This document shows positions 1 to 64,000 of a stretch of 64,000 bases of DNA, one piece after another. Source of the stretch: Weeksella virosa DSM 16922 (lineage in GTDB: Bacteria > Bacteroidota > Bacteroidia > Flavobacteriales > Weeksellaceae). Location of the stretch: NCBI RefSeq assembly GCF_000189415.1, contig NC_015144.1, positions 248,001 to 312,000 on the forward strand, given 5' to 3'. How positions within the stretch are numbered: position 1 is the stretch's first letter; each line of letters opens with the position of its first letter. Under the pieces are notes generated by a model. The model was not told the origin of the DNA and ran no database searches. It worked only from the letters and a program-made list of their open reading frames with translations. Made by a program: the position numbers and the translations under genes.

Positions 1-1823
1 TCAGTACATAGTTGTATTGATAGCTCAAATTCTTTATTCATTACAGGATTAAATCGTGGGTCTTTTGTTTGATGAAAATCCCATAAATTGCCTTTATATT
101 GAGCATCGTAAAACATTGGATAGTTTATTACGTAGTTATATTCTTTATAAAATTCATCGTATTGTTCACCCGCTTTGTTTGCTTGGTCATATGGTATTCC
201 TCCCGTATTATAGATATCATTAGGGCTTGGCATCGCTCCTCCATACTGATAACTCTTCACGGCTTTAGCGGCTTGTTTATCTTTACCATCCCAAATAATT
301 AAGCGTGGTAACATCGTGGTGTGGTTTTGCATTAATACCACTCCTTTGTAATGTTTCATTTCTTTCTTTACATGGTTAAGAGTTATTAGGAATTGTGGAC
401 CTGTTAATAACAATCCTATTATTTTCCCTGCTTTCCCAATAGGGCTTAAAGTCTGTGTAACATAATCTGTATCAATTCCATCATTTCTGAATCGAGTAGG
501 AGCAAACTCCACCAAAGTATCATCTTGACTGCCCGACAATATCGGATTAATAGGTTTATTAAATTCAATAATATCGTTATATCTCACCCTACAATCGCTT
601 GTGAGATTATCAAAAGCATCTACAGAATATCCAACACGCATATAAGCAGGTTTTGTTTGTGTATTCCAACTGTAGCATATATTGTCTAGGATTAAATTTT
701 TATCCTTATCTATAAAATCAAAAACGTAATCATTACTATCTAGCTTATCAACATGGTCAAAATACAACACTCCTTCTTTAATATACCATTTAGCATTAAA
801 AGGTTTTTTTAATTGGTCTAATAACATATCAAGAGTTAATAACGGGTCATTATCTTCAATCCAATATTTTTTACTTTTCTTGTCAACACCTTTTTTTGTT
901 TCTGCTGAAAAATAAGTTAAGTTGTAATACGGTGATGATGGATTAAAGAAAAACGGTATCGACTCTGTAGTAATTCTTACTCCACACTTTGAGCAAACAT
1001 TTCTTATATAATCTCTAACTAAAGGAGCGGGATGTTCACGCCCACACCCAAACAAATCAATAAATATATCAGTTATAGAGTTGATTAATTCTTTTACTGA
1101 AGGGATTGGGTTTTTAATTTTTTTAATTCTTACTCCAGGTATTTTATTAACCGCAGAAATTATTGCGTTAATTACCGTAATTATTGGCGTTATGATTATT
1201 TGTAATATTAGGTTTATTATAATAGAAACAATTCCAACAACCCCTAAAATTTGGAAAAGTAAAGACAATAAAAATGTAGGTCTAAATTCATTGCAGTACG
1301 AAAATCTAGGATGCTTATATTCTCCATTAAACATTCCTAAATGATTATCTGTTACAAGTGTTGAATAAATACAAGTATAAAAATCATCTTTTTGTTTTAA
1401 GCTTACTTCAATAGTACAATAATCATCATCGCAGTAATTTAATCCGTCACTTTTTATAACGAAGTCAGTCATTGTACCTATGTTTTCTAACTCAATTTTT
1501 ACTTCAATTCCATTAAGTGGCGACGCAACATGATCCATTAGCCAGTCTTTTACAAACTTAAAAGCATTTCCATATAATTGTAATTCATTGGTGACTGACT
1601 TCTCAATGTTTGATATAGACCGTGTATTTTCGGTACTCCTTGCTTTACATACGATATTTAATTCGTCAAGATTATCAATATATTTTGTAAACTCAATCCA
1701 TTCGTTGTTTGGTATATAACCTTCAACAATATTTAATGAACTTGGATTGATGCCTGAATACCAAACTGGACGCTGGAATTCATCGTAAAGTTGAAGCTTG
1801 CGCATGTATAATTTTAACTTCAT
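1..1823 (-). CDS. Phage tail/baseplate-type structural protein, 3' end outside window
   Basis: The frame is open from an ATG at 1823 to the window edge, about 607 codons without a stop, so the C-terminus is missing. The ATG overlaps the tape measure stop codon (ATGA), which indicates translational coupling. Around residues 165-215 there is a long hydrophobic stretch rich in Ile/Val/Leu, followed by a Cys-containing segment. No enzymatic motif was recognised. Its position directly after the tape measure gene suggests a distal tail or baseplate protein, but this rests on gene order and not on sequence homology. Confidence 0.75.
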   Translation of the reverse strand, partial: MKLKLYMRKLQLYDEFQRPVWYSGINPSSLNIVEGYIPNNEWIEFTKYIDNLDELNIVCKARSTENTRSISNIEKSVTNELQLYGNAFKFVKDWLMDHVASPLNGIEVKIELENIGTMTDFVIKSDGLNYCDDDYCTIEVSLKQKDDFYTCIYSTLVTDNHLGMFNGEYKHPRFSYCNEFRPTFLLSLLFQILGVVGIVSIIINLILQIIITPIITVINAIISAVNKIPGVRIKKIKNPIPSVKELINSITDIFIDLFGCGREHPAPLVRDYIRNVCSKCGVRITTESIPFFFNPSSPYYNLTYFSAETKKGVDKKSKKYWIEDNDPLLTLDMLLDQLKKPFNAKWYIKEGVLYFDHVDKLDSNDYVFDFIDKDKNLILDNICYSWNTQTKPAYMRVGYSVDAFDNLTSDCRVRYNDIIEFNKPINPILSGSQDDTLVEFAPTRFRNDGIDTDYVTQTLSPIGKAGKIIGLLLTGPQFLITLNHVKKEMKHYKGVVLMQNHTTMLPRLIIWDGKDKQAAKAVKSYQYGGAMPSPNDIYNTGGIPYDQANKAGEQYDEFYKEYNYVINYPMFYDAQYKGNLWDFHQTKDPRFNPVMNKEFELSIQLCT

Positions 1824-4800
1824 AACAAATCACGTTTCATTTTACGAATATTAACCGCATTTGACATTGCAACCAATCCATCTGCATCAATTATTACCGA
1901 ACTTGATTTTTGATTTTCTATTGCTGTTTTAATTTCTGCCAGCTCGTTTTTTATATCCAACACTTCTTTTTTATTATGCATTACGGTTGATGTTACACCA
2001 ACGTCTTTAATATTTGGTAAAGAAAATGCTACATTGTTATTCATCATTTCTAAAATTTTAGCATTATCTCCGATACGAGTTCCTTTGGCAGTAATTACAC
2101 TCTCTCCTTTACTCAATCGTGCTGGTATACTATCCGATGTTTCCGTTCCTGGTCCATATAAGTTTACTACACCATCTTTGAAACCTAATGAACCAGTACT
2201 GTCTTGCGACAATGATTTTGCCATAGCATATCCAGTAGCTAATGCAGAAATAGTAGCTAACACCGCTGCAATAGATAGAAACCCACCACCTCTTTTGGCG
2301 GCTTCAGCGACAGCAACCAACGATGCGGATATTTGTTGTGCAGAATTAATTGCAATTTGTTGCCGTGCGTACTTTTCTTGCTGTGCTTGTGCTTTTTGCA
2401 ATCTTTGCTCTTCCAATTGTAATATTTCTGCATTACCTCGTTCAGCTATTTTTTGAATACGCTCAACACGCCTTTCTCTTATTGATATTTCCAAATCAAG
2501 CGCATTTTGTAAAACCTCAGTAAATGTGGTAACGGATCCAGTAACTTCATTCACATATGCATTTATTTCACGGAAAGTATTCAATATTTTTTCGTCTTTT
2601 TCAGACCATTTACACTTTTCGTTTGATGGGTTTTCTTCCAGTCCATCAAATCCTTTCTTAATTGAGTTTTGTGTTGTGGATAATTGAGAATTTAACGCAT
2701 CAATCTGCTTTTGTCGTGCTTCTTTTTCTTCATCTGCCAAATCATCATACCCTGCCTTTAGTACTGCTAATTGATTTTCAATGGATGTTTTTATAATGAA
2801 AAGTTTCGTTAACTCTGCACGTTTAGCAATTTCTACTTCCTTGTTTGCTTTTTCTTCGGCTAGTTTTAATTTTTTGTTTTTCGATAAATTTTTATTATCA
2901 TTTTCATCGGCTTGATTACGTATTTTTTCTAACTCATTTTCATTTTCTCGTAATTTATCAAGGTATTTTTTATCAAATTCGGCTTGCTCTTTTTCTGTGT
3001 AATGGTCAATTCTTGAAACTGCAAGGTTTTCTAATTCCTTAATTTCTTCTAAAACATATTTTAATCTCGTTTCTCGGATGCGCTTTTCAGAATCTTTAAC
3101 AACTTTTAATCTTAATTCTTCATTTTTCTTTTGTGCTTCCTCGACTAATTTTAATTGTTCGATTGCATTGGCTGATAATTCAGGATTATTTAAATCATCA
3201 GTTAATTTCGCATGCTTACGAATTAATTCTTTATTGCGTTCATCAATTGATTCTAATTGAACATCTGTACCTTTTTGGATGTTTTTTATTTCTTTATCGA
3301 GCGATTCAGCAGATAGTTTGAACAGTTCATCATCAATTACACGCTGGCTATCAATCAATGCTTTTATTTCTTTTTCTGCTCGTTCCTTTAGTGCTGTTGA
3401 TAAGTCAATAATCGAATTTTGTATTTCTGCTATTCTTGTTTGGCTCGCTTCCTTTTCTGCACCTTTAATGTATTGAATACGCTGTTTTGCGTAATTTATT
3501 TCTAGCAATAGTAATTTAGCATTATGAGAATCTGTAATGTCTTGCATCTTCTCATTGTATGTAATTCGGTCTATTTCTTCATTTTGGAGTGCAGTGAGTT
3601 TTTCTTTTCTTATTTTTTCTAAGGCTTGCTTTTCTTTTTCTAACTCCGTTTTATAATTTTCCTCGATAACTTTTAACGCCTCTTTATTCGGATCAACGGT
3701 TCGCCCTGAGTGTGTTTTTGATTTTGTTTTTGTTGTTCCAGTAGATGAATTAGCAGGAGTTTTTGTTTTTGTTGGTGAATTAATCTTATCCCGAATACCT
3801 TGTATTAATTTTTCTTGTGCTAAAATTTGATTTTGATTAGCCCCTTGCTTTTTCATTAATTTCAACTCTTCTTCTTCTTGAGCTAATGTTTCTTTTAATC
3901 CTTTGATATAACTTTCATTTTGAGCATTTGTAAGTTTGATTTGATGTAGCCTTTCTTTATTTAATTTTTCGTTTATAGAGTTGAAATTTTCCCAATTTTT
4001 CTGAAATTCAGATGCCTGTTTTACTTTATTTAAATTTCTTTCTCCAGCAAATTCACGTGTTGAAGTTGAAAGTTCATTAATTAAATCCTCTCCTTTGTTT
4101 TGAACACTTTTTTTAAGAATTTGATTTCCTACACGTTGCTGTTCTGAAGGACTTAAGGCTGAAAATGAAACCTCTGTATATCCATATTTTGCCAATTCGG
4201 GCAATAAAGCCTTAATTGCTTCTCGCTGTTTGCCAATTAATCTGGTTTGTTCTTCTGTAATTCTGTTCTGCTCCTCGCTGATTAACGCTAATCTTATCTT
4301 GTTTTCATACTCCTGATTCAGAACTGACAAAGCGGATGACAATTGTTCGGTAGATGACCTTTCAGCATCAATTAAATTTAAATATTCTGGATATTTCGAT
4401 GCAATTTCACTCATTAATGAGCTTCGAACCTCCTCTTGATTATTGGCTATAATTAATTGACCAACCAAAAGATTTAATTCGTTGCGTTGCTCCCGCAAGC
4501 TATCTACAGGACTGGTTTCTATCATTTTTGTAAACCAATCTACTGTTTCCTTTACTGAATTTAACAGCCCTTGAAAGGAACTTTGACCATGAGACCCGAT
4601 AGCAGAAAATAATCCATCAAATGAATCACCCAAATTTGAAATGGTCCCGCCCAAAGTTTGTGCTTGAGCATTCATTCCACCAGCTACACCTTTCATTTGA
4701 CCGAATGACAGAATCGCTTTTCGGATTGCTTCTTCATCGGTTTTTTTGATTTGTTTCTCTACTCCTTTAAAAGTCAACGTAACTGAATCACCCACAGTTT

Positions 4801-5653
4801 TAGCACGGATACCAAACTCTTTCAGCCTTTCATATTCGTTTGTTTGAGCATCGAGTATAGCCTCCACCAACTGGTCAAATGATTTTCCTTGTGAAGCCGC
4901 TAAATCTCCTAAATTCGTTAACTCTTCATAAGTTGGCGTAAAACCTCTATTCACCAATTTAATGAAAGATGAAGTTAGTTCATCGACTGCAAATGGTGTT
5001 TTTTCCGCAAACGTTTTAATTTTAGTAAATTCTTCATTAGCTTTTATAGATGATTGAAAAGTATTACGGAGTGTGGTTCGGTAACTTTCAAATCGTTGTG
5101 TTACGTCTTTCACCTGATTTCCCAACGTGGCAATACTCAAAGCGCCGCCAATGGCTGGTAATAACCTTGACACACCACTGACACTTCTTAACAATCCTTT
5201 ACTAAGATTTGGAATAGGATTAGCGTTGTAGTTGTTAAGTCTAGTCCGTTGTTGGTTAATTAAATTGTCATATCTGCGGATATCTTCATCGGATGTTGCT
5301 CTACGTCTAGCAGCTTGAAGTAGCTTCAATTTTTGTTCAACAGCTCCGATTATACCCAGCTCTTTTTCCATCGAATGGGTTAATCGTTTATTACTGATTA
5401 TGTTTTGCTCTAAACTTTTTTTATGATAATTAAGGGCAGAAGTATTTTGATTTATCATTCGGGATAGTCTAGCCCTTGTCTCATTGTCTTGCACTGCCGT
5501 TCTATTATATTGTTGAGCTAAACGGATTTGCCTTTTGGTAAGGTTTTCGATTCCTTTAATATTTCCTTCAACGGTACGTATAGCCTTATCAAGTTCAGCA
5601 TCATGTACTTGGTAGGAAATGTTATGAATGATATCTATAATTTCGTCTGCCAT
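1820..5653 (-). CDS. Phage tape measure protein
   Basis: This 1277-residue protein is long and largely helical, with extended Glu/Lys/Gln-rich coiled coils (about residues 20-130 and 560-1080). An N-terminal tape-measure domain lies near residues 165-350, including the stretch FAEKTPFAVDELTSSF. Near residues 635-660 is a Thr/Lys/Ser linker. A hydrophobic GGGFLSIAAVLATISALATG segment near the C-terminus is followed by the GPGTETSDSIPARLSKGE type of tail common in these proteins. Tape measure length sets tail length; at the usual ratio of about 1.5 Angstrom per residue, a tail near 190 nm would be expected. The stop overlaps the start of the next tail gene. Confidence 0.93.
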   Translation of the reverse strand: MADEIIDIIHNISYQVHDAELDKAIRTVEGNIKGIENLTKRQIRLAQQYNRTAVQDNETRARLSRMINQNTSALNYHKKSLEQNIISNKRLTHSMEKELGIIGAVEQKLKLLQAARRRATSDEDIRRYDNLINQQRTRLNNYNANPIPNLSKGLLRSVSGVSRLLPAIGGALSIATLGNQVKDVTQRFESYRTTLRNTFQSSIKANEEFTKIKTFAEKTPFAVDELTSSFIKLVNRGFTPTYEELTNLGDLAASQGKSFDQLVEAILDAQTNEYERLKEFGIRAKTVGDSVTLTFKGVEKQIKKTDEEAIRKAILSFGQMKGVAGGMNAQAQTLGGTISNLGDSFDGLFSAIGSHGQSSFQGLLNSVKETVDWFTKMIETSPVDSLREQRNELNLLVGQLIIANNQEEVRSSLMSEIASKYPEYLNLIDAERSSTEQLSSALSVLNQEYENKIRLALISEEQNRITEEQTRLIGKQREAIKALLPELAKYGYTEVSFSALSPSEQQRVGNQILKKSVQNKGEDLINELSTSTREFAGERNLNKVKQASEFQKNWENFNSINEKLNKERLHQIKLTNAQNESYIKGLKETLAQEEEELKLMKKQGANQNQILAQEKLIQGIRDKINSPTKTKTPANSSTGTTKTKSKTHSGRTVDPNKEALKVIEENYKTELEKEKQALEKIRKEKLTALQNEEIDRITYNEKMQDITDSHNAKLLLLEINYAKQRIQYIKGAEKEASQTRIAEIQNSIIDLSTALKERAEKEIKALIDSQRVIDDELFKLSAESLDKEIKNIQKGTDVQLESIDERNKELIRKHAKLTDDLNNPELSANAIEQLKLVEEAQKKNEELRLKVVKDSEKRIRETRLKYVLEEIKELENLAVSRIDHYTEKEQAEFDKKYLDKLRENENELEKIRNQADENDNKNLSKNKKLKLAEEKANKEVEIAKRAELTKLFIIKTSIENQLAVLKAGYDDLADEEKEARQKQIDALNSQLSTTQNSIKKGFDGLEENPSNEKCKWSEKDEKILNTFREINAYVNEVTGSVTTFTEVLQNALDLEISIRERRVERIQKIAERGNAEILQLEEQRLQKAQAQQEKYARQQIAINSAQQISASLVAVAEAAKRGGGFLSIAAVLATISALATGYAMAKSLSQDSTGSLGFKDGVVNLYGPGTETSDSIPARLSKGESVITAKGTRIGDNAKILEMMNNNVAFSLPNIKDVGVTSTVMHNKKEVLDIKNELAEIKTAIENQKSSSVIIDADGLVAMSNAVNIRKMKRDLL

Positions 5654-5730
5654 AACTTAACAAAATTACTAAAATAAATCAAAATATAATTATTATAAAT
5701 ACTTGTTTCGAAAAATAAAATCAATGCACA

Positions 5731-5760
5731 AAAAAAGCACGTCATTTAGTGTGCTTTTTT
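5731..5760. terminator. Symmetrical A/T-flanked hairpin between tail chaperone and tape measure genes
   Basis: A perfect 10-bp stem (AAAAAAGCAC / GTGCTTTTTT) encloses a 10-nt loop and carries T-runs in both directions, so it fits a bidirectional intrinsic terminator. On the minus strand it lies between the tail-chaperone-like gene and the tape measure start at 5653. It also covers the stop codon of the -1 frame extension (5742-5744). It may partly attenuate late transcription. Confidence 0.6.
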
Positions 5761-6451
5761 ATTTCCTCATTGTGCCATTCAACATACTTATTCCTTAATG
5801 TTAGTTTGTAAAAATATTCATAAACTGTTGTGTTTAAAAAATAATCAGCCTTCATGTTATCTCCCTCATTTATTTTCAATGCATTTAGTGAATATGACTC
5901 GTACAATTCTGTAATTTTTATAATTGGTGCTGTGGTGTCAACATCTGGATCATTGATTTTCTTTCCATCAAAGAAGCTTCTGAAATTTCCTCTAAGTATT
6001 CTCTGTATATTGGAGTGTATGCCAAACCAATCGGCAAAAAAAAACTGTAAGCTTCAGGGTCGTTTTTGATTTGTTTTAATTTCCATTCTGTCCAATGATT
6101 TTCGCATTTATCGGGGTTTTCACCCTCAACAAAATGATAAATCATAGCCATACGCAGACTAGCATCTTCATCAACAGGGTAAGAAATGCGAGCCTTTATA
6201 TTATTCACCCACACCGCAACCTCATCCAGTTTTTTATTGTTGATAGCATTGGTCATTTCTGAACATATTTTAGCAAGAATACTTTTTGTTAAGCCTGACT
6301 CGGAATAAATATTTTGTGCCGATGCAGCTACGTATCTTGACAAGTGATATTGCGACGCATCTGCTAAAGCGTAAAATATTAATGGATCCCCGTTTGTGTC
6401 TTTTAACATTTTAGACTCAAACACTTTCTTAAATTTTATATCATTTTTCAT
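5742..6451 (-). CDS. Probable -1 frameshift (GT-like) extension of the tail chaperone
   Basis: In the 0 frame the message reads AGT TTT TTT TTG at the slip region. A -1 slip on T TTT TTT or T TTT TTG leads to SFFFADWFGIHS and then an open frame to a TGA at 5742-5744. The extension has about 100 residues, with stretches such as FDGKKINDPDVDTTAPIIKI and KLTLRNKYVEWHNEEIKK that look like real protein. Alternatives are a separate 37-codon ORF starting at the internal ATG (about 5855) behind GAGGGAGAT, or a homopolymer error or mutation in the T9 run. Confidence 0.5.
5918..6451 (-). CDS. Probable tail assembly chaperone, 0-frame (G-like) product
   Basis: This 177-residue protein starts at 6451, overlapping the large terminase stop by 4 bases (ATGA). 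It is mixed helical with no recognised catalytic motif. Its place immediately upstream of the tape measure gene is that of the lambda gpG/gpGT tail assembly chaperones. A run of nine A on the plus strand (nine T in the message, 6036-6044) lies 42 codons before the stop. The -1 frame stays open beyond it for about 100 codons. Both features match the known chaperone frameshift design, but homology to a chaperone family is not visible by eye, so the name is inferred from context. Confidence 0.6.
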   Translation of the reverse strand: MKNDIKFKKVFESKMLKDTNGDPLIFYALADASQYHLSRYVAASAQNIYSESGLTKSILAKICSEMTNAINNKKLDEVAVWVNNIKARISYPVDEDASLRMAMIYHFVEGENPDKCENHWTEWKLKQIKNDPEAYSFFLPIGLAYTPIYREYLEEISEASLMERKSMIQMLTPQHQL

Positions 6452-7788
6452 GCTGGTATTTTTCCTTTTATATTGAAATAATTTGTTTTAGCGAAATCGT
6501 GAAAATAACGTTGGAAGAAGTAACGACCACCATCGAAATAATCCATTTTGTATAAATCACGGTCTTTTTTGAGCGTATGCGGTTTGTGGCTTTTTTCGTC
6601 AATCGTTGCGATAACACAATCATTTATAAAATTCGGACAACCCTCTGCGGATATGAAAAGATTTGGGTAATGTGCAAACATTTGATTCATCAATAATCTA
6701 CTGTTTTCGAAATGCAGATTTGATGTGATTGGTTGTAATTGTTTTGGTTGGATGTCAAGGTATGATCTAATCAAAGTATAAGCAGAATCGTGTATCGATT
6801 GATACCCGACTACACCTTCCGTATTTCCTGAACTATCACCTGTAACGTACAATATTGAACCAGGAAAATACATTTTAATTTCAGTACATAAATCTTCAAG
6901 TGATTTCTTACCTCCAAATTCTTTGATTACATGTATAAAACTATGATGATCGCCTTTGTTTGGCGACATTTGAAATGCTAAACACGTCAACGGATCTTTG
7001 TTAAAATCAAATGAAAGATAAACATCATATGTTGGTAGAAATGGTATTGATGGTTTCACGTGCTTTTCATTCGAGAAAGCGTAAAGCCACATATTGTCGT
7101 TTTGTTCAATACCCCATTCACCTTTTACATAAACTCGGTATAAGTTGATGTTTGAGTTAATAAGCTTTTCTAGTTTTTGCTTGTATTGCTCATCCAAAAA
7201 TTTATTATCCCTATATGTTGTTACTAAATTAAACATCATTTCTGGGTCATATTCTCCACCTTCTTCTGGAGTGTCCCAAAATTTTCGTTTAATCCAATGC
7301 CTTTCATGAATAGGATTAAAAGTAAGAATAATTTGATAAAAAGAATCGACATGCCCGCGTATACGTAAATCAAGCTGGTCAAAGTCTTCTTCGGTAAATT
7401 CTGTCGCTTCTTCGAGCCATATTTTAGTAATTCCAGCAACCGATTTAATTTTTTCAGAATCATCTAGCCCAGCCAAAATTATTTCATTGCCGTTAGGAGC
7501 GTGAAATGACATTGTACTGCTTTTGTATTGAACGTCTAAATTGTAGGCATGAATTATTTCTTTAAACAATGCAAAAACAGAATGACGAAGAGTAGTTCCA
7601 ACCTTTCTGAGTGCAAGTACCTTTTCTTTGTGTCCATACGGATTTAATAAAATGGAAAGTAGCTTTTGAGCTGTTGTGTAACTTTTGGATGAACCTGCAC
7701 CACCACGAAGATTTACATACCTTTTTGTAGTTTGGAAAAACGGTATGTAAACTGGATTAATATTATCTTCATGGAGTAAAGCGCGCAT
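6448..7788 (-). CDS. Phage terminase large subunit (PBSX/terminase_3 type)
   Basis: This 446-residue ATPase-nuclease cuts concatemeric DNA and drives packaging into the prohead. Walker A is GGAGSSKSYT (residues 29-38), and the Walker B-like segment TKIWLEEATEF is at 121-131. The C-terminal RNase-H-like nuclease has acidic residues in YLSFDFNKDP (D261) and YVTGDSSGN (D318). Length is normal for the family. It starts 43 bases after the VRR-NUC gene and its stop overlaps the next gene. Unusually, it is followed directly by tail genes and not by a portal gene. Confidence 0.95.
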   Translation of the reverse strand: MRALLHEDNINPVYIPFFQTTKRYVNLRGGAGSSKSYTTAQKLLSILLNPYGHKEKVLALRKVGTTLRHSVFALFKEIIHAYNLDVQYKSSTMSFHAPNGNEIILAGLDDSEKIKSVAGITKIWLEEATEFTEEDFDQLDLRIRGHVDSFYQIILTFNPIHERHWIKRKFWDTPEEGGEYDPEMMFNLVTTYRDNKFLDEQYKQKLEKLINSNINLYRVYVKGEWGIEQNDNMWLYAFSNEKHVKPSIPFLPTYDVYLSFDFNKDPLTCLAFQMSPNKGDHHSFIHVIKEFGGKKSLEDLCTEIKMYFPGSILYVTGDSSGNTEGVVGYQSIHDSAYTLIRSYLDIQPKQLQPITSNLHFENSRLLMNQMFAHYPNLFISAEGCPNFINDCVIATIDEKSHKPHTLKKDRDLYKMDYFDGGRYFFQRYFHDFAKTNYFNIKGKIPA

Positions 7789-7830
7789 TTAACTTTAATC
7801 GTTAATTTTATTTACGGACAAAAATATCCT

Positions 7831-8268
7831 TTAGTTTTTTAAATATTGTGTAGTGATTTTTACGAATTCTTCAAAGGAATAACAAACAGCTGTTGCGTAG
7901 CGTTCGCTTCGCGCTTTGGCTAAAAAAACATCTTGCTTTTCGGTAGTTGTGTTTTTACCATATTTCATTTCAATGAATAATCCGTGAAATCCTCTCGATG
8001 CCTTCATGATGAATAAATCTGAAACACCAGCTACCACACCTTCAGCTTTGATTTTTGCTACTTCTTTCTGATGCCTTGATCCACCATTCGGAATTGAGAA
8101 TATCATCACATCACGAAATTGTAGCCTAAACCATTTTACGCATTGCTGTTGTAATTTACTTTCGTGATTACTCTGCTTTTTCTTCTTCGGATTTTGGACG
8201 TAAATGTTCGGGTAACTCAATGATAGCGATTCGTTCAGTAGTAACCTTTTCACCTTTCGTTGTGACAT
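7831..8268 (-). CDS. VRR-NUC domain nuclease
   Basis: This is a small PD-(D/E)XK-type nuclease of the VRR-NUC family, often placed beside phage terminase or replication genes and thought to cut branched DNA. The core is visible as IPNGGSRHQKEV (59-70), GVSDLF with D84, and FIEMKYG with E100 and K102. The listed ATG at 8268 overlaps the small terminase gene by 101 bases. The first 35 residues are Lys-rich and do not look like the family, so a non-ATG start nearer 8170-8220 is possible; no later ATG precedes the core. Confidence 0.85.
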   Translation of the reverse strand: MSQRKVKRLLLNESLSLSYPNIYVQNPKKKKQSNHESKLQQQCVKWFRLQFRDVMIFSIPNGGSRHQKEVAKIKAEGVVAGVSDLFIMKASRGFHGLFIEMKYGKNTTTEKQDVFLAKARSERYATAVCYSFEEFVKITTQYLKN

Positions 8269-8623
8269 CTATTTCATCTTTTATTCCTACCGATGCACGG
8301 TATTGATTCATTAAAAAATTAGCTTGGCTCAATCTTGTTCGAGTATCCACATCTTCGTAAAACACTTCTTTTGTTGGATTACCCTTTTCGTCTAATACTG
8401 CTTTAGCAATATATCCTGTCTTAATGGCAAAAGTTGTTAAGCTTTCCAAATCTTCATGCAACTTGGAACGTGCAGCTTCTCTGATTTCTGCCATTTCAGG
8501 GTTTCTCTTCATAAATCTATAAAGAGTCGGATACTCTACATTTAGAATTTTTGAAGCATGCACAGGCATTCCACCAGCTTTTTCAAGTGCATTTTTTACT
8601 TTTGTCTTTGTCAATTTTGCCAT
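8168..8623 (-). CDS. Probable phage terminase small subunit
   Basis: The 151-residue protein begins with a helix-turn-helix-like segment (VKNALEKAGGMPVHASKILN, residues 10-29) and YRFMKRNPEMAEI, a pattern typical of small terminase subunits that bind the packaging site. The rest is charged and helical with an acidic tail. It sits two genes upstream of the large terminase, with only the nuclease gene between, which supports the call. The 3' end overlaps the nuclease reading frame. Confidence 0.75.
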   Translation of the reverse strand: MAKLTKTKVKNALEKAGGMPVHASKILNVEYPTLYRFMKRNPEMAEIREAARSKLHEDLESLTTFAIKTGYIAKAVLDEKGNPTKEVFYEDVDTRTRLSQANFLMNQYRASVGIKDEIDVTTKGEKVTTERIAIIELPEHLRPKSEEEKAE

Positions 8624-8649
8624 ATTACAATCTATTACAGCAGTTTATC

Positions 8650-9147
8650 TTATTTTCTACTTAAAGGGATAACCTTTTTGTTGTCGACTTTTCGCTTTTG
8701 GTTCTGATCAACCAACGCTTCATTTTGATATTTATCCGCTATTTTTTGATACTTTCCTTGGATAGCTTCTTTTATTGGTGTAGCGTATTTATTGTATATT
8801 TTACCGTATTCGTAAAACTCTTCGATTAGTTGGATATATTCACCTGTTGTTATTTCTAATTCTTTAGCTGACATATCCTGAGCAACATTCAGCAAATAAG
8901 AAACTGAAAATAAATTGAAATTATCGTTGCTCAATTGCTTATAAACCTCCAAATCTGCCTTTAATCTATTTAAAGATGAATTTTTAAGTATTTTATTCGC
9001 TACTCTTTTTAATCTAAATTCAAAATCGGTTACTTCATCAATTGGAAAAGGGAATGATGTTAACTGTTCTCGAATTTCTTTTTTTATATTTTCATTCAAT
9101 TCTGCAAAAAATTGCTGTTGTTCTAGTGCGTTCAATTTTTTTTCCAT
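8650..9147 (-). CDS. Hypothetical phage protein
   Basis: This protein has 165 residues, highly charged and probably all-helical, with no signal peptide, membrane segment or motif that I recognise. It ends in a basic Lys/Arg-rich stretch (QKRKVDNKKVIPLSRK). It lies 26 bases upstream of the small terminase gene and 16 bases after the ParB-like gene in the same leftward transcript, so a role in packaging or late regulation is possible, but nothing in the sequence shows it. Confidence 0.8.
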   Translation of the reverse strand: MEKKLNALEQQQFFAELNENIKKEIREQLTSFPFPIDEVTDFEFRLKRVANKILKNSSLNRLKADLEVYKQLSNDNFNLFSVSYLLNVAQDMSAKELEITTGEYIQLIEEFYEYGKIYNKYATPIKEAIQGKYQKIADKYQNEALVDQNQKRKVDNKKVIPLSRK

Positions 9148-9163
9148 TTATATATTTTTAAAA

Positions 9164-9919
9164 CTAATCATAAATTCTCTCTACTTTATTTGAAAACTCT
9201 TCACCCTTTATAATTGTTGAGTACTCTGGGATATCAAATCTTCTACAAAAAGCCTCTTTACTTTTATGATTATCGAATGATAACGTAATGTAGGATATCA
9301 TATCTTTGGTCTTCTCTATAGCCTTTTCTTGAATTTCTTTTTTTACATCTTTTACGGCTTGTTTTTTTTCTTCATCCGACAGTTCACGCTCTATGGTTTT
9401 TTGTTCTGCAATAGGTTGATACAAGTGTTCGATTTCATCATGAATGTTATTGTTGTTTAATTCAGGAACCGTAACCCCGTAATAATTTAAATCAAAATCA
9501 TCAAGCCCAGCATTTTTATAATCAATTTCACTTATTAATTCACGCATCAACTCATCATTCAAAGGCGTTATGCTTTTGTATTGAAAAACGTTTTGCTCTT
9601 TTTCCGTTTTCTGATCTAATTCTATTTTTTCAACTTTGATGTCGTAATCGGTTTCAGGTGTTCCATCGTATTTGTAGTATAAATCGTGGACCATTACACG
9701 TTTATGACCATCTACAAGATTTCCAGTAATGCTATTCCAGATTATTCCACCTAAAAAACCAACTCTTTTGAAGTTACGCTTAATGTCGTTGATATGCTCT
9801 TTTGTATGATGCTTCGGGTTATATGGTGAAAAGTTGATTTGTGATCTCTTAATAACCACAGTAACCGATTGATTGAATTTTGCATCAGGATTATTAATTA
9901 CTCTTTGTGTCATGGTCAA
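9164..9919 (-). CDS. ParB/sulfiredoxin-like domain protein (IbrB-like)
   Basis: In this 251-residue protein the N-terminal part matches the ParB-N/Srx fold: SPYNPKHHTKEHINDIKRNF, GGIIWNSITGNLVDGHKRVM, with the hallmark GHKR at residues 71-74. The C-terminal half is acidic and coiled-coil-like. It overlaps the upstream PAPS-reductase-like gene by 26 bases, so the two are probably translated together. The same pairing is known as IbrA/IbrB in Escherichia coli and occurs in phages. Biochemical function is not established; chromosome partitioning is unlikely without a ParA. Met3 (9913) is an alternative start. Confidence 0.8.
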   Translation of the reverse strand: MTMTQRVINNPDAKFNQSVTVVIKRSQINFSPYNPKHHTKEHINDIKRNFKRVGFLGGIIWNSITGNLVDGHKRVMVHDLYYKYDGTPETDYDIKVEKIELDQKTEKEQNVFQYKSITPLNDELMRELISEIDYKNAGLDDFDLNYYGVTVPELNNNNIHDEIEHLYQPIAEQKTIERELSDEEKKQAVKDVKKEIQEKAIEKTKDMISYITLSFDNHKSKEAFCRRFDIPEYSTIIKGEEFSNKVERIYD

Positions 9920-10586
9920 ATAATAGTTTTTCGGATAATGGGAATTGCTTTAGTACTTTCTTTAAATCATCAGGGTAGTTATCGCGTAACCATAAATACA
10001 CGTCTGTGTCGAAATACATTCCTACAGATTTGTTTTTCTTCTTACCGTAATTGATAGGAGTAGGCAATTGGTTTTTCTCAATGTAAGTTCTCACATCTCC
10101 ATCTTTCCAATGGCTTAACGGGTAAACGTTGTTTGTGTGGCTGATCGCTTCTAACTCGTATTGTCTTAGCTTTATCCTACGATTCATGTTATCGGATTGC
10201 TTTTCACCAATAAACGCATAAGGTATTCCAGTACGGAGCTTCATTGATTCAATTACATCTCTTAACTTTAATTGACGTACCTTTTGAGGACTGCAATAAA
10301 AACCTGTTGAATATACTTTCGTTAGGATCCAATGTGGAACTTCTATAAACTGAACATTCTTGTATTTTGCTTTACTGAATCGAATATATTTGTTGATGTG
10401 TTCAAGATCTTTCACAAAATACATGAACACACATACAACCTCATCGAATTGCTTACTCATTAAATCAAGTAAAACAATACTATCCTTACCAGCTGAATAA
10501 AAAAGTATTGCACGGTTTGAGCGATCTCTAACCGTGCTAATTACTTTTTTTGCATGCTCTAAAGGCGTTAACATATTAACCCCCAC
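9894..10586 (-). CDS. PAPS reductase-family PP-loop protein (IbrA/DndC-like)
   Basis: This 230-residue adenine-nucleotide alpha-hydrolase-like protein has the PP-loop signature FYSAGKDSIVLLD (SAGKDS at 31-36) and a conserved later segment FIGEKQSDNMNRRIKL. Relatives reduce PAPS or activate sulfur for DNA or tRNA modification. A phage copy beside a ParB-like gene points to a nucleic-acid role and not to sulfate assimilation, but that is inference. The start may be Met1 (10586) or Met5 (10574); Met5 would follow the upstream small ORF's stop codon by one base. Confidence 0.85.
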   Translation of the reverse strand: MGVNMLTPLEHAKKVISTVRDRSNRAILFYSAGKDSIVLLDLMSKQFDEVVCVFMYFVKDLEHINKYIRFSKAKYKNVQFIEVPHWILTKVYSTGFYCSPQKVRQLKLRDVIESMKLRTGIPYAFIGEKQSDNMNRRIKLRQYELEAISHTNNVYPLSHWKDGDVRTYIEKNQLPTPINYGKKKNKSVGMYFDTDVYLWLRDNYPDDLKKVLKQFPLSEKLLFDHDTKSN

Positions 10587-10728
10587 TTAAACCAAATGCT
10601 CGGCGTATATCGTAATACCTTTGTCTACGAGATACAAATCTGTTACCTCTGCCAGCGGGTCCACCACTTGCCACCGATGAAGTTCTACTACCCCCTCGAT
10701 AACCCGACGATGCATTCGTTGTGCGCAA
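10576..10728 (-). CDS. Small basic ORF with non-ATG start, upstream of the PAPS-reductase-like gene
   Basis: The frame is open for about 50 codons from a TTG at 10728, with an AGGAG about 11 bases upstream. It encodes a Gly/Arg/Ser-rich peptide with RGGSRTSS, GGPAGRGNRF and RRQRYYDIRRAFGLSGG. The stop lies one base before Met5 of the next gene. The composition is unlike random A+T-rich DNA and resembles the tail of a small phage DNA-binding or structural protein. There is no ATG in frame, so it may be a TTG-initiated gene or the 3' stump of a lost one. Confidence 0.4.
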   Translation of the reverse strand: MRTTNASSGYRGGSRTSSVASGGPAGRGNRFVSRRQRYYDIRRAFGLSGG

Positions 10729-10797
10729 TTGTCTTTGTACTCCTAATCTATAAACAACTCAGCTAAATATTTAAAATGTTAAACAATAATTATTCAT

Positions 10798-11178
10798 TTA
10801 TGGTCTAGAAATGATTTCGCCTAAGCTATATTCAATAATAGCCGCATTATAATCTTTACCCTTTTCATCTTGTAAAATGATCAATTCACCTGTTTCTTCA
10901 TCTACTAATAAAAATATATCTGCCCTTTCTACTTTCACCACCATTCTCGGGCGTGTACCTTTGTACGCACCTGTAAGAAATGTTATTGTGTCATATTCAA
11001 CGGGCAGAATATTGCCCGTTTCTTCATCTTCGATTACATAACCCTCTTCATCTACCCGACAATACCTGTGCACGTTTTTAGGTCTAATTTCTCTTGTTTC
11101 TATTTTCTTTGTGCCTGCAAGTATCTCATCAAAATAAACTTGCTTAATGCTTAATGTTAAATTTTTTTTCTTACTCAT
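10798..11178 (-). CDS. ASCH-domain protein, copy 1
   Basis: The 126-residue protein opens with LTLSIKQVYFDEILAGTKKI and ETREI, the N-terminal signature of the ASCH (PUA-like) fold, which binds RNA or nucleotides; members include cytidine-acetyl hydrolases and RNA-interacting proteins. A paralogue is at 13189-13545 and the two share long identical nucleotide stretches around the signature, so the duplication or conversion looks recent. It stands between the tRNA gene and the PAPS/ParB pair. The exact substrate cannot be told. Confidence 0.75.
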   Translation of the reverse strand: MSKKKNLTLSIKQVYFDEILAGTKKIETREIRPKNVHRYCRVDEEGYVIEDEETGNILPVEYDTITFLTGAYKGTRPRMVVKVERADIFLLVDEETGELIILQDEKGKDYNAAIIEYSLGEIISRP

Positions 11179-11195
11179 AATGTTGATTTAATTTG

Positions 11196-11269
11196 TAGCG
11201 AGAACAGGACTCGAACCTGTGACCTTTGGCAAGTTAAACCAACGAGCTGACCAACTGCTCTATCTCGCA
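11196..11269 (-). tRNA. Phage-borne tRNA, anticodon reads AAC (Val)
   Basis: The minus strand folds as a 74-nt cloverleaf: a 7-nt acceptor (6 pairs plus a T-T mismatch at 1-72), T8-A9, D-stem GAGC/GCTC with loop AGTTGGTCA, anticodon stem TTGGT/GCCAA, loop TTAACTT, a 5-nt variable region, and T-stem ACAGG/CCTGT with loop TTCGAGT. The anticodon is AAC by position. A pyrimidine at position 37 and the 1-72 mismatch are atypical. The 3' end is genomic ACA, so CCA is not encoded. It lies between the ASCH gene and a terminator. Confidence 0.75.
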
Positions 11270-11380
11270 TTTTAATAAAACAAATATAACTAAAAATAAT
11301 CAATATATTTATATTTACAATACAAAAAAGCACATAATGCCTTTTTTTATTTCTCTGATTCTCAGCTTTTACAAAGAAAA

Positions 11381-11420
11381 CAATAAGACGAGTACATATT
11401 ACTCGTCTTATTGTTTTTTC
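11381..11420. terminator. Strong bidirectional terminator
   Basis: A 13-bp perfect stem (CAATAAGACGAGT / ACTCGTCTTATTG) with a 7-nt loop is flanked by T-rich runs on both strands. It lies directly after the leftward gene at 11425-12021 and before the tRNA. Confidence 0.85.
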
Positions 11421-11424
11421 TTTT

Positions 11425-12021
11425 TTACATTGACAAATATTTTTCTAATGATTTTTTTGATTTGAACGCAACACCACTATAATACTCAGGTAAATTATAC
11501 CTATAATTAGCCTCGAACCACCCGTATTTGCCATGCATTTCAGTCACTAGAACCACCGCATATTTTGGCGCTTCTTGAAGCCTTCTAAAACAAGTACCAT
11601 ATTTTTTTATAAAATTTTCTCTTTCTCTTGTTTTTTGCCTCTCAATTTCTTGCGCTTCTAGTTTTGCACTGTTTTTGATTTCAAATTCAGCCTGCCATTG
11701 TTTCACTTCTTCAGCTGTTGGCATTTTTTGTAAAAAATAAGTTTTCTTCATGCCCCCGCCGTATTGCTTTGGCAGTTTACCAGCGTGATGCCATTCAGGT
11801 TCACCGAATACGCCTCGATAAATCTCTAATAGCTCTTTAGCTGTAATATTAACACCTCCATTTTTCTTTTTCTTTAACTCTTTAACTGCTTCGCCAAATG
11901 TCACTTTTGTCATTCTAGCTATTGCATGCCTGTTGCTTTCAAGCTTACCTGTAATATTAGTCGCTAACCCACCGCCGTTAAAGTTTTTATTGTTTTCTAT
12001 TTCGTCAATAATTGTTTTCAT
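11425..12021 (-). CDS. Hypothetical phage accessory protein
   Basis: This is a 198-residue soluble protein. A Gly-rich N-terminus (NFNGGGLATN) is followed by a helical middle with ITAKELLEIYRGVFGEPEWHH and a charged Arg/Glu-rich stretch, then a C-terminal region with KYGWFEANYRYNLPEYYSG. I do not recognise the family. It has its own copy of the shared promoter/operator module just upstream and a strong terminator just downstream, so it is a separate transcription unit controlled together with the two genes to its right. Confidence 0.8.
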   Translation of the reverse strand: MKTIIDEIENNKNFNGGGLATNITGKLESNRHAIARMTKVTFGEAVKELKKKKNGGVNITAKELLEIYRGVFGEPEWHHAGKLPKQYGGGMKKTYFLQKMPTAEEVKQWQAEFEIKNSAKLEAQEIERQKTRERENFIKKYGTCFRRLQEAPKYAVVLVTEMHGKYGWFEANYRYNLPEYYSGVAFKSKKSLEKYLSM

Positions 12022-12116
12022 AACATTTAATTTTATTTGATTAATTATTTATTTTTCTGTTACAAATGTAATACTATATTTTTACATTTGCAAAATATTT
12101 ATTAATTTTTTTTATT
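12020..12116 (-). promoter_or_regulatory. Promoter/operator module, copy 1
   Basis: This A+T-rich module of about 95 bp is nearly identical to those at 13096 and 13546. The inverted repeat CAAATGTAA / TTACATTTG (12063-12090) overlaps a minus-strand -7 box TACATTTG (12063-12070) of the Bacteroidota TAnnTTTG type, with TTG about 20 bases further upstream. A repressor bound here would block RNA polymerase. Confidence 0.7.
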
Positions 12117-12156
12117 TTTTTTCTAAGTCAGTAAACACCCTAAAGCTCGTTACTGT

Positions 12157-13095
12157 TTATAAAGTAATATTAAAAATTCTTTGTGTTGCAGAAATTGCAT
12201 TTTGAGTTAATTGTCTTTGCCAAACTTTTTGACTTGGCGACCATCTAAACGCATTCTTTTTTAAAGATTGTATAATTTCTACCTTTGGTTTTTCATCATG
12301 TTGTATCTGTAGGCGGTCAATTTCGTAATTAAAAAAAACTTTAAAACCTTCAAAAGTTAATATTTTTAATTCTTTATTTTGTATATTATTGATCTCTTCT
12401 CTGTATTGCTCTGTTACTTCTAGAAGCGTAAAAATTCTGTGCTTTTTTGTAAAAATAGGCTTTACATAGTCAGCACCGTTGTTATGTTTTTTTATAAGGT
12501 TTAAGATGTCTTCGCTTCTTGCTTTGTTGCCTTCTTTTGCTATTGTTTTTAAGCAAAGATTTGTAATACCGTTTATAAACAAATTTCTGTTAAAGCCCGT
12601 TTGCTCTTTTTTATCAATAGCTTTAATTAATAGCATGTTTTCTAATATATTATCTTTTCTCTTTTGGTGTATTTCTTTAGCTTTTTTTTCTGGGTCAATT
12701 ACTGTAGTTTGTTTCTTTTCGTAGCGACTATAAAAAGTTTTTCTAAACTTTATAAATTCTTCATTTCGTTTCATTTCTATCTCTAGTGCTTTAAGGTTTC
12801 TTTCTACTGGAAACCTAGCTGGTCCTGTTATCATTGATGAAGCTGTGCGGCTCTTTGCATCTAACCAAGCTAATAGCTTGTTAATAAAACGATCTTTATA
12901 AATTCGCTTTGTTTCGTCGTCTGTATATTGTTTTAAATCTTCTGTTAATAATTCGCTATATTCTCTAACGATTGATTCAGCACGCTTATCTGGGTCAAAT
13001 GATATATTACGATATGCATTATATGCTCTATTGTAGTAATCTTGTAAAATGTAGTTATCTTCTATTGTTTTTGTTTGTGTTTTTTGATTGCTCAT
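12157..13095 (-). CDS. Hypothetical phage accessory protein
   Basis: This 312-residue, mostly helical and Lys-rich protein has no membrane segment. The C-terminal stretch SLKKNAFRWSPSQKVWQRQL followed by TQNAISATQRIF resembles the end of small domains found in mobile-element antirestriction and methylase-associated proteins, but I cannot assign it firmly. It has its own promoter/operator module (copy 2) and is transcribed separately from its neighbours. Confidence 0.75.
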   Translation of the reverse strand: MSNQKTQTKTIEDNYILQDYYNRAYNAYRNISFDPDKRAESIVREYSELLTEDLKQYTDDETKRIYKDRFINKLLAWLDAKSRTASSMITGPARFPVERNLKALEIEMKRNEEFIKFRKTFYSRYEKKQTTVIDPEKKAKEIHQKRKDNILENMLLIKAIDKKEQTGFNRNLFINGITNLCLKTIAKEGNKARSEDILNLIKKHNNGADYVKPIFTKKHRIFTLLEVTEQYREEINNIQNKELKILTFEGFKVFFNYEIDRLQIQHDEKPKVEIIQSLKKNAFRWSPSQKVWQRQLTQNAISATQRIFNITL

Positions 13096-13188
13096 AACTT
13101 TTAATTTTATTTGATTAATTATATATTTTTCTACTACAAATGTAATACTATATTTTTACATTTGCAAAATATTTATTAATTTTTTTTA
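13096..13188 (-). promoter_or_regulatory. Promoter/operator module, copy 2
   Basis: Near-identical to copy 1. The inverted repeat CAAATGTAA / TTACATTTG is at 13137-13164 and overlaps the -7 box TACATTTG on the minus strand. It drives the gene at 12157-13095. Confidence 0.7.
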
Positions 13189-13545
13189 TTATTTGCTGAT
13201 TATTCCAGCTAAATGAATTTCAGCTACAGTTGGGTAGTAGTCTAACCCATATTCATCTTGTTTCATTTCGTATTTATTCGTTTCTTCGTCAAGTAACATG
13301 AAGACTTTTATTTTATCAACTTTTACAACCATTTGTTCTCTATCTTTAGCCATGAAGGTGACTGTGTCGTATTCTCTGGGTATTATATTACCATCATCGT
13401 ATGTGTATATGTAATCACAATCTGCATCGCAATATGTTAGCATGTTTTCATATGTCACCTCTCTTGTTTCTATTTTCTTTGTGCCTGCAAGTATCTGATC
13501 ATAATATTCTTGCTTAATTGGTAAAAGTAAATTTCTTGTTTGCAT
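13189..13545 (-). CDS. ASCH-domain protein, copy 2
   Basis: This 118-residue paralogue of the protein at 10798-11178 shares the signature LLPIKQEYYDQILAGTKKIE and ETREV, then diverges in the middle with a Tyr/Asp-rich segment. The ASCH fold implies RNA or nucleotide binding. It is driven by operator copy 3 and stands head to head with the HTH gene at 13699, so the HTH protein is the obvious candidate regulator. Confidence 0.75.
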   Translation of the reverse strand: MQTRNLLLPIKQEYYDQILAGTKKIETREVTYENMLTYCDADCDYIYTYDDGNIIPREYDTVTFMAKDREQMVVKVDKIKVFMLLDEETNKYEMKQDEYGLDYYPTVAEIHLAGIISK

Positions 13546-13640
13546 GATTTTATTTTTTTGTTTGATTAATTATTTATTTTCTGTTACAAATGTAATACTA
13601 TATTTTTACATTTTCAAAATATTTATTAATTTTTTTTAAA
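13546..13640 (-). promoter_or_regulatory. Promoter/operator module, copy 3
   Basis: Same module as copies 1 and 2, with the palindrome at 13587-13614; its distal arm ends TTT and not TTTG, so this copy is slightly imperfect. It sits in the divergent region between the ASCH gene (minus) and the HTH gene (plus), whose own -7 box TATATTTG lies just before its start. Confidence 0.65.
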
Positions 13641-13698
13641 ATATATTTTTACATATATATATAAATGCATTATAATATTTTTACATTATATTTGCAAC

Positions 13699-13944
13699 AT
13701 GGAATTAATAGTGAAAGAAGTTTGCAAGCGATATAATATTGGATTATCTGAATTAGCTGACCGCCTCAATATCTCAAGGCAGTCATTGTATGTTAGCTTA
13801 AAAAATAACCCTACATCGGATCGTATTACAGAAATAGCAAATGCTATTGGTTGTGATGTTCATGAGCTGATTGGAACTACTCCTGAATATTACCACTTAT
13901 ATGATGATGTTTCTGGAGAATGGTTGGGAATTAGAAAGAAATAA
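13699..13944 (+). CDS. Small XRE-family HTH regulator, copy 1
   Basis: This 81-residue Cro/CI-type DNA-binding protein has a helix-turn-helix at about residues 15-45 (LSELADRLNISRQSLYVSLK), followed by RITEIANAIGCDVHELIG and a short aromatic tail (YYHLYDD). A paralogue is at 16775. It is preceded by TATATTTG about 10 bases before the ATG, so the leader is very short. It is divergent from the operator-controlled genes at 11.4-13.5 kb, so it probably represses them. It converges with the methyltransferase at 13946, leaving one base between the stops. Confidence 0.85.
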   Translation: MELIVKEVCKRYNIGLSELADRLNISRQSLYVSLKNNPTSDRITEIANAIGCDVHELIGTTPEYYHLYDDVSGEWLGIRKK

Positions 13945-13945
13945 A

Positions 13946-14782
13946 TTATCCAAGCGATTGTATAATTGTTCGCTCACTTTCGGATAGATCCCATATTATT
14001 ACATCGTCTTTTTCTGCGGCTGCTTTTTCTGCGGCTGCTTTTTCCGATAATAAAAAACCGCTTCCAAATATTGCTTTTTTATGTTTTTTCTGACTCTCTA
14101 ACGCCCTGCAATGCTTAGCGTCTTTTTTATTTATTTTTATGGAAATTCCACGACTTATTATCCAAGATACATGGAATACCGTAATAACTTCATTAGGATA
14201 ATCATACTTCGGTTTATTTACTTTTTTTCGTGCATTTAATTGATTAAATTTTTCCAACAATTGAGCGTCTCCAATTATTTTAACATCTCCAAACATATTT
14301 GATAAAAAGGAGGTTTTAACAGTTGCTCCATTTTCATAAGTAATAGTCGCATTGACAACTATATGTGTTACATCAACATCGCTACTAAAAAGTGTAAGGT
14401 GAGGAGCAAATAAAAAAAATGGTATATTCCTGTCGATATAAAACTTGCAGATTTTCGTTATGATAGAAAAAGGAGGATTATCAATTACTACAGCATTATC
14501 AGGATACTCTATATCTTCATAATCGCCACCAGGATAGAATGGACGTATTATTTCTTTTTCTTCTAAATTACAATGACTTTTAACGTAATCCAAGACTATT
14601 TGATATACTTCAGGAGGAGTATAACAGTCGTCTGTTGTTTTTTTAGGTTTAAATTTATCTACAAATCCTTCATAGTCGTTGAATAAATCAATTTTTCTTT
14701 TTGTTGATTCATAAAATCTAAATTCCTCTTTTCCAAACAAGTCAACAACTTTATATGTTTTTTTGTTCATTTTGTTTTTCAT
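13946..14782 (-). CDS. Phage-type adenine DNA methyltransferase
   Basis: The 278-residue protein has TTDDCYTPPEVYQIVLDYV (49-67), PFYPGGDYE, and motif IV as DNPPF (101-105) inside VVIDNPPFSIITKICKFY. This is the arrangement of phage N6-adenine methyltransferase-like proteins. A C-terminal Ala/Glu/Lys repeat (residues 244-258) comes from a 15-bp tandem DNA repeat near 14,010-14,045. The SAM-binding motif is weak by eye, so activity is uncertain. It follows a half attC-like sequence. Confidence 0.75.
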   Translation of the reverse strand: MKNKMNKKTYKVVDLFGKEEFRFYESTKRKIDLFNDYEGFVDKFKPKKTTDDCYTPPEVYQIVLDYVKSHCNLEEKEIIRPFYPGGDYEDIEYPDNAVVIDNPPFSIITKICKFYIDRNIPFFLFAPHLTLFSSDVDVTHIVVNATITYENGATVKTSFLSNMFGDVKIIGDAQLLEKFNQLNARKKVNKPKYDYPNEVITVFHVSWIISRGISIKINKKDAKHCRALESQKKHKKAIFGSGFLLSEKAAAEKAAAEKDDVIIWDLSESERTIIQSLG

Positions 14783-14806
14783 TTCGTTTTTAAAATATTT
14801 TATTGA

Positions 14807-14829
14807 GTTCGCAAAGCTTTGTGTTAGGC
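14807..14829 (-). repeat. Half attC-like sequence
   Basis: On the minus strand GCCTAAC is followed by ACAAAGCTTTGCGAAC. The first seven bases match the attC end consensus RYYYAAC, but no GTTRRRY partner follows before the next gene. It is best read as a decayed or truncated copy of the two longer hairpins at 15074 and 16288. Confidence 0.4.
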
Positions 14830-14838
14830 GAAATTTGC

Positions 14839-15060
14839 CTACATGTCAAAATCAGTTACTAAATCTTCGTTCACTTCTTCATATTCCCATTCAAAAGTTC
14901 CAAATATAGGCTCTGGTTCTCTTTTGTTTTCTTTTTCAAATGGATTACTACCACTTAAACTTCCATTATCTCTAAAATGGAATCGGATATATTCTTCTAA
15001 CTGTTTTTGACTATGTCTTACGTTTGGTAATTCGACTTCAAATTCTATCTTGATTTTCAT
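14839..15060 (-). CDS. Hypothetical small protein
   Basis: This 73-residue acidic protein (KIKIEFEVELPN..., acidic C-terminus ending ELVTDFDM region) has no motif that I recognise. Its ATG lies 13 bases after the GTTAGGC end of the attC-like hairpin and a half attC follows its stop, so it has the dimensions of an integron-type cassette gene. Function unknown. Confidence 0.6.
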   Translation of the reverse strand: MKIKIEFEVELPNVRHSQKQLEEYIRFHFRDNGSLSGSNPFEKENKREPEPIFGTFEWEYEEVNEDLVTDFDM

Positions 15061-15073
15061 AATAATAAACTTC

Positions 15074-15203
15074 GCCTAACATAGGTTTTACGCAAGTGGG
15101 TGTTAGGCTTTTAAATCCACTTTTGTATATTAATTAAAGTTTGTGTTTGTTTGAATGTTTACGCAAGTAAATCCCACCTGCGTAAAGCCAAGAAACGTTA
15201 TGC
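15074..15203 (-). repeat. attC-like imperfect hairpin
   Basis: On the minus strand it runs from GCATAAC to GTTAGGC over 130 bp. The two ends pair imperfectly: the left arm contains CTTTACGCAGGTGGG and the right arm CCCACTTGCGTAAAA. Size, GTTRRRY/RYYYAAC ends and imperfect pairing match attC recombination sites. It lies between the DNA methyltransferase stop and the start of the next small gene, with R'-like GTTAGGC on the downstream side as in integron cassettes. No integron integrase is in the window. Confidence 0.5.
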
Positions 15204-15208
15204 ACAAC

Positions 15209-16222
15209 CTACTCAAAGATCTTTCCCTGAATAGGCTGTAAATTCTCAATTCTGTTTTTACCATTCTCAAAATATTCCTCGTCTATTTCACAGGATATGC
15301 CTTTCATACCCATATTGTAAACTGCTTCCATTGTGCTGAACGAACCACCAAAGGGGTCTAATACTACTATATCTTCTTTATCTTTATTTTGTGGAATTAC
15401 AAGTGCTAAAAGACGTTCTAATAATCTTACTGGTTTTTGGGTTGGGTGGATTGCTGAATAATGATCTCTAACTTGTTTAATGATGCTTTTTTCGTTTAAT
15501 CCAAAACAAATAGATTGGGTGACATTTACACAGCGATCATAATCTTTTACTTTATCACTTTCTGTAATTAGATGCTTTTGGGTTTTGACAGTTAAATCAG
15601 TTCTAATAATTGATTTTTCATTCAAGCCGTCATTGACGCTTCTCATTACAGATACACAACGATTTTCTTTTGTAATATTTGAACTTATTGATATATTGTT
15701 TGCATCCCAATTATCAGAAGTATCTCTATTATTATTTTCCAAAAACTCTAATACAGCATCTAAAGATTTTGTGTTTTTGAAAGTTGTTTTTAACCGTTTA
15801 ATATCTGTTATAATAGAATCCAAATCATGTGATTTCATTTCTAAGTAAGGCACTTTCACTTTATTAATAGTGCCTTTTCCTTTTGTGAAAATTGAAATAG
15901 TTTCGTGAACTCTTGACAATCGCATTAATGGACTTGTGCAATGTGATTTATTCCAGATGATTTCTTCTTTGAAAGTGAATCCTAAATCTGCTAAAATCGT
16001 GTTCCAACGATAAAAACTTTCACCCCGCCCGAAAAGGACAATGAATCCTTTTTTTGTAAGCAATCTTTTGCATTCTGAAAAGAATTTTTGTTCATCGAAA
16101 ACCCTTTCCAATTTTTGATTTTTTAGATACAAATAAGGTGGATCTGTACAGATAACATCAATACTTTCACTTGGTAATTTTGCCATTAATTCTGCATTGT
16201 CGCAGTTGTATAATTTTATCAT
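15209..16222 (-). CDS. Site-specific N6-adenine DNA methyltransferase (beta-class order)
   Basis: This 337-residue enzyme transfers methyl groups from SAM to adenine in DNA. Motif IV DPPY is at 27-30 and the SAM-binding motif I LDPFGGS at 288-294, with IHPTQKPVRLLERLL before it; this IV-before-I order is that of beta-class methyltransferases. The middle, target-recognition region carries an internal repeat (residues 188-206 and 230-248 share RCV...GLNEKSII). No restriction endonuclease is adjacent, so it looks like an orphan protective or regulatory methylase. It lies between two attC-like hairpins. Confidence 0.9.
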   Translation of the reverse strand: MIKLYNCDNAELMAKLPSESIDVICTDPPYLYLKNQKLERVFDEQKFFSECKRLLTKKGFIVLFGRGESFYRWNTILADLGFTFKEEIIWNKSHCTSPLMRLSRVHETISIFTKGKGTINKVKVPYLEMKSHDLDSIITDIKRLKTTFKNTKSLDAVLEFLENNNRDTSDNWDANNISISSNITKENRCVSVMRSVNDGLNEKSIIRTDLTVKTQKHLITESDKVKDYDRCVNVTQSICFGLNEKSIIKQVRDHYSAIHPTQKPVRLLERLLALVIPQNKDKEDIVVLDPFGGSFSTMEAVYNMGMKGISCEIDEEYFENGKNRIENLQPIQGKIFE

Positions 16223-16287
16223 AATTTTTATTATTTGTTTTATTGGCTTACGCCATTTTTGCCATCGCTTTTGAAAAAATTACTGTA

Positions 16288-16384
16288 GATAACAAGTGGT
16301 TTTGCAAGATTGGGGTGTAAAGTGCCTCTATTCATATTTTCGTCTCCGAAAATCCCCAACCTCGCAAAGCCCTCGCCCGTTATG
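16288..16384 (-). repeat. attC-like imperfect hairpin
   Basis: On the minus strand it starts at CATAAC, inside the stop codon of the upstream gene, and ends at GTTATC. The outer arms pair imperfectly (GGCTTTGCGAGGTTGGGG with CCCCAATCTTGCAAAACC). An inner perfect hairpin ATTTTCG/CGAAAAT is at 16336-16353. Ends deviate from the attC consensus at one or two positions, but layout and spacing match the neighbour at 15074. Confidence 0.45.
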
Positions 16385-16634
16385 TGATATTTTCCTGAAT
16401 GAGCTTAATAGCTGAAACTGTAACCGAGCTGTTTTTATTTTTCTCTAAAAGATAATTAAGCACTCTTTCAATTCCTGGAGTAGATCTTACAAGAGTAGTG
16501 AACTCTTGTAAGAGGCAAATGCTAACAGGTCTATTTCTAACATAATCTCTAAATAAATATATACCTTGTGAAAACTCAAATTGATTTTCTTTTGTGAATT
16601 TGTCGTGAAATTCTCTATAAATTCTGTTATTCAT
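16380..16634 (-). CDS. Hypothetical small protein
   Basis: This 84-residue soluble protein (NRIYREFHDKFTKENQFEF, then VRNRPVSICLLQEFTTLVRS) is probably helical. Not recognised. Its stop codon forms part of the attC-like end. It has a minus-strand -7 box TATATTTG and is head to head with the HTH gene at 16775, repeating the layout seen at 13.5-13.9 kb. Confidence 0.6.
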   Translation of the reverse strand: MNNRIYREFHDKFTKENQFEFSQGIYLFRDYVRNRPVSICLLQEFTTLVRSTPGIERVLNYLLEKNKNSSVTVSAIKLIQENIT

Positions 16635-16774
16635 TATGCTATTTTTTTATAAAGTTTTAATTTGTTATTTGTAGTACAAATATAAAACTATAATTTGATT
16701 TTTGCAAATATTTTTAAAATCATTTTTTTATTTATTTTCTATTTTGTAAAACTTTAATTTTATATATTTGCATT

Positions 16775-17026
16775 ATGAAATTAAGAGTAAAAGAAGTAGC
16801 GCGAAACAAGGGTATCGATTTACAAACATTATCAAAAAAACTTGGGATAACTTACCAAGCGTTGAACGCTCGTATTATTGGAAACCCTTCTTTAAAAGTT
16901 CTTCAGGAAATCGCTGATGCTTTGGATTGTCCTGTTTTTGAATTACTACCTCCAGGAAATCATTATCAACATTATTATGATGAAAAGGGAAATTACAACG
17001 GAATACTTAAAAAAAACATCATATAA
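16775..17026 (+). CDS. Small XRE-family HTH regulator, copy 2
   Basis: This 83-residue paralogue of the regulator at 13699 has the same VKEV start, HTH DLQTLSKKLGITYQALNARI, then LQEIADALDCPVFELL and a HYYDEKGNYNGI tail. TATATTTG ends a few bases before the ATG. It probably regulates the divergent leftward genes. Its 3' end abuts the truncated dUTPase remnant on the other strand, which suggests that this module was inserted there. Confidence 0.85.
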   Translation: MKLRVKEVARNKGIDLQTLSKKLGITYQALNARIIGNPSLKVLQEIADALDCPVFELLPPGNHYQHYYDEKGNYNGILKKNII

Positions 17027-17185
17027 CATAGTATAGCGGGAAGACAAGACCAACGTAACCTTTCGGAATTTCAACAGCTCGATTTGTGCCGTAGCTGTTA
17101 AGTCGATACCTGCATCACCATCTTTAGCATATCTCAATGCTGGAGTTGAAATTGTTTTGTCTAAAATTTTAGTTTTGATTTTCAT
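17027..17185 (-). pseudogene. dut: dUTPase remnant (dut), truncated and frameshifted
   Basis: From the ATG at 17185 the protein reads MKIKTKILDKTISTPALRY and then AKDGDAGIDLTATA, a normal dUTPase N-terminus (motif 1 AGIDLTA). After that, another frame gives GTNRAVEIPKGYVGLVFP, which is dUTPase motif 2 territory, but without PRSG and everything downstream. Some residues between the two pieces are missing, and the gene breaks off where the HTH gene begins. It is a clear relic: about 40 percent of dut with an internal deletion or frameshift. Confidence 0.8.
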
Positions 17186-17187
17186 TT

Positions 17188-17691
17188 TTAATTTGTATTT
17201 AAAATTTCTAATTGCCCTTCGTTGAAAATATGGAGCATGCCGTTGTCTTCCATTTCTGCCACGATTCTAATTTCGTTTCTTGTGTTGGTGAAGATTGCAC
17301 GTACTTCTCCAGGAAACTTGTAGCCTTTTGGTTTATAAACTTTATCACCAACCCTGAATTTCGATTCTTGTTTCTTCTCGCTCGGGGTCGTCATTACTTC
17401 ATCCTCGATGATTTCTGTTATCGACTTATACATTAGCGAGTGAAATGGATTTTTGTCTTTTTCTTTATCATAAATGTTGATAGAGTAGAGGATGGTGGCA
17501 TGATCTCGTGGTACCACTTCTGCCATCAACTCTAATGGAGCTTTGAGCATTTTTTGACATATATAAAAGAAAGATTGACGGGCTTTGGCAACGTCTTCTG
17601 TGCGAGCTCTCGATTGTATTTCTTGTTTATCCACCTGATACTCCCTACAGATTATATCAAGTACTTGGTTAATTTTTTGCTTCATTTTCAA
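17188..17691 (-). CDS. DnaA domain-IV-like protein with C-terminal beta domain
   Basis: In this 167-residue protein, residues 1-80 resemble the DNA-binding C-terminal domain of DnaA: RARTEDVAKARQSFFYICQK and VVPRDHATILYSINIY correspond to the DnaA helix-turn-helix and its R-D-H-(T/A)-T signature. There is no AAA+ ATPase part. The C-terminus (FRVGDKVYKPKGYKFPGEVR onward) looks like a small beta-barrel. It lies among replication genes, so binding of a phage origin or DnaA-box-like sites is plausible. It starts 10 bases after the next gene upstream. Confidence 0.75.
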   Translation of the reverse strand: MKMKQKINQVLDIICREYQVDKQEIQSRARTEDVAKARQSFFYICQKMLKAPLELMAEVVPRDHATILYSINIYDKEKDKNPFHSLMYKSITEIIEDEVMTTPSEKKQESKFRVGDKVYKPKGYKFPGEVRAIFTNTRNEIRIVAEMEDNGMLHIFNEGQLEILNTN

Positions 17692-17700
17692 TATTTATTG

Positions 17701-18534
17701 TTATTTAAATTCTTCGCGGAACTCTTCAAAACATTCGCATTTTGACTTTAAGTAATTGCTTATTAAAATATTTTGACATAATACGACGGCTTCGCTTAAT
17801 CCTTTTCCTGAAGAAATTTCTTTTTTAATCTTGGAGAACTCAAATTCATTTATTTTGCCAGTCATGAATTTGACTTCCTTTTGTTTCATTAGTTTGTTTT
17901 CTATGTATTTAAGAAACCTTTTTTTTGTTGGTAAATCCCATTGTCTAACCCTATTTTTGAATTTTGAATAATAAAAGTGTAATTTATCCGAAAAACCACT
18001 TTCTTTAATTTCTGCATACACTGTTTTTAAGTATTGCATATGCTCAATCTCCAACTGTTCATCTGATGGTTTTTTATCGGTATTCCCAAAAAGTTTAAGT
18101 TTTTTTATTGCTGTGTTTCGTTCAAAAGAGTCGTTTTTAAATTCTTGATAACTCTTTAGAATTTCCCCGCATTGAATTAAAGAAAGGTTTGGGTAAAGTT
18201 TTATATCAAACTCTCCTCGAATAGCCATTCTGTAAGCTTCTAACACTTCTGGTCTTGTCAAGTTATATCCCCTCAAAAAAGTACCCATTTCAGCTGTTGC
18301 GATTTGCATTTCTTTTTCATTTTCAAACTTTACCGACAACATCGTTATCAGTCGATTAACCGTTGCTTGTCGTTCTGAAATTACTTCTGATGTCTTCCCG
18401 TTTAGCTTAGGGAAAAGAATTTCATTTTTAACAATCGTCGGCAAACTCTGAATAAGTTGTACCGGAAATGACTGCACTTGTCCCTGAAATTTTACCGTTT
18501 GAAATTGGCTTTGTTTTGCTATTTGATTTTTCAT
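17701..18534 (-). CDS. Hypothetical phage replication-region protein
   Basis: This 277-residue protein is helical and basic with a Cys/Glu-rich end (SKCECFEEFREEF). No helicase or primase motif is visible. It overlaps the end of the Lin1244-type gene by 107 bases in another frame, and its early part is Gln/Val-rich. The position immediately after the replication initiator-like gene suggests a helicase-loader-type role, but this is inferred from position only. Confidence 0.75.
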   Translation of the reverse strand: MKNQIAKQSQFQTVKFQGQVQSFPVQLIQSLPTIVKNEILFPKLNGKTSEVISERQATVNRLITMLSVKFENEKEMQIATAEMGTFLRGYNLTRPEVLEAYRMAIRGEFDIKLYPNLSLIQCGEILKSYQEFKNDSFERNTAIKKLKLFGNTDKKPSDEQLEIEHMQYLKTVYAEIKESGFSDKLHFYYSKFKNRVRQWDLPTKKRFLKYIENKLMKQKEVKFMTGKINEFEFSKIKKEISSGKGLSEAVVLCQNILISNYLKSKCECFEEFREEFK

Positions 18535-19297
18535 TTTGTTTTTTTAAGAGTTCTACCCAATTTTCATTTTGCCATTCCTGAACGTAATTCTGCCATCTGT
18601 GGACACTTTCGCCCGTCATATGCTTGTATGATATGTAAGCATTCGTTTGTTTGCTTAAATCGCTTAATTTCCCCTCTCTGTGGATGCGTATCAGATCTCC
18701 TAGCATTCTCATTTTTTGCGCCTCGCTTGTTTGTGAGAAAAAAGCAGAAATTTTTTTAAAAAAATTTGAATTTGAAATTTTAAAAAACTCATCGTTTTCT
18801 TTCAAAAAGTTTTCTTCCTCCAGACCTCCTTCTTTCAAAATATTATCATTTTCATATTCATATTCAATTTCAGTGTTTGCTTCATTTTTTGCTTTAGCAA
18901 AATTCCTAGCTAAATTATTTTTTTTTAATCCTCCTTTTTTGCCTGCTTTTGCCCGTGTCTCGCTTAATTGATGGTCTTTTACCATGCGTTTTTGAATTAA
19001 AGAATCACCATTTAAAGTCAATACCTCCTCTTCAATCAATTCATCCAGAGCACGCTCAATTGTTAGCACTTCGTACGGCATCTGTCTAGCGATTTGAATA
19101 GCAAAATTTTTTGTTTGATTTTCACTTTGCTTGTATTTTTGCTTTAGCAAAATTTCACCATAAGTTTCTGATTTGTGCATAATGCACATTAATCGGATAT
19201 ACACACCTGTTGTTGATGCTGAACACTCTATAAGCTTTTCATCCGTTAAGAAGTCTTGAACATATAAAGACAAATATGGTTGGTCTCTTCTAGCCAT
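18428..19297 (-). CDS. Replication protein with Lin1244/Lin1753-type N-terminal domain
   Basis: The 289-residue protein begins DQPYLSLYVQDFLTDEKLIE and continues CSASTTGVYIRLMCIMHKSE, the pattern of the winged-helix Lin1244/Lin1753-like domain of phage replisome organisers. A charged linker (NLARNFAKAKNEANTEIEYE) follows, then a helical C-terminal part with WQNYVQEWQNENWVELL. It probably binds the phage origin and recruits host replication factors. It is in the leftward early operon. Confidence 0.8.
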   Translation of the reverse strand: MARRDQPYLSLYVQDFLTDEKLIECSASTTGVYIRLMCIMHKSETYGEILLKQKYKQSENQTKNFAIQIARQMPYEVLTIERALDELIEEEVLTLNGDSLIQKRMVKDHQLSETRAKAGKKGGLKKNNLARNFAKAKNEANTEIEYEYENDNILKEGGLEEENFLKENDEFFKISNSNFFKKISAFFSQTSEAQKMRMLGDLIRIHREGKLSDLSKQTNAYISYKHMTGESVHRWQNYVQEWQNENWVELLKKQNEKSNSKTKPISNGKISGTSAVISGTTYSEFADDC

Positions 19298-19331
19298 TTT
19301 TTACATTTTTATATTCAAATTATATCTCCTA

Positions 19332-19736
19332 TTATTTAACATTAGGAAGGTTTAAATTTCTCATTTCCTCTTTTGCTTTGCTTAAAACAGAACGACACCA
19401 GTCTAATTGATGTGTACAAGTTCTGTTTAATCGTTCTGCCCAATTCACGATGTAATTTTCATCCTTACATAAACTATCGATGTATTTATTTGCAATTGTA
19501 GGTGAGAGTTGTGATATACGTTTTATTTCTTCGATGAATGTAGAGTTTGTTTTTTCGTCTTTCATCAATTTGGCATCAGCCAATATTTTTGAAGTCCTAG
19601 CTAGATAGGCTACTAAATCATTTCCACGATTTACTACTTCATTAATATCATCGCTTGGGGTCGTTTCTACAAAGTCCTGAATTTCTAAAAGTTCATTTCT
19701 TAAGTTGTCTATAGCACTACGCATCATTCTATCCAT
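19332..19736 (-). CDS. Hypothetical phage protein
   Basis: This 134-residue helical protein (DNLRNELLEIQDFVETTPSD, then NWAERLNRTCTHQLDWCRSV) has no recognised domain. The start overlaps the stop of the next gene upstream by 13 bases, so the two are probably co-translated in the early operon. Confidence 0.75.
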   Translation of the reverse strand: MDRMMRSAIDNLRNELLEIQDFVETTPSDDINEVVNRGNDLVAYLARTSKILADAKLMKDEKTNSTFIEEIKRISQLSPTIANKYIDSLCKDENYIVNWAERLNRTCTHQLDWCRSVLSKAKEEMRNLNLPNVK

Positions 19737-19927
19737 TCTTTACTTTTTACTTCTTTAAAGAATTGATTCATGAAATCCCGCTCACGGTTAGAACAATCGT
19801 GCAACTGTTTATTATTAACCATCCAACGATTGTCTTTAAGTTCGATTTTAATACTTTGACAGGTTTTTATTTCCCTGTCAGGACTTTTAGCCGTAAATTC
19901 GCTGTAATTGTTCTTTTTTCGTGTCAT
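19724..19927 (-). CDS. Hypothetical small phage protein
   Basis: This 67-residue charged protein has Lys/Arg at the N-terminus and the C-terminal part NCSNRERDFMNQFFKEVKSK-like. Not recognised. It lies in the early operon between the YqaJ-side genes and the replication genes. Confidence 0.65.
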   Translation of the reverse strand: MTRKKNNYSEFTAKSPDREIKTCQSIKIELKDNRWMVNNKQLHDCSNRERDFMNQFFKEVKSKEWIE

Positions 19928-19957
19928 AATGTTGATTTTTACAATTAATAGCTTACA

Positions 19958-20377
19958 TTACTTCGCCTTTCTATTTATGTTAAAAATAGTTGATTGTCTT
20001 TCTTTTGGAGTAATCGGACGGCTATAAACCAACTCGCCAGCTTCGTTGTAATAACCAACCATTCCTTTTTCATGATTTACCAATTTGAAACAATGCTCTT
20101 CTATTGATTCAGATTTATTCTGAATTTTCTCTAACAAGTCGGCATATATTATATTTAAAGGCTTTGACCTGTCTATAAATCTTTCTAGTGCTTCTTTTTT
20201 TTCAAGAGAAATAGTATTGATTTCTATTGCAATCGATGAAAGTTTGTCTTTTAACTCCGTTATTTCATCATGCGAAAGTCTTCGGGTGTACGATATTAAT
20301 TCAACCGAGTCGGCATTATCTTGTAAAAATTTTTTTCTTTCTCCTGGTGCATATTCTGTAAATAATTGTTTTTCCAT
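19958..20377 (-). CDS. Hypothetical phage protein
   Basis: I start the gene at the internal ATG (20377, MEKQLFTEYAPGERKKFL) because the longer frame from 20410 adds an atypical Cys/Phe stretch. The product is about 139 residues, helical and charged, with a short beta-like region GMVGYYNEAGELVYSRPI. Function unknown. The gene follows the YqaJ exonuclease gene by about 50 bases, so an accessory recombination role is conceivable. Confidence 0.7.
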   Translation of the reverse strand: MEKQLFTEYAPGERKKFLQDNADSVELISYTRRLSHDEITELKDKLSSIAIEINTISLEKKEALERFIDRSKPLNIIYADLLEKIQNKSESIEEHCFKLVNHEKGMVGYYNEAGELVYSRPITPKERQSTIFNINRKAK

Positions 20378-20426
20378 ATAATTTTTTTTAAAAAAGCAAC
20401 CAGCATACACTGGTCGCTTAAGGGTT

Positions 20427-21137
20427 TTATTTAAATTGTTTAATTAGTTGCTGTTTCATTTCTATTGCTAGCTGTAGACGAATTTTTAAAAATTCAATAT
20501 CTAATTCATTGCGTTCTATTTTCACAATATGTAGATGATGTTTAGGGTTGATAAACCTAGGATCGTACGATATGAAATACCAAAATTTCTTTTTGGCAAA
20601 AAACATAGAAGACTGAATTTGCCAATAATATTCAGGCTTGATTTTCTTTAAATCTTCACCGTTTTTTATAGATTTATAAATTACGTGAGTGCTTGAGTTT
20701 GGGCATTTGGTCTCAACACCATAACCAACCCCCAAACCGTCTGGTGTACACCCACAATGCCTACCGTATTTAATGAATTTTTGGTCATCACCAATATATT
20801 GAACTTTCAATTTCCTAGCTTCAGAAAATTTCTGAATTGCCTCAAGCTCATGGTCTTTACCCCATTGCATTGATGCGTTTATATATACTTCAGGCAATCC
20901 TTCAGTTAATTCTTCAGCAATTTTCTCAATAACATATGTTTCGGCACCTTTTGGCAACTCGTTTGGTTTTGATGGCGTTGTACATAATCTATGTATTTCA
21001 GATGCTGTAAATCTGCCTTTTCGCTCTAAAAGCCATTCTTCATGACTTTTATCTACTTGAAGATTATTCAAAGCCCCTAAATCAAGGCTTTGAATAACAT
21101 TCATTTCTACTGGTTGTAATTGAAGTGCTGTGTTCAT
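20427..21137 (-). CDS. YqaJ-family viral recombinase (alkaline exonuclease)
   Basis: This 236-residue PD-(D/E)XK exonuclease resects double-stranded DNA ends for single-strand annealing, like lambda Exo. Visible motifs are FTASEIHRL (43-51), WGKDHELEAIQKF (92-104), CTPDGLG with D133, VETKCP with E142 and K144, and YYWQIQ. It lies one base after the gene at 21139, which may encode the annealing or single-strand-binding partner. No RecT/Beta protein was recognised. Confidence 0.92.
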   Translation of the reverse strand: MNTALQLQPVEMNVIQSLDLGALNNLQVDKSHEEWLLERKGRFTASEIHRLCTTPSKPNELPKGAETYVIEKIAEELTEGLPEVYINASMQWGKDHELEAIQKFSEARKLKVQYIGDDQKFIKYGRHCGCTPDGLGVGYGVETKCPNSSTHVIYKSIKNGEDLKKIKPEYYWQIQSSMFFAKKKFWYFISYDPRFINPKHHLHIVKIERNELDIEFLKIRLQLAIEMKQQLIKQFK

Positions 21138-21138
21138 C

Positions 21139-21543
21139 TTACGCTAATTTTATTACGTCAAAAATCATTGTTGAACCTTGAGAACTTTTATTGTTTCGTT
21201 TATTTCTATAAGTGATCTCTATCGGCGTTTGTGGCTGTAGATTTTTTACCGCCTCGATCAAAGTCATTTGACCGCTTAAAAAACATTCACTTTGAGATAC
21301 TAACAATGCGCAATTAATCATTTCGCCATCTTCGTTAGGTATTTCTTTCATGCCCATAAAATAGGCACGTACCGGTTGATCTTTCAATGCCGCCCATTCG
21401 TCTGCTGTCTTGTATTTAAGCGTCAATGAAAATGAAGGTTTTAATTCATTCAATTTACCTAATGATTCAGTATTAGGTATGAAAAATGTCACCTCTTGAC
21501 CTTGTGCTTTTTCGATTTCTGTGTTTTGATTTTTCTTTGCCAT
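21139..21543 (-). CDS. Hypothetical protein, possible recombination partner
   Basis: The 134-residue protein is beta-rich (FSLTLKYKTADEWAALKDQP, RAYFMGMKEIPNEDGEMINC, TPIEITYRNKRNN). It ends one base before the YqaJ gene begins, so the two are tightly coupled. The size and position fit an SSB-like or annealing accessory protein, but I see no OB-fold signature that would prove it. Confidence 0.65.
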   Translation of the reverse strand: MAKKNQNTEIEKAQGQEVTFFIPNTESLGKLNELKPSFSLTLKYKTADEWAALKDQPVRAYFMGMKEIPNEDGEMINCALLVSQSECFLSGQMTLIEAVKNLQPQTPIEITYRNKRNNKSSQGSTMIFDVIKLA

Positions 21544-21554
21544 AATGTTGATTT

Positions 21555-21734
21555 TTAAAAGTTTTTGATTTGTTTGATTTTGTGTTTTTTATTGAACTTT
21601 GCAAGAAATTGAGATAACTTATACTTTTCGTTTTCAGCTTGATTAAGTATCATTGTTTCTAATTTTATTTTTTCCTCACCACTCATCTGCAACTTCATGG
21701 CTTTAATTACCTCAAATGCCTGCTCAGCTTTCAT
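21555..21734 (-). CDS. Small hypothetical phage protein (59 aa)
   Basis: The frame runs from the ATG at 21734 to a TAA at 21555. The product is a Lys/Glu-rich helical peptide (MKAEQAFEVIKAMKLQMSGE start, KFNKKHKIKQIKNF end). It overlaps the stop of the upstream gene by 11 bases, the same tight packing as elsewhere in the operon, which supports it as a real gene. Confidence 0.6.
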   Translation of the reverse strand: MKAEQAFEVIKAMKLQMSGEEKIKLETMILNQAENEKYKLSQFLAKFNKKHKIKQIKNF

Positions 21735-22059
21735 ATATTAATTCTGAATTAGTTAGTATATTTTCGATTTTAGATTTCATTTCTTTGATCGTAGCGGGTG
21801 GTAATATTAGCTTACACGAGCCTTCTTCTGAATACAACGTCGCCTCTCTGTCTATATCTATATAATGAACCTCGATGCTTTTTAAGTACTCGGATTGGCA
21901 GAAGTAGCTGTCGTAATTTTCACTTACCACAACCTCTACGTCTGCTACAAAGTCTACTATTAGGCTAGTTTCTAGATAGTTAAGTTCTAAGATGAAGTCG
22001 TTCGAGTACGACCCCCTATTAAGTATTACCTCTTGAATGTTTGAATTAATGTTTATCAT
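21724..22059 (-). CDS. Hypothetical acidic phage protein
   Basis: This 111-residue, very acidic protein (ELNYLETSLIVDFVADVEVV, EVHYIDIDREATLYSEEGS-like) is probably a beta-sandwich. Acidic small early phage proteins are often DNA mimics or anti-host factors, but there is no motif to prove this. It is the second gene of the leftward early operon. Confidence 0.7.
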   Translation of the reverse strand: MININSNIQEVILNRGSYSNDFILELNYLETSLIVDFVADVEVVVSENYDSYFCQSEYLKSIEVHYIDIDREATLYSEEGSCKLILPPATIKEMKSKIENILTNSELIYES

Positions 22060-22079
22060 AACTGTATTATTTATTTTGT

Positions 22080-22292
22080 TTATTTTATTTTTTCAAATAT
22101 TTCTTCTTCTTTAAACCCATTTTTCTTAAGAATTTCTACCACCACGATATCTCTGAAAATGCGATGACTTTTTCTTCTTGCATTTTGCAATACTGTTTGT
22201 TGCTGTACGTTTAATGCTGATGCTATAGTCATTGATAGTTTATTATTGCCTAGCACCTCATTAAAAATTTCTTCTTTTATATTTTTTTTCAT
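22080..22292 (-). CDS. Small Cro-like DNA-binding protein, first leftward early gene
   Basis: This 70-residue protein has a helix-turn-helix-like stretch MTIASALNVQQQTVLQNARR (21-40). It is divergent from the CI-like repressor across the operator region, which is the classical place of Cro. It probably binds the same TTGTAA/TTACAA operators and favours lytic growth. The fold assignment is by eye. Confidence 0.65.
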   Translation of the reverse strand: MKKNIKEEIFNEVLGNNKLSMTIASALNVQQQTVLQNARRKSHRIFRDIVVVEILKKNGFKEEEIFEKIK

Positions 22293-22310
22293 TACTTTGT
22301 ATATTACTTT

Positions 22311-22377
22311 TTGTAATTGTTTTACAAATATACAACTATTTTACAACTATACAAATATTTTTACAACAATTGTAAAA
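22311..22377. promoter_or_regulatory. Immunity operator region between Cro-like and CI-like genes
   Basis: The region has repeated TTACAA elements. One inverted repeat is TTGTAATTGTTTTACAA (22311-22327), a second near-perfect palindrome is TTTTACAACAATTGTAAAA (22359-22377), and half-sites lie between them. This is a lambda-like switch with paired operators controlling two divergent promoters. The sequence differs from the CAAATGTAA operator of the accessory genes. Confidence 0.7.
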
Positions 22378-22400
22378 CTTATTTCAAAAAAAGTTACTAT

Positions 22401-23048
22401 ATGGCTGATTATAAAGATGATATAAATACAATTAAATTAAATAAAGCTATTAAGCTATTAAATTTAAAATACCCAGTAACAGAGATAGCAAACAGGCTGG
22501 AGTATAGCAAGGGTAACGTATCTAATTTTATAAATGGCAAAAAGCGTATTCCTTCAGATTTTTTATACAACTTTTATACAACTTTCGGAATAAAAGATGA
22601 TGTAGCAGATGTTGCTTCCGTCAGTTTCAAACCTCAAAAAGGTCGTCCATTTTACGACGTTGATTTTACTTTAGGTTTTGAAGTATTAGATAATGATATA
22701 GGGCTACATCCTGAATTTAACATTGATTTTGCTCCAGCAAATAAAGAGAGTATAACATGGTTTAGAGGGAAGGGAAATAGTATGTTAGGGGAAATAGATT
22801 CTGGAGATTATATCGCACTTGAAGAAATTAACAATTTCGAATGGTTTCCTTTAGGTCGTATTTATGGAATTGTTACAAAGAATGGTTTTCGAACGATTAA
22901 AAGAATCGTAAAGTCAGAATCGCCAGGGCATTATTTATTAAAGGCATCTAATCCTGATAAAACAAGTCACCCAGATCAAGATATTCCAAAGGATATCATT
23001 TATAAACTTTTTAAAGTAGTGTATGTAATTAAGGATTTGAACGAATAA
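22401..23048 (+). CDS. CI-like phage repressor with S24 (LexA-type) peptidase domain
   Basis: I place the start at the ATG at 22401, because the 28 codons before it run through the operator region. The product has 215 residues. It has an N-terminal HTH (about 25-50, YPVTEIANRLEYSKGNVSNF) and a C-terminal S24 self-cleaving peptidase with Ser127 in FRGKGNSMLGEIDSGDYIAL and the catalytic Lys near 167 in FRTIKRIV. This design permits RecA-dependent self-cleavage and induction by DNA damage. It is the lysogeny repressor of the prophage. Confidence 0.9.
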   Translation: MADYKDDINTIKLNKAIKLLNLKYPVTEIANRLEYSKGNVSNFINGKKRIPSDFLYNFYTTFGIKDDVADVASVSFKPQKGRPFYDVDFTLGFEVLDNDIGLHPEFNIDFAPANKESITWFRGKGNSMLGEIDSGDYIALEEINNFEWFPLGRIYGIVTKNGFRTIKRIVKSESPGHYLLKASNPDKTSHPDQDIPKDIIYKLFKVVYVIKDLNE

Positions 23049-23071
23049 AATAACATTAAAACTATATTTAT

Positions 23072-23506
23072 ATGAAAAAAGGATGTTTAATAATTTTTGT
23101 CATTATGGCGTTAATAACAGGGATTTTATACCTTAAAAAGGTATCTAAGGATACCCAAAACGAAGCTGAATATCAAGAAATGTTAAAAGATTACGTAAAG
23201 TATGAATCAAGCAACATGAGTTCAGATACTATAAAATATATTAACGTTAACAATAATGCTTTGTCAGAGATCAAAGAAGAGGAAAAAGTAAAAGAAGCCC
23301 TTATTACGGAATCTAATATTTTATACGTTAGTGTATATGATGATGGAACAAGAAGAGATGGTTACGCATCTTATTTATGCCAAATTTTAAAAGAACACAA
23401 ATCTTTAGTACGAAAGGTGAAAGTTGTAAAATTTGGATCACACAATGACAGCAAACGAGATAATGCGTACGGAGTGTTATTAGGTGAAAGTGATTGTAAT
23501 TTTTAA
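23072..23506 (+). CDS. Membrane-anchored hypothetical protein, lysogen-orientation gene
   Basis: In this 144-residue protein one N-terminal membrane segment (CLIIFVIMALITGILYL, 5-21) is followed by a soluble extracytoplasmic domain with YVSVYDDGTRRDGYASYLCQ and two Cys in the C-terminal part. It starts 24 bases after the repressor, so it is probably transcribed from the repressor promoter in lysogens. A superinfection-exclusion or surface-modifying role is a guess from context. No family recognised. Confidence 0.75.
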   Translation: MKKGCLIIFVIMALITGILYLKKVSKDTQNEAEYQEMLKDYVKYESSNMSSDTIKYINVNNNALSEIKEEEKVKEALITESNILYVSVYDDGTRRDGYASYLCQILKEHKSLVRKVKVVKFGSHNDSKRDNAYGVLLGESDCNF

Positions 23507-23516
23507 TTAATACATT

Positions 23517-24020
23517 ATGAAGAAACAAATATTATTTACAGTAATTTCAATTATACTTTTCGGATGTAGTTCAGACGATTATGAAGAGAATACAACTCAA
23601 CAAATTCCGCCTGTTTTAGAATTTAACTTTGATAATCAAAAATTCTATAACGTTGTAAGTTATGTTAATAATCATTATAGCGGTTGGACTTGGCTCTCTT
23701 CAGATGAAAGCATGAATACCATCATATCAAATATAAGTAGACATCCAAACCAATCAGAAGAAACTTCCGATGATATTTTTATTGATGTTTTCAATTCAAA
23801 TCCAATTGAGGTAGGCAAAATATATACTGGATCTAATTTATCTATCACAATAAATATAGATTCTAAGTATTGGAGATGTAGCGATTGTGATGGGGAATTT
23901 GTGGTGACTGAAATAAAAGACAAAAAAATATCTGGTAGATTTTCTGGACTGCTTTTTAACGGGCTTGAAAACAAAAGTATTACAAATGGAGTTTTCAAAA
24001 ATATTAGCATGAATGAATAA
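23517..24020 (+). CDS. Prophage-encoded lipoprotein
   Basis: This 167-residue protein has a type II signal peptide (MKKQILFTVISIILFGCSSD, lipobox LFGC). A mature beta-rich domain follows, with WRCSDCDGEFVVTEIKDKKI and a Cys-X2-Cys pair. The C-terminal GRFSGLLFNGLENKSITNGV pattern is common in Bacteroidota surface lipoproteins. It lies in the repressor-linked rightward unit and so should be made in lysogens, as expected of a lysogenic-conversion lipoprotein. It overlaps the following HTH gene by 8 bases. Confidence 0.85.
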   Translation: MKKQILFTVISIILFGCSSDDYEENTTQQIPPVLEFNFDNQKFYNVVSYVNNHYSGWTWLSSDESMNTIISNISRHPNQSEETSDDIFIDVFNSNPIEVGKIYTGSNLSITINIDSKYWRCSDCDGEFVVTEIKDKKISGRFSGLLFNGLENKSITNGVFKNISMNE

Positions 24021-24348
24021 CATATCCACCCGTTTAAAATTTGAACGTACGAAACGTAATTTGACGCAAAGAGAAATTAGTTTAATCCTTAATATGTCGC
24101 AAGGTCAATACAATAGGATTGAGAACGGTTTGGGCGAATTGACTAATTCTAAATTGGAACTATTGCATTTAAAATTAGGCGTCGACCTCAATTACTTATT
24201 AACTGGTAAATATAGTAAGTTGGATTTCGGACTTGATAAAATGGATTTCCAGGATCTTAAAAAATTAAACTCCGAAATATTTAAAGAATTAGAAAGCAGA
24301 TTAGCAGTTAATCCAACTGCACAAAAACTGCACAAAAATCAACAATAA
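24013..24348 (+). CDS. XRE-family transcriptional regulator
   Basis: The 111-residue Cro/CI-type HTH (LKFERTKRNLTQREISLILN, then MSQGQYNRIENGLGELTNSK, LELLHLKLGVDLNYLLTGKY) is followed by a short helical dimerisation tail. It is the last prophage gene before attR, in the lysogen-expressed strand. It may regulate the neighbouring lipoprotein or a host gene. Confidence 0.85.
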   Translation: MNNISTRLKFERTKRNLTQREISLILNMSQGQYNRIENGLGELTNSKLELLHLKLGVDLNYLLTGKYSKLDFGLDKMDFQDLKKLNSEIFKELESRLAVNPTAQKLHKNQQ

Positions 24349-24389
24349 TAATAATAATCTTGATACTTAACGTGCTGATTTTCAATGAC

Positions 24390-24422
24390 AGGTTTGCAGG
24401 GGTTCGAATCCCTCTCTCTCCG
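24390..24422 (+). other. attR: 3' fragment of a tRNA-Ser gene
   Basis: The sequence GGGGTTCGAATCCCTCTC and the following TCTCCGC carry a complete T-arm and acceptor 3' half of a Bacteroidota tRNA-Ser, but the 5' half of the tRNA is absent upstream. This is the signature of integration into a tRNA 3' end; the intact tRNA should be at attL, left of the window. Confidence 0.85.
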
Positions 24423-24455
24423 CAATCTACACTGAATGTCAGTGAATAAAAAAAT

Positions 24456-24503
24456 ACTCGGACTAAATTAGGGACTTTTTCCTAATTTTAGTCCGAGTTT
24501 TTC
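24456..24503 (+). terminator. Terminator of the original tRNA-Ser unit
   Basis: A long hairpin (ACTCGGACTAAATTAGG with CCTAATTTTAGTCCGAGT) is followed by TTTTTC, 33 bases after the tRNA 3' end. It presumably ended the tRNA transcript before prophage insertion. Confidence 0.8.
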
Positions 24504-24567
24504 TTTGCATAATGTATCCAAGTTCAGAAAAATCAAAAGGTTGTGTAAGGTCCCCTTTTGGTTACCA

Positions 24568-24900
24568 TTATAACCTAAACACTATATATTCATTTTCTAT
24601 TTTTAAAAGCATTAATATATGTTTATATTTTTTTTCTAATAATGTTCCTCTAAAAACAAACCCTTTGTATTTGTCTGGAATTTCATCTAATCCAGAATTT
24701 ATTTGTCTTGTCAATGCTTCGTACCATTTTTTGTAAATCCATTTTACTATCGAATGATTTTAATAAACCTCGATTAAATTTGTTTATTTCTTGGTAGAAA
24801 TGGCTGTTATAATGTTTATCGAATTAATTTTTTTAATATCAATAAATGGATAAGCTTCTTTCATTTGTTTACTTAAAACATCTAGTTTTTTGTTGAAGAA
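24568..24900 (-). pseudogene. Decayed gene remnant, multiple frameshifts
   Basis: Three minus-strand frames, each with protein-like sequence, succeed one another: KKLDVLSKQMKEAYPFIDIK; then FDKHYNSHFYQEINKFNRGL followed by LKSFDSKMDLQKMV; then TRQINSGLDEIPDKYKGFVF followed by RGTLLEKKYKHILMLLKIEN and a stop. No single frame is intact. This is a host gene that has lost function, beside the prophage attachment site. Family not recognised. Confidence 0.5.
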
Positions 24901-25024
24901 ATCAGCTTTTTTCAATATTTATGTGTTATAGATTATCCAAATAAAGCTACGATTAGTTATATTGCCTTAGGCATTGTAGTGATTTCTCTATATTATTATG
25001 ATGTTTCAGATTTTAATAAAAGAA

Positions 25025-25059
25025 ATGATAAATGATAAATGATAAATGATAATTGATAA
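25025..25059 (+). repeat. Heptad tandem repeat (ATGATAA x5) at a gene start
   Basis: Four exact ATGATAA units are followed by TTGATAA, whose TTG is the only in-frame start for the TraB-like gene. The ATGs of the earlier units all run into stops within a few codons. A slipping 7-bp repeat could alter spacing upstream of the start. Confidence 0.7.
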
Positions 25060-25838
25060 ATAAAAACTTATTTTTAATTCTCATTTTACTTATTTCTACA
25101 ATATCTTATGCTAAAAATGAAATTTGGTTAATTGGGACTTTTCACGAAGAAAATCATTATATGACCCCTGACAGCTTAACCATTATTTTCAACAAAATAA
25201 AGCCAGACTTGATTTTGATTGAACTTGAAAAAAAACATTTTACAAAAGACTTTAATTTCAACACTGAAAAATATCCGATAGAAGATTTTCTAACAACAAA
25301 TGAAAATATCGCAAGCTATCACTACCAACAACTCAATGGAACTCTAATTCGTTCTTTTGATGTAAACGGAAGAAACGAGTTTTATAGAAAAGAAAAATAT
25401 CACGAAAAAGAGAACAAAATGTTTAGCGAAATGCTGAACATTTACAAAGAAGATAAATTTTCTGAAAGTTGCAGAATTGACTTTGAAATATTGTTACAAA
25501 CCTTGAAAACCTACTCAGAGTTAAAATTTAATTCTTTACAAGAGAGCAATTCCGACCTTGCAACAAAATTTCTTTCTCTTAAAAACAAGATAAACTTCGA
25601 ATTGATGATTTCAATAATAAAAAGAACAGACGAATTGAAAGAATGGTTAGAGTTTGCTGAACTTCGCAAAGAATTTTGGGACAGAAGAAATAAAATAATG
25701 GCTGAAAATATTGCCAAATACTCAAACGAATTTAAAGGAAAACAAATTATAGTTCTAGTTGGCAATGACCATAAATATGCTTTACTTGATTTATTGGAAG
25801 AAAAAAATATCAAAGTAAAAAACTATTACAAAGAATGA
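25053..25838 (+). CDS. TraB/GumN-like exported protein
   Basis: This 261-residue protein has an N-terminal signal-like stretch (LFLILILLISTISYA) and then EIWLIGTFHEENHYM and KPDLILIELEKKHF. It ends IIVLVGNDHKYALLDLL. The GTFHE motif, the KPDLILIEL segment and the terminal GNDH fit the TraB/GumN superfamily (putative metal-dependent proteases or EreA-like). The start is a TTG inside the heptad repeat; no ATG exists in frame before the signal sequence, so it may be weakly translated. Confidence 0.7.
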   Translation: MINKNLFLILILLISTISYAKNEIWLIGTFHEENHYMTPDSLTIIFNKIKPDLILIELEKKHFTKDFNFNTEKYPIEDFLTTNENIASYHYQQLNGTLIRSFDVNGRNEFYRKEKYHEKENKMFSEMLNIYKEDKFSESCRIDFEILLQTLKTYSELKFNSLQESNSDLATKFLSLKNKINFELMISIIKRTDELKEWLEFAELRKEFWDRRNKIMAENIAKYSNEFKGKQIIVLVGNDHKYALLDLLEEKNIKVKNYYKE

Positions 25839-26039
25839 AACGAAACTGCTACCAAAAACGTTTGGTAAAATAACAAGGTTGAAGGAAATATAGAAAGTTA
25901 CTGCTACAAAACCTACTCCCGCACAAAAAGCAGAGATTTGTTTATCGTAATTTCTTTATAAGCACAATATAAAGCAACCCAGATTTCTTCTTTTTCACTA
26001 ACTTTCTGTAATCATAAAAACCTAAATTAGAGTCATCTA

Positions 26040-27000
26040 TTATAATATAAATCGATCCAAATCCAACAAAAGATAATTAATGCTTTGATTAATTGTTCTT
26101 GTCGCCGATTGCATCTGATTGAGCATCGATGTACGATTGTGCAAATCATCGGCACGGTAAATTCCTCCATCGTTAAAAATCACCGAATGATTTGCCTTTT
26201 CTATATCATTCTGAAAATTAAATTGCAACCATCTTTTTTTTATGTTTTGGATAATCGACAAACCTTCTGCACTATTAGAGAAACTTTTTTCTGTAAACAT
26301 ATACCAAACAAATGGTGGAAAATTTTTCGACTGTAATTTTTCTTGCCACACATCACGCAATAAATTTCTTGCATGAATAAACTCTACTTTCTTTCCTTTC
26401 GGATTAAGGGTCGCAAAACCAAGTCCTGCACCTAAAACCCCACCCGAAATATCCACAGCATTACTCCAACTATCGTCGCTAATAATACTACTAGCAATCG
26501 ATGCAGCTGCACCTGCAACTATAGAATAAATAACCAATCTATTGTTTTTATTTTCATTGAGATTATCAACAAAATTAGCCATTTGTGCCACGCGTTCACC
26601 TTCGCAATCAAATTCAGCAGCAACGGCATCTATTTCGGTCAAAGAAATCGTAATTTTACTATTGATAATATTTTTCAACCGCAACATTTCTATTTTAGAA
26701 TCTGTGGTAGGATTTTTTTTCAGTTCAATGATTTTCTCCACCTCATCCAACGTACCGAGTGCATTCAGTATCAAAACTACTTTGATCAGTAAAATTCTCC
26801 CGTAGATGCTGCCTTGTTTGTAGAATAGAGTCTGAATTATACGAGGGAACTTCTTGTGCAAAATTATAATGATGCGGTGCCTTGCAATAACTATCTCGCA
26901 AGGTAAGAATATTCTCCTGCACCGCTTGTTTTTGTTGCCTCTGCGAGACACAAGAAAAAAACAGCAAAAATAAAAACGATAAATAAAAAAATTTCTTCAT
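26040..27000 (-). pseudogene. Frameshifted lipoprotein gene
   Basis: From the ATG at 27000 a lipoprotein begins (MKKFFYLSFLFLLFFSCVSQ, lipobox FFSC) and stays open to 26743. The natural continuation is in another frame from about 26800 down to 26040 (LNALGTLDEVEKIIELKKNP, then AAGAAASIASSIISD and FVWYMFTEKSFSNSAEGL). The overlap region makes a single-base indel near 26790 the simplest explanation. The full protein would have about 320 residues. A sequencing error is an alternative to true inactivation. Confidence 0.7.
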
Positions 27001-27307
27001 ACAATAGTAGATCACAACTCATCGAAAACACATAAGAATCATCGATAAATTTTGGGTAAAAATATAGAAAATATCCACACAAAAATATAATTTTATTAAT
27101 ATGTCCAGCTTTCACAAACATCGTCTCTCAGAATATTTTAAAAAAAAATTAAATCCAATTCTGTTTTTTATACTAACAGAATTTTACCGCAATTCATTCT
27201 ACTTTTCATCAAAAAACAACCATATCCTATAAAAGCACTTCAAAAAACTATAAAAACTCCGTAAAATTCATTAAAATTGCACTTTAAAACTTAGAATGTA
27301 AAATACT

Positions 27308-28843
27308 ATGTCAGAAGATATTTTCAAGAAAGTAATTTCGCATGCGAAAGAATACGGTTTTATTTTTCAATCGAGCGAAATTTATGATGGTTTGTCTGCC
27401 GTGTATGATTATGCACAAAATGGGGTAGAATTAAAAAATAATTTGAAACAATATTGGTGGAAATCAATGGTGCAATTACATGAAAACATTGTCGGGATAG
27501 ATTCTGCCATTTTTATGCACCCCACAACTTGGAAAGCTTCCGGACACGTTGATGCATTCAACGATCCATTAATCGATAATAAAGACTCTAAAAAGCGATA
27601 CCGTGCAGACGTTTTGATCGAAGAACACTGTGCGAAAATCGAAACTAAAATAGAAAAAGAAATCGCAAAAGCAGAAAAACGTTTTGGTGATGCTTTCGAT
27701 AAAGAACAATTCTTAGCTACCAATCCGCGTGTAGTAGAGTATCAAAAACAAATCAACACCATTCTTGAGAGAATGGGTAAATCGTTAGATAAAAACGACT
27801 TGGAAGACGTAAAAGCATTGATCGAAGAATTGGAAATTGCAGACCCAGTAACAGGCTCTAAAAACTGGACAGAAGTGCGACAATTCAACCTGATGTTTGG
27901 TACAAAATTAGGCGCAACAGCTGAGCAAGCAATGGACTTATACCTACGCCCAGAAACCGCTCAAGGTATTTTCCTTAATTATCTCAATGTACAAAAAACA
28001 GGTAGAATGAAATTACCTTTCGGTATCGCTCAGATTGGGAAAGCCTTTAGAAATGAGATTGTTGCAAGACAATTTATTTTTAGACAAAGAGAATTTGAGC
28101 AAATGGAAATGCAGTTTTTCGTGAAACCTGGAACAGAATTAGACTGGTACGAAAAATGGAAAGAAACCCGCTTGAAGTGGCATAAATCTTTAGGTTTAGG
28201 TGATGATAATTATCGTTTTCATGACCATGAAAAATTAGCGCATTATGCAAATGCAGCAACCGATATAGAATTCCGTTTCCCATTCGGTTTCAAAGAACTA
28301 GAAGGAATTCACTCGCGTACCGATTTTGATCTGAAAGCACACGAGAAGTTTTCTGGTAAAAAACTACAATATTTCGATAACGAAACCAACGAGTCATACG
28401 TACCTTATGTTGTTGAGACCTCAGTAGGTTTAGATCGATTATTTTTAGCAGTTTTCTCTAATTCTTTGAGAGAAGAAGAATTAGCAGACGGAACACAACG
28501 AGTTGTTTTAGCATTACCTGCAGCTATTGCACCGATAAAAGCAGCAATTTTACCATTGGTTAAAAAAGATGGTTTACCAGAATTAGCAGAGGAAATTGTT
28601 CGTAAATTGCGTTATGATTTTAACGTGATGTATGAAGAGAAAGACTCTATTGGTAAGCGTTATCGCCGAATGGATGCAATCGGAACACCATTCTGTATAA
28701 CGGTAGATCATGACTCTTTAAAAGACAATACAGTTACTTTACGTCACCGCGATACGATGGAGCAAAAAAGAGTAGCAATTAGTGATTTACCAGCTATTAT
28801 TGATGCGGAAGTAAACATCAAAAATCTTTTTGATAAGCAATAA
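27308..28843 (+). CDS. glyS: Glycyl-tRNA synthetase, dimeric class II
   Basis: This 511-residue enzyme charges tRNA-Gly with glycine using ATP. The N-terminal FQSSEIYDGLSAVYDYAQNG is typical of the eukaryote/archaeal-like alpha2 form found in Bacteroidota. Class II motif 2 is FRNEIVARQFIFRQREFEQM and motif 3 is SVGLDRLFLAVF. The C-terminal anticodon-binding domain includes APIKAAILPLVKKDGLPELA and KRYRRMDAIGTPFCITVD. Full length. It is followed by a strong terminator. Confidence 0.97.
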   Translation: MSEDIFKKVISHAKEYGFIFQSSEIYDGLSAVYDYAQNGVELKNNLKQYWWKSMVQLHENIVGIDSAIFMHPTTWKASGHVDAFNDPLIDNKDSKKRYRADVLIEEHCAKIETKIEKEIAKAEKRFGDAFDKEQFLATNPRVVEYQKQINTILERMGKSLDKNDLEDVKALIEELEIADPVTGSKNWTEVRQFNLMFGTKLGATAEQAMDLYLRPETAQGIFLNYLNVQKTGRMKLPFGIAQIGKAFRNEIVARQFIFRQREFEQMEMQFFVKPGTELDWYEKWKETRLKWHKSLGLGDDNYRFHDHEKLAHYANAATDIEFRFPFGFKELEGIHSRTDFDLKAHEKFSGKKLQYFDNETNESYVPYVVETSVGLDRLFLAVFSNSLREEELADGTQRVVLALPAAIAPIKAAILPLVKKDGLPELAEEIVRKLRYDFNVMYEEKDSIGKRYRRMDAIGTPFCITVDHDSLKDNTVTLRHRDTMEQKRVAISDLPAIIDAEVNIKNLFDKQ

Positions 28844-28864
28844 ACACCAATATAGTCCTATCTG

Positions 28865-28895
28865 AAAAAACCGATTTACATAAATCGGTTTTTTT
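28865..28895 (+). terminator. glyS terminator
   Basis: A perfect stem (AAAAAACCGATTTA with TAAATCGGTTTTTT-type arms and a short loop) follows the glyS stop by about 20 bases and carries a T-run. Confidence 0.85.
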
Positions 28896-28939
28896 CTTTT
28901 TTGGTAAAGTATTTGCATATAGTATTAATAAAAAAAATT

Positions 28940-29287
28940 ATGGGTTTTATTATTAACTTTTTTATTTCTGCCTTAGTTGTATTTGTTCTTGCCAACATTT
29001 TACCAGGGGTGCATATTAAAAATTTCGGAGCAGCTATTTTATTAGCTCTAGTTTTAGGTTTTTTAAACGCGTTTATCAAACCTGTTTTACGCATTATCAG
29101 TTTTCCAATCACCATCCTCACCCTCGGGTTGTTTTCATTCGTTATAACTGCACTAATCATTTTGTTAGCAGAGAAAATGATGGGTGATTATTTTACGGTA
29201 GATGGTTTCTGGTATGCTCTTTTGTACGGAGTTGTTTTAGGAATAGTACAATCTGTATTTGGCGGATTATTGGGTAACGATAATTAA
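28940..29287 (+). CDS. 4TM phage-holin-superfamily IV membrane protein
   Basis: I start at the ATG at 28940 (MGFIINFFISALVVFVLANI); the longer frame opens with TTG inside the terminator region. The product has about 115 residues and four hydrophobic segments. The LGFLNAFIKPVLRIISFPIT followed by ILTLGLFSFVITAL core defines the family annotated as phage holin family IV (DUF350/Mycobacteriophage-like naming). It is a chromosomal inner-membrane protein of unknown function, not a lysis gene. Confidence 0.85.
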   Translation: MGFIINFFISALVVFVLANILPGVHIKNFGAAILLALVLGFLNAFIKPVLRIISFPITILTLGLFSFVITALIILLAEKMMGDYFTVDGFWYALLYGVVLGIVQSVFGGLLGNDN

Positions 29288-29327
29288 TAATAGTAGAGGA
29301 AATTTTATTTATTTACCAAACAATAAC

Positions 29328-29366
29328 AAAAAAAGGAGAATCATAATACAATTCTCCTTTTTTTTT
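29328..29366. terminator. Bidirectional terminator after the holin-like gene
   Basis: Stem AAAAAAAGGAGAAT / ATTCTCCTTTTTTT with an 8-nt loop, and T-runs on both strands. Confidence 0.8.
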
Positions 29367-29592
29367 GAATTATCTCAGATCTTCTCGCTTAGATTCTTTT
29401 TGTTGTTTTCTTTTATTTAACAAGAACTTTCCCAGGAACAATGATCGAGATATTTACTAAAATATAGGCATTGGGAATTTCATTTAGTAATTTTCATCAA
29501 TTCTATAAATAATTTTATCAATAACAATGCAAGAATTACTAATGATGAAAATGAGTAGTAAAACTCTATAAATCGAGCAAAGTTTATTTTAC

Positions 29593-29620
29593 AAAAAAGG
29601 CTGCATAATGCAGCCTTTTT
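29593..29620. terminator. Terminator of the OmpA-family gene
   Basis: Perfect stem AAAAAGGCTGCA / TGCAGCCTTTTT with a 3-nt loop, 18 bases after the minus-strand OmpA stop. Confidence 0.85.
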
Positions 29621-29637
29621 ATATCTGAAATTTTTAT

Positions 29638-30492
29638 TTATTTCTTACCTGGTGCTTGCCCGATTAAATTCATAAACTCATCTAATTTTGGAGTAATGAT
29701 AATCTGTGTACGGCGGTTTTTAGATTTACCTTCTTCGGTAGCATTAGTAGTTACAGGATTATACTCTCCACGCCCACCAGCGGTTAAACGCTTAGGATCA
29801 ACTCCGTACTGATTTTGTAATGCTTGCACAACAGAAGATGCACGAAGGGCAGAAAGATCCCAGTTATTGCGAATATTCGGACGATTAATCGGTACATTAT
29901 CTGTATTCCCCTCAATTAACACATCATAATCACGGTAATCTTTGATGATTTTTGCAATTTTACTCAGGGTTTCTCCTGCTGCTGGAGAAATTTCGTAGCT
30001 TCCTGATTTATATAACATATTATCAGCTAACGATATATACACTACACCTTTCAATACTTGAACATCGATATCACGCATTTCTTCACGAGATAAAGAACGT
30101 GTTAAGTTGTTGGTTAGCACCATATTTAATGAATCTGATTTTGATTTTGTATTCACTAAATGCTGTATATATTTATTTGATGCTGCAATTTCATCCAAAA
30201 GTTTAGAAATATTCACCGCATCACCTTTTTTACCATCTAAACAATTGTTTAGTGATGATTGACATGTTTGGAAAGCAGTTTCTAATGATTTTAAATTTCG
30301 TCTTTCTGCCTCAATCATACTTTCTAATCCTTCGATTCTAGCTCTTGCAGCAGACAACTCATTTTGTGCAGCTTGTCCTTCTGCATATGCAGTGTTGTAT
30401 CTAGCTTGTAGTTCATCATATTGTTTCTGACTAACACAACCTACCAACATTGTAAATGCTAAAGCAGCTACAGGAAAAATTGATAATTTCAT
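29638..30492 (-). CDS. OmpA-family outer membrane lipoprotein
   Basis: In this 284-residue protein a lipoprotein signal (AALAFTMLVGCVSQKQYDEL, lipobox LVGC) is followed by a coiled coil of about 80 residues. A C-terminal OmpA-like peptidoglycan-binding domain follows, with LIEGNTDNVPINRPN, NWDLSALRASSVVQAL, LTAGGRGEYNPVTTN and KSKNRRTQIII. It should tether the outer membrane to peptidoglycan (Pal-like). Single gene with its own terminator. Confidence 0.95.
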   Translation of the reverse strand: MKLSIFPVAALAFTMLVGCVSQKQYDELQARYNTAYAEGQAAQNELSAARARIEGLESMIEAERRNLKSLETAFQTCQSSLNNCLDGKKGDAVNISKLLDEIAASNKYIQHLVNTKSKSDSLNMVLTNNLTRSLSREEMRDIDVQVLKGVVYISLADNMLYKSGSYEISPAAGETLSKIAKIIKDYRDYDVLIEGNTDNVPINRPNIRNNWDLSALRASSVVQALQNQYGVDPKRLTAGGRGEYNPVTTNATEEGKSKNRRTQIIITPKLDEFMNLIGQAPGKK

Positions 30493-30640
30493 ATTTCTAT
30501 TTTTATGATATACTGTTTCTATTATATTTTTTAACGAAAATAAGTGTTTTTTAGTATCTATTTTCTTTTATAATTCATAATTCTAAAAAAACTTTCAATC
30601 CAAAAACATGAATTGAAAGTTCTTAATATCCTAGTTTCTA

Positions 30641-31096
30641 CTAATCTTGTGGAATGTACAATACTTGACCAGGATAAATCTTGTCTGGATCTTTTAGCAT
30701 TGGCTTATTTGCTTCGAAAATTTTAGGGTATTTCATCATATCGCCATAAACCTCTTTTGCAATCTTAGATAAAGTGTCGCCTTTTTTTACAGTGTATAAG
30801 GTTTTAGACAAATCTGGAATTTCGATTTTTAACGCTTCACGCAAAGTTAAATGATCCTCAACTCCCTCTACTCCTTCCACATTGCCTGCAGTAGCCAAAA
30901 TCTTCTGTTTTTCATCTAGATTTTTTGCTTCTCCCGAAACTACTACTTTTTCGCCTTCCACTGTAAAAGTAACTCCACTCAAATCAAAGCCATATTTGTT
31001 TACATGTTCTTTTATCTTCTGTGCTTTTTGTTCAGGTGTTTCGTTGCCTCCGAATAATTTATCACCGGCATTTTTAATAAATGAAAATAATCCCAT
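30641..31096 (-). CDS. lysM: BON-LysM domain protein (Kbp/YgaU-like)
   Basis: This 151-residue protein has a BON domain at about residues 25-90 (VTFTVEGEKVVVSGEAKN, VEGVEGVEDHLTL) and a LysM domain at 98-148 (TLYTVKKGDTLSKIAKEVYG, IYPGQVLYIP). There is no signal peptide, as in E. coli Kbp, which binds potassium in the cytoplasm and helps osmotic adaptation. Whether the same ligand applies here is not shown by the sequence. Confidence 0.9.
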   Translation of the reverse strand: MGLFSFIKNAGDKLFGGNETPEQKAQKIKEHVNKYGFDLSGVTFTVEGEKVVVSGEAKNLDEKQKILATAGNVEGVEGVEDHLTLREALKIEIPDLSKTLYTVKKGDTLSKIAKEVYGDMMKYPKIFEANKPMLKDPDKIYPGQVLYIPQD

Positions 31097-31154
31097 AGTT
31101 TATTTAATTAATTAGGTTATTAATACTACAACTAATATAACAAATATTTTGCCA

Positions 31155-31988
31155 TTATCGATATATTTCATTTAATTTCCTACGTAAATTTTCAATTAAA
31201 TTACTTTGTGATTGGTAAACTTCTGTTACACCCGACAGAGTTTGTTCAATTTGCTCTAGCTGTATATTTCCTTCTTTAATCGATTCATTCAGCCTTCCTA
31301 TTTTACTATCCAAACCATAGAAGTTACTTTCTACTTTTTGTTTTTGTCGCATCAATTTATCAATTTTTTTATCATCGGATGCTTGCATCAAATCGCTTTC
31401 TATGGTCGACAACTTTTCTGTAACACTATTTTTTTGCGTTTCTAGTTTCAGTAATTCGTTCTGATTTTTTAGTAAACTTTTCATTACCTTTCCTTTTTGC
31501 TTATGCAAATCTAGATTCTGATTACTCAACCGAATCATGTACTCATTGGCTTGTGTCAACTCATGCCGATAACACCCCTTTCGCATCTCGAATGATAGAT
31601 CTTTTAGGCGCTCATAGATTTCTGGATAATCCACCGACGAAGCATTCACAAACATACCTTTCTCATCGACTAAAGTTGTGATTATGGTGAGTGAATCAGT
31701 ACCTTCATCAACCAAATTTAGTGTTGTTTTATAGTTTTCTGGCGAGTTTTTAAAACGTACTTCATTTGCTTCGTTTTTATTTAGCAATGTCAATTTTCCA
31801 TTCCTCGCTTTCACCCAATTTACCCATGCATTATGGATCGATATCTGACTACATTTTGCCATTGTAAAAGCAAGTGTATTTACGGTTTGTCCTTTCACAT
31901 CGTATTCTACATCAAACAATTTACCTTCCTGAGCAAAAAGCGGTGAAAGAGAAATACAAAAAAGTATATAAAAGATATTAAGTTTCAT
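31155..31988 (-). CDS. Exported coiled-coil protein, unknown function
   Basis: This 277-residue protein has a signal peptide (IFYILFCISLSPLFAQ). A compact N-terminal domain (VNTLAFTMAKCSQISIHNAW, KNSPENYKTTLNLVDEGTDS, with conserved-looking Cys) is followed by a coiled coil from about residue 155 to the end (NQNELLKLETQKNSVTEKLS). Probably periplasmic. No homologous family recognised. Confidence 0.8.
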   Translation of the reverse strand: MKLNIFYILFCISLSPLFAQEGKLFDVEYDVKGQTVNTLAFTMAKCSQISIHNAWVNWVKARNGKLTLLNKNEANEVRFKNSPENYKTTLNLVDEGTDSLTIITTLVDEKGMFVNASSVDYPEIYERLKDLSFEMRKGCYRHELTQANEYMIRLSNQNLDLHKQKGKVMKSLLKNQNELLKLETQKNSVTEKLSTIESDLMQASDDKKIDKLMRQKQKVESNFYGLDSKIGRLNESIKEGNIQLEQIEQTLSGVTEVYQSQSNLIENLRRKLNEIYR

Positions 31989-32115
31989 TGCTAAAAGATT
32001 TTTATACGAAGATAAACGATTCTCTCTATTACAACGAATTATCTTTCGGGTTTTGAGGTTTTAAATTAAGAAAAAATCAATAATTTTGGGCATTGATATA
32101 ACATTTTCTAACGAT

Positions 32116-33159
32116 ATGATTCCTAAAATTCTAATCATTTATACAGGTGGGACAATTGGTATGGCAATGGATTACGATTCGCAATCGCTTATCCCATTTG
32201 ACTTTGACAATCTAATCAAAAAACTCCCAGAACTTTCTTTAATTGATTGTGATATAAATTATTATAGTTTTGAAAATCCAATAGATTCGGCCGATATGAA
32301 ACCCGAAATTTGGATTAGGATAGGTGAAATTTTAGAAGAAAAATACGATTTATACGATGGTTTTGTTATTCTACACGGAACAGATACAATGGCGTATACG
32401 GCATCTGCGCTAAGCTTCATGATCGAAAATCTAGATAAGCCAATTATTTTCACAGGCTCTCAATTACCCATTGGAGAGCTAAGAACGGATGCCAAAGAAA
32501 ACTTAATTACTACTGTACTATTAGCGAGTTTGATGCAAGATAATGAGCCAATTATACAGGAGGTTTGCATCTACTTCGAGTATAAACTTTTCAGAGCAAA
32601 CCGGGCAACCAAAGTAAATGCAGAAAACTTCGATGCGTTTGATTCGCCCAATTTCCCTTCATTAGGAATCAGCGGAGTGCACCTTGATGTAAAGAAAAAT
32701 CTTTTATTTCACTATCCAATTAATGGTCCTTTTATGGTGAATAAACAATTGAATCCATCGGTCGGAGTTTTGAAAATATTCCCAGGAATAACTAAAGATT
32801 TTGTAAAAAATATTTTTCAAACTCCTAATGTTAAAGCTTTTATTATAGAAGGATATGGAACCGGAAATATTTTTACCGAAGAGTGGTTTATCGATATATT
32901 GAAGAAAAAAGTAGAAGAAAAAGTCCACCTCATTATCAATACACAATGTGCGGGTGGGATGGTCGAAATAGGAAGGTATGCAACCAGTTTACCGCTAAGA
33001 AAAATGGGTGTTATCAGTAGCTATGATCTGACGATGGAAGCCGCAATCACGAAAGTAATTTATTTACTAGGACAGAATTTATCCTATCAAGATTTCAAGA
33101 TAGAGTATGAAAAAAACTTAAAGGGAGAACTTACTAATAATCGTCATCTTTTACATTAA
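32116..33159 (+). CDS. ansA: Type I L-asparaginase
   Basis: The start is set at the ATG at 32116 (MIPKILIIYTGGTIGMAMDY), since the longer frame begins with TTG inside the promoter region. About 347 residues. The enzyme hydrolyses asparagine to aspartate and ammonia. Active-site threonines lie in IYTGGTIGM and in FVILHGTDTMAYTASALSFM; GSQLPIGELRTDAKENLI and NTQCAGGMVEIGRYATSLPL are also typical. There is no signal peptide, so it is cytoplasmic type I. Confidence 0.95.
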   Translation: MIPKILIIYTGGTIGMAMDYDSQSLIPFDFDNLIKKLPELSLIDCDINYYSFENPIDSADMKPEIWIRIGEILEEKYDLYDGFVILHGTDTMAYTASALSFMIENLDKPIIFTGSQLPIGELRTDAKENLITTVLLASLMQDNEPIIQEVCIYFEYKLFRANRATKVNAENFDAFDSPNFPSLGISGVHLDVKKNLLFHYPINGPFMVNKQLNPSVGVLKIFPGITKDFVKNIFQTPNVKAFIIEGYGTGNIFTEEWFIDILKKKVEEKVHLIINTQCAGGMVEIGRYATSLPLRKMGVISSYDLTMEAAITKVIYLLGQNLSYQDFKIEYEKNLKGELTNNRHLLH

Positions 33160-33500
33160 TTTGTCACTCATCTAGTTTTGTAATTTATCATATTTTTATC
33201 ACTAAAAAACTGTTATAATAAAAATCGTACTTATCCATATAGCTAAATTGTTCATCGCATCGGTAAGGATAGAAACCTCATCTACAGACAGATTTTTTCT
33301 AGATAAATAATAAGGTAAGTGAAACCGTATTATACATCATTAAGGCCGCTACTTTTTGTGGGGCAATATTCAATTGAACTATTTCTTTCTGAAGAGTTTA
33401 TCTGTTCTATTTCTATTAAAATAAAGATGTAAATTACTAGCCATTCTTCGATTCAGAAAACAACAACATCAAACCCTATTGGCCAAAAAACTTGCTTACA
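33160..33500. other. Intergenic region, no feature seen
   Basis: About 340 A+T-rich bases between ansA and the TatD-like gene. I see no ORF of note, no hairpin with a T-run and no repeat. It may hold a promoter for the downstream gene. Confidence 0.5.
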
Positions 33501-34157
33501 ATGTCTAGATTCTTCAATATCCACACCCATCATTATCACTCCACAAACCAGGTTATAGAAATTCTCAACACCTCCCCTTCTGATAACATCAGTACACCCT
33601 TTTTCACGTGCGGCTTGCATCCTTGGCATATCAAAGAAGAAACGTATAAAACTGAACTAAAACTGCTAGATTATAAGCTGAGTAAAGAAAACTGTTTGGC
33701 TTTAGGCGAGTGTGGATTAGATAAATATTCTGAGGTAGATTTTGAGTTGCAAAAGAAAGTTTTTATCGAGCAATTACATCTTAATACCTCTTATCAAAAA
33801 CCCGTCATAATACATTGTGTAAAGGCTTATCAAGAGATACTCAATATTCATAAACAAGAAAAGATAGAGCAACAATTTCTTTTTCATGGATTTAGAAAAA
33901 ACGCTTTATTATTAAAACAAATTCATACAGAAGGGCACGAAGTAAGTTTTGGTGTCAATCTAATGAAAAACCCAAACCTACAAACTATCTTTGCAAACCT
34001 TTCGATGGAAAGAATTTTTCTCGAAACGGATGATACATGGTTCTCGATCGAAGAGATATATCAGAAAGCTGCAGAATTAAAAGCCTGTAGTTTAGACGAA
34101 TTAAAGATCGCAGTCGAATGCAATGTAGAACGATTTTTTGGGCATAAATTTCATTAA
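33501..34157 (+). CDS. TatD-family metal-dependent hydrolase
   Basis: Start at the ATG at 33501 (MSRFFNIHTHHYHSTNQ). The 218-residue protein is shorter than canonical TatD (about 255), as in the compact Bacteroidota form. Metal-binding residues appear as FNIHTHHYH, LALGECGLDKYSEVDFELQK, PVIIHCVKAYQEI, FLFHGFRKN and IFLETDDTWFSIEEIY. It is a probable deoxyribonuclease or other phosphoesterase. tcdA follows 4 bases downstream, so the two are co-transcribed. Confidence 0.9.
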   Translation: MSRFFNIHTHHYHSTNQVIEILNTSPSDNISTPFFTCGLHPWHIKEETYKTELKLLDYKLSKENCLALGECGLDKYSEVDFELQKKVFIEQLHLNTSYQKPVIIHCVKAYQEILNIHKQEKIEQQFLFHGFRKNALLLKQIHTEGHEVSFGVNLMKNPNLQTIFANLSMERIFLETDDTWFSIEEIYQKAAELKACSLDELKIAVECNVERFFGHKFH

Positions 34158-34161
34158 CAAA

Positions 34162-34884
34162 ATGGCTATTTGGCAAGAAAGAGCAGAATTATTATTTAAA
34201 ACCGAAGGAATAGAGCGACTGAAAAACGCTCATGTTTTGATTGTTGGTTTGGGTGGTGTAGGATCGTTTGCAGCAGAATTCATAACACGTGCAGGAGTAG
34301 GAAATCTCACAATAGTAGATGGTGATGTTATAGATATTACCAACATTAACCGTCAATTACCTGCATTACACTCTACGATAAACCAACCCAAGATAGAGGT
34401 TCTAGCACAACGTCTTCTCGACATCAATCCCGAACTGAAACTTACCAAACACCAAGAATTCCTTACACCAGAACGAGCAACAGAAATAGTCACAACCGAG
34501 TTTGATTATGTTATGGACTGCATCGATAGTATTACCCCAAAGTTGAATCTCATCAAATCTGCTAAAAGCAAAAAAGTAAAAGTTATTAGCAATATGGGAG
34601 CCGGCGGGAAAATGTTGGCAAGCAAAGTAGTTGTAAAAGACATAAGTAAAACAGATGTTTGTCCATTAGCCAAAACAATACGTCGACGCCTAAAGAAGAT
34701 GGGTGTTTCTAAAGGAGTAAAAGCTGTTTTTTCTACAGAAGTTCCGGACGAAAATAGTGTAGCTTTAACCGACGGAACAAATTTCAAGAAATCTTACTAT
34801 GGTACAAACAGCTGGATGCCAGCACTTTTTGGTTTGTATGCAGCCGAAACTGTCATTCGCTATTTATTAGATCAAAAAGATTAA
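34162..34884 (+). CDS. tcdA: tRNA threonylcarbamoyladenosine dehydratase TcdA
   Basis: Start at the ATG at 34162 (MAIWQERAELLFKTEGIERL). This 240-residue ThiF/MoeB-fold enzyme uses ATP to convert t6A37 in tRNA to the cyclic form ct6A. The nucleotide-binding loop is VLIVGLGGVGSFAAEFITRA; TIVDGDVIDITNINRQLPAL and KVISNMGAGGKM follow. RRRLKKMGVSKGVKAVFSTE and FGLYAAETVI complete the TcdA pattern. Confidence 0.95.
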   Translation: MAIWQERAELLFKTEGIERLKNAHVLIVGLGGVGSFAAEFITRAGVGNLTIVDGDVIDITNINRQLPALHSTINQPKIEVLAQRLLDINPELKLTKHQEFLTPERATEIVTTEFDYVMDCIDSITPKLNLIKSAKSKKVKVISNMGAGGKMLASKVVVKDISKTDVCPLAKTIRRRLKKMGVSKGVKAVFSTEVPDENSVALTDGTNFKKSYYGTNSWMPALFGLYAAETVIRYLLDQKD

Positions 34885-34907
34885 CAAATTTTGTTTATTT
34901 TGCAAAC

Positions 34908-35633
34908 ATGAAAATTAACTACAACTACAAAACATACGAAGATCGACTAAGAGAACATTTCGAAGCGTATAACAAGGCTTTTGAAAAAAGAGCGACCAAT
35001 AGTATACTAAACACAGCAATTGATTTATTCGATAATCAACAATATGTGTTGAGTCGGAAAATTGCAGAAGAATTAGAAAAAACTGCCACCACAGAGAAAG
35101 ATGTATATGATGCAAAAAAACTAATTGCGCTATGTCATTATGCCCAAAGCAAGTGGGCAGAAGCCGACGAAGCGTTTAGTCAATTAGCAGAAAACAGTAA
35201 TAATTCGGACGATTGGTTCAATGCTGTGATTGCAGCAACGCTTAATGAGCAATACGAAAAAAGTGAAATGCTTTTTGCAAAAGCGCTAGAAAAATATACA
35301 CAATATGGTACGGAAAGAAATATACCTTCGGTACAATTAATTTTCCACTATTTATTAGCATTAGAAGCAAAAGACCAAAATGAAGCAGCCTTCGAAAAAT
35401 TCAATCTTCTTTGTCAAATATATGAACAAATAAAAACATCCAACGAAAAATATCTCCGAGAGCGTGGATTAGATAGTATTAGTATCTTTTTGGCAAGCAG
35501 TCATGCATTACTACAGAAATTAGATCGTCAGAAAGTATTAGAACAGTTAGAAGATTTCAAATCGAAACTTGATTCGAACGGACAAGAAGAAGTTAGAATT
35601 TATATAGAAGAAATTTTAGAGAAAACTAACTAA
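34908..35633 (+). CDS. TPR-like helical repeat protein
   Basis: The 241-residue soluble protein is all-helical with repeat-like units (LFDNQQYVLSRKIAEELEKT, ALCHYAQSKWAEADEAFSQL, AATLNEQYEKSEMLFAKALE) that resemble tetratricopeptide repeats. It has no signal peptide. It starts 23 bases after tcdA and ends in a terminator, so it closes the TatD-like/tcdA operon. Probably a scaffold; partner unknown. Confidence 0.75.
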   Translation: MKINYNYKTYEDRLREHFEAYNKAFEKRATNSILNTAIDLFDNQQYVLSRKIAEELEKTATTEKDVYDAKKLIALCHYAQSKWAEADEAFSQLAENSNNSDDWFNAVIAATLNEQYEKSEMLFAKALEKYTQYGTERNIPSVQLIFHYLLALEAKDQNEAAFEKFNLLCQIYEQIKTSNEKYLRERGLDSISIFLASSHALLQKLDRQKVLEQLEDFKSKLDSNGQEEVRIYIEEILEKTN

Positions 35634-35659
35634 AAAAGCTCGAAACATCGAGCTTTTTT
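35632..35659 (+). terminator. Terminator of the TatD-like/tcdA operon
   Basis: Stem AAAAAAGCTCGA / TCGAGCTTTTTT with a 4-nt loop, starting at the stop codon of the preceding gene. Confidence 0.85.
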
Positions 35660-35766
35660 AGGTCATTTCAATTTCTATACTCTTACCAATTGCTACACTT
35701 TTTCGCTAGTTCCACTAGTATAGAAACAAACATTTACTAGTTTTTTTTATACCTAAAAAGTTTTTT

Positions 35767-36090
35767 TTAATGCTGTGCTTTTTTCGACAATTCTTCTACA
35801 CAGGGTTGAATTACTTCCATCAAACGTTTTTGTACATCTACCCCTTCTTCTGCGTTATTTAGCTGTAACATCTCTTCTACTGTAAATTCCCCTAATGCTT
35901 TATTTGCAGCACAATCACAATACGCGTTGATATCTTCTTCTTTAAACATTCCTCTGGTTTCTTTTTTTGCAGTGGTAATACAACTATTTATAAATAAATT
36001 TTTATTCTCTTCGTTCTTTTGGATTTTTTTATTACAAGAAATAAAACCTGCAAAGATGAATGTTATAATGAGTAGGGATACCAATTTCAT
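35767..36090 (-). CDS. Small lipoprotein with conserved cysteines
   Basis: The 107-residue protein has a type II signal (LLIITFIFAGFISCNKKI, lipobox FISC) and a mature part with SCITTAKKE and INAYCDCAANKALGEFTVEE, then IQPCVEEL. The four mature cysteines may form disulfides; the NAYCDCAANK pattern is recurrent in Bacteroidota lipoproteins of unknown function. Single gene. Confidence 0.85.
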   Translation of the reverse strand: MKLVSLLIITFIFAGFISCNKKIQKNEENKNLFINSCITTAKKETRGMFKEEDINAYCDCAANKALGEFTVEEMLQLNNAEEGVDVQKRLMEVIQPCVEELSKKAQH

Positions 36091-36370
36091 AGCATTATAT
36101 TTTATAATTTGACTCGATCAAGATAAAACAATTTTCTAAGGTAATTGCATAAATTATATTGATATTATCAATAATAATAAAAATCGTCGATTGAGTGTTA
36201 TATCATCGAATGTTTATTCTTGCCACACAGATTCTTTCTATCTTATAGCTGAAGCTCAGTTACGGTATCAATCCTTAGAAATCAGAAAAAATTTAAATTA
36301 ATCATAAACCTACGTTAAAACACATTACAATACTAGATATTATGATTATATTGTTTTTTTCTGAAAACAA

Positions 36371-37063
36371 ATGATGCAAAAATTTATGAAAACAGCTGTA
36401 TCAATAAAATTTCTTATCTTTTTTATAGTTATGGGATGTTTTTCTGATCCACAAAACCCAAACAACCTTAACCCCAAAAGCATCGCCCAAATGGATATTC
36501 TAGAAGCAACAAAAAGTAACAATGTTGAGCAAGTTACCTCTTGGATAGAGAACAAAAGAAATGTAAACAAACAAGACACGGATGGCAATACGCCACTACA
36601 TTATGCAACGTATAACCAAAACCTAGTGATTGCAAAGCTATTGGTAGAAGCCGGTGCCAATGTCAATACGCAAAATAACAATGCAGATTCTCCTTTTCTT
36701 TTTGCGGGTGCGGAAGGCATGACCGAATTCGTGAAACTATATCTATCACATGGTGCAGATTTCTCTGTCTATAATCGTTATAACGGAACTGCACTTATAC
36801 CGGCTTGCGAAAAAGGTCATGTTGCTACTGTTCGCCTTTTAGCTAACACACCAAACTTCCCCATCAATCATATAAACCGTTTAGGATGGACAGCGCTTAT
36901 GGAAACGGTTATCTTATCAGACGGAAGTAAAAATTATCAAGAAATTATTAAAATTTTACTAAAAGCTGGAGCCGATAAAAATATACCAGACAAGGACGGA
37001 ACCACTGCGCTTGAGCACGCAGAACAAAGAAACTTCAAAGCGATTGTCAATTTATTAAAATAA
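36371..37063 (+). CDS. Ankyrin-repeat lipoprotein
   Basis: The 230-residue protein has a hydrophobic signal and lipobox-like IVMGC near residue 23 (start at 36371, or Met6 at 36386). About five ankyrin repeats follow: DGNTPLHYATYNQNLVIAKL, NADSPFLFAGAEGMTEFVKL, NGTALIPACEKGHVATVRLL, GWTALMETVILSDGSKNYQE, DGTTALEHAEQRNFKAIVNL. It is a probable periplasmic or outer-membrane-anchored protein-interaction module. Confidence 0.9.
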   Translation: MMQKFMKTAVSIKFLIFFIVMGCFSDPQNPNNLNPKSIAQMDILEATKSNNVEQVTSWIENKRNVNKQDTDGNTPLHYATYNQNLVIAKLLVEAGANVNTQNNNADSPFLFAGAEGMTEFVKLYLSHGADFSVYNRYNGTALIPACEKGHVATVRLLANTPNFPINHINRLGWTALMETVILSDGSKNYQEIIKILLKAGADKNIPDKDGTTALEHAEQRNFKAIVNLLK

Positions 37064-37083
37064 TTGTAAAGTCTTTACAATCC

Positions 37084-37116
37084 AAAAAAATCCACTCTAT
37101 TTGAGTGGATTTTTTT
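37084..37116. terminator. Bidirectional terminator between ankyrin gene and carB
   Basis: Stem AAAAATCCACTC / GAGTGGATTTTT with a 4-5-nt loop and T-runs in both directions. It serves both converging units. Confidence 0.85.
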
Positions 37117-37143
37117 GATGATAATAAATATCCTTTTTCGAGC

Positions 37144-40100
37144 TTATTTATTCTGGTATTCTCTCCATGTCTTGATTTTCAGATCATCGATCGACAAAGT
37201 AGTGAAAGCATGTATAAAAGCCGATGCTAATCGTGCATTGGTAATCAACGGAATGTTAAAATCTACGGCTGTTCTCCGTATCTGATAATCGTTATCCAAC
37301 TCTGCTTTGGTTAAGTTTTTTGGAATATTGATTACCATATCGAATTTATGATCGTGCATATACGTTATTACATTAGGCTCTTTTTCATCCGAAGGCCAAT
37401 ACACCATTGTCGAATAAACATCGTTATCTGTGAAAAATTTGTGTGTTCCTTCGGTTGCATAGATTTTATATCCATTGGCAATTAATTCTTTTGCTGGCCC
37501 TAATAATGCTACCTTCGATTCGATCGGACCTCCAGAAATCAATACTGTTTTTTCTGGTATTTTGTATCCTACCGATAACATCGATTTTAGTAAGGCTTCT
37601 TCTGCTGAATCGCCAATACAACCAACTTCTCCGGTAGACGACATATCAACCGACAAAACAGGATCTGCACCTTGTAGACGAGTAAATGAAAATTGCGAGG
37701 CTTTAACTCCTACATAATCCAAATCGTAAACAACTTCTGATTTACCCTTTTCTACTTCTATTCCTAACAAGATTTTGGTTGCTTTCTCGATCAAATTATG
37801 TCCAGAAACTTTTGATACGAACGGAAATGAGCGCGATGCACGAATATTGGTTTCGATTACACGAACAGTGTTGTTCTGCGATAGAAATTGAATATTCATC
37901 GGTCCAGAAATTTCGAAACGTTTTGCAATTTTTGCTGCGACTTTTCTCATCTGGCGAATAGTCTCGATGTAGACTTTTTGTGGCGGATAATACATTGTGG
38001 CATCACCAGAGTGCACACCTGCAAACTCTACGTGTTCTGATACGGCATAATCTACAATTTCTCCGTTTTGGCAAACGGCATCCAATTCGATTTCTTTTGC
38101 TCCTTGCACAAATTCCGATACTACAACTGGATAATCGGGTGATACTTCTTTGGCTAGTTTTAGGAAAGCATCTAGTTCGTGCGAGTTAGAAACTATATTC
38201 ATCGCAGCACCCGAAAGTACGTATGATGGGCGAATTAGTACCGGGAAACCAACTTCGTCTACAAAAGAATGAACCGCTTCTAGTGAGGATAACTCTTTCC
38301 ATCGTGGTTGATCAATTCCTAATTCGTCTAGAATTTCCGAGAATTTGTGTCGGTTTTCCGCATCATCTATACGCAAAGGCGAGGTACCTAGAATATTTTT
38401 ATTTTGGTCGTACAATTTCATTGCTAGATTATTCGGAATTTGCCCTCCTGTAGAAATGATTGTGCCAAATGGATTCTCGAATTCTAGTATATCCATCACA
38501 CGCTCGAAGGTTAATTCTTCAAAGTACAAGCGATCAGACGTGTCATAATCGGTAGAAACCGTTTCTGGGTTGTAGTTGATAATGATTGTTTTATATCCGT
38601 TTTTTGATGCTGTTTGTGCTGCGTTTACTCCACACCAATCGAACTCTACCGAAGAGCCTATTCTGTAAACACCCGAACCTAAAATACAAACAGATTTTTC
38701 GGTTTCTGGATTTAAATCATTTTCTGTACCGTGGTAGGTGATATATAAATAATTGGTTTGTGCAGGGAATTCGGCAGCCAAGGTATCGATTTGTTTTACA
38801 ACAGGTAGGATTCCGTAATTTTTTCTCAGTTCGCGAACAGTCAGCTCATTCCTATGAGCCATACGATCTCCTTTGATTAATACACCTATTTGCTGATCAG
38901 AAAATCCTTGCTTTTTGGCAGTGTGTAAAAGTTCTTTATCTAATTGTTCGAATCGCTCTAGGGCTTCAATTTTTTCCGCTGTTCTAAAGATTCTCTCTAA
39001 TCGTTGTAAAAACCACAGATCGATTTTCGTTAAATCGTGGATTTTTTCTATTGAATAACCCGCCTTGAAAGCTTCTGTTATTGCATATAATCGTTCATCG
39101 TTTGGCTCGGCAAGCCAAGTATCCAATGATTCACCTTCTGGAATTGAGAACGAATTTGCTACAAATCCGCGATGCCCGATATCGAGCATTCGTATTCCTT
39201 TTTGAATTGCTTCTTCAAAAGATCGCCCGATTGCCATCACCTCTCCAACCGACTTCATGGCAGAACCTATGTTTCTTCTTACGCCGTAGAATTTCGACAA
39301 ATCCCAACGAGGTAATTTCACCACGCAATAATCCAAAGCAGGCTCGAACATTGCAGAAGTTGTTTTGGTTACACTGTTTTTCAGTTCGTCTAGGGTATAA
39401 CCTAAAGCTAACTTTGCAGCGACAAAGGCCAAAGGGTAACCCGTGGCTTTTGAAGCCAATGCAGAAGATCTTGATAAACGAGCATTTACTTCGATTACAC
39501 GATATTCTTCTGAAACTGGATCAAATGCATATTGTATGTTACATTCTCCCACAACTCCCAAATGACGAATAGTCCGTATAGCGATTTCTCTTAATTTGTG
39601 ATACTCTGAACTGGTCAAAGTCTGCGAAGGAGCCACAACAATAGATTCACCGGTATGTACACCAATCGGATCGAAATTCTCCATATTACATACCGTAATA
39701 CAATTATCGGCAGCATCACGAACGACTTCATATTCTATTTCCTTCCAACCTTTGAGCGATTCTTCGACCAAAACTTGGTTAGAATATGTAAAGGCTTTTT
39801 CTACCAATTCGTATAATTCTTCTTCGTTATTAGCAAAGCCAGAACCTAAACCTCCCAATGCATATGCGGCACGAATAATTAGCGGGAAACCTATTTTTTT
39901 TCCAGCAGCCATTGCATCTTCTACTGTTTCTACAGCTTCTGACCGTGCAGTAAGCACACCGATTTGGTCTAATTTTTCGATAAAAATATCTCGATCTTCT
40001 GTCGATTCGATTACAGAAATTGGAGTTCCTAAGACGCGAACATTGTACCGATCGAATATTTTATTTTTATTGAGCTCAACAGCACAGTTGAGTGCAGTTT

Positions 40101-40371
40101 GTCCTCCGAAAGCGACTAAAATTCCGTCTGGTCTCTCTTTTGCTATTACTTTTTCTACAAAGTAAGGAGTTATAGGAAGAAAATAAATCTCATCTGCAAT
40201 TCCTTCTGAAGTTTGAACAGTGGCTATATTTGGGTTGATTAGGATGGTTTTGATTCCTTCTTCTTTGAGGGCTTTAAGGGCTTGTGAACCTGAATAATCG
40301 AACTCGCCTGCTTCGCCAATTTTCAAGGCTCCTGATCCTAAAACTAAAACTTTTTTTATATCGTTGATCAT
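37144..40371 (-). CDS. carB: Carbamoyl-phosphate synthase large subunit
   Basis: This 1075-residue subunit makes carbamoyl phosphate from bicarbonate, ATP and ammonia channelled from CarA, for arginine and pyrimidine synthesis. Two ATP-grasp halves are visible: VLGSGALKIGEAGEFDYSGS ... EYRVIEVNARLSRSSALASK in the first and CILGSGVYRIGSSVEFDWCG ... NTVRVIETNIRASRSFPFVS in the second. A C-terminal MGS-like allosteric domain follows (VALLGPAKELIANGYKIYAT). Full length; it starts 2 bases after carA and is the last gene of the arginine operon. Confidence 0.98.
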   Translation of the reverse strand: MINDIKKVLVLGSGALKIGEAGEFDYSGSQALKALKEEGIKTILINPNIATVQTSEGIADEIYFLPITPYFVEKVIAKERPDGILVAFGGQTALNCAVELNKNKIFDRYNVRVLGTPISVIESTEDRDIFIEKLDQIGVLTARSEAVETVEDAMAAGKKIGFPLIIRAAYALGGLGSGFANNEEELYELVEKAFTYSNQVLVEESLKGWKEIEYEVVRDAADNCITVCNMENFDPIGVHTGESIVVAPSQTLTSSEYHKLREIAIRTIRHLGVVGECNIQYAFDPVSEEYRVIEVNARLSRSSALASKATGYPLAFVAAKLALGYTLDELKNSVTKTTSAMFEPALDYCVVKLPRWDLSKFYGVRRNIGSAMKSVGEVMAIGRSFEEAIQKGIRMLDIGHRGFVANSFSIPEGESLDTWLAEPNDERLYAITEAFKAGYSIEKIHDLTKIDLWFLQRLERIFRTAEKIEALERFEQLDKELLHTAKKQGFSDQQIGVLIKGDRMAHRNELTVRELRKNYGILPVVKQIDTLAAEFPAQTNYLYITYHGTENDLNPETEKSVCILGSGVYRIGSSVEFDWCGVNAAQTASKNGYKTIIINYNPETVSTDYDTSDRLYFEELTFERVMDILEFENPFGTIISTGGQIPNNLAMKLYDQNKNILGTSPLRIDDAENRHKFSEILDELGIDQPRWKELSSLEAVHSFVDEVGFPVLIRPSYVLSGAAMNIVSNSHELDAFLKLAKEVSPDYPVVVSEFVQGAKEIELDAVCQNGEIVDYAVSEHVEFAGVHSGDATMYYPPQKVYIETIRQMRKVAAKIAKRFEISGPMNIQFLSQNNTVRVIETNIRASRSFPFVSKVSGHNLIEKATKILLGIEVEKGKSEVVYDLDYVGVKASQFSFTRLQGADPVLSVDMSSTGEVGCIGDSAEEALLKSMLSVGYKIPEKTVLISGGPIESKVALLGPAKELIANGYKIYATEGTHKFFTDNDVYSTMVYWPSDEKEPNVITYMHDHKFDMVINIPKNLTKAELDNDYQIRRTAVDFNIPLITNARLASAFIHAFTTLSIDDLKIKTWREYQNK

Positions 40372-40373
40372 TA

Positions 40374-41465
40374 TTATTCTGATTTTGCGTTTTTATACTT
40401 TTTTATTTCCTCAATAAATTCATCAAATAGATATTCTGTATCTACAGGTCCGCCCATAGCTTCTGGATGAAACTGTACTGTGAATATTGGTTTTGATTCG
40501 TGTCGGATTCCTTCGCATGTTCCATCGTTTAGGTTGGTAAAGAAAGTTTTGAAACCTGTTGGCAATTGAGTGTCATCTACTGCAAAACCATGATTCTGAG
40601 AAGTAATAAAACATTTTGTTGTTCCCACTAACTGTACTGGCTGATTGTGTGAGCGGTGCCCATATTTCAACTTGTATGTTGAAGCTCCAGCAGCTAAACT
40701 AACCAATTGATTTCCTAAACAAATCCCAAAAATTGGCTGTTCTTCTTGCAAAGATTTTTTGATGTTTTCTATCGTTGGTGTACACATTTTTGGATCTCCT
40801 GGACCGTTCGAAATAAATAATCCATCATACTCTAAAATAGTGTAATCGTAATCCCAAGGTACGCGAATGACTTCTACTCCACGATGAACCAGGCTGCGAA
40901 TGATATTATTTTTCACTCCACAATCAACCAAAACAACTTTGTATTCTGCTCCTTCATTGTATCGTTTGACTTCTTTAATCGATACCTGATCTACTAAATT
41001 ATCGGTATTGGGATCGTAAAAATCGATTTCTGTATCGGCTACAATTTTGGCTAATGTAGAGCCTTCTTCTCTTAATTTTTTGGTAATTGCACGCGTATCT
41101 ATACCATACACCCCTGGAATGTTGTGTGCTTTTAACCAATCTCCTAATTTTTGAATCGCATTCCAATGCGAATAATCGTCCGAATAATAAGAAACAACTA
41201 ATCCCGAAACCTGAATAGTATTGGATTCTAACCATGCTTCGATTTCATCGATCATTTTTTTATCATCCGGGACGCCATAGTTGCCAACTATCGGAAAAGT
41301 CATCACCATGATTTGCCCCTTGTACGAAGGATCTGTTAAACTCTCATTGTATCCTACCATTGCTGTATTGAATACTATTTCACCCGCAGTAGACGTATAG
41401 GCTCCGAATGATTGACCTTCTATTTCCAAACCGTCTTGGAAAACAATTTTCACTTTTTTATCCAT
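40374..41465 (-). CDS. carA: Carbamoyl-phosphate synthase small subunit (glutaminase)
   Basis: The 363-residue protein hydrolyses glutamine and passes ammonia to CarB. The N-terminal CPSase domain includes TAGEIVFNTAMVGYNESLTD. The class I glutamine amidotransferase domain has the nucleophile Cys in IFGICLGNQLVSLAAGA and the partner His/Glu in FTVQFHPEAMGGPVDTEYLF. It overlaps argD by 8 bases and precedes carB by 2, so all three are coupled. Confidence 0.98.
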   Translation of the reverse strand: MDKKVKIVFQDGLEIEGQSFGAYTSTAGEIVFNTAMVGYNESLTDPSYKGQIMVMTFPIVGNYGVPDDKKMIDEIEAWLESNTIQVSGLVVSYYSDDYSHWNAIQKLGDWLKAHNIPGVYGIDTRAITKKLREEGSTLAKIVADTEIDFYDPNTDNLVDQVSIKEVKRYNEGAEYKVVLVDCGVKNNIIRSLVHRGVEVIRVPWDYDYTILEYDGLFISNGPGDPKMCTPTIENIKKSLQEEQPIFGICLGNQLVSLAAGASTYKLKYGHRSHNQPVQLVGTTKCFITSQNHGFAVDDTQLPTGFKTFFTNLNDGTCEGIRHESKPIFTVQFHPEAMGGPVDTEYLFDEFIEEIKKYKNAKSE

Positions 41466-42594
41466 TGATGATGATGTTTATTTCTGTTTGTAATGCATTG
41501 ATAAATTTATCGACATACGCTTTGGTAATGGTCAGTGGTGGCAATAATCGAATGACATTGTTACCAGCATACCCTACGAAAATATGATGCTTGGTCAATA
41601 AATTGTTTTTGAGCTCGTTGATCGGAAAATCGAACTCGATTCCTACCATAGATCCTCGGCCACGTACTTCTTTAATCTTCGGGAATTTGTTCAACTCCAA
41701 ACCAATATATTCACCTATTTCTTTGGCATTCTCTATTAGTTTCTCTTTTTCGATAATATCTAAAACTGCTACAGCTGCTGCACAAGCGAGATGATTACCT
41801 CCAAAAGTAGTTCCTAACAAACCATAGGAAGCTTCGAAATCCGGCGAAATCAAAACTCCTCCTATCGGGAAGCCATTTCCCATTCCTTTGGCCATTGTAA
41901 TGAGATCAGCTTTGATATTTGAATGTTGATGAGCGAAAAATTTACCAGAACGTGCATATCCACATTGGATTTCATCGGCAATGAGAATTACTCCATTATC
42001 GGTACATAGTTTTCGTAAACCTTGCACAAACTCGTCGGTTGGTAAAATAATTCCACCAACTCCTTGGATAGGTTCGTATATTACTGCAGCTACATCTCCT
42101 CCGTCGATAATTTTTTGTATTTCATTCAGGTCATAATCTACAAAAGAAACCTTGTGATGTGCATTATAGGGAGCTACAATTTTGGGATTATCGGTTAGGG
42201 CAACCGTACCAGAAGTTCGTCCATGAAAAGCCCCACGAAAAGCAATTACACGATCTTTCCCTGTATGGAAAGAGGCTAATTTCACAGCATTTTCATTGGC
42301 TTCTGCACCTGAGTTTACCAAGAATAACGTATAATCTTCGTAACCCGAAAGACGCCCTAATTTCTCTGCTAATTCTTGCTGAATAGGAATTCTTACAGAG
42401 TTAGAATAAAACCCTATTTTGTTGATCTGCTCGGTTAATTTTTCTACGTAATATGGATGAGAATGCCCGATAGAAATCACAGCATGCCCGCCATATAAGT
42501 CTAAGTATTCTTCACCGTTTTCGTCCCAAAGAATGCAATCTTTTGCTTTTACAGGGGTAACATTCATGATGGGGTATACGTCGAATAGTTTCAT
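41458..42594 (-). CDS. argD: Acetylornithine (or succinylornithine) aminotransferase
   Basis: This 378-residue class III PLP aminotransferase catalyses the fourth step of the acylated ornithine pathway. Signatures are LVNSGAEANENAVKLAS, RGAFHGRTSGTVALTDNP, VILIADEIQCGYARSGKFFA and the PLP lysine in LITMAKGMGNGFPIGGVLIS. It lies 60 bases after argC and overlaps carA. Bacteroidota with ArgF' use N-succinyl intermediates; the acyl group here cannot be decided from ArgD alone. Confidence 0.96.
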   Translation of the reverse strand: MKLFDVYPIMNVTPVKAKDCILWDENGEEYLDLYGGHAVISIGHSHPYYVEKLTEQINKIGFYSNSVRIPIQQELAEKLGRLSGYEDYTLFLVNSGAEANENAVKLASFHTGKDRVIAFRGAFHGRTSGTVALTDNPKIVAPYNAHHKVSFVDYDLNEIQKIIDGGDVAAVIYEPIQGVGGIILPTDEFVQGLRKLCTDNGVILIADEIQCGYARSGKFFAHQHSNIKADLITMAKGMGNGFPIGGVLISPDFEASYGLLGTTFGGNHLACAAAVAVLDIIEKEKLIENAKEIGEYIGLELNKFPKIKEVRGRGSMVGIEFDFPINELKNNLLTKHHIFVGYAGNNVIRLLPPLTITKAYVDKFINALQTEINIIING

Positions 42595-42654
42595 TATTTT
42601 GTTGATATTTTATTGTTGCGTAATATTTTATTATTTTTATTAATCGAGGATGAT

Positions 42655-43641
42655 CTAGAAAGCTACTGGTTTTAGTTGTAAACCAAGTGTTTCATCCCAC
42701 CCAAAAATTAAATTCATATTTTGCACTGCTTGCCCTGCTGCGCCTTTTGTTAAGTTATCTATAACCGAAGTGATGAGCAAAACCTTTCCTTCTTTTTTGA
42801 TATTTAATAAACATTTATTGGTATTGACGACTTGTTTCAGAGCGATGTCTGCATCAGATACAATTGTAAATGGATGGTTTTGATAGTAGTTTTGATATAG
42901 CTCAACTGCTTCAGTTTCGGACAAATCAGTTTCGAGATAAACACCTGCTAGAATGCCGCGTGTAAAATCGCCACGCATTGGTAAGAAATACAATTTAAGT
43001 TCGAAATTTGTATTCAATAGTTCTAAAGTTTGATAAATTTCCCCCTCGTGCTGATGTGAAAATTCTTTATAAAAAGATACATTGTTGTTTCGCCAACTAA
43101 AATGTGTAGAAGGCAAAAGACTTTGTCCTGCACCGGTTGAACCGGTAATCGCATTGACATGAATAGCGGACTTTATTTCTTTTTCTGCAGCTAAAGGCAA
43201 TAAGGCTAACTGAATCGCCGTCGCAAAACACCCAGGATTGGCTATATTTTTGGCTTGTTGAATATCTGTTTTATTGTATTCTGGTAATCCGTATACAAAC
43301 TTTCTGTTTTTATAAATATGGTCTTTTTCTAGTCGGAAATCATTGCTTAGATCGATAATAACCGTTTGATCTGAGTAGGTATTTTTTGAAAGGAACTCGG
43401 CAGATTTCCCATGTCCTAAACACAAAAATACCACATCGGCATTGTGATCTATCGTGTCTGAAAAATAGATTTCTGTTTCGCCCAACAAATCATCATGCAC
43501 TTTGACGATTGGGTTTCCGGCGTTCGAGGTACTGTATACCGAAGTGATTTCTACCATCGGGTGATGCAATAAGATGCGCAAAAGTTCTCCTGCTGTGTAT
43601 CCTGCTCCACCTACAATGCTTACGGTTATTTTGTTTTTCAT
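42655..43641 (-). CDS. argC: N-acetyl-gamma-glutamyl-phosphate reductase
   Basis: This 328-residue NADPH-dependent reductase catalyses the third step of arginine synthesis. The N-terminal dinucleotide-binding stretch is VSIVGGAGYTAGELLRILLH; the catalytic cysteine is in KNIANPGCFATAIQLALLPL; LPMRGDFTRGILAGVYLET and LITSVIDNLTKGAAGQAVQN are also typical. It lies 84 bases after argG in the minus-strand operon. Confidence 0.97.
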   Translation of the reverse strand: MKNKITVSIVGGAGYTAGELLRILLHHPMVEITSVYSTSNAGNPIVKVHDDLLGETEIYFSDTIDHNADVVFLCLGHGKSAEFLSKNTYSDQTVIIDLSNDFRLEKDHIYKNRKFVYGLPEYNKTDIQQAKNIANPGCFATAIQLALLPLAAEKEIKSAIHVNAITGSTGAGQSLLPSTHFSWRNNNVSFYKEFSHQHEGEIYQTLELLNTNFELKLYFLPMRGDFTRGILAGVYLETDLSETEAVELYQNYYQNHPFTIVSDADIALKQVVNTNKCLLNIKKEGKVLLITSVIDNLTKGAAGQAVQNMNLIFGWDETLGLQLKPVAF

Positions 43642-43725
43642 GTGTTGTTTATTATTGTGTTTTTGTTGGATAAGCTATTTACAAGAAAGTGAGTTCAATT
43701 GAATGAACTCACTTTAACCAATCAA

Positions 43726-44907
43726 TTAATCGAAGCTATGAACTATTTTTAATTGATTCCCGAATATTTTAATAAATCCTCTTGCATCTCTCGAATCCCA
43801 TGCTTCATTTTCTTCTCCGTATGTTGCTACTTTTGATTGCATCATGTCATACGGTGATTCGATTCCGATCATAGAGAAATGATACGGATTCAGTTGTACT
43901 TTTACCTTACCAGTGACATGATTTTGCGATGACTCTAAGAATGCTTCGATATCTCTCATGACAGGATCCAAATATTGAGCTTCATGTAACAAAGTCCCGT
44001 ACCAGTTTGCCAAAGTATCTTTGTGCAATAATTGCCATCTAGTAAGGGTGTGTTTTTCTAGTAAATGATGAGCTTTGATGAGTAGATGAGCTGCAGGTGC
44101 TTCGAAACCAACTCGTCCTTTGATTCCTAATATGGTATCACCAACATGTATGTCTCTCCCGATAGCGTATTCTCCACCAATTTCATTGAGTTTTTGAATT
44201 AATTCTACTGCTGTTAATTTTTCACCATTGAGAGCCGTTGGGATTCCTTTCTCAAACTCTATCTCTATAACGGATGGTTCTGTTTTGGATAATTGAGTCG
44301 GATAGGCTTCTTCTGGTAATGGCTGATCTGACGTAAGGGTTTCTACGCCTCCTACCGAGGTTCCCCAAATACCTTTATTGATAGAGTATTTGGCTTTTTC
44401 CCAACTGTAATGAACTCCTTTTGATTGTAAATAATCTACCTCTTGTTGGCGAGATAACTTCTCGTCTCGGATTGGAGTAATTATTTTCGACTGTGGGGAT
44501 ATAACTGCGAAAGCAAGATCGAACCGAATTTGATCGTTCCCAGCTCCGGTAGAACCATGCACTATATATTCAGCATCTATTTCTTTGGCATACTCTGCAA
44601 TAGCAATAGATTGGAACATTCTTTCTGCACTCACAGAAAGTGGGTATGTATTATTTTTCAAGACATTTCCGTAGATTAAAAACCGAATACAGTCTGTAAA
44701 ATATTTCTCGGTAATATCGATGGTGACATGTTTTGCAGAACCCAATTCGTAGGCGCGCTTTTCTATTTCTTTTAGTTCTTCTTTAGAAAATCCTCCCGTG
44801 TTTACAATCACTGTATGCATTTCCATTCCTTGTTCTTGTGTAAGATTTACTAAACAGTACGAAGTATCTAAGCCACCACTATAGGCCAAAACTGCTTTTT
44901 TGCTCAT
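43726..44907 (-). CDS. argG: Argininosuccinate synthase
   Basis: This 393-residue ATP-dependent ligase joins citrulline and aspartate. The PP-loop is KAVLAYSGGLDTSYCLVNL; SVSAERMFQSIAIAEYAKEI, YIVHGSTGAGNDQIRFDLAF and AYPTQLSKTEPSVIEIEFEK follow. The ATG overlaps the argR stop by 4 bases (44904-44907), so ArgR and ArgG are coupled. Argininosuccinate lyase (argH), the next enzyme, is not in the window. Confidence 0.97.
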   Translation of the reverse strand: MSKKAVLAYSGGLDTSYCLVNLTQEQGMEMHTVIVNTGGFSKEELKEIEKRAYELGSAKHVTIDITEKYFTDCIRFLIYGNVLKNNTYPLSVSAERMFQSIAIAEYAKEIDAEYIVHGSTGAGNDQIRFDLAFAVISPQSKIITPIRDEKLSRQQEVDYLQSKGVHYSWEKAKYSINKGIWGTSVGGVETLTSDQPLPEEAYPTQLSKTEPSVIEIEFEKGIPTALNGEKLTAVELIQKLNEIGGEYAIGRDIHVGDTILGIKGRVGFEAPAAHLLIKAHHLLEKHTLTRWQLLHKDTLANWYGTLLHEAQYLDPVMRDIEAFLESSQNHVTGKVKVQLNPYHFSMIGIESPYDMMQSKVATYGEENEAWDSRDARGFIKIFGNQLKIVHSFD

Positions 44908-45365
44908 GAAATGTTGTTTTTTATGTTTGGTAAAATTGTTTGTATTTCTTCTATAAATTTTTTTCGACTTATATTTTCTCTCAAAATAAGTAAAATTGTA
45001 TCATTACCTGCAATTGTGCCTAACAAAGATGGAAGTTGGTGATTGTCTATTTCGAATGCCAAGCCTAAAGCATAGCCTGGCTTGGTTTTTAGAACTCCCA
45101 GGTTTGCAGTAAATTCTAAGCTTACCTCACTTTGCAAAATCGTATTGTGCATTGTTACTCCTTCTTCTGGCAATTGATAACGATAATCACCTTTTTCGGT
45201 AGGAACTTTGATTATTTTTAATTCTTTTAAATCTCTCGACAATGTAGCTTGAGTAACTTGTACGTCTTGAGAAATTAGTTTTTTTAACAATTCCTCTTGA
45301 CTTGCAATTTCTTCAGTAGAGATTAACTTCTCTATTAATTGAAATCTGTATTTTTTATTACTCAT
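44904..45365 (-). CDS. argR: Arginine repressor
   Basis: This 153-residue hexameric repressor has an N-terminal winged helix (LIEKLISTEEIASQEELLKK, VTQATLSRDLKELKIIKVPT) and a C-terminal arginine-binding domain with ALAFEIDNHQLPSLLGTIAG-like sequence ending in GTIAGNDTILLI. It is the first gene of the arginine operon; ARG-box-like palindromes lie immediately upstream, so it probably represses itself and the operon when arginine is plentiful. Confidence 0.95.
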   Translation of the reverse strand: MSNKKYRFQLIEKLISTEEIASQEELLKKLISQDVQVTQATLSRDLKELKIIKVPTEKGDYRYQLPEEGVTMHNTILQSEVSLEFTANLGVLKTKPGYALGLAFEIDNHQLPSLLGTIAGNDTILLILRENISRKKFIEEIQTILPNIKNNIS

Positions 45366-45367
45366 TT

Positions 45368-45442
45368 TGTATAATTATTCAACCATAATCATAAATTCAC
45401 AAAACTTAGATAAATTTTTTTTGATTACTGAATATTTATTCA
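45368..45442 (-). promoter_or_regulatory. ARG-box-like operators in front of argR
   Basis: TGAATATTTATTCA (45429-45442) matches the core ARG box, TGAATWWWWATTCA. TGTATAATTATTCA (45368-45381) is a one-mismatch copy and TAATCATAAATTCA (45386-45399) a weaker one next to it. Paired boxes are the normal ArgR target. The first overlaps the stop codon of the GNAT gene. Confidence 0.75.
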
Positions 45443-46020
45443 ATATCAATATCATTCTTTAGACTTTCTTCTTTTTGTTTCTTAGCAAATTCATCATCGA
45501 GATTATCATACACTAAACCGGTGCAAATACACATTTTTCTTTCGTTTTCTAATAATATATGGTAATTCTTACAACTTTTACAGCCATTCCAGAACTCTTC
45601 GGATTGTGTTAACTCAGAGTACGTTACCGGTTTATATCCCAGCTTTGTATTCATGCGCATTACCGCCAAAGATGTTGTTATGCTAAAGATTTTCGAGTTC
45701 GGGAACTTGGTTCTGGATAATGCGAAAATTGCCTTTTTTATTTCTTTTCCAATTCCAGATGTGCGTAGATCGGTACGAACAATCAACCCAGAGTTAACAA
45801 CAAACTTCTCTTCTTCATACGTTTCGATATAGCTAAATCCAGCCAAAGATCCATCGTCATCAAATGCAATAATGGCATTACCATTGACCATTTTACGCTG
45901 TAAATAAACTGGATTTCGCTTGGCAATTCCCGTTTTTCTTTGTCTGGCCGACTCTTCATACCAAAGCACCAATTCATCTGCATACTTTACATCGTCTTTA
46001 TTTGCTATTCTCACGACCAT
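45436..46020 (-). CDS. GNAT acetyltransferase, probable N-acetylglutamate synthase role
   Basis: The 194-residue GNAT domain covers about residues 1-130 (VNSGLIVRTDLRTSGIGKEI is the acetyl-CoA loop region with RTSGIGKEI). It is followed by a Cys-rich tail: FWNGCKSCKNYHIL and RKMCICTGLVYD, which could bind zinc. Such a protein is common in flavobacterial arginine clusters, where no classical ArgA is found, so glutamate acylation is the likely role by context. Its promoter is divergent from argB. The stop overlaps an ARG box. Confidence 0.75.
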   Translation of the reverse strand: MVVRIANKDDVKYADELVLWYEESARQRKTGIAKRNPVYLQRKMVNGNAIIAFDDDGSLAGFSYIETYEEEKFVVNSGLIVRTDLRTSGIGKEIKKAIFALSRTKFPNSKIFSITTSLAVMRMNTKLGYKPVTYSELTQSEEFWNGCKSCKNYHILLENERKMCICTGLVYDNLDDEFAKKQKEESLKNDIDIE

Positions 46021-46252
46021 TGCTGTAATTGTTTTGATTGAAATTGAGATTGAAAAAAACGATGAAAAAGGAAAAACACTTGGCTGTAGAGCCTAAAAAA
46101 TTGTTGATTATTTAACTTGCTTCTTTTTGCAAGCGGAAATAATTTTTCCATTTTATGATAAGAATTCAGTTGTTATACTGAAGTACAAATTTAAAAACTT
46201 TATTTTTGTAAAACGTAATAAAACTTAAAAAAAACACAATAATTTTATCAAC
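46021..46252. promoter_or_regulatory. Divergent promoter region between the GNAT gene and argB
   Basis: This 232-base region holds a plus-strand -7 box TATTTTTG (about 46,201-46,208) with a TTG upstream, driving argB. An imperfect ARG-box half-palindrome TGATAAGAATTCA lies at 46156-46168. The hairpin-like CTTGCTTCTTTTTGCAAG is near 46,119-46,136. A shared ArgR site would regulate both directions, but this one is weak. Confidence 0.5.
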
Positions 46253-47020
46253 ATGCTGAAAATATACAAAATAGGTGGTGGCATCATCGATAATCAGGTA
46301 GAATTATCCGACTTTCTCCATCTTTTTTCACAAGAAAAATCACCGAAAATTTTAGTACATGGCGGAGGAAAAGGTGCATCTAAACTTTTACAACAATTAG
46401 GGATCGAGCCTAAAATGGTCGATGGTAGACGTATCACTGATCAAGAAACTCTAAATGTTGTTACAGGTTTATACGCAGGAAACATCAACAAATCGATTGT
46501 TGCGCAATTACAAAAATTCAACATCAATGCACTTGGACTTTCGGGTGCAGATGCCAATTGTATTACCGCCACAAAACGTCCTGTACACACTATCGATTAC
46601 GGTTTTGTTGGTGATTTAGACGAAAAAAGTGTCGATGCCGCTAGATTGCAATCTTTTATAGAATCAAACCTTACGCCTGTTCTTTGTGCAATAACACACG
46701 ATAAAAAAGGAAATCTTTACAATACCAATGCAGATACCATTGCATCGCAAGTTGCAATTGCGCTAAGTAAATTTTATCAGGTTGAGCTAAATTTTTGTTT
46801 TGATAAAGTTGGAGTTTTAAGAGACATTAATGATGATTCCTCGCTCATTTCGAGTATCAATAATAAAGAATATCAGCAATTGAAAGCTGATAAAATAATT
46901 TTCGAAGGGATGATTCCGAAATTAGACAACGCTTTCGAGGTAATTGCAGCGGGCGTGAAACAAGTTAATCTGGTACATGCACTTAATATACATACCGAAA
47001 CAAAAACTGTATTATGTTAA
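46253..47020 (+). CDS. argB: N-acetylglutamate kinase
   Basis: This 255-residue amino-acid kinase phosphorylates the acylated glutamate. Motifs are KIYKIGGGIIDNQVELSDF, ILVHGGGKGASKLLQQLGIE, MVDGRRITDQETLNVVTGLY and LSGADANCITATKRPV. It starts with the ATG right after the promoter region and overlaps argE by 7 bases. It is somewhat shorter than the enterobacterial enzyme, within the range for Bacteroidota. Confidence 0.95.
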   Translation: MLKIYKIGGGIIDNQVELSDFLHLFSQEKSPKILVHGGGKGASKLLQQLGIEPKMVDGRRITDQETLNVVTGLYAGNINKSIVAQLQKFNINALGLSGADANCITATKRPVHTIDYGFVGDLDEKSVDAARLQSFIESNLTPVLCAITHDKKGNLYNTNADTIASQVAIALSKFYQVELNFCFDKVGVLRDINDDSSLISSINNKEYQQLKADKIIFEGMIPKLDNAFEVIAAGVKQVNLVHALNIHTETKTVLC

Positions 47021-48087
47021 ACAGAAAAGAGCTTAAAAATAAAGCAATCGAACTCTTGAAGGATTTAATCGAAATTGAATCTTTTTCAGGAGAAGAAAAC
47101 AAGACAGCTGATCGAATTGTTGAGTTTTTAGAACAGTCTGGAGCAAAAGCAGAACGGATAAACAACAATGTGTATAGTTTTCACTCTCCTTATGACCCTA
47201 CCAAAAAAACAATTCTACTGAACTCGCATCACGACACGGTGAAACCTGGTCAATCTTGGACCTACAATCCTTTCGAAGCAAAGATAGAAGGTGATCGTTT
47301 AACGGGCTTGGGTAGTAACGATGCTGGTGCTTCGGCAGTTAGTCTTTTGGCTACTTTTATCTATTTTCTAGACAAAGAAATTCCGTTCAACCTTATAGTG
47401 GCAATAACGGCAGAAGAAGAAAATTCAGGAAATTTGAATGTTGGCAGTTTGTTACCTTCTCTCCCCAAAATAGATTTGGGTATTGTTGGAGAGCCAACCA
47501 AAATGGATATGGCAATCGCAGAAAGAGGGTTAATTGTCTATGATATTGAAGTGAAAGGTAAGACAGGTCATGCTGCGCGCAACGAAGGGATTAATGCTAT
47601 TTATTTAGCCAATGACCTTTTGAATCGATTACAAAACTTTTGTTTCGATAAAGTATCGGAATTTATGGGACCCGTGAAGTTAACCGTTACCCAAATAGAA
47701 GCCGGTAAACAACACAATGTGGTACCGGATTCTTGCAAACTTGTAATGGATGTACGTGTGAACGAACTGTATAGCAATGAGGAAGTAAATGCTCGTTTAC
47801 AAAAAGAATTTTCTTCGGATTCGATTTCATTTATTCCACGATCTCTGCGATTAAACTCTTCTAAGATAGACCCTACACACCCTATTGTACAAAAAGGGAT
47901 ATCTTTGGGTTGCGCTACATATGGTTCTCCTACCCTTTCTGATCAATCGATGATGGATTTTACCACTGTAAAAATTGGACCAGGAGATTCTGCTCGATCA
48001 CATACACCGGATGAATTTATTTATCTTTCGGAAATTGAACATGGAATTGATCGATACATTGCATTACTCGAAGATTTTAATTTTTAG
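47014..48087 (+). CDS. argE: N-acetylornithine deacetylase / M20 peptidase family
   Basis: This 357-residue zinc hydrolase removes the acyl group from ornithine or citrulline precursors. Metal-binding motifs are LLNSHHDTVKPGQSWTYNPF, LGSNDAGASAVSLLATF, AITAEEENSGNLNVG, LGIVGEPTKMDMAIAERGLI and the late His in GDSARSHTPDEF. It overlaps argB. In Bacteroidota it may act on N-acetylcitrulline or N-succinylcitrulline. Confidence 0.93.
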   Translation: MLNRKELKNKAIELLKDLIEIESFSGEENKTADRIVEFLEQSGAKAERINNNVYSFHSPYDPTKKTILLNSHHDTVKPGQSWTYNPFEAKIEGDRLTGLGSNDAGASAVSLLATFIYFLDKEIPFNLIVAITAEEENSGNLNVGSLLPSLPKIDLGIVGEPTKMDMAIAERGLIVYDIEVKGKTGHAARNEGINAIYLANDLLNRLQNFCFDKVSEFMGPVKLTVTQIEAGKQHNVVPDSCKLVMDVRVNELYSNEEVNARLQKEFSSDSISFIPRSLRLNSSKIDPTHPIVQKGISLGCATYGSPTLSDQSMMDFTTVKIGPGDSARSHTPDEFIYLSEIEHGIDRYIALLEDFNF

Positions 48088-48113
48088 TTGGTAGCTGGTC
48101 TATCAGAAATATT

Positions 48114-48147
48114 AAAAAAACCCGATTCAAAAGAAACGGGTTTTTTT
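48114..48147. terminator. Bidirectional terminator between argE and tonB
   Basis: Stem AAAAAAACCCG / CGGGTTTTTTT with a 12-nt loop. It lies between the converging argE and tonB stops. Confidence 0.85.
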
Positions 48148-48172
48148 GTATTAATATTTTCTATGAAAAATA

Positions 48173-49132
<960 letters not shown>

Positions 49133-49167
49133 TTTCTCTCTTTTTTAAAACATTCTACGACTTACCT

Positions 49168-49707
49168 TTATTTACCAGCTTTTTGCTTGTAAACTTCTAC
49201 TTCTTTTGCATCGGCATCTTTCATACCGTACTTGGTAGATTTGGTAATTTCCATTTCATCCAAAACGTCTACAACGTTTTTGTAATTTGCATCATCAGTC
49301 GGTTTAATGATCACGGTAAACATATCCTTATTCTCTGCTCTTGCAGTAGCTGTCTGGATTACTTTACGTATTCCTTCTACCGAATAATCTGTTTCATTCA
49401 GTGTTTCTGGACTAAGATCTTTAACTTCTGATTGATGCCAATACAATTTGTTATCTCCACCAATGATGATAGATAATGAGTTTGATAGCTTTATCTCGTC
49501 TTGATTTTGCTGTTCAAAAGGTTTATCTAATTTAGGTGGCATATTCAAATTCATGACGTTTGGTTTACTAAACGTTGTCGCGAACATAAAGAATGTAATC
49601 AATAAGAAACCTAAATCTACCAAGGGCGCCATATCGACTTTTGTCGACTGTTTCTTCGAGCGTACTTTACCTCCCTCATTTCCTGAGGACTCTTGTATTT
49701 GTGCCAT
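49168..49707 (-). CDS. exbD: ExbD/TolR-family biopolymer transporter, second copy
   Basis: In this 179-residue protein a single membrane segment with the key acidic residue (VDMAPLVDLGFLLITFFMFA, D at about 31) is followed by a periplasmic domain. It starts 18 bases after the preceding exbD. Two adjacent ExbD-like genes are usual in Bacteroidota exb-ton operons. It works with ExbB and TonB in the same operon. Confidence 0.93.
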   Translation of the reverse strand: MAQIQESSGNEGGKVRSKKQSTKVDMAPLVDLGFLLITFFMFATTFSKPNVMNLNMPPKLDKPFEQQNQDEIKLSNSLSIIIGGDNKLYWHQSEVKDLSPETLNETDYSVEGIRKVIQTATARAENKDMFTVIIKPTDDANYKNVVDVLDEMEITKSTKYGMKDADAKEVEVYKQKAGK

Positions 49708-49725
49708 TTTCTTTAAATTTCTTTA

Positions 49726-50325
49726 TTATTCTGCAGTTGTAATCAACTGGAATTTGTTCATATTCTTTTCTTGCAATTCGTTCAAGAGTAACTTAAACTG
49801 TGGATAAGTCGCTTCTTGGTCACCTTTTATTGCAAGGTTCACTTTATCATTCACTTCCTTAGCAGCGAAAACCCAATCAACCATTTCTTTGTTAGGGTTT
49901 ATCGTATCTAAAGGTATTCCGGCTTGGCTGCTTTGCAAATATTTCTCGCGATCTCCTGAAGTTAAATTCAAGAACTGACGCATCCCTTGCATTGGCGCAC
50001 CAAACTCGGCTGTTTCTCTAAAGGCTTTCTTTTCACCGTCTGTAAATCTTACCCCATATTTCTCTCCCATTTTCTCTAAGGTTGGTATTCTATCTTTTTC
50101 TTCTAATGAGAATAGATATTTACCTTCCTTGGTAATAGAGATTCGCATCATATTGTCGTCGGCCATTTTCAGCGTTGAAACTGAACTTGGTGTTACCACC
50201 TCAACCACTTCTGGTTCGCGAAAGTTGGATGTCAAGATAAAGAAAGTTAACAAAAGCCAAGCCATGTCACTCATAGCTGTTAAGTCCATATTCGGACTTT
50301 GTCTTTTCGGTTTAACTCTTGCCAT
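49726..50325 (-). CDS. exbD: ExbD/TolR-family biopolymer transporter, first copy
   Basis: The 199-residue ExbD-type protein has the membrane helix MDLTAMSDMAWLLLTFFILT with the conserved Asp, preceded by basic RVKPKRQSP. The periplasmic part has a long acidic/basic insert. It is directly after exbB in the operon. The paralogue at 49168 is moderately diverged, suggesting a heteromeric ExbD dimer. Confidence 0.93.
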   Translation of the reverse strand: MARVKPKRQSPNMDLTAMSDMAWLLLTFFILTSNFREPEVVEVVTPSSVSTLKMADDNMMRISITKEGKYLFSLEEKDRIPTLEKMGEKYGVRFTDGEKKAFRETAEFGAPMQGMRQFLNLTSGDREKYLQSSQAGIPLDTINPNKEMVDWVFAAKEVNDKVNLAIKGDQEATYPQFKLLLNELQEKNMNKFQLITTAE

Positions 50326-50415
50326 TTTTCTCTGTTTGTTTAATTAATCTTTGTATTATCATTCAATTCTTATACCGAGATAAACTTCTTAAGTTTCTCT
50401 TCGGATTATTCTAGA

Positions 50416-51234
50416 TTAATTGTGTGCAGAGAAAGATTGTTGAATGCTCATTCCTACTTCGTCGATTTTGAATGTTAAATCGTCAATTTTAGAAGTAAAG
50501 TAAGCATAAGCGATAATTGCGAAAGCTGAAGCTCCAATACCCATACCGGTATTAATTAACGCCTCGGCAATACCAACAGATAATTGTGCAGCATCTGGAG
50601 ACCCTCCTCCTTCACCTAATGCGAAGAACGCTTTAATCATCCCGATTACTGTTCCCATTAACGCGATTAATGTACCAATAGATGCAACCGTAGAAAGTAC
50701 CGTCATGTTTTTCTCTAATGTTGGCATTTCTAAAACAGTAGCCTCTTCTAAAGTTTTATTTAATTGTACTAATTTTTGTTCTTTGTTCATGGTATTGTCA
50801 TTCTGTAATGCTTTATAAGTTGTCAAACCTTCTTTCACTACATTTCCTACAGATCCTTTTTGTTTGTCACAAAGTTCGATAGCCTTGTTGATTTCGTTTT
50901 TGTTTAATAAAGCACGGATGTCGTTTACAAATTTGTCTACACTTCCACTACCATTTGCTTTACCTAAAACAATTGCACGGTCGATTGAGAAAACAATTAC
51001 CATAAAGAAGAATGTCATCAAGAATGGGATGATGTGACCTCCTTTACGAATAATTCCTAAGAAATTTAATGGGTGCCCATACTCAACATCTCCGCCCTCA
51101 AAATTTCCTTCATTACCAAACCAAAGGTAGAAAATACATGCTGCTATAGCATACAAAATTACAATTGTGATTACTGGATTAATACCTGCCTTTTTTCCTG
51201 TTTGCTTAGCTGGTACAGTTACATTCTTTTCCAT
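50416..51234 (-). CDS. exbB: ExbB/TolQ/MotA-type proton channel
   Basis: The 272-residue protein has three membrane segments: the first at about 20-38 (PVITIVILYAIAACIFYLWF), the second near 67-85 (GGHIIPFLMTFFFMVIVFSI), and the C-terminal pair around TLEKNMTVLSTVASIGTLIA and ALINTGMGIGASAFAIIAYA. The TVASIGTLIALMGTVIGMIK motif is the ExbB signature. It is the first gene of the operon. Confidence 0.95.
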   Translation of the reverse strand: MEKNVTVPAKQTGKKAGINPVITIVILYAIAACIFYLWFGNEGNFEGGDVEYGHPLNFLGIIRKGGHIIPFLMTFFFMVIVFSIDRAIVLGKANGSGSVDKFVNDIRALLNKNEINKAIELCDKQKGSVGNVVKEGLTTYKALQNDNTMNKEQKLVQLNKTLEEATVLEMPTLEKNMTVLSTVASIGTLIALMGTVIGMIKAFFALGEGGGSPDAAQLSVGIAEALINTGMGIGASAFAIIAYAYFTSKIDDLTFKIDEVGMSIQQSFSAHN

Positions 51235-51555
51235 TTACTAATTCTTTTAAATAATTTATGTTTTTTATTAACGTGGGTGTAAATTAAGTGAAAATTTTTC
51301 AAATCAACCATATAAATTTTTGGTTGTTCATGTAAATTTAATATTTCGATTAAAAAAAGAGGTTTTATAGTCATTTTTCTGAAACAAAAAACTAGAGCAA
51401 CCTAAATCTATTCAATTCAAATGAAAAAAACTTCACTTCTATTACTTTCCGTTTAACAAATATAAATAAGTTTTAGATAATCCTATTTATTTTTTACAAA
51501 TAATGATTTTTATAGCATTTAACTTTTTCCGACCTTTGACACCTCAATCAATCCT
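51235..51555. other. Divergent region between exbB and topB
   Basis: About 320 A+T-rich bases. It must hold promoters for both directions. One 11-codon ORF at 51421-51456 (MKKTSLLLLSV) looks like a signal-peptide start followed by a stop; it may be a relic or chance. No terminator or repeat seen. Confidence 0.5.
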
Positions 51556-53646
51556 ATGAAAGTTTGCATCGCAGAAAAGCCAAGCGTTGCCAAGGACATT
51601 GCCCAAGTTTTGGGTGCCAATCAACGCAAAGACGGCTACTATGAAGGTAATGGCTATCAAGTAACTTGGACTTTTGGACATCTATGTACGCTCAAAGAGC
51701 CGCACGATTATACCCCAACTTGGCGTAGTTGGGATCTGAATCATCTTCCGATTATTCCGCCATCTTTCGGTATAAAACTCATCCATAATAAAGGTGTAGA
51801 GAAGCAGTTTAGAATCATCGAACGACTTGTCCAACAATCTACCGAAGTCATTAACTGTGGTGATGCTGGCCAAGAAGGAGAATTGATTCAACGTTGGGTT
51901 TTGCAAAAAGCCAAAAATAATGCTCCACTTAAACGTTTATGGATTTCTTCCCTAACTGAAGAAGCCATACAAGAAGGTTTTGAAAATCTAAAAGATGGCA
52001 ATCTATATAATAATCTCTATGCTGCAGGTAGTGCACGAGCAATTGGTGATTGGCTATTAGGCATCAACGCAACACGAGCTTTTACCAAAAAATATGCTCC
52101 TTTTGGGACAGTTCTATCTATAGGACGAGTGCAGACACCTACCTTGGCAATGATTGTAGAGAGACAAAAAGAGATAGATTCGTTTGTGATTGAAGAGTAT
52201 TGGGAACTAAAAACACTCTATAAAGAAACAGAGTTTATTGCGACAATCGATCGGCTAAAAACAAAAGAAAAAGCAGAGAAAGGCTTGGAATATTTGAAGC
52301 AATTCCCGTTAGAAATCATCGCATTCGAAACAAAAGAAGGAAAAGAGAAACCTCCTCGTTTATTCGATTTGACTTCCTTGCAAGTAGAAGCCAATAAAAA
52401 ATTAGCTTATTCTGCCGAAAATACCTTGAAATATGTACAAAGTCTCTATGAAAAAAAAATGGTGACTTATCCACGCGTCGACACCACTTATTTATCAGAG
52501 GATTTACACCCTAAAATAGAGGGAATTTTACAAAAGCTAACTCCGTACGCAACTTATACAGCTTCTCTGTTAGAAAAACCAATTGCGAAATCAAAAAATA
52601 TTTTCGACAATTCGAAAGTTACCGATCACCATGCAATTATCCCTACCGGAAATTTCTCTTCTGATCTCACAATCGATGAAAAGAAAATTTATGATATGAT
52701 TTGTCGTCGATTTATTAGCGTGTTTTATCCTGATTGCCTTGTATCGAATACTTTGGTTGAGGCAAAAATTGGCGATATAAATTTTAGAACAACAGGAAAG
52801 CAAATTCTCGATTTTGGTTGGCGTGTTTTGTATCCGAAGGATAAAAAAAACCAAGAAGAAAAAGAAGAAGAAAAAACTATACCAAATTTCGTGGTTGGTG
52901 AAAAAGGACCTCACGAGCCTTTTATTCATCAAGGTAAAACCACACCGCCCAAACCGTACACAGAAGCTACTTTGTTGCGCGCTATGGAAACGGCGGGCAA
53001 ACAAGTAGACGATGAAGAAATGCGCGACTTACTGAAAGAAAACGGTATTGGCCGTCCATCTACCCGAGCAAATATTATCGAAACGCTTTTCAAAAGAAAA
53101 TATATTGAGAAGAAACGCAAAAATATTTTTGCTACCCTAACCGGCATTCAGTTGATTGATTTGATTGAAAACAATTTGCTAAAAAGTCCTGAACTCACTG
53201 GCCAATGGGAATTGAAATTGCGTCTAATAGAGAAGGGTGAATATAGTCTAGAGGTGTTCAAGGAAGAACTGATCGAGATGGTAAAAGAAGTAACCAATGG
53301 TGTAAAATTTAGCATTAAAAAACCAATAAGAGTAGAACCAGAAGAAAAAACAAAACCGAAAAGAGAAAAAAAAGAAACGCAAAAAATAGAAGAGCTTCTA
53401 TGCCCTAAGTGCCAGCAACATACTTTGGTAAAAGGAAAAACGGCCTACGGTTGTCGTAATTTTTCGGACTGCGGATTTGTGCTTCCTTTCGAGTGGTGTG
53501 CTAAAAAATTAACCAACAAACAGACAGTAGATTTGATTACTAAACACAAAACTGCCAAGATAAAAGGTTTTATTATTGATGATGTGAAGGTTGATGGCAA
53601 TCTATTTTTAGACGAGAATCTTGCCATCCAACTGAAACAAAGTTAA
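51556..53646 (+). CDS. topB: DNA topoisomerase III
   Basis: This 696-residue type IA topoisomerase relaxes and decatenates DNA through a transient tyrosyl link. The N-terminal TOPRIM domain includes MKVCIAEKPSVAKDIAQVLG and VINCGDAGQEGELIQRWVL. IGRVQTPTLAMIVERQKEID and the active-site Tyr in KKMVTYPRVDTTYLSEDLHP follow. DDEEMRDLLKENGIGRPSTR is the conserved GIGRPSTRA region. A C-terminal zinc-ribbon-like end has LCPKCQQHTLVKGKTAYGCR. Confidence 0.96.
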   Translation: MKVCIAEKPSVAKDIAQVLGANQRKDGYYEGNGYQVTWTFGHLCTLKEPHDYTPTWRSWDLNHLPIIPPSFGIKLIHNKGVEKQFRIIERLVQQSTEVINCGDAGQEGELIQRWVLQKAKNNAPLKRLWISSLTEEAIQEGFENLKDGNLYNNLYAAGSARAIGDWLLGINATRAFTKKYAPFGTVLSIGRVQTPTLAMIVERQKEIDSFVIEEYWELKTLYKETEFIATIDRLKTKEKAEKGLEYLKQFPLEIIAFETKEGKEKPPRLFDLTSLQVEANKKLAYSAENTLKYVQSLYEKKMVTYPRVDTTYLSEDLHPKIEGILQKLTPYATYTASLLEKPIAKSKNIFDNSKVTDHHAIIPTGNFSSDLTIDEKKIYDMICRRFISVFYPDCLVSNTLVEAKIGDINFRTTGKQILDFGWRVLYPKDKKNQEEKEEEKTIPNFVVGEKGPHEPFIHQGKTTPPKPYTEATLLRAMETAGKQVDDEEMRDLLKENGIGRPSTRANIIETLFKRKYIEKKRKNIFATLTGIQLIDLIENNLLKSPELTGQWELKLRLIEKGEYSLEVFKEELIEMVKEVTNGVKFSIKKPIRVEPEEKTKPKREKKETQKIEELLCPKCQQHTLVKGKTAYGCRNFSDCGFVLPFEWCAKKLTNKQTVDLITKHKTAKIKGFIIDDVKVDGNLFLDENLAIQLKQS

Positions 53647-53680
53647 ACCATATATGTCTTGCCACGAAGTGCTAAAAAAA

Positions 53681-54595
53681 TTACTGGTACAATTCTAAAG
53701 TTTCTTTCAGTTTCTTTTTTATTTGTTCAATTAGTTCTTGTGGTTCTAAAACCTTCACTTGTTTCCCATAAGAAATAATTTCTGTAACAAAATCTTGAGT
53801 AAGATAAATCGTTAATTCTACAGTGGTAAATTCATCATCTTCTTGCACTATTTTCTGTGATGAATGTAGCGGCAAAGTCTTTATATAACCAGCCTGCCGT
53901 TTGGTAAATTGTAATACAACACGGCTTGGTAATTCTGTATTCGGAGAAATCACACCAAAACAATGCCTGAATTTTTCTTCATAATTAAACACGATTTCCT
54001 TTTCGATTCTGTGCGCGGACAGGTCGATAGAAAGCATTCTTTCTAACCCAAAAACCTTTTGTAAATCTTTTTCCTGCGCAATCAAATACCAACGATTTCT
54101 GCTTTGTTTAATGGCCAAAGGATAAACTTCGCGTTGTGTTATCACTTCTTCGCCAAATTTTTGGTAAGAAAATTTCAGTTTTCTTTTTTTTTGAATAGCT
54201 TGAATAATTGGCAAAAGAAAATCGGTGTTTTGAGGTGGCATTTTTTCTAAATGGACGATCTCTTGCAAAGAGTGCGTCATGTTCAATGCATTAAAAGAGT
54301 TTATTTGTTCGATTGTCTGCAGAAATAAATCACTCGCAAATTCATACTGCTCAATATAATAGCCTTTTTCTTTTCGACTATATAAAATATCAATCCCCAA
54401 AATTGTTCTGATTTCTTGGATATCTCGCTGCAATGTTCTTTTAGAAAAACTGAACAAGACATCTTCATTTCTTAGGTTATAAATCTCGAATTGTTTTTCT
54501 AAGTGTTGGTACAAATCTTCGTATGAACAATAAGGAGTACGAGATAATTTTGTGATGATGTTAAAATATCGAGCAATGTAATCTTGTTTTGCCAT
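53681..54595 (-). CDS. WYL-domain transcriptional regulator
   Basis: I start at the ATG at 54595 (MAKQDYIARYFNIITKLSRT), since the upstream extension is unlike the family. About 304 residues. The N-terminal winged-helix region (YSFSKRTLQRDIQEIRTILG-like) is followed by a WYL domain with REVYPLAIKQSRNRWYLIAQ. A C-terminal WCX extension with VTEIISYGKQVKVLEPQELI follows. WYL regulators sense nucleotides or nucleic acids and often accompany stress or defence genes; no such partner is adjacent here. Confidence 0.85.
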   Translation of the reverse strand: MAKQDYIARYFNIITKLSRTPYCSYEDLYQHLEKQFEIYNLRNEDVLFSFSKRTLQRDIQEIRTILGIDILYSRKEKGYYIEQYEFASDLFLQTIEQINSFNALNMTHSLQEIVHLEKMPPQNTDFLLPIIQAIQKKRKLKFSYQKFGEEVITQREVYPLAIKQSRNRWYLIAQEKDLQKVFGLERMLSIDLSAHRIEKEIVFNYEEKFRHCFGVISPNTELPSRVVLQFTKRQAGYIKTLPLHSSQKIVQEDDEFTTVELTIYLTQDFVTEIISYGKQVKVLEPQELIEQIKKKLKETLELYQ

Positions 54596-54690
54596 TGGAT
54601 TGATTTCTAACAAAGATAAAAAAAGCAAATGGATTGAGGTATCCTCAACCCATTTGCAGGTAAACTAAAACAATTCTAATTCAACTAAAA

Positions 54691-55401
54691 TTAAATTCCG
54701 CTTGCTTGTTGCTTGAAGCTCGTTTGTTTTTGCTGAACTTTATTTTTTATTTCTTGTGCTTTTTGTGATACTTCTATACCTGATTCTGGTTTTTCAATCG
54801 TGTCTTGTGCTTCTTCAGAGGGTTCTATAGCTTCTAAATCTTTTACATTTACTGTCTCTATAACGTTTATCAATTTAGAGGCTAGCTCATCGTCTACTGA
54901 AGGTTCATTTTTCACTTCTACACTGAGAAATACTGCTGGGACATTATTGTCTTGTGGATATTTCGATTCGGTTTCGAAAATCCCTTTGTTTTCTATATTT
55001 TCAGACTCTAAACTTTTTGCGATATCTGTTGCCAAAAGAATCGATTGGTTTTTTTGTAAATTGGTTTTCGATACTACTGCCGTTATGTTATCTTTCGTCG
55101 CAGAAGCATTCTTAAAACTTACTGTGAGCACATAATCTGGGTTGACTTGCGATAATATAGCAACAGGATCTTGGGTTTTGTCTTGGGTTAATTCTTTCCA
55201 CATCAGAACTTTCACATTATTTTTATCGAGCTCTGCAATCTTATCCATGAGTTTGTCCACTACCGAAGTTTCCTTTTCGGTATCTAAGTTATTTACAATA
55301 TCGATGATAACAACTTTAGGCTCATCTGCTTTGATTGGTTTAAAAGCAAAGAATACTACAGAAAATGTAACGAGCATTAAAATTTTTACTACATTTTTCA
55401 T
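54691..55401 (-). CDS. Exported protein of unknown function
   Basis: Start at the ATG at 55401 (MKNVVKILMLVTFSVVFFAF), which gives a clean signal peptide. About 236 residues. The mature part is acidic/Lys-rich with KVVIIDIVNNLDTEKETSVV and VDKLMDKIAELDKNNVKVLM, then many Glu/Val/Ser. It contains VNPDYVLTVSFKNASATKDN. No domain recognised. Single gene. Confidence 0.75.
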   Translation of the reverse strand: MKNVVKILMLVTFSVVFFAFKPIKADEPKVVIIDIVNNLDTEKETSVVDKLMDKIAELDKNNVKVLMWKELTQDKTQDPVAILSQVNPDYVLTVSFKNASATKDNITAVVSKTNLQKNQSILLATDIAKSLESENIENKGIFETESKYPQDNNVPAVFLSVEVKNEPSVDDELASKLINVIETVNVKDLEAIEPSEEAQDTIEKPESGIEVSQKAQEIKNKVQQKQTSFKQQASGI

Positions 55402-55513
55402 ACGTCTAGTTTTTTCTATTAATAAATCACTTTTCACTATACACTCTTGCAGAGATTAAGCCATAAATTGATAAAGAATGCTAAAGAATGTTATAATATC
55501 CTTAAAAAAAAGA

Positions 55514-55843
55514 TTATTGTTCTTCGCTTTCTTTTTCAGCTAAATCTTTATGAACTAAAAAAGTGGCGAACGGTATGAAAGCAAATAATAGGTAGAAAAT
55601 AAATTTTTCGTCATCCCATTTATAAATTTTTCGTACTACGAATGCCAGGGCAATGTACACAGAGAACCAAAATCCATGAAAAGTACCGGCAAACGGCATT
55701 GGCCATATAATTCCGTATTGGTATTTCAGCGGCATTGCAATTAAAAATAAAACGGCACAGCTTACTGCTTCCCAAACGCATGTAATCTTGAACCATTTTT
55801 TTAGTTTTTCGGGCTGATTGAATAATTCCATAACAAACTTCAA
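55514..55843 (-). CDS. DUF3817-family membrane protein
   Basis: The 109-residue integral membrane protein has three hydrophobic segments (AVSCAVLFLIAMPLKY, AGTFHGFWFSVYIALAFVV, FIFYLLFAFIPFATFLVHK). The pattern WEAVSCAVLFLIAMPLKYQY and MPFAGTFHGFWF is that of the DUF3817 (YdzA-like) family. Met5 (55831) is an alternative start. Function unknown. Confidence 0.85.
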   Translation of the reverse strand: MKFVMELFNQPEKLKKWFKITCVWEAVSCAVLFLIAMPLKYQYGIIWPMPFAGTFHGFWFSVYIALAFVVRKIYKWDDEKFIFYLLFAFIPFATFLVHKDLAEKESEEQ

Positions 55844-56010
55844 AGTTGGTCAAAAATACCAATTTCTTTCAAAATTATTCATGATAATGATTAGTAAACG
55901 TTATAAGAAATACTTATTTTTCTGTCGATTTAGCTTCTAATTCTTTTTGCAGATATATTTATAATACAAGTATATTATTATTGACAATGGCAAGACAGTG
56001 TTTCTTGTCG

Positions 56011-56114
56011 TAACTTTGCTTCTCTTCTGAACCCTGTAGATTATAAGGGAAGCCTAGACAAACATTGTGAGGTGAAGGAAACATAAAAGCCCGAGAATTT
56101 ACTCAGGCTTTTTT
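56011..56114 (+). ncRNA. Candidate small RNA unit
   Basis: A perfect -7 box TAACTTTG (56011-56018) is followed about 70 bases later by a terminator-like hairpin (AAAGCC...GAG/CTC...GGCTTT, 56086-56111) and T-run, with no ORF between. The expected transcript of about 90 nt from about 56,024 contains a small stem CCCT/AGGG and GAGGTGAAGGAAACAT. I do not recognise it as SRP, 6S or tmRNA. The IS element begins 8 bases after its end. Confidence 0.4.
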
Positions 56115-56163
56115 CTATTTTTTGTCCCGTCCTGAAATAAGTTGACACTAAAATCAACTTATT

Positions 56164-56553
56164 ATGAAATCACCAGATTTAGAAAGAAAAAAGCGAACAC
56201 AACGTGATTACACCTTGGGCTTTAAATTAGCAGTTGTATCCCAAGTCGAAAAAGGCTACTTTACTTACAAACAAGCTCAAAAATGCTATGGAATACAAGG
56301 AAGAAGTACAGTTTTGGTTTGGCTAAGAAAATATGGTAACTTAGATTGGAGCAAACCAATTATTCATACTATGTCAAAATCAGAAGAAACTCCAGCGCAA
56401 AAAATTAAACGGTTAGAACAAGAATTGGCTGATGAAAAGCTAAGAGTCAAAATTCTTAACACAATGATTGATATAGCCGATGAACAGCTTGGTACTCAAA
56501 TCAGAAAAAAGTACAATACCCAACAATCCTCAAACTCCAAAAACAAGAAATAA
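56164..56553 (+). CDS. IS3-family transposase OrfA
   Basis: The 129-residue protein has a helix-turn-helix (FKLAVVSQVEKGYFTYKQAQ, CYGIQGRSTVLVWLRKYGNL) and a C-terminal leucine-zipper-like coiled coil (IKRLEQELADEKLRVKILNT). It binds the IS ends. Near the 3' end the heptamer A AAA AAG (56505-56511) is a canonical -1 slippery site; slipping there leads in frame into OrfB. Confidence 0.9.
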   Translation: MKSPDLERKKRTQRDYTLGFKLAVVSQVEKGYFTYKQAQKCYGIQGRSTVLVWLRKYGNLDWSKPIIHTMSKSEETPAQKIKRLEQELADEKLRVKILNTMIDIADEQLGTQIRKKYNTQQSSNSKNKK

Positions 56554-56573
56554 CTGTTTCTTGCTCATGTCGA

Positions 56574-57389
56574 TTGCTTGGGTTAAGTCGCCAAAGCTTC
56601 TATTCTGCACTAAAACGTCATTCTATTCGAGAATCAGAGCTTTTACACGTTAAAAGATTGGTTCTGGAAGTTCGAATGAAATTACCAAGAATAGGAACTC
56701 GAAAGCTTTATTATATCTTGAAAGAACAGCTAAAAGAGCTTAACATAAAAATAGGTAGAGATGCTTTATTTGATTATCTGAGAAGAGAAAATTTGCTCAT
56801 AAAACCTAAAAAACAATATACAAGAACCACATTCTCTAAACATTGGTTAAGGAAACATCCTAATTTATACAAAGAAATAGAGATCAATAAACCGGAACAG
56901 GTCTTCGTAAGTGATATAACATATGTAAAAACCAAGCAAGCTGTTTGTTATCTTTCTTTGGTAACAGATGCTTATAGTCGAAAAATAATGGGTTATTCTG
57001 TAAGTGAAAATATGAATGCAGAAAATGTATCTATAGCGCTAAAAATGGCTATTAAAAATAGAGTAAATAATGAAAAATTAATCCATCATTCGGATAGAGG
57101 CTTACAGTATTGCTCGGAATATTATCAGACAATTTTAAAACAAAATCAGATCATACCATCGATGACAGACGGCTATGATTGTTATCAAAATGCTTTAGCG
57201 GAAAGAATTAATGGGATATTGAAACAAGAGTTTTTAATCGAAAAAACAAAAGATATTACTGAACTAACCAAAATGGTAGAACAAAGTGTGTATCTTTATA
57301 ATAACACACGGCCTCATTTAAGTCTTAATATGCAGACACCTGAAATGAGACACAAAAAATCCGAAGAAATAAAATCTCTTCGGATATAA
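56574..57389 (+). CDS. IS3-family transposase OrfB (DDE integrase)
   Basis: This catalytic subunit has about 271 residues from the first TTG, but is normally made as an OrfAB fusion. The N-terminal part is HTH_21-like (LVLEVRMKLPRIGTRKLYYI). The rve domain carries the DDE residues in VFVSDITYVKTKQAVCYLSL (first D), LIHHSDRGLQYCSEYY (second D) and NALAERINGILKQEFL (E). Frame upstream of 56574 is open back to the slip site, which supports the fusion. Confidence 0.93.
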   Translation: MLGLSRQSFYSALKRHSIRESELLHVKRLVLEVRMKLPRIGTRKLYYILKEQLKELNIKIGRDALFDYLRRENLLIKPKKQYTRTTFSKHWLRKHPNLYKEIEINKPEQVFVSDITYVKTKQAVCYLSLVTDAYSRKIMGYSVSENMNAENVSIALKMAIKNRVNNEKLIHHSDRGLQYCSEYYQTILKQNQIIPSMTDGYDCYQNALAERINGILKQEFLIEKTKDITELTKMVEQSVYLYNNTRPHLSLNMQTPEMRHKKSEEIKSLRI

Positions 57390-57579
57390 ATATTGTTTAA
57401 TAACTGTCAATCTATTTTAGGACTAGTCATTTATTTTATGATTTTTTTATAAAATTAAACTATAATAAATATATTATAAAACAAAAAAAATTTTGTTAGG
57501 ATAAATAAACTTTATCCGACTTTGCCGTTCAACTTGTTTTTACACTAATACGACGTTATAGCTAGCGCTTTCTTTGTTA

Positions 57580-57815
57580 TTATTTTGTCGCCTTAAATGA
57601 TTTTACTACGAAATAAATCAACGGAAAAAAATTAGTCCTAACGTCATGGGTAAAAACCAAACTTCAAATCCGTCTGCTTGTCCAGCACTGTTATAATGCG
57701 TTGGAATTGTATCAGGCAAGTTTGTGTAGATCGTGATTATCAAAACCAAAATTGCAAGAATTGATGTCTGACCAAGAATTTCAAGCGGCTGGTCAAATGT
57801 TGTAAGTTCTAGTTT
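57580..57815 (-). pseudogene. DUF1648-domain protein fragment
   Basis: A minus-strand open stretch reads LDQPLEILG-like sequence and then VLIITIYTNLPDTIPTHYNS followed by AGQADGFEVWFLPMTLG, which is the DUF1648 signature. It lacks a start codon, is frameshifted at a T-run (about 57,635) and then ends IYFVVKSFKATK. Only about a third of a normal gene remains, next to the IS right end. Nothing else is seen between 57430 and 57934. Confidence 0.65.
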
Positions 57816-57933
57816 TTAATTTAGTCTTTCACTGATTATTTCTATTGTTGTTGGCTAGGTTTTTTTTAGTATTGGTTACAACGTTTCAAGGCTTTGTGAT
57901 AGTCTGGTTTGATGCAATATAAGTAAAAAAAAC

Positions 57934-57963
57934 AAAAAACCATTGGAACATCCAATGGCTTTC
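57934..57963 (-). terminator. Terminator of the apbE operon
   Basis: On the minus strand GCCATTGGA / TCCAATGGT with a short loop is followed by TTTTTTG, directly after the apbE stop at 57967. Confidence 0.85.
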
Positions 57964-57966
57964 TAT

Positions 57967-58965
57967 TTATATCTTGATTATTTTACCAGAATCTGTAATA
58001 AAAACACCTTTGTATTGTGTGAATTTTTTTAATAATTTCTTTCCTTTCTTTTTCCCCATTACCATAATTGAAGTACTCAGTGCATTTGCAAATTCAGCAG
58101 ATGGACCATAAACCGTTACGCTTGTTAATCCTGTTGAAGGCATGCCTGTTTTAGGATTAATGATATGTCCATATCGAGTATCATTGATTTCGACAAATTT
58201 TTCATACGAACCTGAGGTTGCAATAGATGAATTGTTTATGCGTAAAACCTTCGCAATACCATGTCTTTTAAATGGGTTTTTAATGCCAATTTTCCATTCT
58301 TTTTCATCAATTGGTTTTCCCCAAATAGCCATATCGCCAGAAGCGTTTACAATTCCTGCTTCTATTCCTTTTGCTTGTAAAACCTCTTTGGCTTTGTCCG
58401 CAGCATAACTTTTTCCTATAGAGCCAAATCCTATTTTCATACCAATGTCTTTAAGAAAAATGGTAGTATCTTGAGGGTTTAATAGAATCTTTTGATAATC
58501 TACATTTCTTACCGATTGTTTTATTTCTATAGGTGATGGCAAACTATCCATAAATCCTGAAAAATCCCAAATACGATCCATAGCTGCAATGCTAATGTCA
58601 AAAGCACCATTGGAAAGTTTTGAATATTGAAGGGCACGTTGAGTTAATTTAAATACTTCAAAATCAACTTTTACAGGACGAATTCCTGCTTGTTGATTAA
58701 CTTGAGAAATTTGTGTTTCAGGTATCCATTCAGAAATAAGAAATTCGATACGTTTCATTTCTTCAAAAGCTTCATCAATTGCAATATTTGTATGAATAGA
58801 ATCTTCAGAAACTACAGATATATGAAATGTTGAACCCATGATTAATGCTGACTTTTCAATCAATTTTTTATCTTGACTATATGAAAAATTAGCTAAAAAT
58901 ATAAAAAGCAGTCCAATTATTATTGAGCCGCTTTTAGATGTGATATGTGATTTTTTTAGTAGCAA
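57967..58965 (-). CDS. apbE: FAD:protein FMN transferase ApbE
   Basis: This 332-residue enzyme has an export signal (GSIIIGLLFIFLANFSYS). It moves FMN from FAD onto a Ser/Thr of periplasmic proteins. Family features are ALIMGSTFHISVVSED, GAFDISIAAMDRIWDFSGF, DIGMKIGFGSIGKSYAADKA and INASGDMAIWGKPIDEKEWK-like. RYGHIINPKTGMPSTGLTSV and EFANALSTSIMVMGKKKG are further markers. The start overlaps the PepSY gene by 10 bases. Its target is probably the DUF2271 protein two genes upstream. Confidence 0.94.
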   Translation of the reverse strand: MLLKKSHITSKSGSIIIGLLFIFLANFSYSQDKKLIEKSALIMGSTFHISVVSEDSIHTNIAIDEAFEEMKRIEFLISEWIPETQISQVNQQAGIRPVKVDFEVFKLTQRALQYSKLSNGAFDISIAAMDRIWDFSGFMDSLPSPIEIKQSVRNVDYQKILLNPQDTTIFLKDIGMKIGFGSIGKSYAADKAKEVLQAKGIEAGIVNASGDMAIWGKPIDEKEWKIGIKNPFKRHGIAKVLRINNSSIATSGSYEKFVEINDTRYGHIINPKTGMPSTGLTSVTVYGPSAEFANALSTSIMVMGKKKGKKLLKKFTQYKGVFITDSGKIIKI

Positions 58966-61154
58966 TCAGTAAGTATTTGATGTTTTGATTGATAATAATC
59001 TATCGGTTTTTGATTATAAAATTTTACTATTTCATCAAGTTTTTTCTCTACATCTTTCTGCATTTGTAACGAACCACAAATCATTACAAAACCATTGTTT
59101 TTAAGTAAATCAGCAAAAAACTCTTTGTCTTTTTCTAATAAATCCATTACATATTGTTTAGTCTCTTCGCGAGAAAAAGCAAATTGCATGGTTTCAAGTT
59201 GCTTTTTGCTAATCTGATGTTTTGCAAAACTTTGATAATTAGTGATTAATTCATTATTGAATCTAAAACCAGCGTATAAATGTATTGGGATGCGTTTAGT
59301 ATTATTTTCTATCATACCAAGAAAAGGAGCAATACCGGTACCATTGGCTATCATAACAACTTTTGTGGCTGATTTCGGAAAATGGAATGAAGTGTTTTTT
59401 AAAATTCGGGCATTCAGAATAGAGCCTTGAGAAAAACTATAAAGATAATTAGAACCTAAACCATCAGAATATAACTTGACAAGTAACTGAATGTTTTTTT
59501 CAGTTTTCCCGATAGAATATAACCTTTCTATATGATTATTTTGTGGATAAATAGCCAACAAATCTCCTGATTCGAATTTACTTTTTTTAAGGGGTTTTAA
59601 GATAATCTTGAATGTGCTATTCGAGTTTGAAACTGCTGTTTTTTCTAACACCTTAAATTGTTTAAGTTTAGGCATTTTATTGTTATAAACGGCAGGAGTA
59701 GTAGAGATATTGAATGTGGTTTTATTAGACCAATCTTGAGCCCATAAAACAAATTCATTAGCCATTCGGTCATTTACTGTATATAATTGGGTAATTGGAG
59801 TAGCCCATGTTTGTTGAGCTAAAACCGTAAAAACTTCTTCTGCATATGCACAGTATTTTTCGTATGCTTTTGATCCGAAACCTACAATTGTGAATTGTAT
59901 AGGCGAGGGTTGATTAATTCTTTGAACTAATTCTATAAACTTTGTAGCATTTGTAGGAGCATCACCAACTCCGTAAGTAGAAGTAAATACTACTAAATGT
60001 TTGGCATCTGGAAAAACTGTATAAGCGTTCATTTCAGCTAAATACGATTTTTTTCCTTCTGCTAATAATTGCTGATGTATTTGACTTGCAAAACCAAGAG
60101 TAGAACCATTTTCAGAGCCTACTAATAGTACAATTTCTGCATCTTTTACTTTCCATTTATTTTTAATTGTTGCACGCGTACGTTTGTATGTGATTACAAA
60201 ACCTGTATACATAAAAAACAGGATGTTTAAAGAAGCTAATCCTAAAATGATTGCCCAAATACTGTTGGTACGTCCTGTATGTAAATCGATATTTATCTTC
60301 TCGAAGACTGCAGAATAAGGAAGAACCGATTCGTGCATAATCTCACCATTTACTTGATTAACAGATACAACTCTGTCTTTTAAATTGATAATAAATGGCT
60401 CTTCTGGGTCATCTGGTATAAATGGAAATTCTATCTTTTCTACGTTGGCTAAACGAGTCTCTTGGAAATAAGCTATCTCTGCAATGTCTTTAAAATTAAT
60501 TTCATCGACAATATTATCATACGTTTTTTCTTCAGGTGGTTGTTGCATAAAATCTAACCGAACCATGAAGATAAATGTACCCGTAAGCGCAATAATCATT
60601 ACAGGAATTAACATCCATCGACCAGTAACTACGTGGAAGTATTGCGAAAAGAAATCTTTATTGATTTTAGCAAAAAAGTTACGAAGACCTTTTTGTCTTT
60701 TCAAAATCAATACAAAACCACTAATAGTGATCAAAAAAAGTAAAAACGATACAACACCCACAATTGCTCGACCTGTTTCTTTTAAAAAGAGCGAACGATG
60801 TAAAGCTGTAACCCATTGTATGAAAGCACTTTTGGGTTTTATTTCACCTAATAACTCACCTGTTGTAGGATCAATATATCCTTCAATAGTTTGCCCTTGC
60901 TCATCCATCGCTTGGATTGTCACAAAATCATTGTGATTAACTTCAACAGTTAATACTTCGAAGTATTTATCTCTTAATGTAGGTATTACCTCGGCTAAAG
61001 TAATAGAATCGAAGTTTTCTACTCGGTACGCAGGTGTTTTTTCTTGAACAGCATCGAATGCCAAAATTACACCAGTAATAGAAAGAATAAGCAAAAAGGC
61101 AGCAGAAAGATAAGCTAATGCTAAATGGGCATACCTCCAAATAGACAACGTCAT
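58956..61154 (-). CDS. PepSY-flavodoxin-FNR fusion, membrane flavoreductase
   Basis: This 732-residue protein has an N-terminal PepSY-TM module with several membrane segments (LALAYLSAAFLLILSITGVI, FLLFLITISGFVLIL, MLIPVMIIALTGTFIFMV, IILGLASLNILFFMYTGFVI). A cytoplasmic flavodoxin domain follows (IVLLVGSENGSTLGFASQIH, VFTSTYGVGDAPTNATK), then an FNR-like reductase with FAD site ERLYSIGKTEKNIQ and NADP site VVMIANGTGIAPFLGMI and VMICGSLQMQKDVEK. It resembles sulfite reductase alpha fused to PepSY, and can pass electrons from NAD(P)H across the inner membrane. Confidence 0.92.
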   Translation of the reverse strand: MTLSIWRYAHLALAYLSAAFLLILSITGVILAFDAVQEKTPAYRVENFDSITLAEVIPTLRDKYFEVLTVEVNHNDFVTIQAMDEQGQTIEGYIDPTTGELLGEIKPKSAFIQWVTALHRSLFLKETGRAIVGVVSFLLFLITISGFVLILKRQKGLRNFFAKINKDFFSQYFHVVTGRWMLIPVMIIALTGTFIFMVRLDFMQQPPEEKTYDNIVDEINFKDIAEIAYFQETRLANVEKIEFPFIPDDPEEPFIINLKDRVVSVNQVNGEIMHESVLPYSAVFEKINIDLHTGRTNSIWAIILGLASLNILFFMYTGFVITYKRTRATIKNKWKVKDAEIVLLVGSENGSTLGFASQIHQQLLAEGKKSYLAEMNAYTVFPDAKHLVVFTSTYGVGDAPTNATKFIELVQRINQPSPIQFTIVGFGSKAYEKYCAYAEEVFTVLAQQTWATPITQLYTVNDRMANEFVLWAQDWSNKTTFNISTTPAVYNNKMPKLKQFKVLEKTAVSNSNSTFKIILKPLKKSKFESGDLLAIYPQNNHIERLYSIGKTEKNIQLLVKLYSDGLGSNYLYSFSQGSILNARILKNTSFHFPKSATKVVMIANGTGIAPFLGMIENNTKRIPIHLYAGFRFNNELITNYQSFAKHQISKKQLETMQFAFSREETKQYVMDLLEKDKEFFADLLKNNGFVMICGSLQMQKDVEKKLDEIVKFYNQKPIDYYQSKHQILTDCY

Positions 61155-61160
61155 TTGATG

Positions 61161-61652
61161 TTATTGAACTTTAATGAAACGAACCAATTTGATATAACCT
61201 TTGCCATTAACACCAGCTTTGTTTGATAAAGCAGCGGTAGTTAAAGGAACTTCAGCATCTTTAACGTGATATTTTTGTGTCTCTACTGCAGATTCAAATC
61301 GCAATGTATATCCTTTATTTAACTTTGCAGTATCGAATTCTATTACACGAGTTGCTCTAGCTCCACCAGCTACTGATGCACCCGTAATGGCATTTAGATT
61401 TTCTTTTTTCTTTACACGAAACTTTTCCCATTCTACCAATGTGTTATACCACTCTTTATCAGGACCAAGTACGCCTAAAGTTTTTTCATAGTTGCCCTTT
61501 GGGTCTATTAATGATATAATGATATAAGCTTCTTTACCAGTATAATGTTGCATTTGTATCATGGTTTTATACTTAGTTGTCTGCCCAAATGAAAGTTGAG
61601 CAAAAAGCAACATAAAAAAAGAATAGGCTAAAAGTTGAATTGATTTTTTCAT
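61161..61652 (-). CDS. DUF2271 protein with flavinylation motif
   Basis: The 163-residue exported protein has a signal peptide (LLAYSFFMLLFAQLSFG) and a beta-rich DUF2271 domain (AYIIISLIDPKGNYEKTLGV, LGPDKEWYNTLVEWEKF). At residues 88-93 it has AITGAS, which matches the ApbE target motif (S/T)GA(S/T), so FMN is probably attached at Ser93. It lies 6 bases upstream of the PepSY gene. Together with ApbE this marks an extracytoplasmic flavin relay. Confidence 0.88.
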   Translation of the reverse strand: MKKSIQLLAYSFFMLLFAQLSFGQTTKYKTMIQMQHYTGKEAYIIISLIDPKGNYEKTLGVLGPDKEWYNTLVEWEKFRVKKKENLNAITGASVAGGARATRVIEFDTAKLNKGYTLRFESAVETQKYHVKDAEVPLTTAALSNKAGVNGKGYIKLVRFIKVQ

Positions 61653-61655
61653 AGT

Positions 61656-63143
61656 TTATTTTAAAAAGTCAATAGAAATAGTATTGTTTGATAAAAAGTC
61701 ATTTTGCGACGCTAAATCGTAAGCGGTTTCTTCAAATTCAGTTGTTAGGTTTTTGTCGATTCCTAATTCAACCAAAGCTTTTAAAACTTTATCATCTTTA
61801 GCAGTTAACGCTGCTTGGTGCAATGCTGAATTTCCATCTAAATCTTGAGCATTAATATCAACACCAAGTGATGCGATAAGCTTAATTAATTCAACATTGT
61901 TTTTATCAGTCGCTAAATGAAGTATCGTTTGTCCGTTTGCTTGAGTTTTTGAAAAGTCTAATCCTGCAGCTTTTAAAACTTGTAGTTTTTTATAAAAATC
62001 TGATGCTAAGATTGATGATTCATTTCTTGAAGGTCTATATGATTGTACCCAATAAGCGGCTAAATTATTGCCTTGTTTATCTAAAATATGAACATCAGCA
62101 CCATGTTTTAGCAATAGCTCTACTACTTCCGAACTTCCCGAAGCAACAGCTTTTGTTAATGCACTTTCGTTGTTGTTGTTTTTTAGGTTAACATCTACAT
62201 TGTGATTGAGCAACACTTGAACAACTTCTAGGTTTCCACCAGCTGCTGCATTCATCAATACTGTATTATTCTCTTTATCTGCAATGGTTGGCTTTACGCC
62301 TTGATTCAAAAAATAATGAATAATATCCATATTTGGTCGACGCACCAATGCGTGTAATATAGTTTGCCCTTTTGGGTCTAAAGCTTTTGGGTTTAAATGA
62401 TAATTTTCAACTAAAGCTTGATAAACCTCCAAACCATTTTGTACTCTTCTAGATCCTTGAGTAGCAAAAAATAACGCTTGATCAGTAAGCTTGATACCGC
62501 GCTTCATCAATTGATCAATAATTTCTAAATTACCTAATCTAGCCGCATAATCAGCTACTGTTCTTCCATGGTTGTCTTTATACATTAACGAAACTCCTTT
62601 AGAAATAAAGTAATCCGTAAGTTTCAAATCCTTATCGTAGGCAATTGCATACATAATAAGATTGGTACCTTCTTCTGATAAAATTGTTGGTTTTACGCCT
62701 TGATCAAATAATAAATCATAAACAGCGCTATTTGTATTACCAGCTGATGCTGCATAAGCAATAACGGGCGTTCCATAACTATCTTTATAATGTACATCCG
62801 ATCCTTTATCTATCAAAAGTTTCACTATTTCTAAGTTGCCTGCAGCAGCGGCCCATTGTAAATAAGAACGAGAATGATGAGTTTTTTTATGAACATCATT
62901 ACCCTCTTGCTCTATTAAAAATTTAATAACGTCATTAGAAATCCTGTTGTTTATTGCCATAGTAACAGGATCATGAAAACCACCGTTTTGCTCCGAAGGA
63001 CTATTACCCTTAGAAATTTCTGACTTTACAGTTTCGAGAGTAGGTTTTGCCTTCCAAAAATCAGCTTGTAGTAAAGTATTGTTTTGCGCTTTAACAAAAA
63101 ATATTGCAGAAAGGAATATTACAGTAAAGAATGTTTTTCTCAT
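61656..63143 (-). CDS. Exported ankyrin-repeat protein
   Basis: The 495-residue protein has a signal peptide (MRKTFFTVIFLSAIFFVKAQ) and then about twelve ankyrin repeats, such as SRSYLQWAAAAGNLEIVKLL, YGTPVIAYAASAGNTNSAVY, GQTILHALVRRPNMDIIHYF and GQTILHLATDKNNVELIKLI. It is the first gene of the flavin operon and ends 3 bases before the DUF2271 gene. It may act as a periplasmic scaffold for the redox proteins. Confidence 0.9.
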   Translation of the reverse strand: MRKTFFTVIFLSAIFFVKAQNNTLLQADFWKAKPTLETVKSEISKGNSPSEQNGGFHDPVTMAINNRISNDVIKFLIEQEGNDVHKKTHHSRSYLQWAAAAGNLEIVKLLIDKGSDVHYKDSYGTPVIAYAASAGNTNSAVYDLLFDQGVKPTILSEEGTNLIMYAIAYDKDLKLTDYFISKGVSLMYKDNHGRTVADYAARLGNLEIIDQLMKRGIKLTDQALFFATQGSRRVQNGLEVYQALVENYHLNPKALDPKGQTILHALVRRPNMDIIHYFLNQGVKPTIADKENNTVLMNAAAGGNLEVVQVLLNHNVDVNLKNNNNESALTKAVASGSSEVVELLLKHGADVHILDKQGNNLAAYWVQSYRPSRNESSILASDFYKKLQVLKAAGLDFSKTQANGQTILHLATDKNNVELIKLIASLGVDINAQDLDGNSALHQAALTAKDDKVLKALVELGIDKNLTTEFEETAYDLASQNDFLSNNTISIDFLK

Positions 63144-63251
63144 GAGAATGAATATATTTTTGAATCGCTTTATTTTAACTTAATCTAAATAAAGGCAAAA
63201 ATACAAATTAAAGTCAATTGAGCAAAACTTAGGATATTTATTTCTATTCTT

Positions 63252-63437
63252 TTAAGAATGTTTTATTACCTCGTGTTCTGTATAGTTTTTATGGTATGTA
63301 ACTGGACTGGGATTTTTATATTGGTAATTCAGCTTCTTACCGTTATTATCTGCAGCGTATTTTTCTTCAATATTTATATTAATACAATTAACCTTTTTCT
63401 TATACCCTCTATACTTACCATCAAAATTAGTATACAA
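63252..63437 (-). pseudogene. Orphan ORF fragment
   Basis: A 61-codon frame, starting only at a TTG, encodes protein-like sequence (NFDGKYRGYKKKVNCINI, EEKYAADNNGKKLNYQYKNP, VTYHKNYTEHEVIKH). It is bounded by stops and has no promoter, because a terminator lies just upstream. The composition suggests the 3' end of a lost gene. Low certainty. Confidence 0.3.
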
Positions 63438-63460
63438 AATGTCGTTTTAGCCAAACGAAA

Positions 63461-63490
63461 AAAGACGAGCCATTAGCCCGTCTTTAATAA
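63461..63490 (-). terminator. Terminator of the T9SS-sorted protein gene
   Basis: Stem AAAGACGGGC / GCTCGTCTTT (one mismatch) with a 5-nt loop, followed on the minus strand by TTTTTTCG. Confidence 0.75.
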
Positions 63491-63511
63491 ATGTTATATG
63501 ACGTATTTTTA

Positions 63512-64000
63512 TTACTTTTTTATTACTTTTTTATTACTTTTTTTAGTGTGAAAATTACCATTTATATCTTCAATTTGTACGATGTAAATAGATTTCGGAA
63601 TTTGACCAATAAAAACTTTTTCATTAATGATTTCTGAGCGTAGAATTAATCTACCTTTTAAATCATATATAGAAATTGTCTTTGGATTAAATGTAGAGTT
63701 GATAATTTTCACATATAGCCAATTATCTTGAATTGTTGTCAAAAATTTATCATTTAGATCATCTAAATCCTGTGTGGATAAATGATAATTTTTATAATAT
63801 GCTTTATTACCATCTACATTAGTTAAAATTAGTTGTAATCCATTATCTATTGGGTTAATTTCATACTCGTAGTCATAAAATTCATCCAAAATTCCAACTT
63901 TGAAAAAGTTATCAAGATAATATCCTTCAAAATAAATATTTTCAGCAAGACTACATTCTCCATCAACGAAACCTGATTGCAAGGTGAGTATATTGTCATT
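63512..64000 (-). CDS. T9SS type A sorting-domain protein, 5' end outside window
   Basis: The frame is open to the window edge, so only the C-terminal 163 residues are seen. The end is a type IX secretion sorting domain: NWLYVKIINSTFNPKTISIY, DLKGRLILRSEII, QIPKSIYIVQIEDINGNFHT and a basic KKSNKKVIKK tail. Such proteins are exported through the outer membrane and anchored or released at the surface. A 10-bp tandem repeat (TTATTACTTT, three copies around 63508-63540) covers the last codons and the region just beyond. The passenger domain is not visible. Confidence 0.85.
   Translation of the reverse strand, partial: NDNILTLQSGFVDGECSLAENIYFEGYYLDNFFKVGILDEFYDYEYEINPIDNGLQLILTNVDGNKAYYKNYHLSTQDLDDLNDKFLTTIQDNWLYVKIINSTFNPKTISIYDLKGRLILRSEIINEKVFIGQIPKSIYIVQIEDINGNFHTKKSNKKVIKK

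Follow-up and report, generated by a model that had tools for sequence, protein, structure and literature searches.

A probable two-cassette array with a DNA methyltransferase gene in a Weeksella virosa prophage, bounded by attC-type sites of a Flavobacteriales family

The prophage studied here in Weeksella virosa DSM 16922 very probably contains a two-cassette array, made up of a methylase gene and a 73-aa ORF, which is bounded by Flavobacteriales attC sites, is served by a recombinase in trans and holds exchangeable genes. Like that of the Polaribacter phage P12002L, the array is a cluster of attC sites with no integrase of its own, and its sites belong to a large, apparently undescribed Flavobacteriales family of integron recombination sites. 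It lies in the window, the stretch of 64 kb that was analysed (G000:C1:248001-312000 in a closed genome of 2,272,954 bases). Along the minus strand the order is 84-aa ORF, site 2, methylase, site 1, 73-aa ORF, half site and 278-aa ORF, with the following window coordinates:

16380-16634, minus strand: 84-aa ORF, its stop codon overlapping the R'' box of site 2
16287-16385, minus strand: attC-type site 2, 99 nt, ACATAAC ... GTTATCT, with a shorter loop
16223-16286, minus strand: methylase leader, TTTTTTC(C)AAAAGCGATGGCAAAA, also present at the site-flanked methylase of the Mu-like prophage L186
15209-16222, minus strand: methylase cassette gene, DNA methyltransferase of 337 aa, PF01555 N6_N4_Mtase, phrog_67
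15074-15203, minus strand: attC-type site 1, 130 nt, GCATAAC ... GTTAGGC on the gene strand
15203-15197 and 15080-15074, minus strand: R boxes of site 1, GCATAAC and GTTAGGC, respectively
14839-15060, minus strand: 73-aa ORF, cassette gene between site 1 and the half site
14808-14829, minus strand: half site, GCCTAACACAAAGCTTTGCG on the minus strand, R'' box GCCTAAC and half a stem
13946-14782, minus strand: 278-aa phage ORF (ORF278), after the half site, phrog_21498

An initial annotation of this DNA had described two imperfect hairpins and a half copy between consecutive leftward genes, and its coordinates were right within a few bases. The cassette geometry that it described is also borne out: the ATG of the 73-aa ORF (15060) lies exactly 13 bases past the GTTAGGC of site 1, 5 nt separate the methylase stop (15209) from site 1, and the stop of the 84-aa ORF falls in the R'' box of site 2. 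The surrounding genes encode a terminase large subunit, a tape measure protein, a CI-like repressor and a RecE-like exonuclease, and the array region is entered in IMG/VR as a 42-kb virus. Thus, two full attC-type sites and a half site stand among phage genes with no integrase in cis, which is the composition of a phage CALIN (a cluster of attC sites lacking integrase), and the methylase is indeed cargo in a prophage with no related recombinase, so that the prophage does not hold a complete integron. The attI motif was not found in 12-20 kb of the window. At the half site the partner half is absent, and the attC scorer described below found no full site there. The 73-aa ORF has no Pfam or PHROG match. 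The 278-aa ORF is possibly methyltransferase-like, as its DNA matches Bacteroides phages and one of the matches is annotated as a methyltransferase. Within site 1 there is an extra copy of TTTACGCAAGT (window 15083-15100 and 15157-15190), together with an internal GCCTAAC/GTTAGGC pair at 15074-15108; this suggests that site 1 is composite or duplicated.

Chance is excluded for the two window sites. An attC scorer that combines R-box consensus, R pairing and inner stem was applied to both strands of the 64 kb, and site 1 (51.3) and site 2 (48.1) ranked first and second; among 60 dinucleotide shuffles none equalled site 1, and 0.03 per shuffle equalled site 2. Class-1 and phage attCs reach about 37-55 with the same scorer, and proven phage attCs have 12-13 of 14 R-box consensus positions. 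Against RYYYAAC/GTTRRRY, site 1 has 13/14 consensus positions and site 2 has 11/14, each with 6/7 pairs; the R' box of site 2 (GTTATCT) departs from the consensus. The stem of site 1 has 17 bp, including a C.A mismatch and a G.T wobble. In attC sites, extrahelical bases set the choice of strand. Both window sites show mismatches rather than clear single-base bulges; a bulge is present in some relatives. Folding of the gene strand as DNA, which the initial annotation had proposed as a check, gave a firm result for site 2 (z = -4.4) and a modest one for site 1 (z = -1.5, only mildly beyond shuffles).

The other proposed check, an attC covariance model, came out differently with two models. R1, a home-made model of 11 class-1 and phage attCs, recovers both its own members and three aadA/aadB sites kept out of it, at 35-38 bits; it matches only an inner part of site 1 (15-18 bits) and gives site 2 9.6 bits, so a class-1-type attC model of this kind does not recognise either site. 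With R1, the refuting condition of the initial annotation, a low attC model score for both hairpins, would have told against its proposal. These scores are weak because the window sites belong to a different, Flavobacteriales family, for which a class-1-type model proved unsuitable. R2, a covariance model built on an 18-site alignment of that family, scores site 1 at 112.4 bits (E 8e-26) and site 2 at 66.3 bits (E 7e-14), partly by construction, as both are seed members.

The family has the layout TAAC, 7 nt, GGCTTT... stem ...AAAACC, 3 nt, GTTA. In the alignment of 18 sequences, 89% of cells are paired, 14 pairs are changed on both sides and 51 cells are compensatory, a number matched by 0/500 shuffles, and slid controls collapse; the C.A mismatch is conserved in most of the sites and the G.T wobble in 18/18. 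When the genome was searched with site 1 by BLAST, no clear copy turned up, because the family is kept by structure and not by sequence. A strict DNA pattern of the right arm gave 3 matches in 196 related genomes, not above a reversed control pattern, and an Rfam scan had tRNA as its sole match. Two degenerate patterns derived from the stems picked out 13 and 19 viral contigs, and almost every one of these has a full site of ~130 nt. With R2, sites were found in 88/120 Weeksellaceae genomes and in 58/158 Flavobacteriales genomes (32/66 genera). In some arrays (L162, L165, L175 and others), the 130-nt sites take turns with sites of another size class, about 190-200 nt long.

On chromosomes, the sites form dense arrays of one orientation. 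In 149 intervals, adjacent sites are a median of 685 nt apart and each interval holds one ORF of about 200 aa, which starts 34 nt after one site and stops 10 nt short of the following one. In 123/134 cases the ORF is oriented against the R2 strand, as it is in 55/57 cases in further arrays from four families. Sites above 40 bits keep one orientation per array, the sole exception being an opposite-strand pair of matches at L138/L174. Many arrays adjoin a tyrosine recombinase of 355-380 aa, which is encoded on the R2 strand and thus divergently from the cassettes. Homologs of this recombinase occur in 51/120 Weeksellaceae genomes, and 51/51 of these have sites, versus 37/69 of the genomes that lack it (Fisher p = 4e-10); at 17/21 recombinase loci checked, a same-strand site lies within 5 kb upstream. 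It is conceivable that the sites are a MITE- or REP-like inverted repeat spread through the Flavobacteriales by means other than a cassette recombinase, and indeed the family has a high copy number, a conserved stem and an often conserved loop. However, a repeat of this kind would explain neither the single orientation per array with one short gene per interval, nor the tight recombinase linkage and the conserved attI described next, and we consider it very unlikely.

In genomes with the same recombinase, the DNA from this gene as far as ...TATATTTGAGTGTT, which lies about 190 nt upstream of it, has an identity of about 98-100%, and different cassettes begin exactly after the GTT of this attI (L168, L169 and L216 versus L170; also L175, L217 and L218). 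L168 and L169 have 2.57 kb in common and diverge at an attC R box, ...CAAACGTTA. The identity up to GTT followed by different cassettes therefore marks the system as a real integron with an attI. The attI motif was found upstream of 9/14 recombinases checked, and its background is 0.016 per kb. Comparison between genomes thus establishes, at the level of sequence, the site family, its structure, the cassette geometry with GTT boundaries, the attI and the linked recombinase. Single-gene cassettes and G|TT junctions are seen for the family in other genomes; the window itself displays the geometry alone.

These junctions also bear on the idea that the hairpins are ordinary structures of a phage operon (terminators, mRNA stabilisers or a regulatory element) with no relation to integrons. 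The hairpins do stand at gene ends and can fold, and attC sites can serve as weak terminators (PMC9892861). Yet the gene strand of the array has no T-tract terminator or other terminator-like site, methylase homologs in other phages mostly have no hairpins, and the sites of the family bound hundreds of unrelated genes beside a recombinase, with junctions exactly at GTT. This explanation is largely refuted because of the single-gene arrays and GTT junctions elsewhere, and we regard it as most unlikely. Hairpins conserved as terminators in a fixed gene order, the outcome named by the initial annotation as fatal to its proposal, did not appear: the homologs mostly lack hairpins and have no common neighbours.

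Outside the window, at a distance of about 110 kb from the prophage, the host chromosome contains an integron whose sites are of the same family. It has these features:

G000:C1:137001-157000: host integron locus L089
G000:C1:153391-154455 (L089 16391-17458), plus strand: host tyrosine recombinase, 355 aa, no IntI insertion
157 nt upstream of the L089 recombinase: host attI, TTCGTATATTTGAGTGTTAGC
attI region of the L089 recombinase: TTCGTATATTTGAGTGTT
L089:15189-15321: site nearest the recombinase
G000:C1 152189, 150116, 149192, 146285, 145406 and 141410: host integron sites, leading away from the recombinase; in L089 numbering, sites at 15189, 13116, 12188, 9285 and 8405
G000:C1:313694-319198: further chromosomal sites

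Its cassettes include a 911-aa DNA methylase/restriction-type protein as well as RidA-like and CMD proteins. The site cluster lacks an integrase within the prophage, but its sites do not stand alone in the genome, as a complete integron is on the same chromosome. The IntI-specific insertion domain is held to be necessary for IntI binding of attC. This insertion in the catalytic domain is absent from the recombinase of this genome and from 19 relatives (20/20 aligned), and the motif SPLDxL is the end of the recombinase as in IntI, or near the end, in the 20 aligned. With TIGR02249 the host recombinase scores 195.6 bits, below the cut-off of 265, and the whole genome has zero integron integrases above the curated cut-off. 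Of the marks of an IntI, the host recombinase has the attI beside it and a divergent cassette array, and lacks the insertion.

We propose the following for the prophage array. Two cassettes would be bounded by attC sites, the last of which is cut to half. The single R2 strand would fold into a hairpin, a step that we infer, and a tyrosine recombinase would act in trans; it may be that of the host integron at G000:C1:153391-154455, or an array-linked recombinase of other phages. The recombinase would join sites at the G|TT of GTTRRRY, so that a gene between two sites is inserted or excised, and the phage would acquire accessory genes that can be exchanged, in this case an orphan methylase with a probable anti-restriction role. 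Recombination of window sites 1 and 2 and their present activity are predictions of this model, as is the protection of phage DNA from restriction by the methylase, which is probable. Several points count against an integron reading: half of one site is missing, the R' box of site 2 is off the consensus, there is no recombinase in the prophage, R1 is blind to the sites, most homologous methylases are unflanked and site 1 folds modestly. The first three of these would fit sites that are of attC type but inert relics, in an array that captured phage genes long ago and is now fixed, with no recombinase acting on it. Set against inertness are the complete integron of the same site family in the host, the full stem and consensus GTTAGGC of site 1, and a methylase of the same family that is flanked by sites in other phages; relics are a possible but rather unlikely explanation, and we retain the array served in trans.

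The phage arrays differ from the chromosomal ones in gene polarity. In viral contigs the ORFs lie on the R2 strand in 30/32 intervals, and in the window prophage in 2/2; R2-strand to opposite, the counts are 30:2 for viral contigs vs 13:178 for chromosomes. The gene polarity of the prophage array is no anomaly, since the viral contigs run the same way and this is the phage norm. Being opposite to the chromosomal polarity, it also counts against the integron reading, as phage arrays may work differently. A related recombinase stands at the array end in three viral contigs (L070 3554-4276, L078 3-572 and L063 2043-2585), which may be integrons carried by phages, their genes having the reversed polarity.

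The same methylase family is found as a cassette in other phages. In the Mu-like prophage L186, from another genus, a phrog_67 methylase (8326-9201) is flanked by sites at 8190-8269 and 9229-9358; it has the same 22-23-nt leader as the window methylase, and MuB-like and DUF3164 genes are nearby. In the viral contig L059, a phrog_67 methylase (11102-11794) lies between sites at 11870-11738 and 10850-10718 and is followed by a Dam-like methylase. About 25 other loci with homologous methylases mostly have no sites and have no common neighbours; other relatives of the window methylase, with identities of up to 76%, stand among unrelated phage genes without sites. Considering the homologs without sites together with the site-flanked copies, the methylase is a roaming phage gene that has travelled as a cassette several times. 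A search for a sister prophage with an empty site found none; the distant prophages L195-L198 have no sites, and close relatives of ORF278 and of ORF17701 of the prophage are absent from the viral contigs.

Several known systems resemble this one. Polaribacter phage P12002L has a CALIN with methylases as cargo, and its P12002L_attC2 is active with IntI1 (PMC9892861). Like the window prophage, it is a Bacteroidota phage with attC sites between leftward genes, methylase cargo, no integrase and the site layout R''-6 nt-stem-3 nt-R'. Its site, however, has 55 nt and is unmatched by R2, whereas the window sites have 99-130 nt and a 17-bp stem, and the host of the window prophage has an integron of the same site family. 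The initial annotation regarded attC sites around a methylase in a prophage as unusual; the observation is confirmed, and phage attC clusters with methylase cargo are already known from this precedent (PMC9892861). What is new is the family of sites, the type of recombinase and the finding that genes in phages have the reversed polarity.

Among class-1 attCs R2 is silent, with the sole exception of the site behind blaVEB-9 on plasmid pKAZ2 (L053 10283-10415; 39.4 bits, with E 2e-8 for its locus), a hint that this cassette arose in Bacteroidota. The veb1 attC, of 133 bp, recombines with IntI1, though about 50-fold less efficiently than the attC of aadB (PMC3518468). It matches R2 and is similar to the window sites in length, long stem and R boxes, and differs in belonging to class 1 integrons of Proteobacteria; its gene is opposite to the R2 strand, as in the chromosomal Flavobacteriales arrays. 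In Riemerella anatipestifer, according to a 2026 paper, aph(3')-IVb with a 140-bp attC-like 3' hairpin integrates without flanking homology, with no recombinase named (PMC13148043). This unit is likewise from the Weeksellaceae and, by description, a gene with an attC-like 3' hairpin; it differs in being a resistance gene acquired by transformation. The chromosomal arrays are like Vibrio-type superintegrons in attI, divergent recombinase, dense one-way single-gene arrays, similar attC and breaks at GTT, but their recombinase has no IntI-specific insertion and scores below the IntI cut-off, and their site family is not recognised by a class-1 attC model.

Integrons are regarded as rare in Bacteroidota, and IntegronFinder 2.0 gave one complete Bacteroidota integron, in Salinibacter (PMC9024848). 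In the open-access literature, a Flavobacteriales or Weeksellaceae integron with this site family, its attI and its recombinase association is undescribed. We lean, by a little, towards a wider reading in which the Flavobacteriales and their phages run a large overlooked integron system, the phage version is reversed and trades methylases, and the veb1-type cassettes came from it. The system would have been overlooked because its attC sites and an integrase without the IntI domain both escape standard models. The site family, with attI, recombinase and arrays of dozens of cassettes, is present in over a third of the sampled Flavobacteriales genomes, and, as the recombinase lacks the IntI domain, the system allows one to test directly which features an integron integrase requires. 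The system may also explain how Riemerella gains resistance genes without homology (PMC13148043), may be where the poorly recombining veb1 attC came from, and may give phages a way to swap anti-restriction methylases.

Three further observations concern the window. A tRNA-Val gene (anticodon aac) lies within the prophage region at 11195-11269. Near-identical promoter-like regions of 103 nt, 78-95% identical (12018-12120, 13092-13194 and 13542-13644), lie upstream of several small phage genes, one of which is ASCH-like (13545-13189). The plus strand at 57876-58015 weakly matches the site family (21.9 bits) and may be what is left of a chromosomal site.
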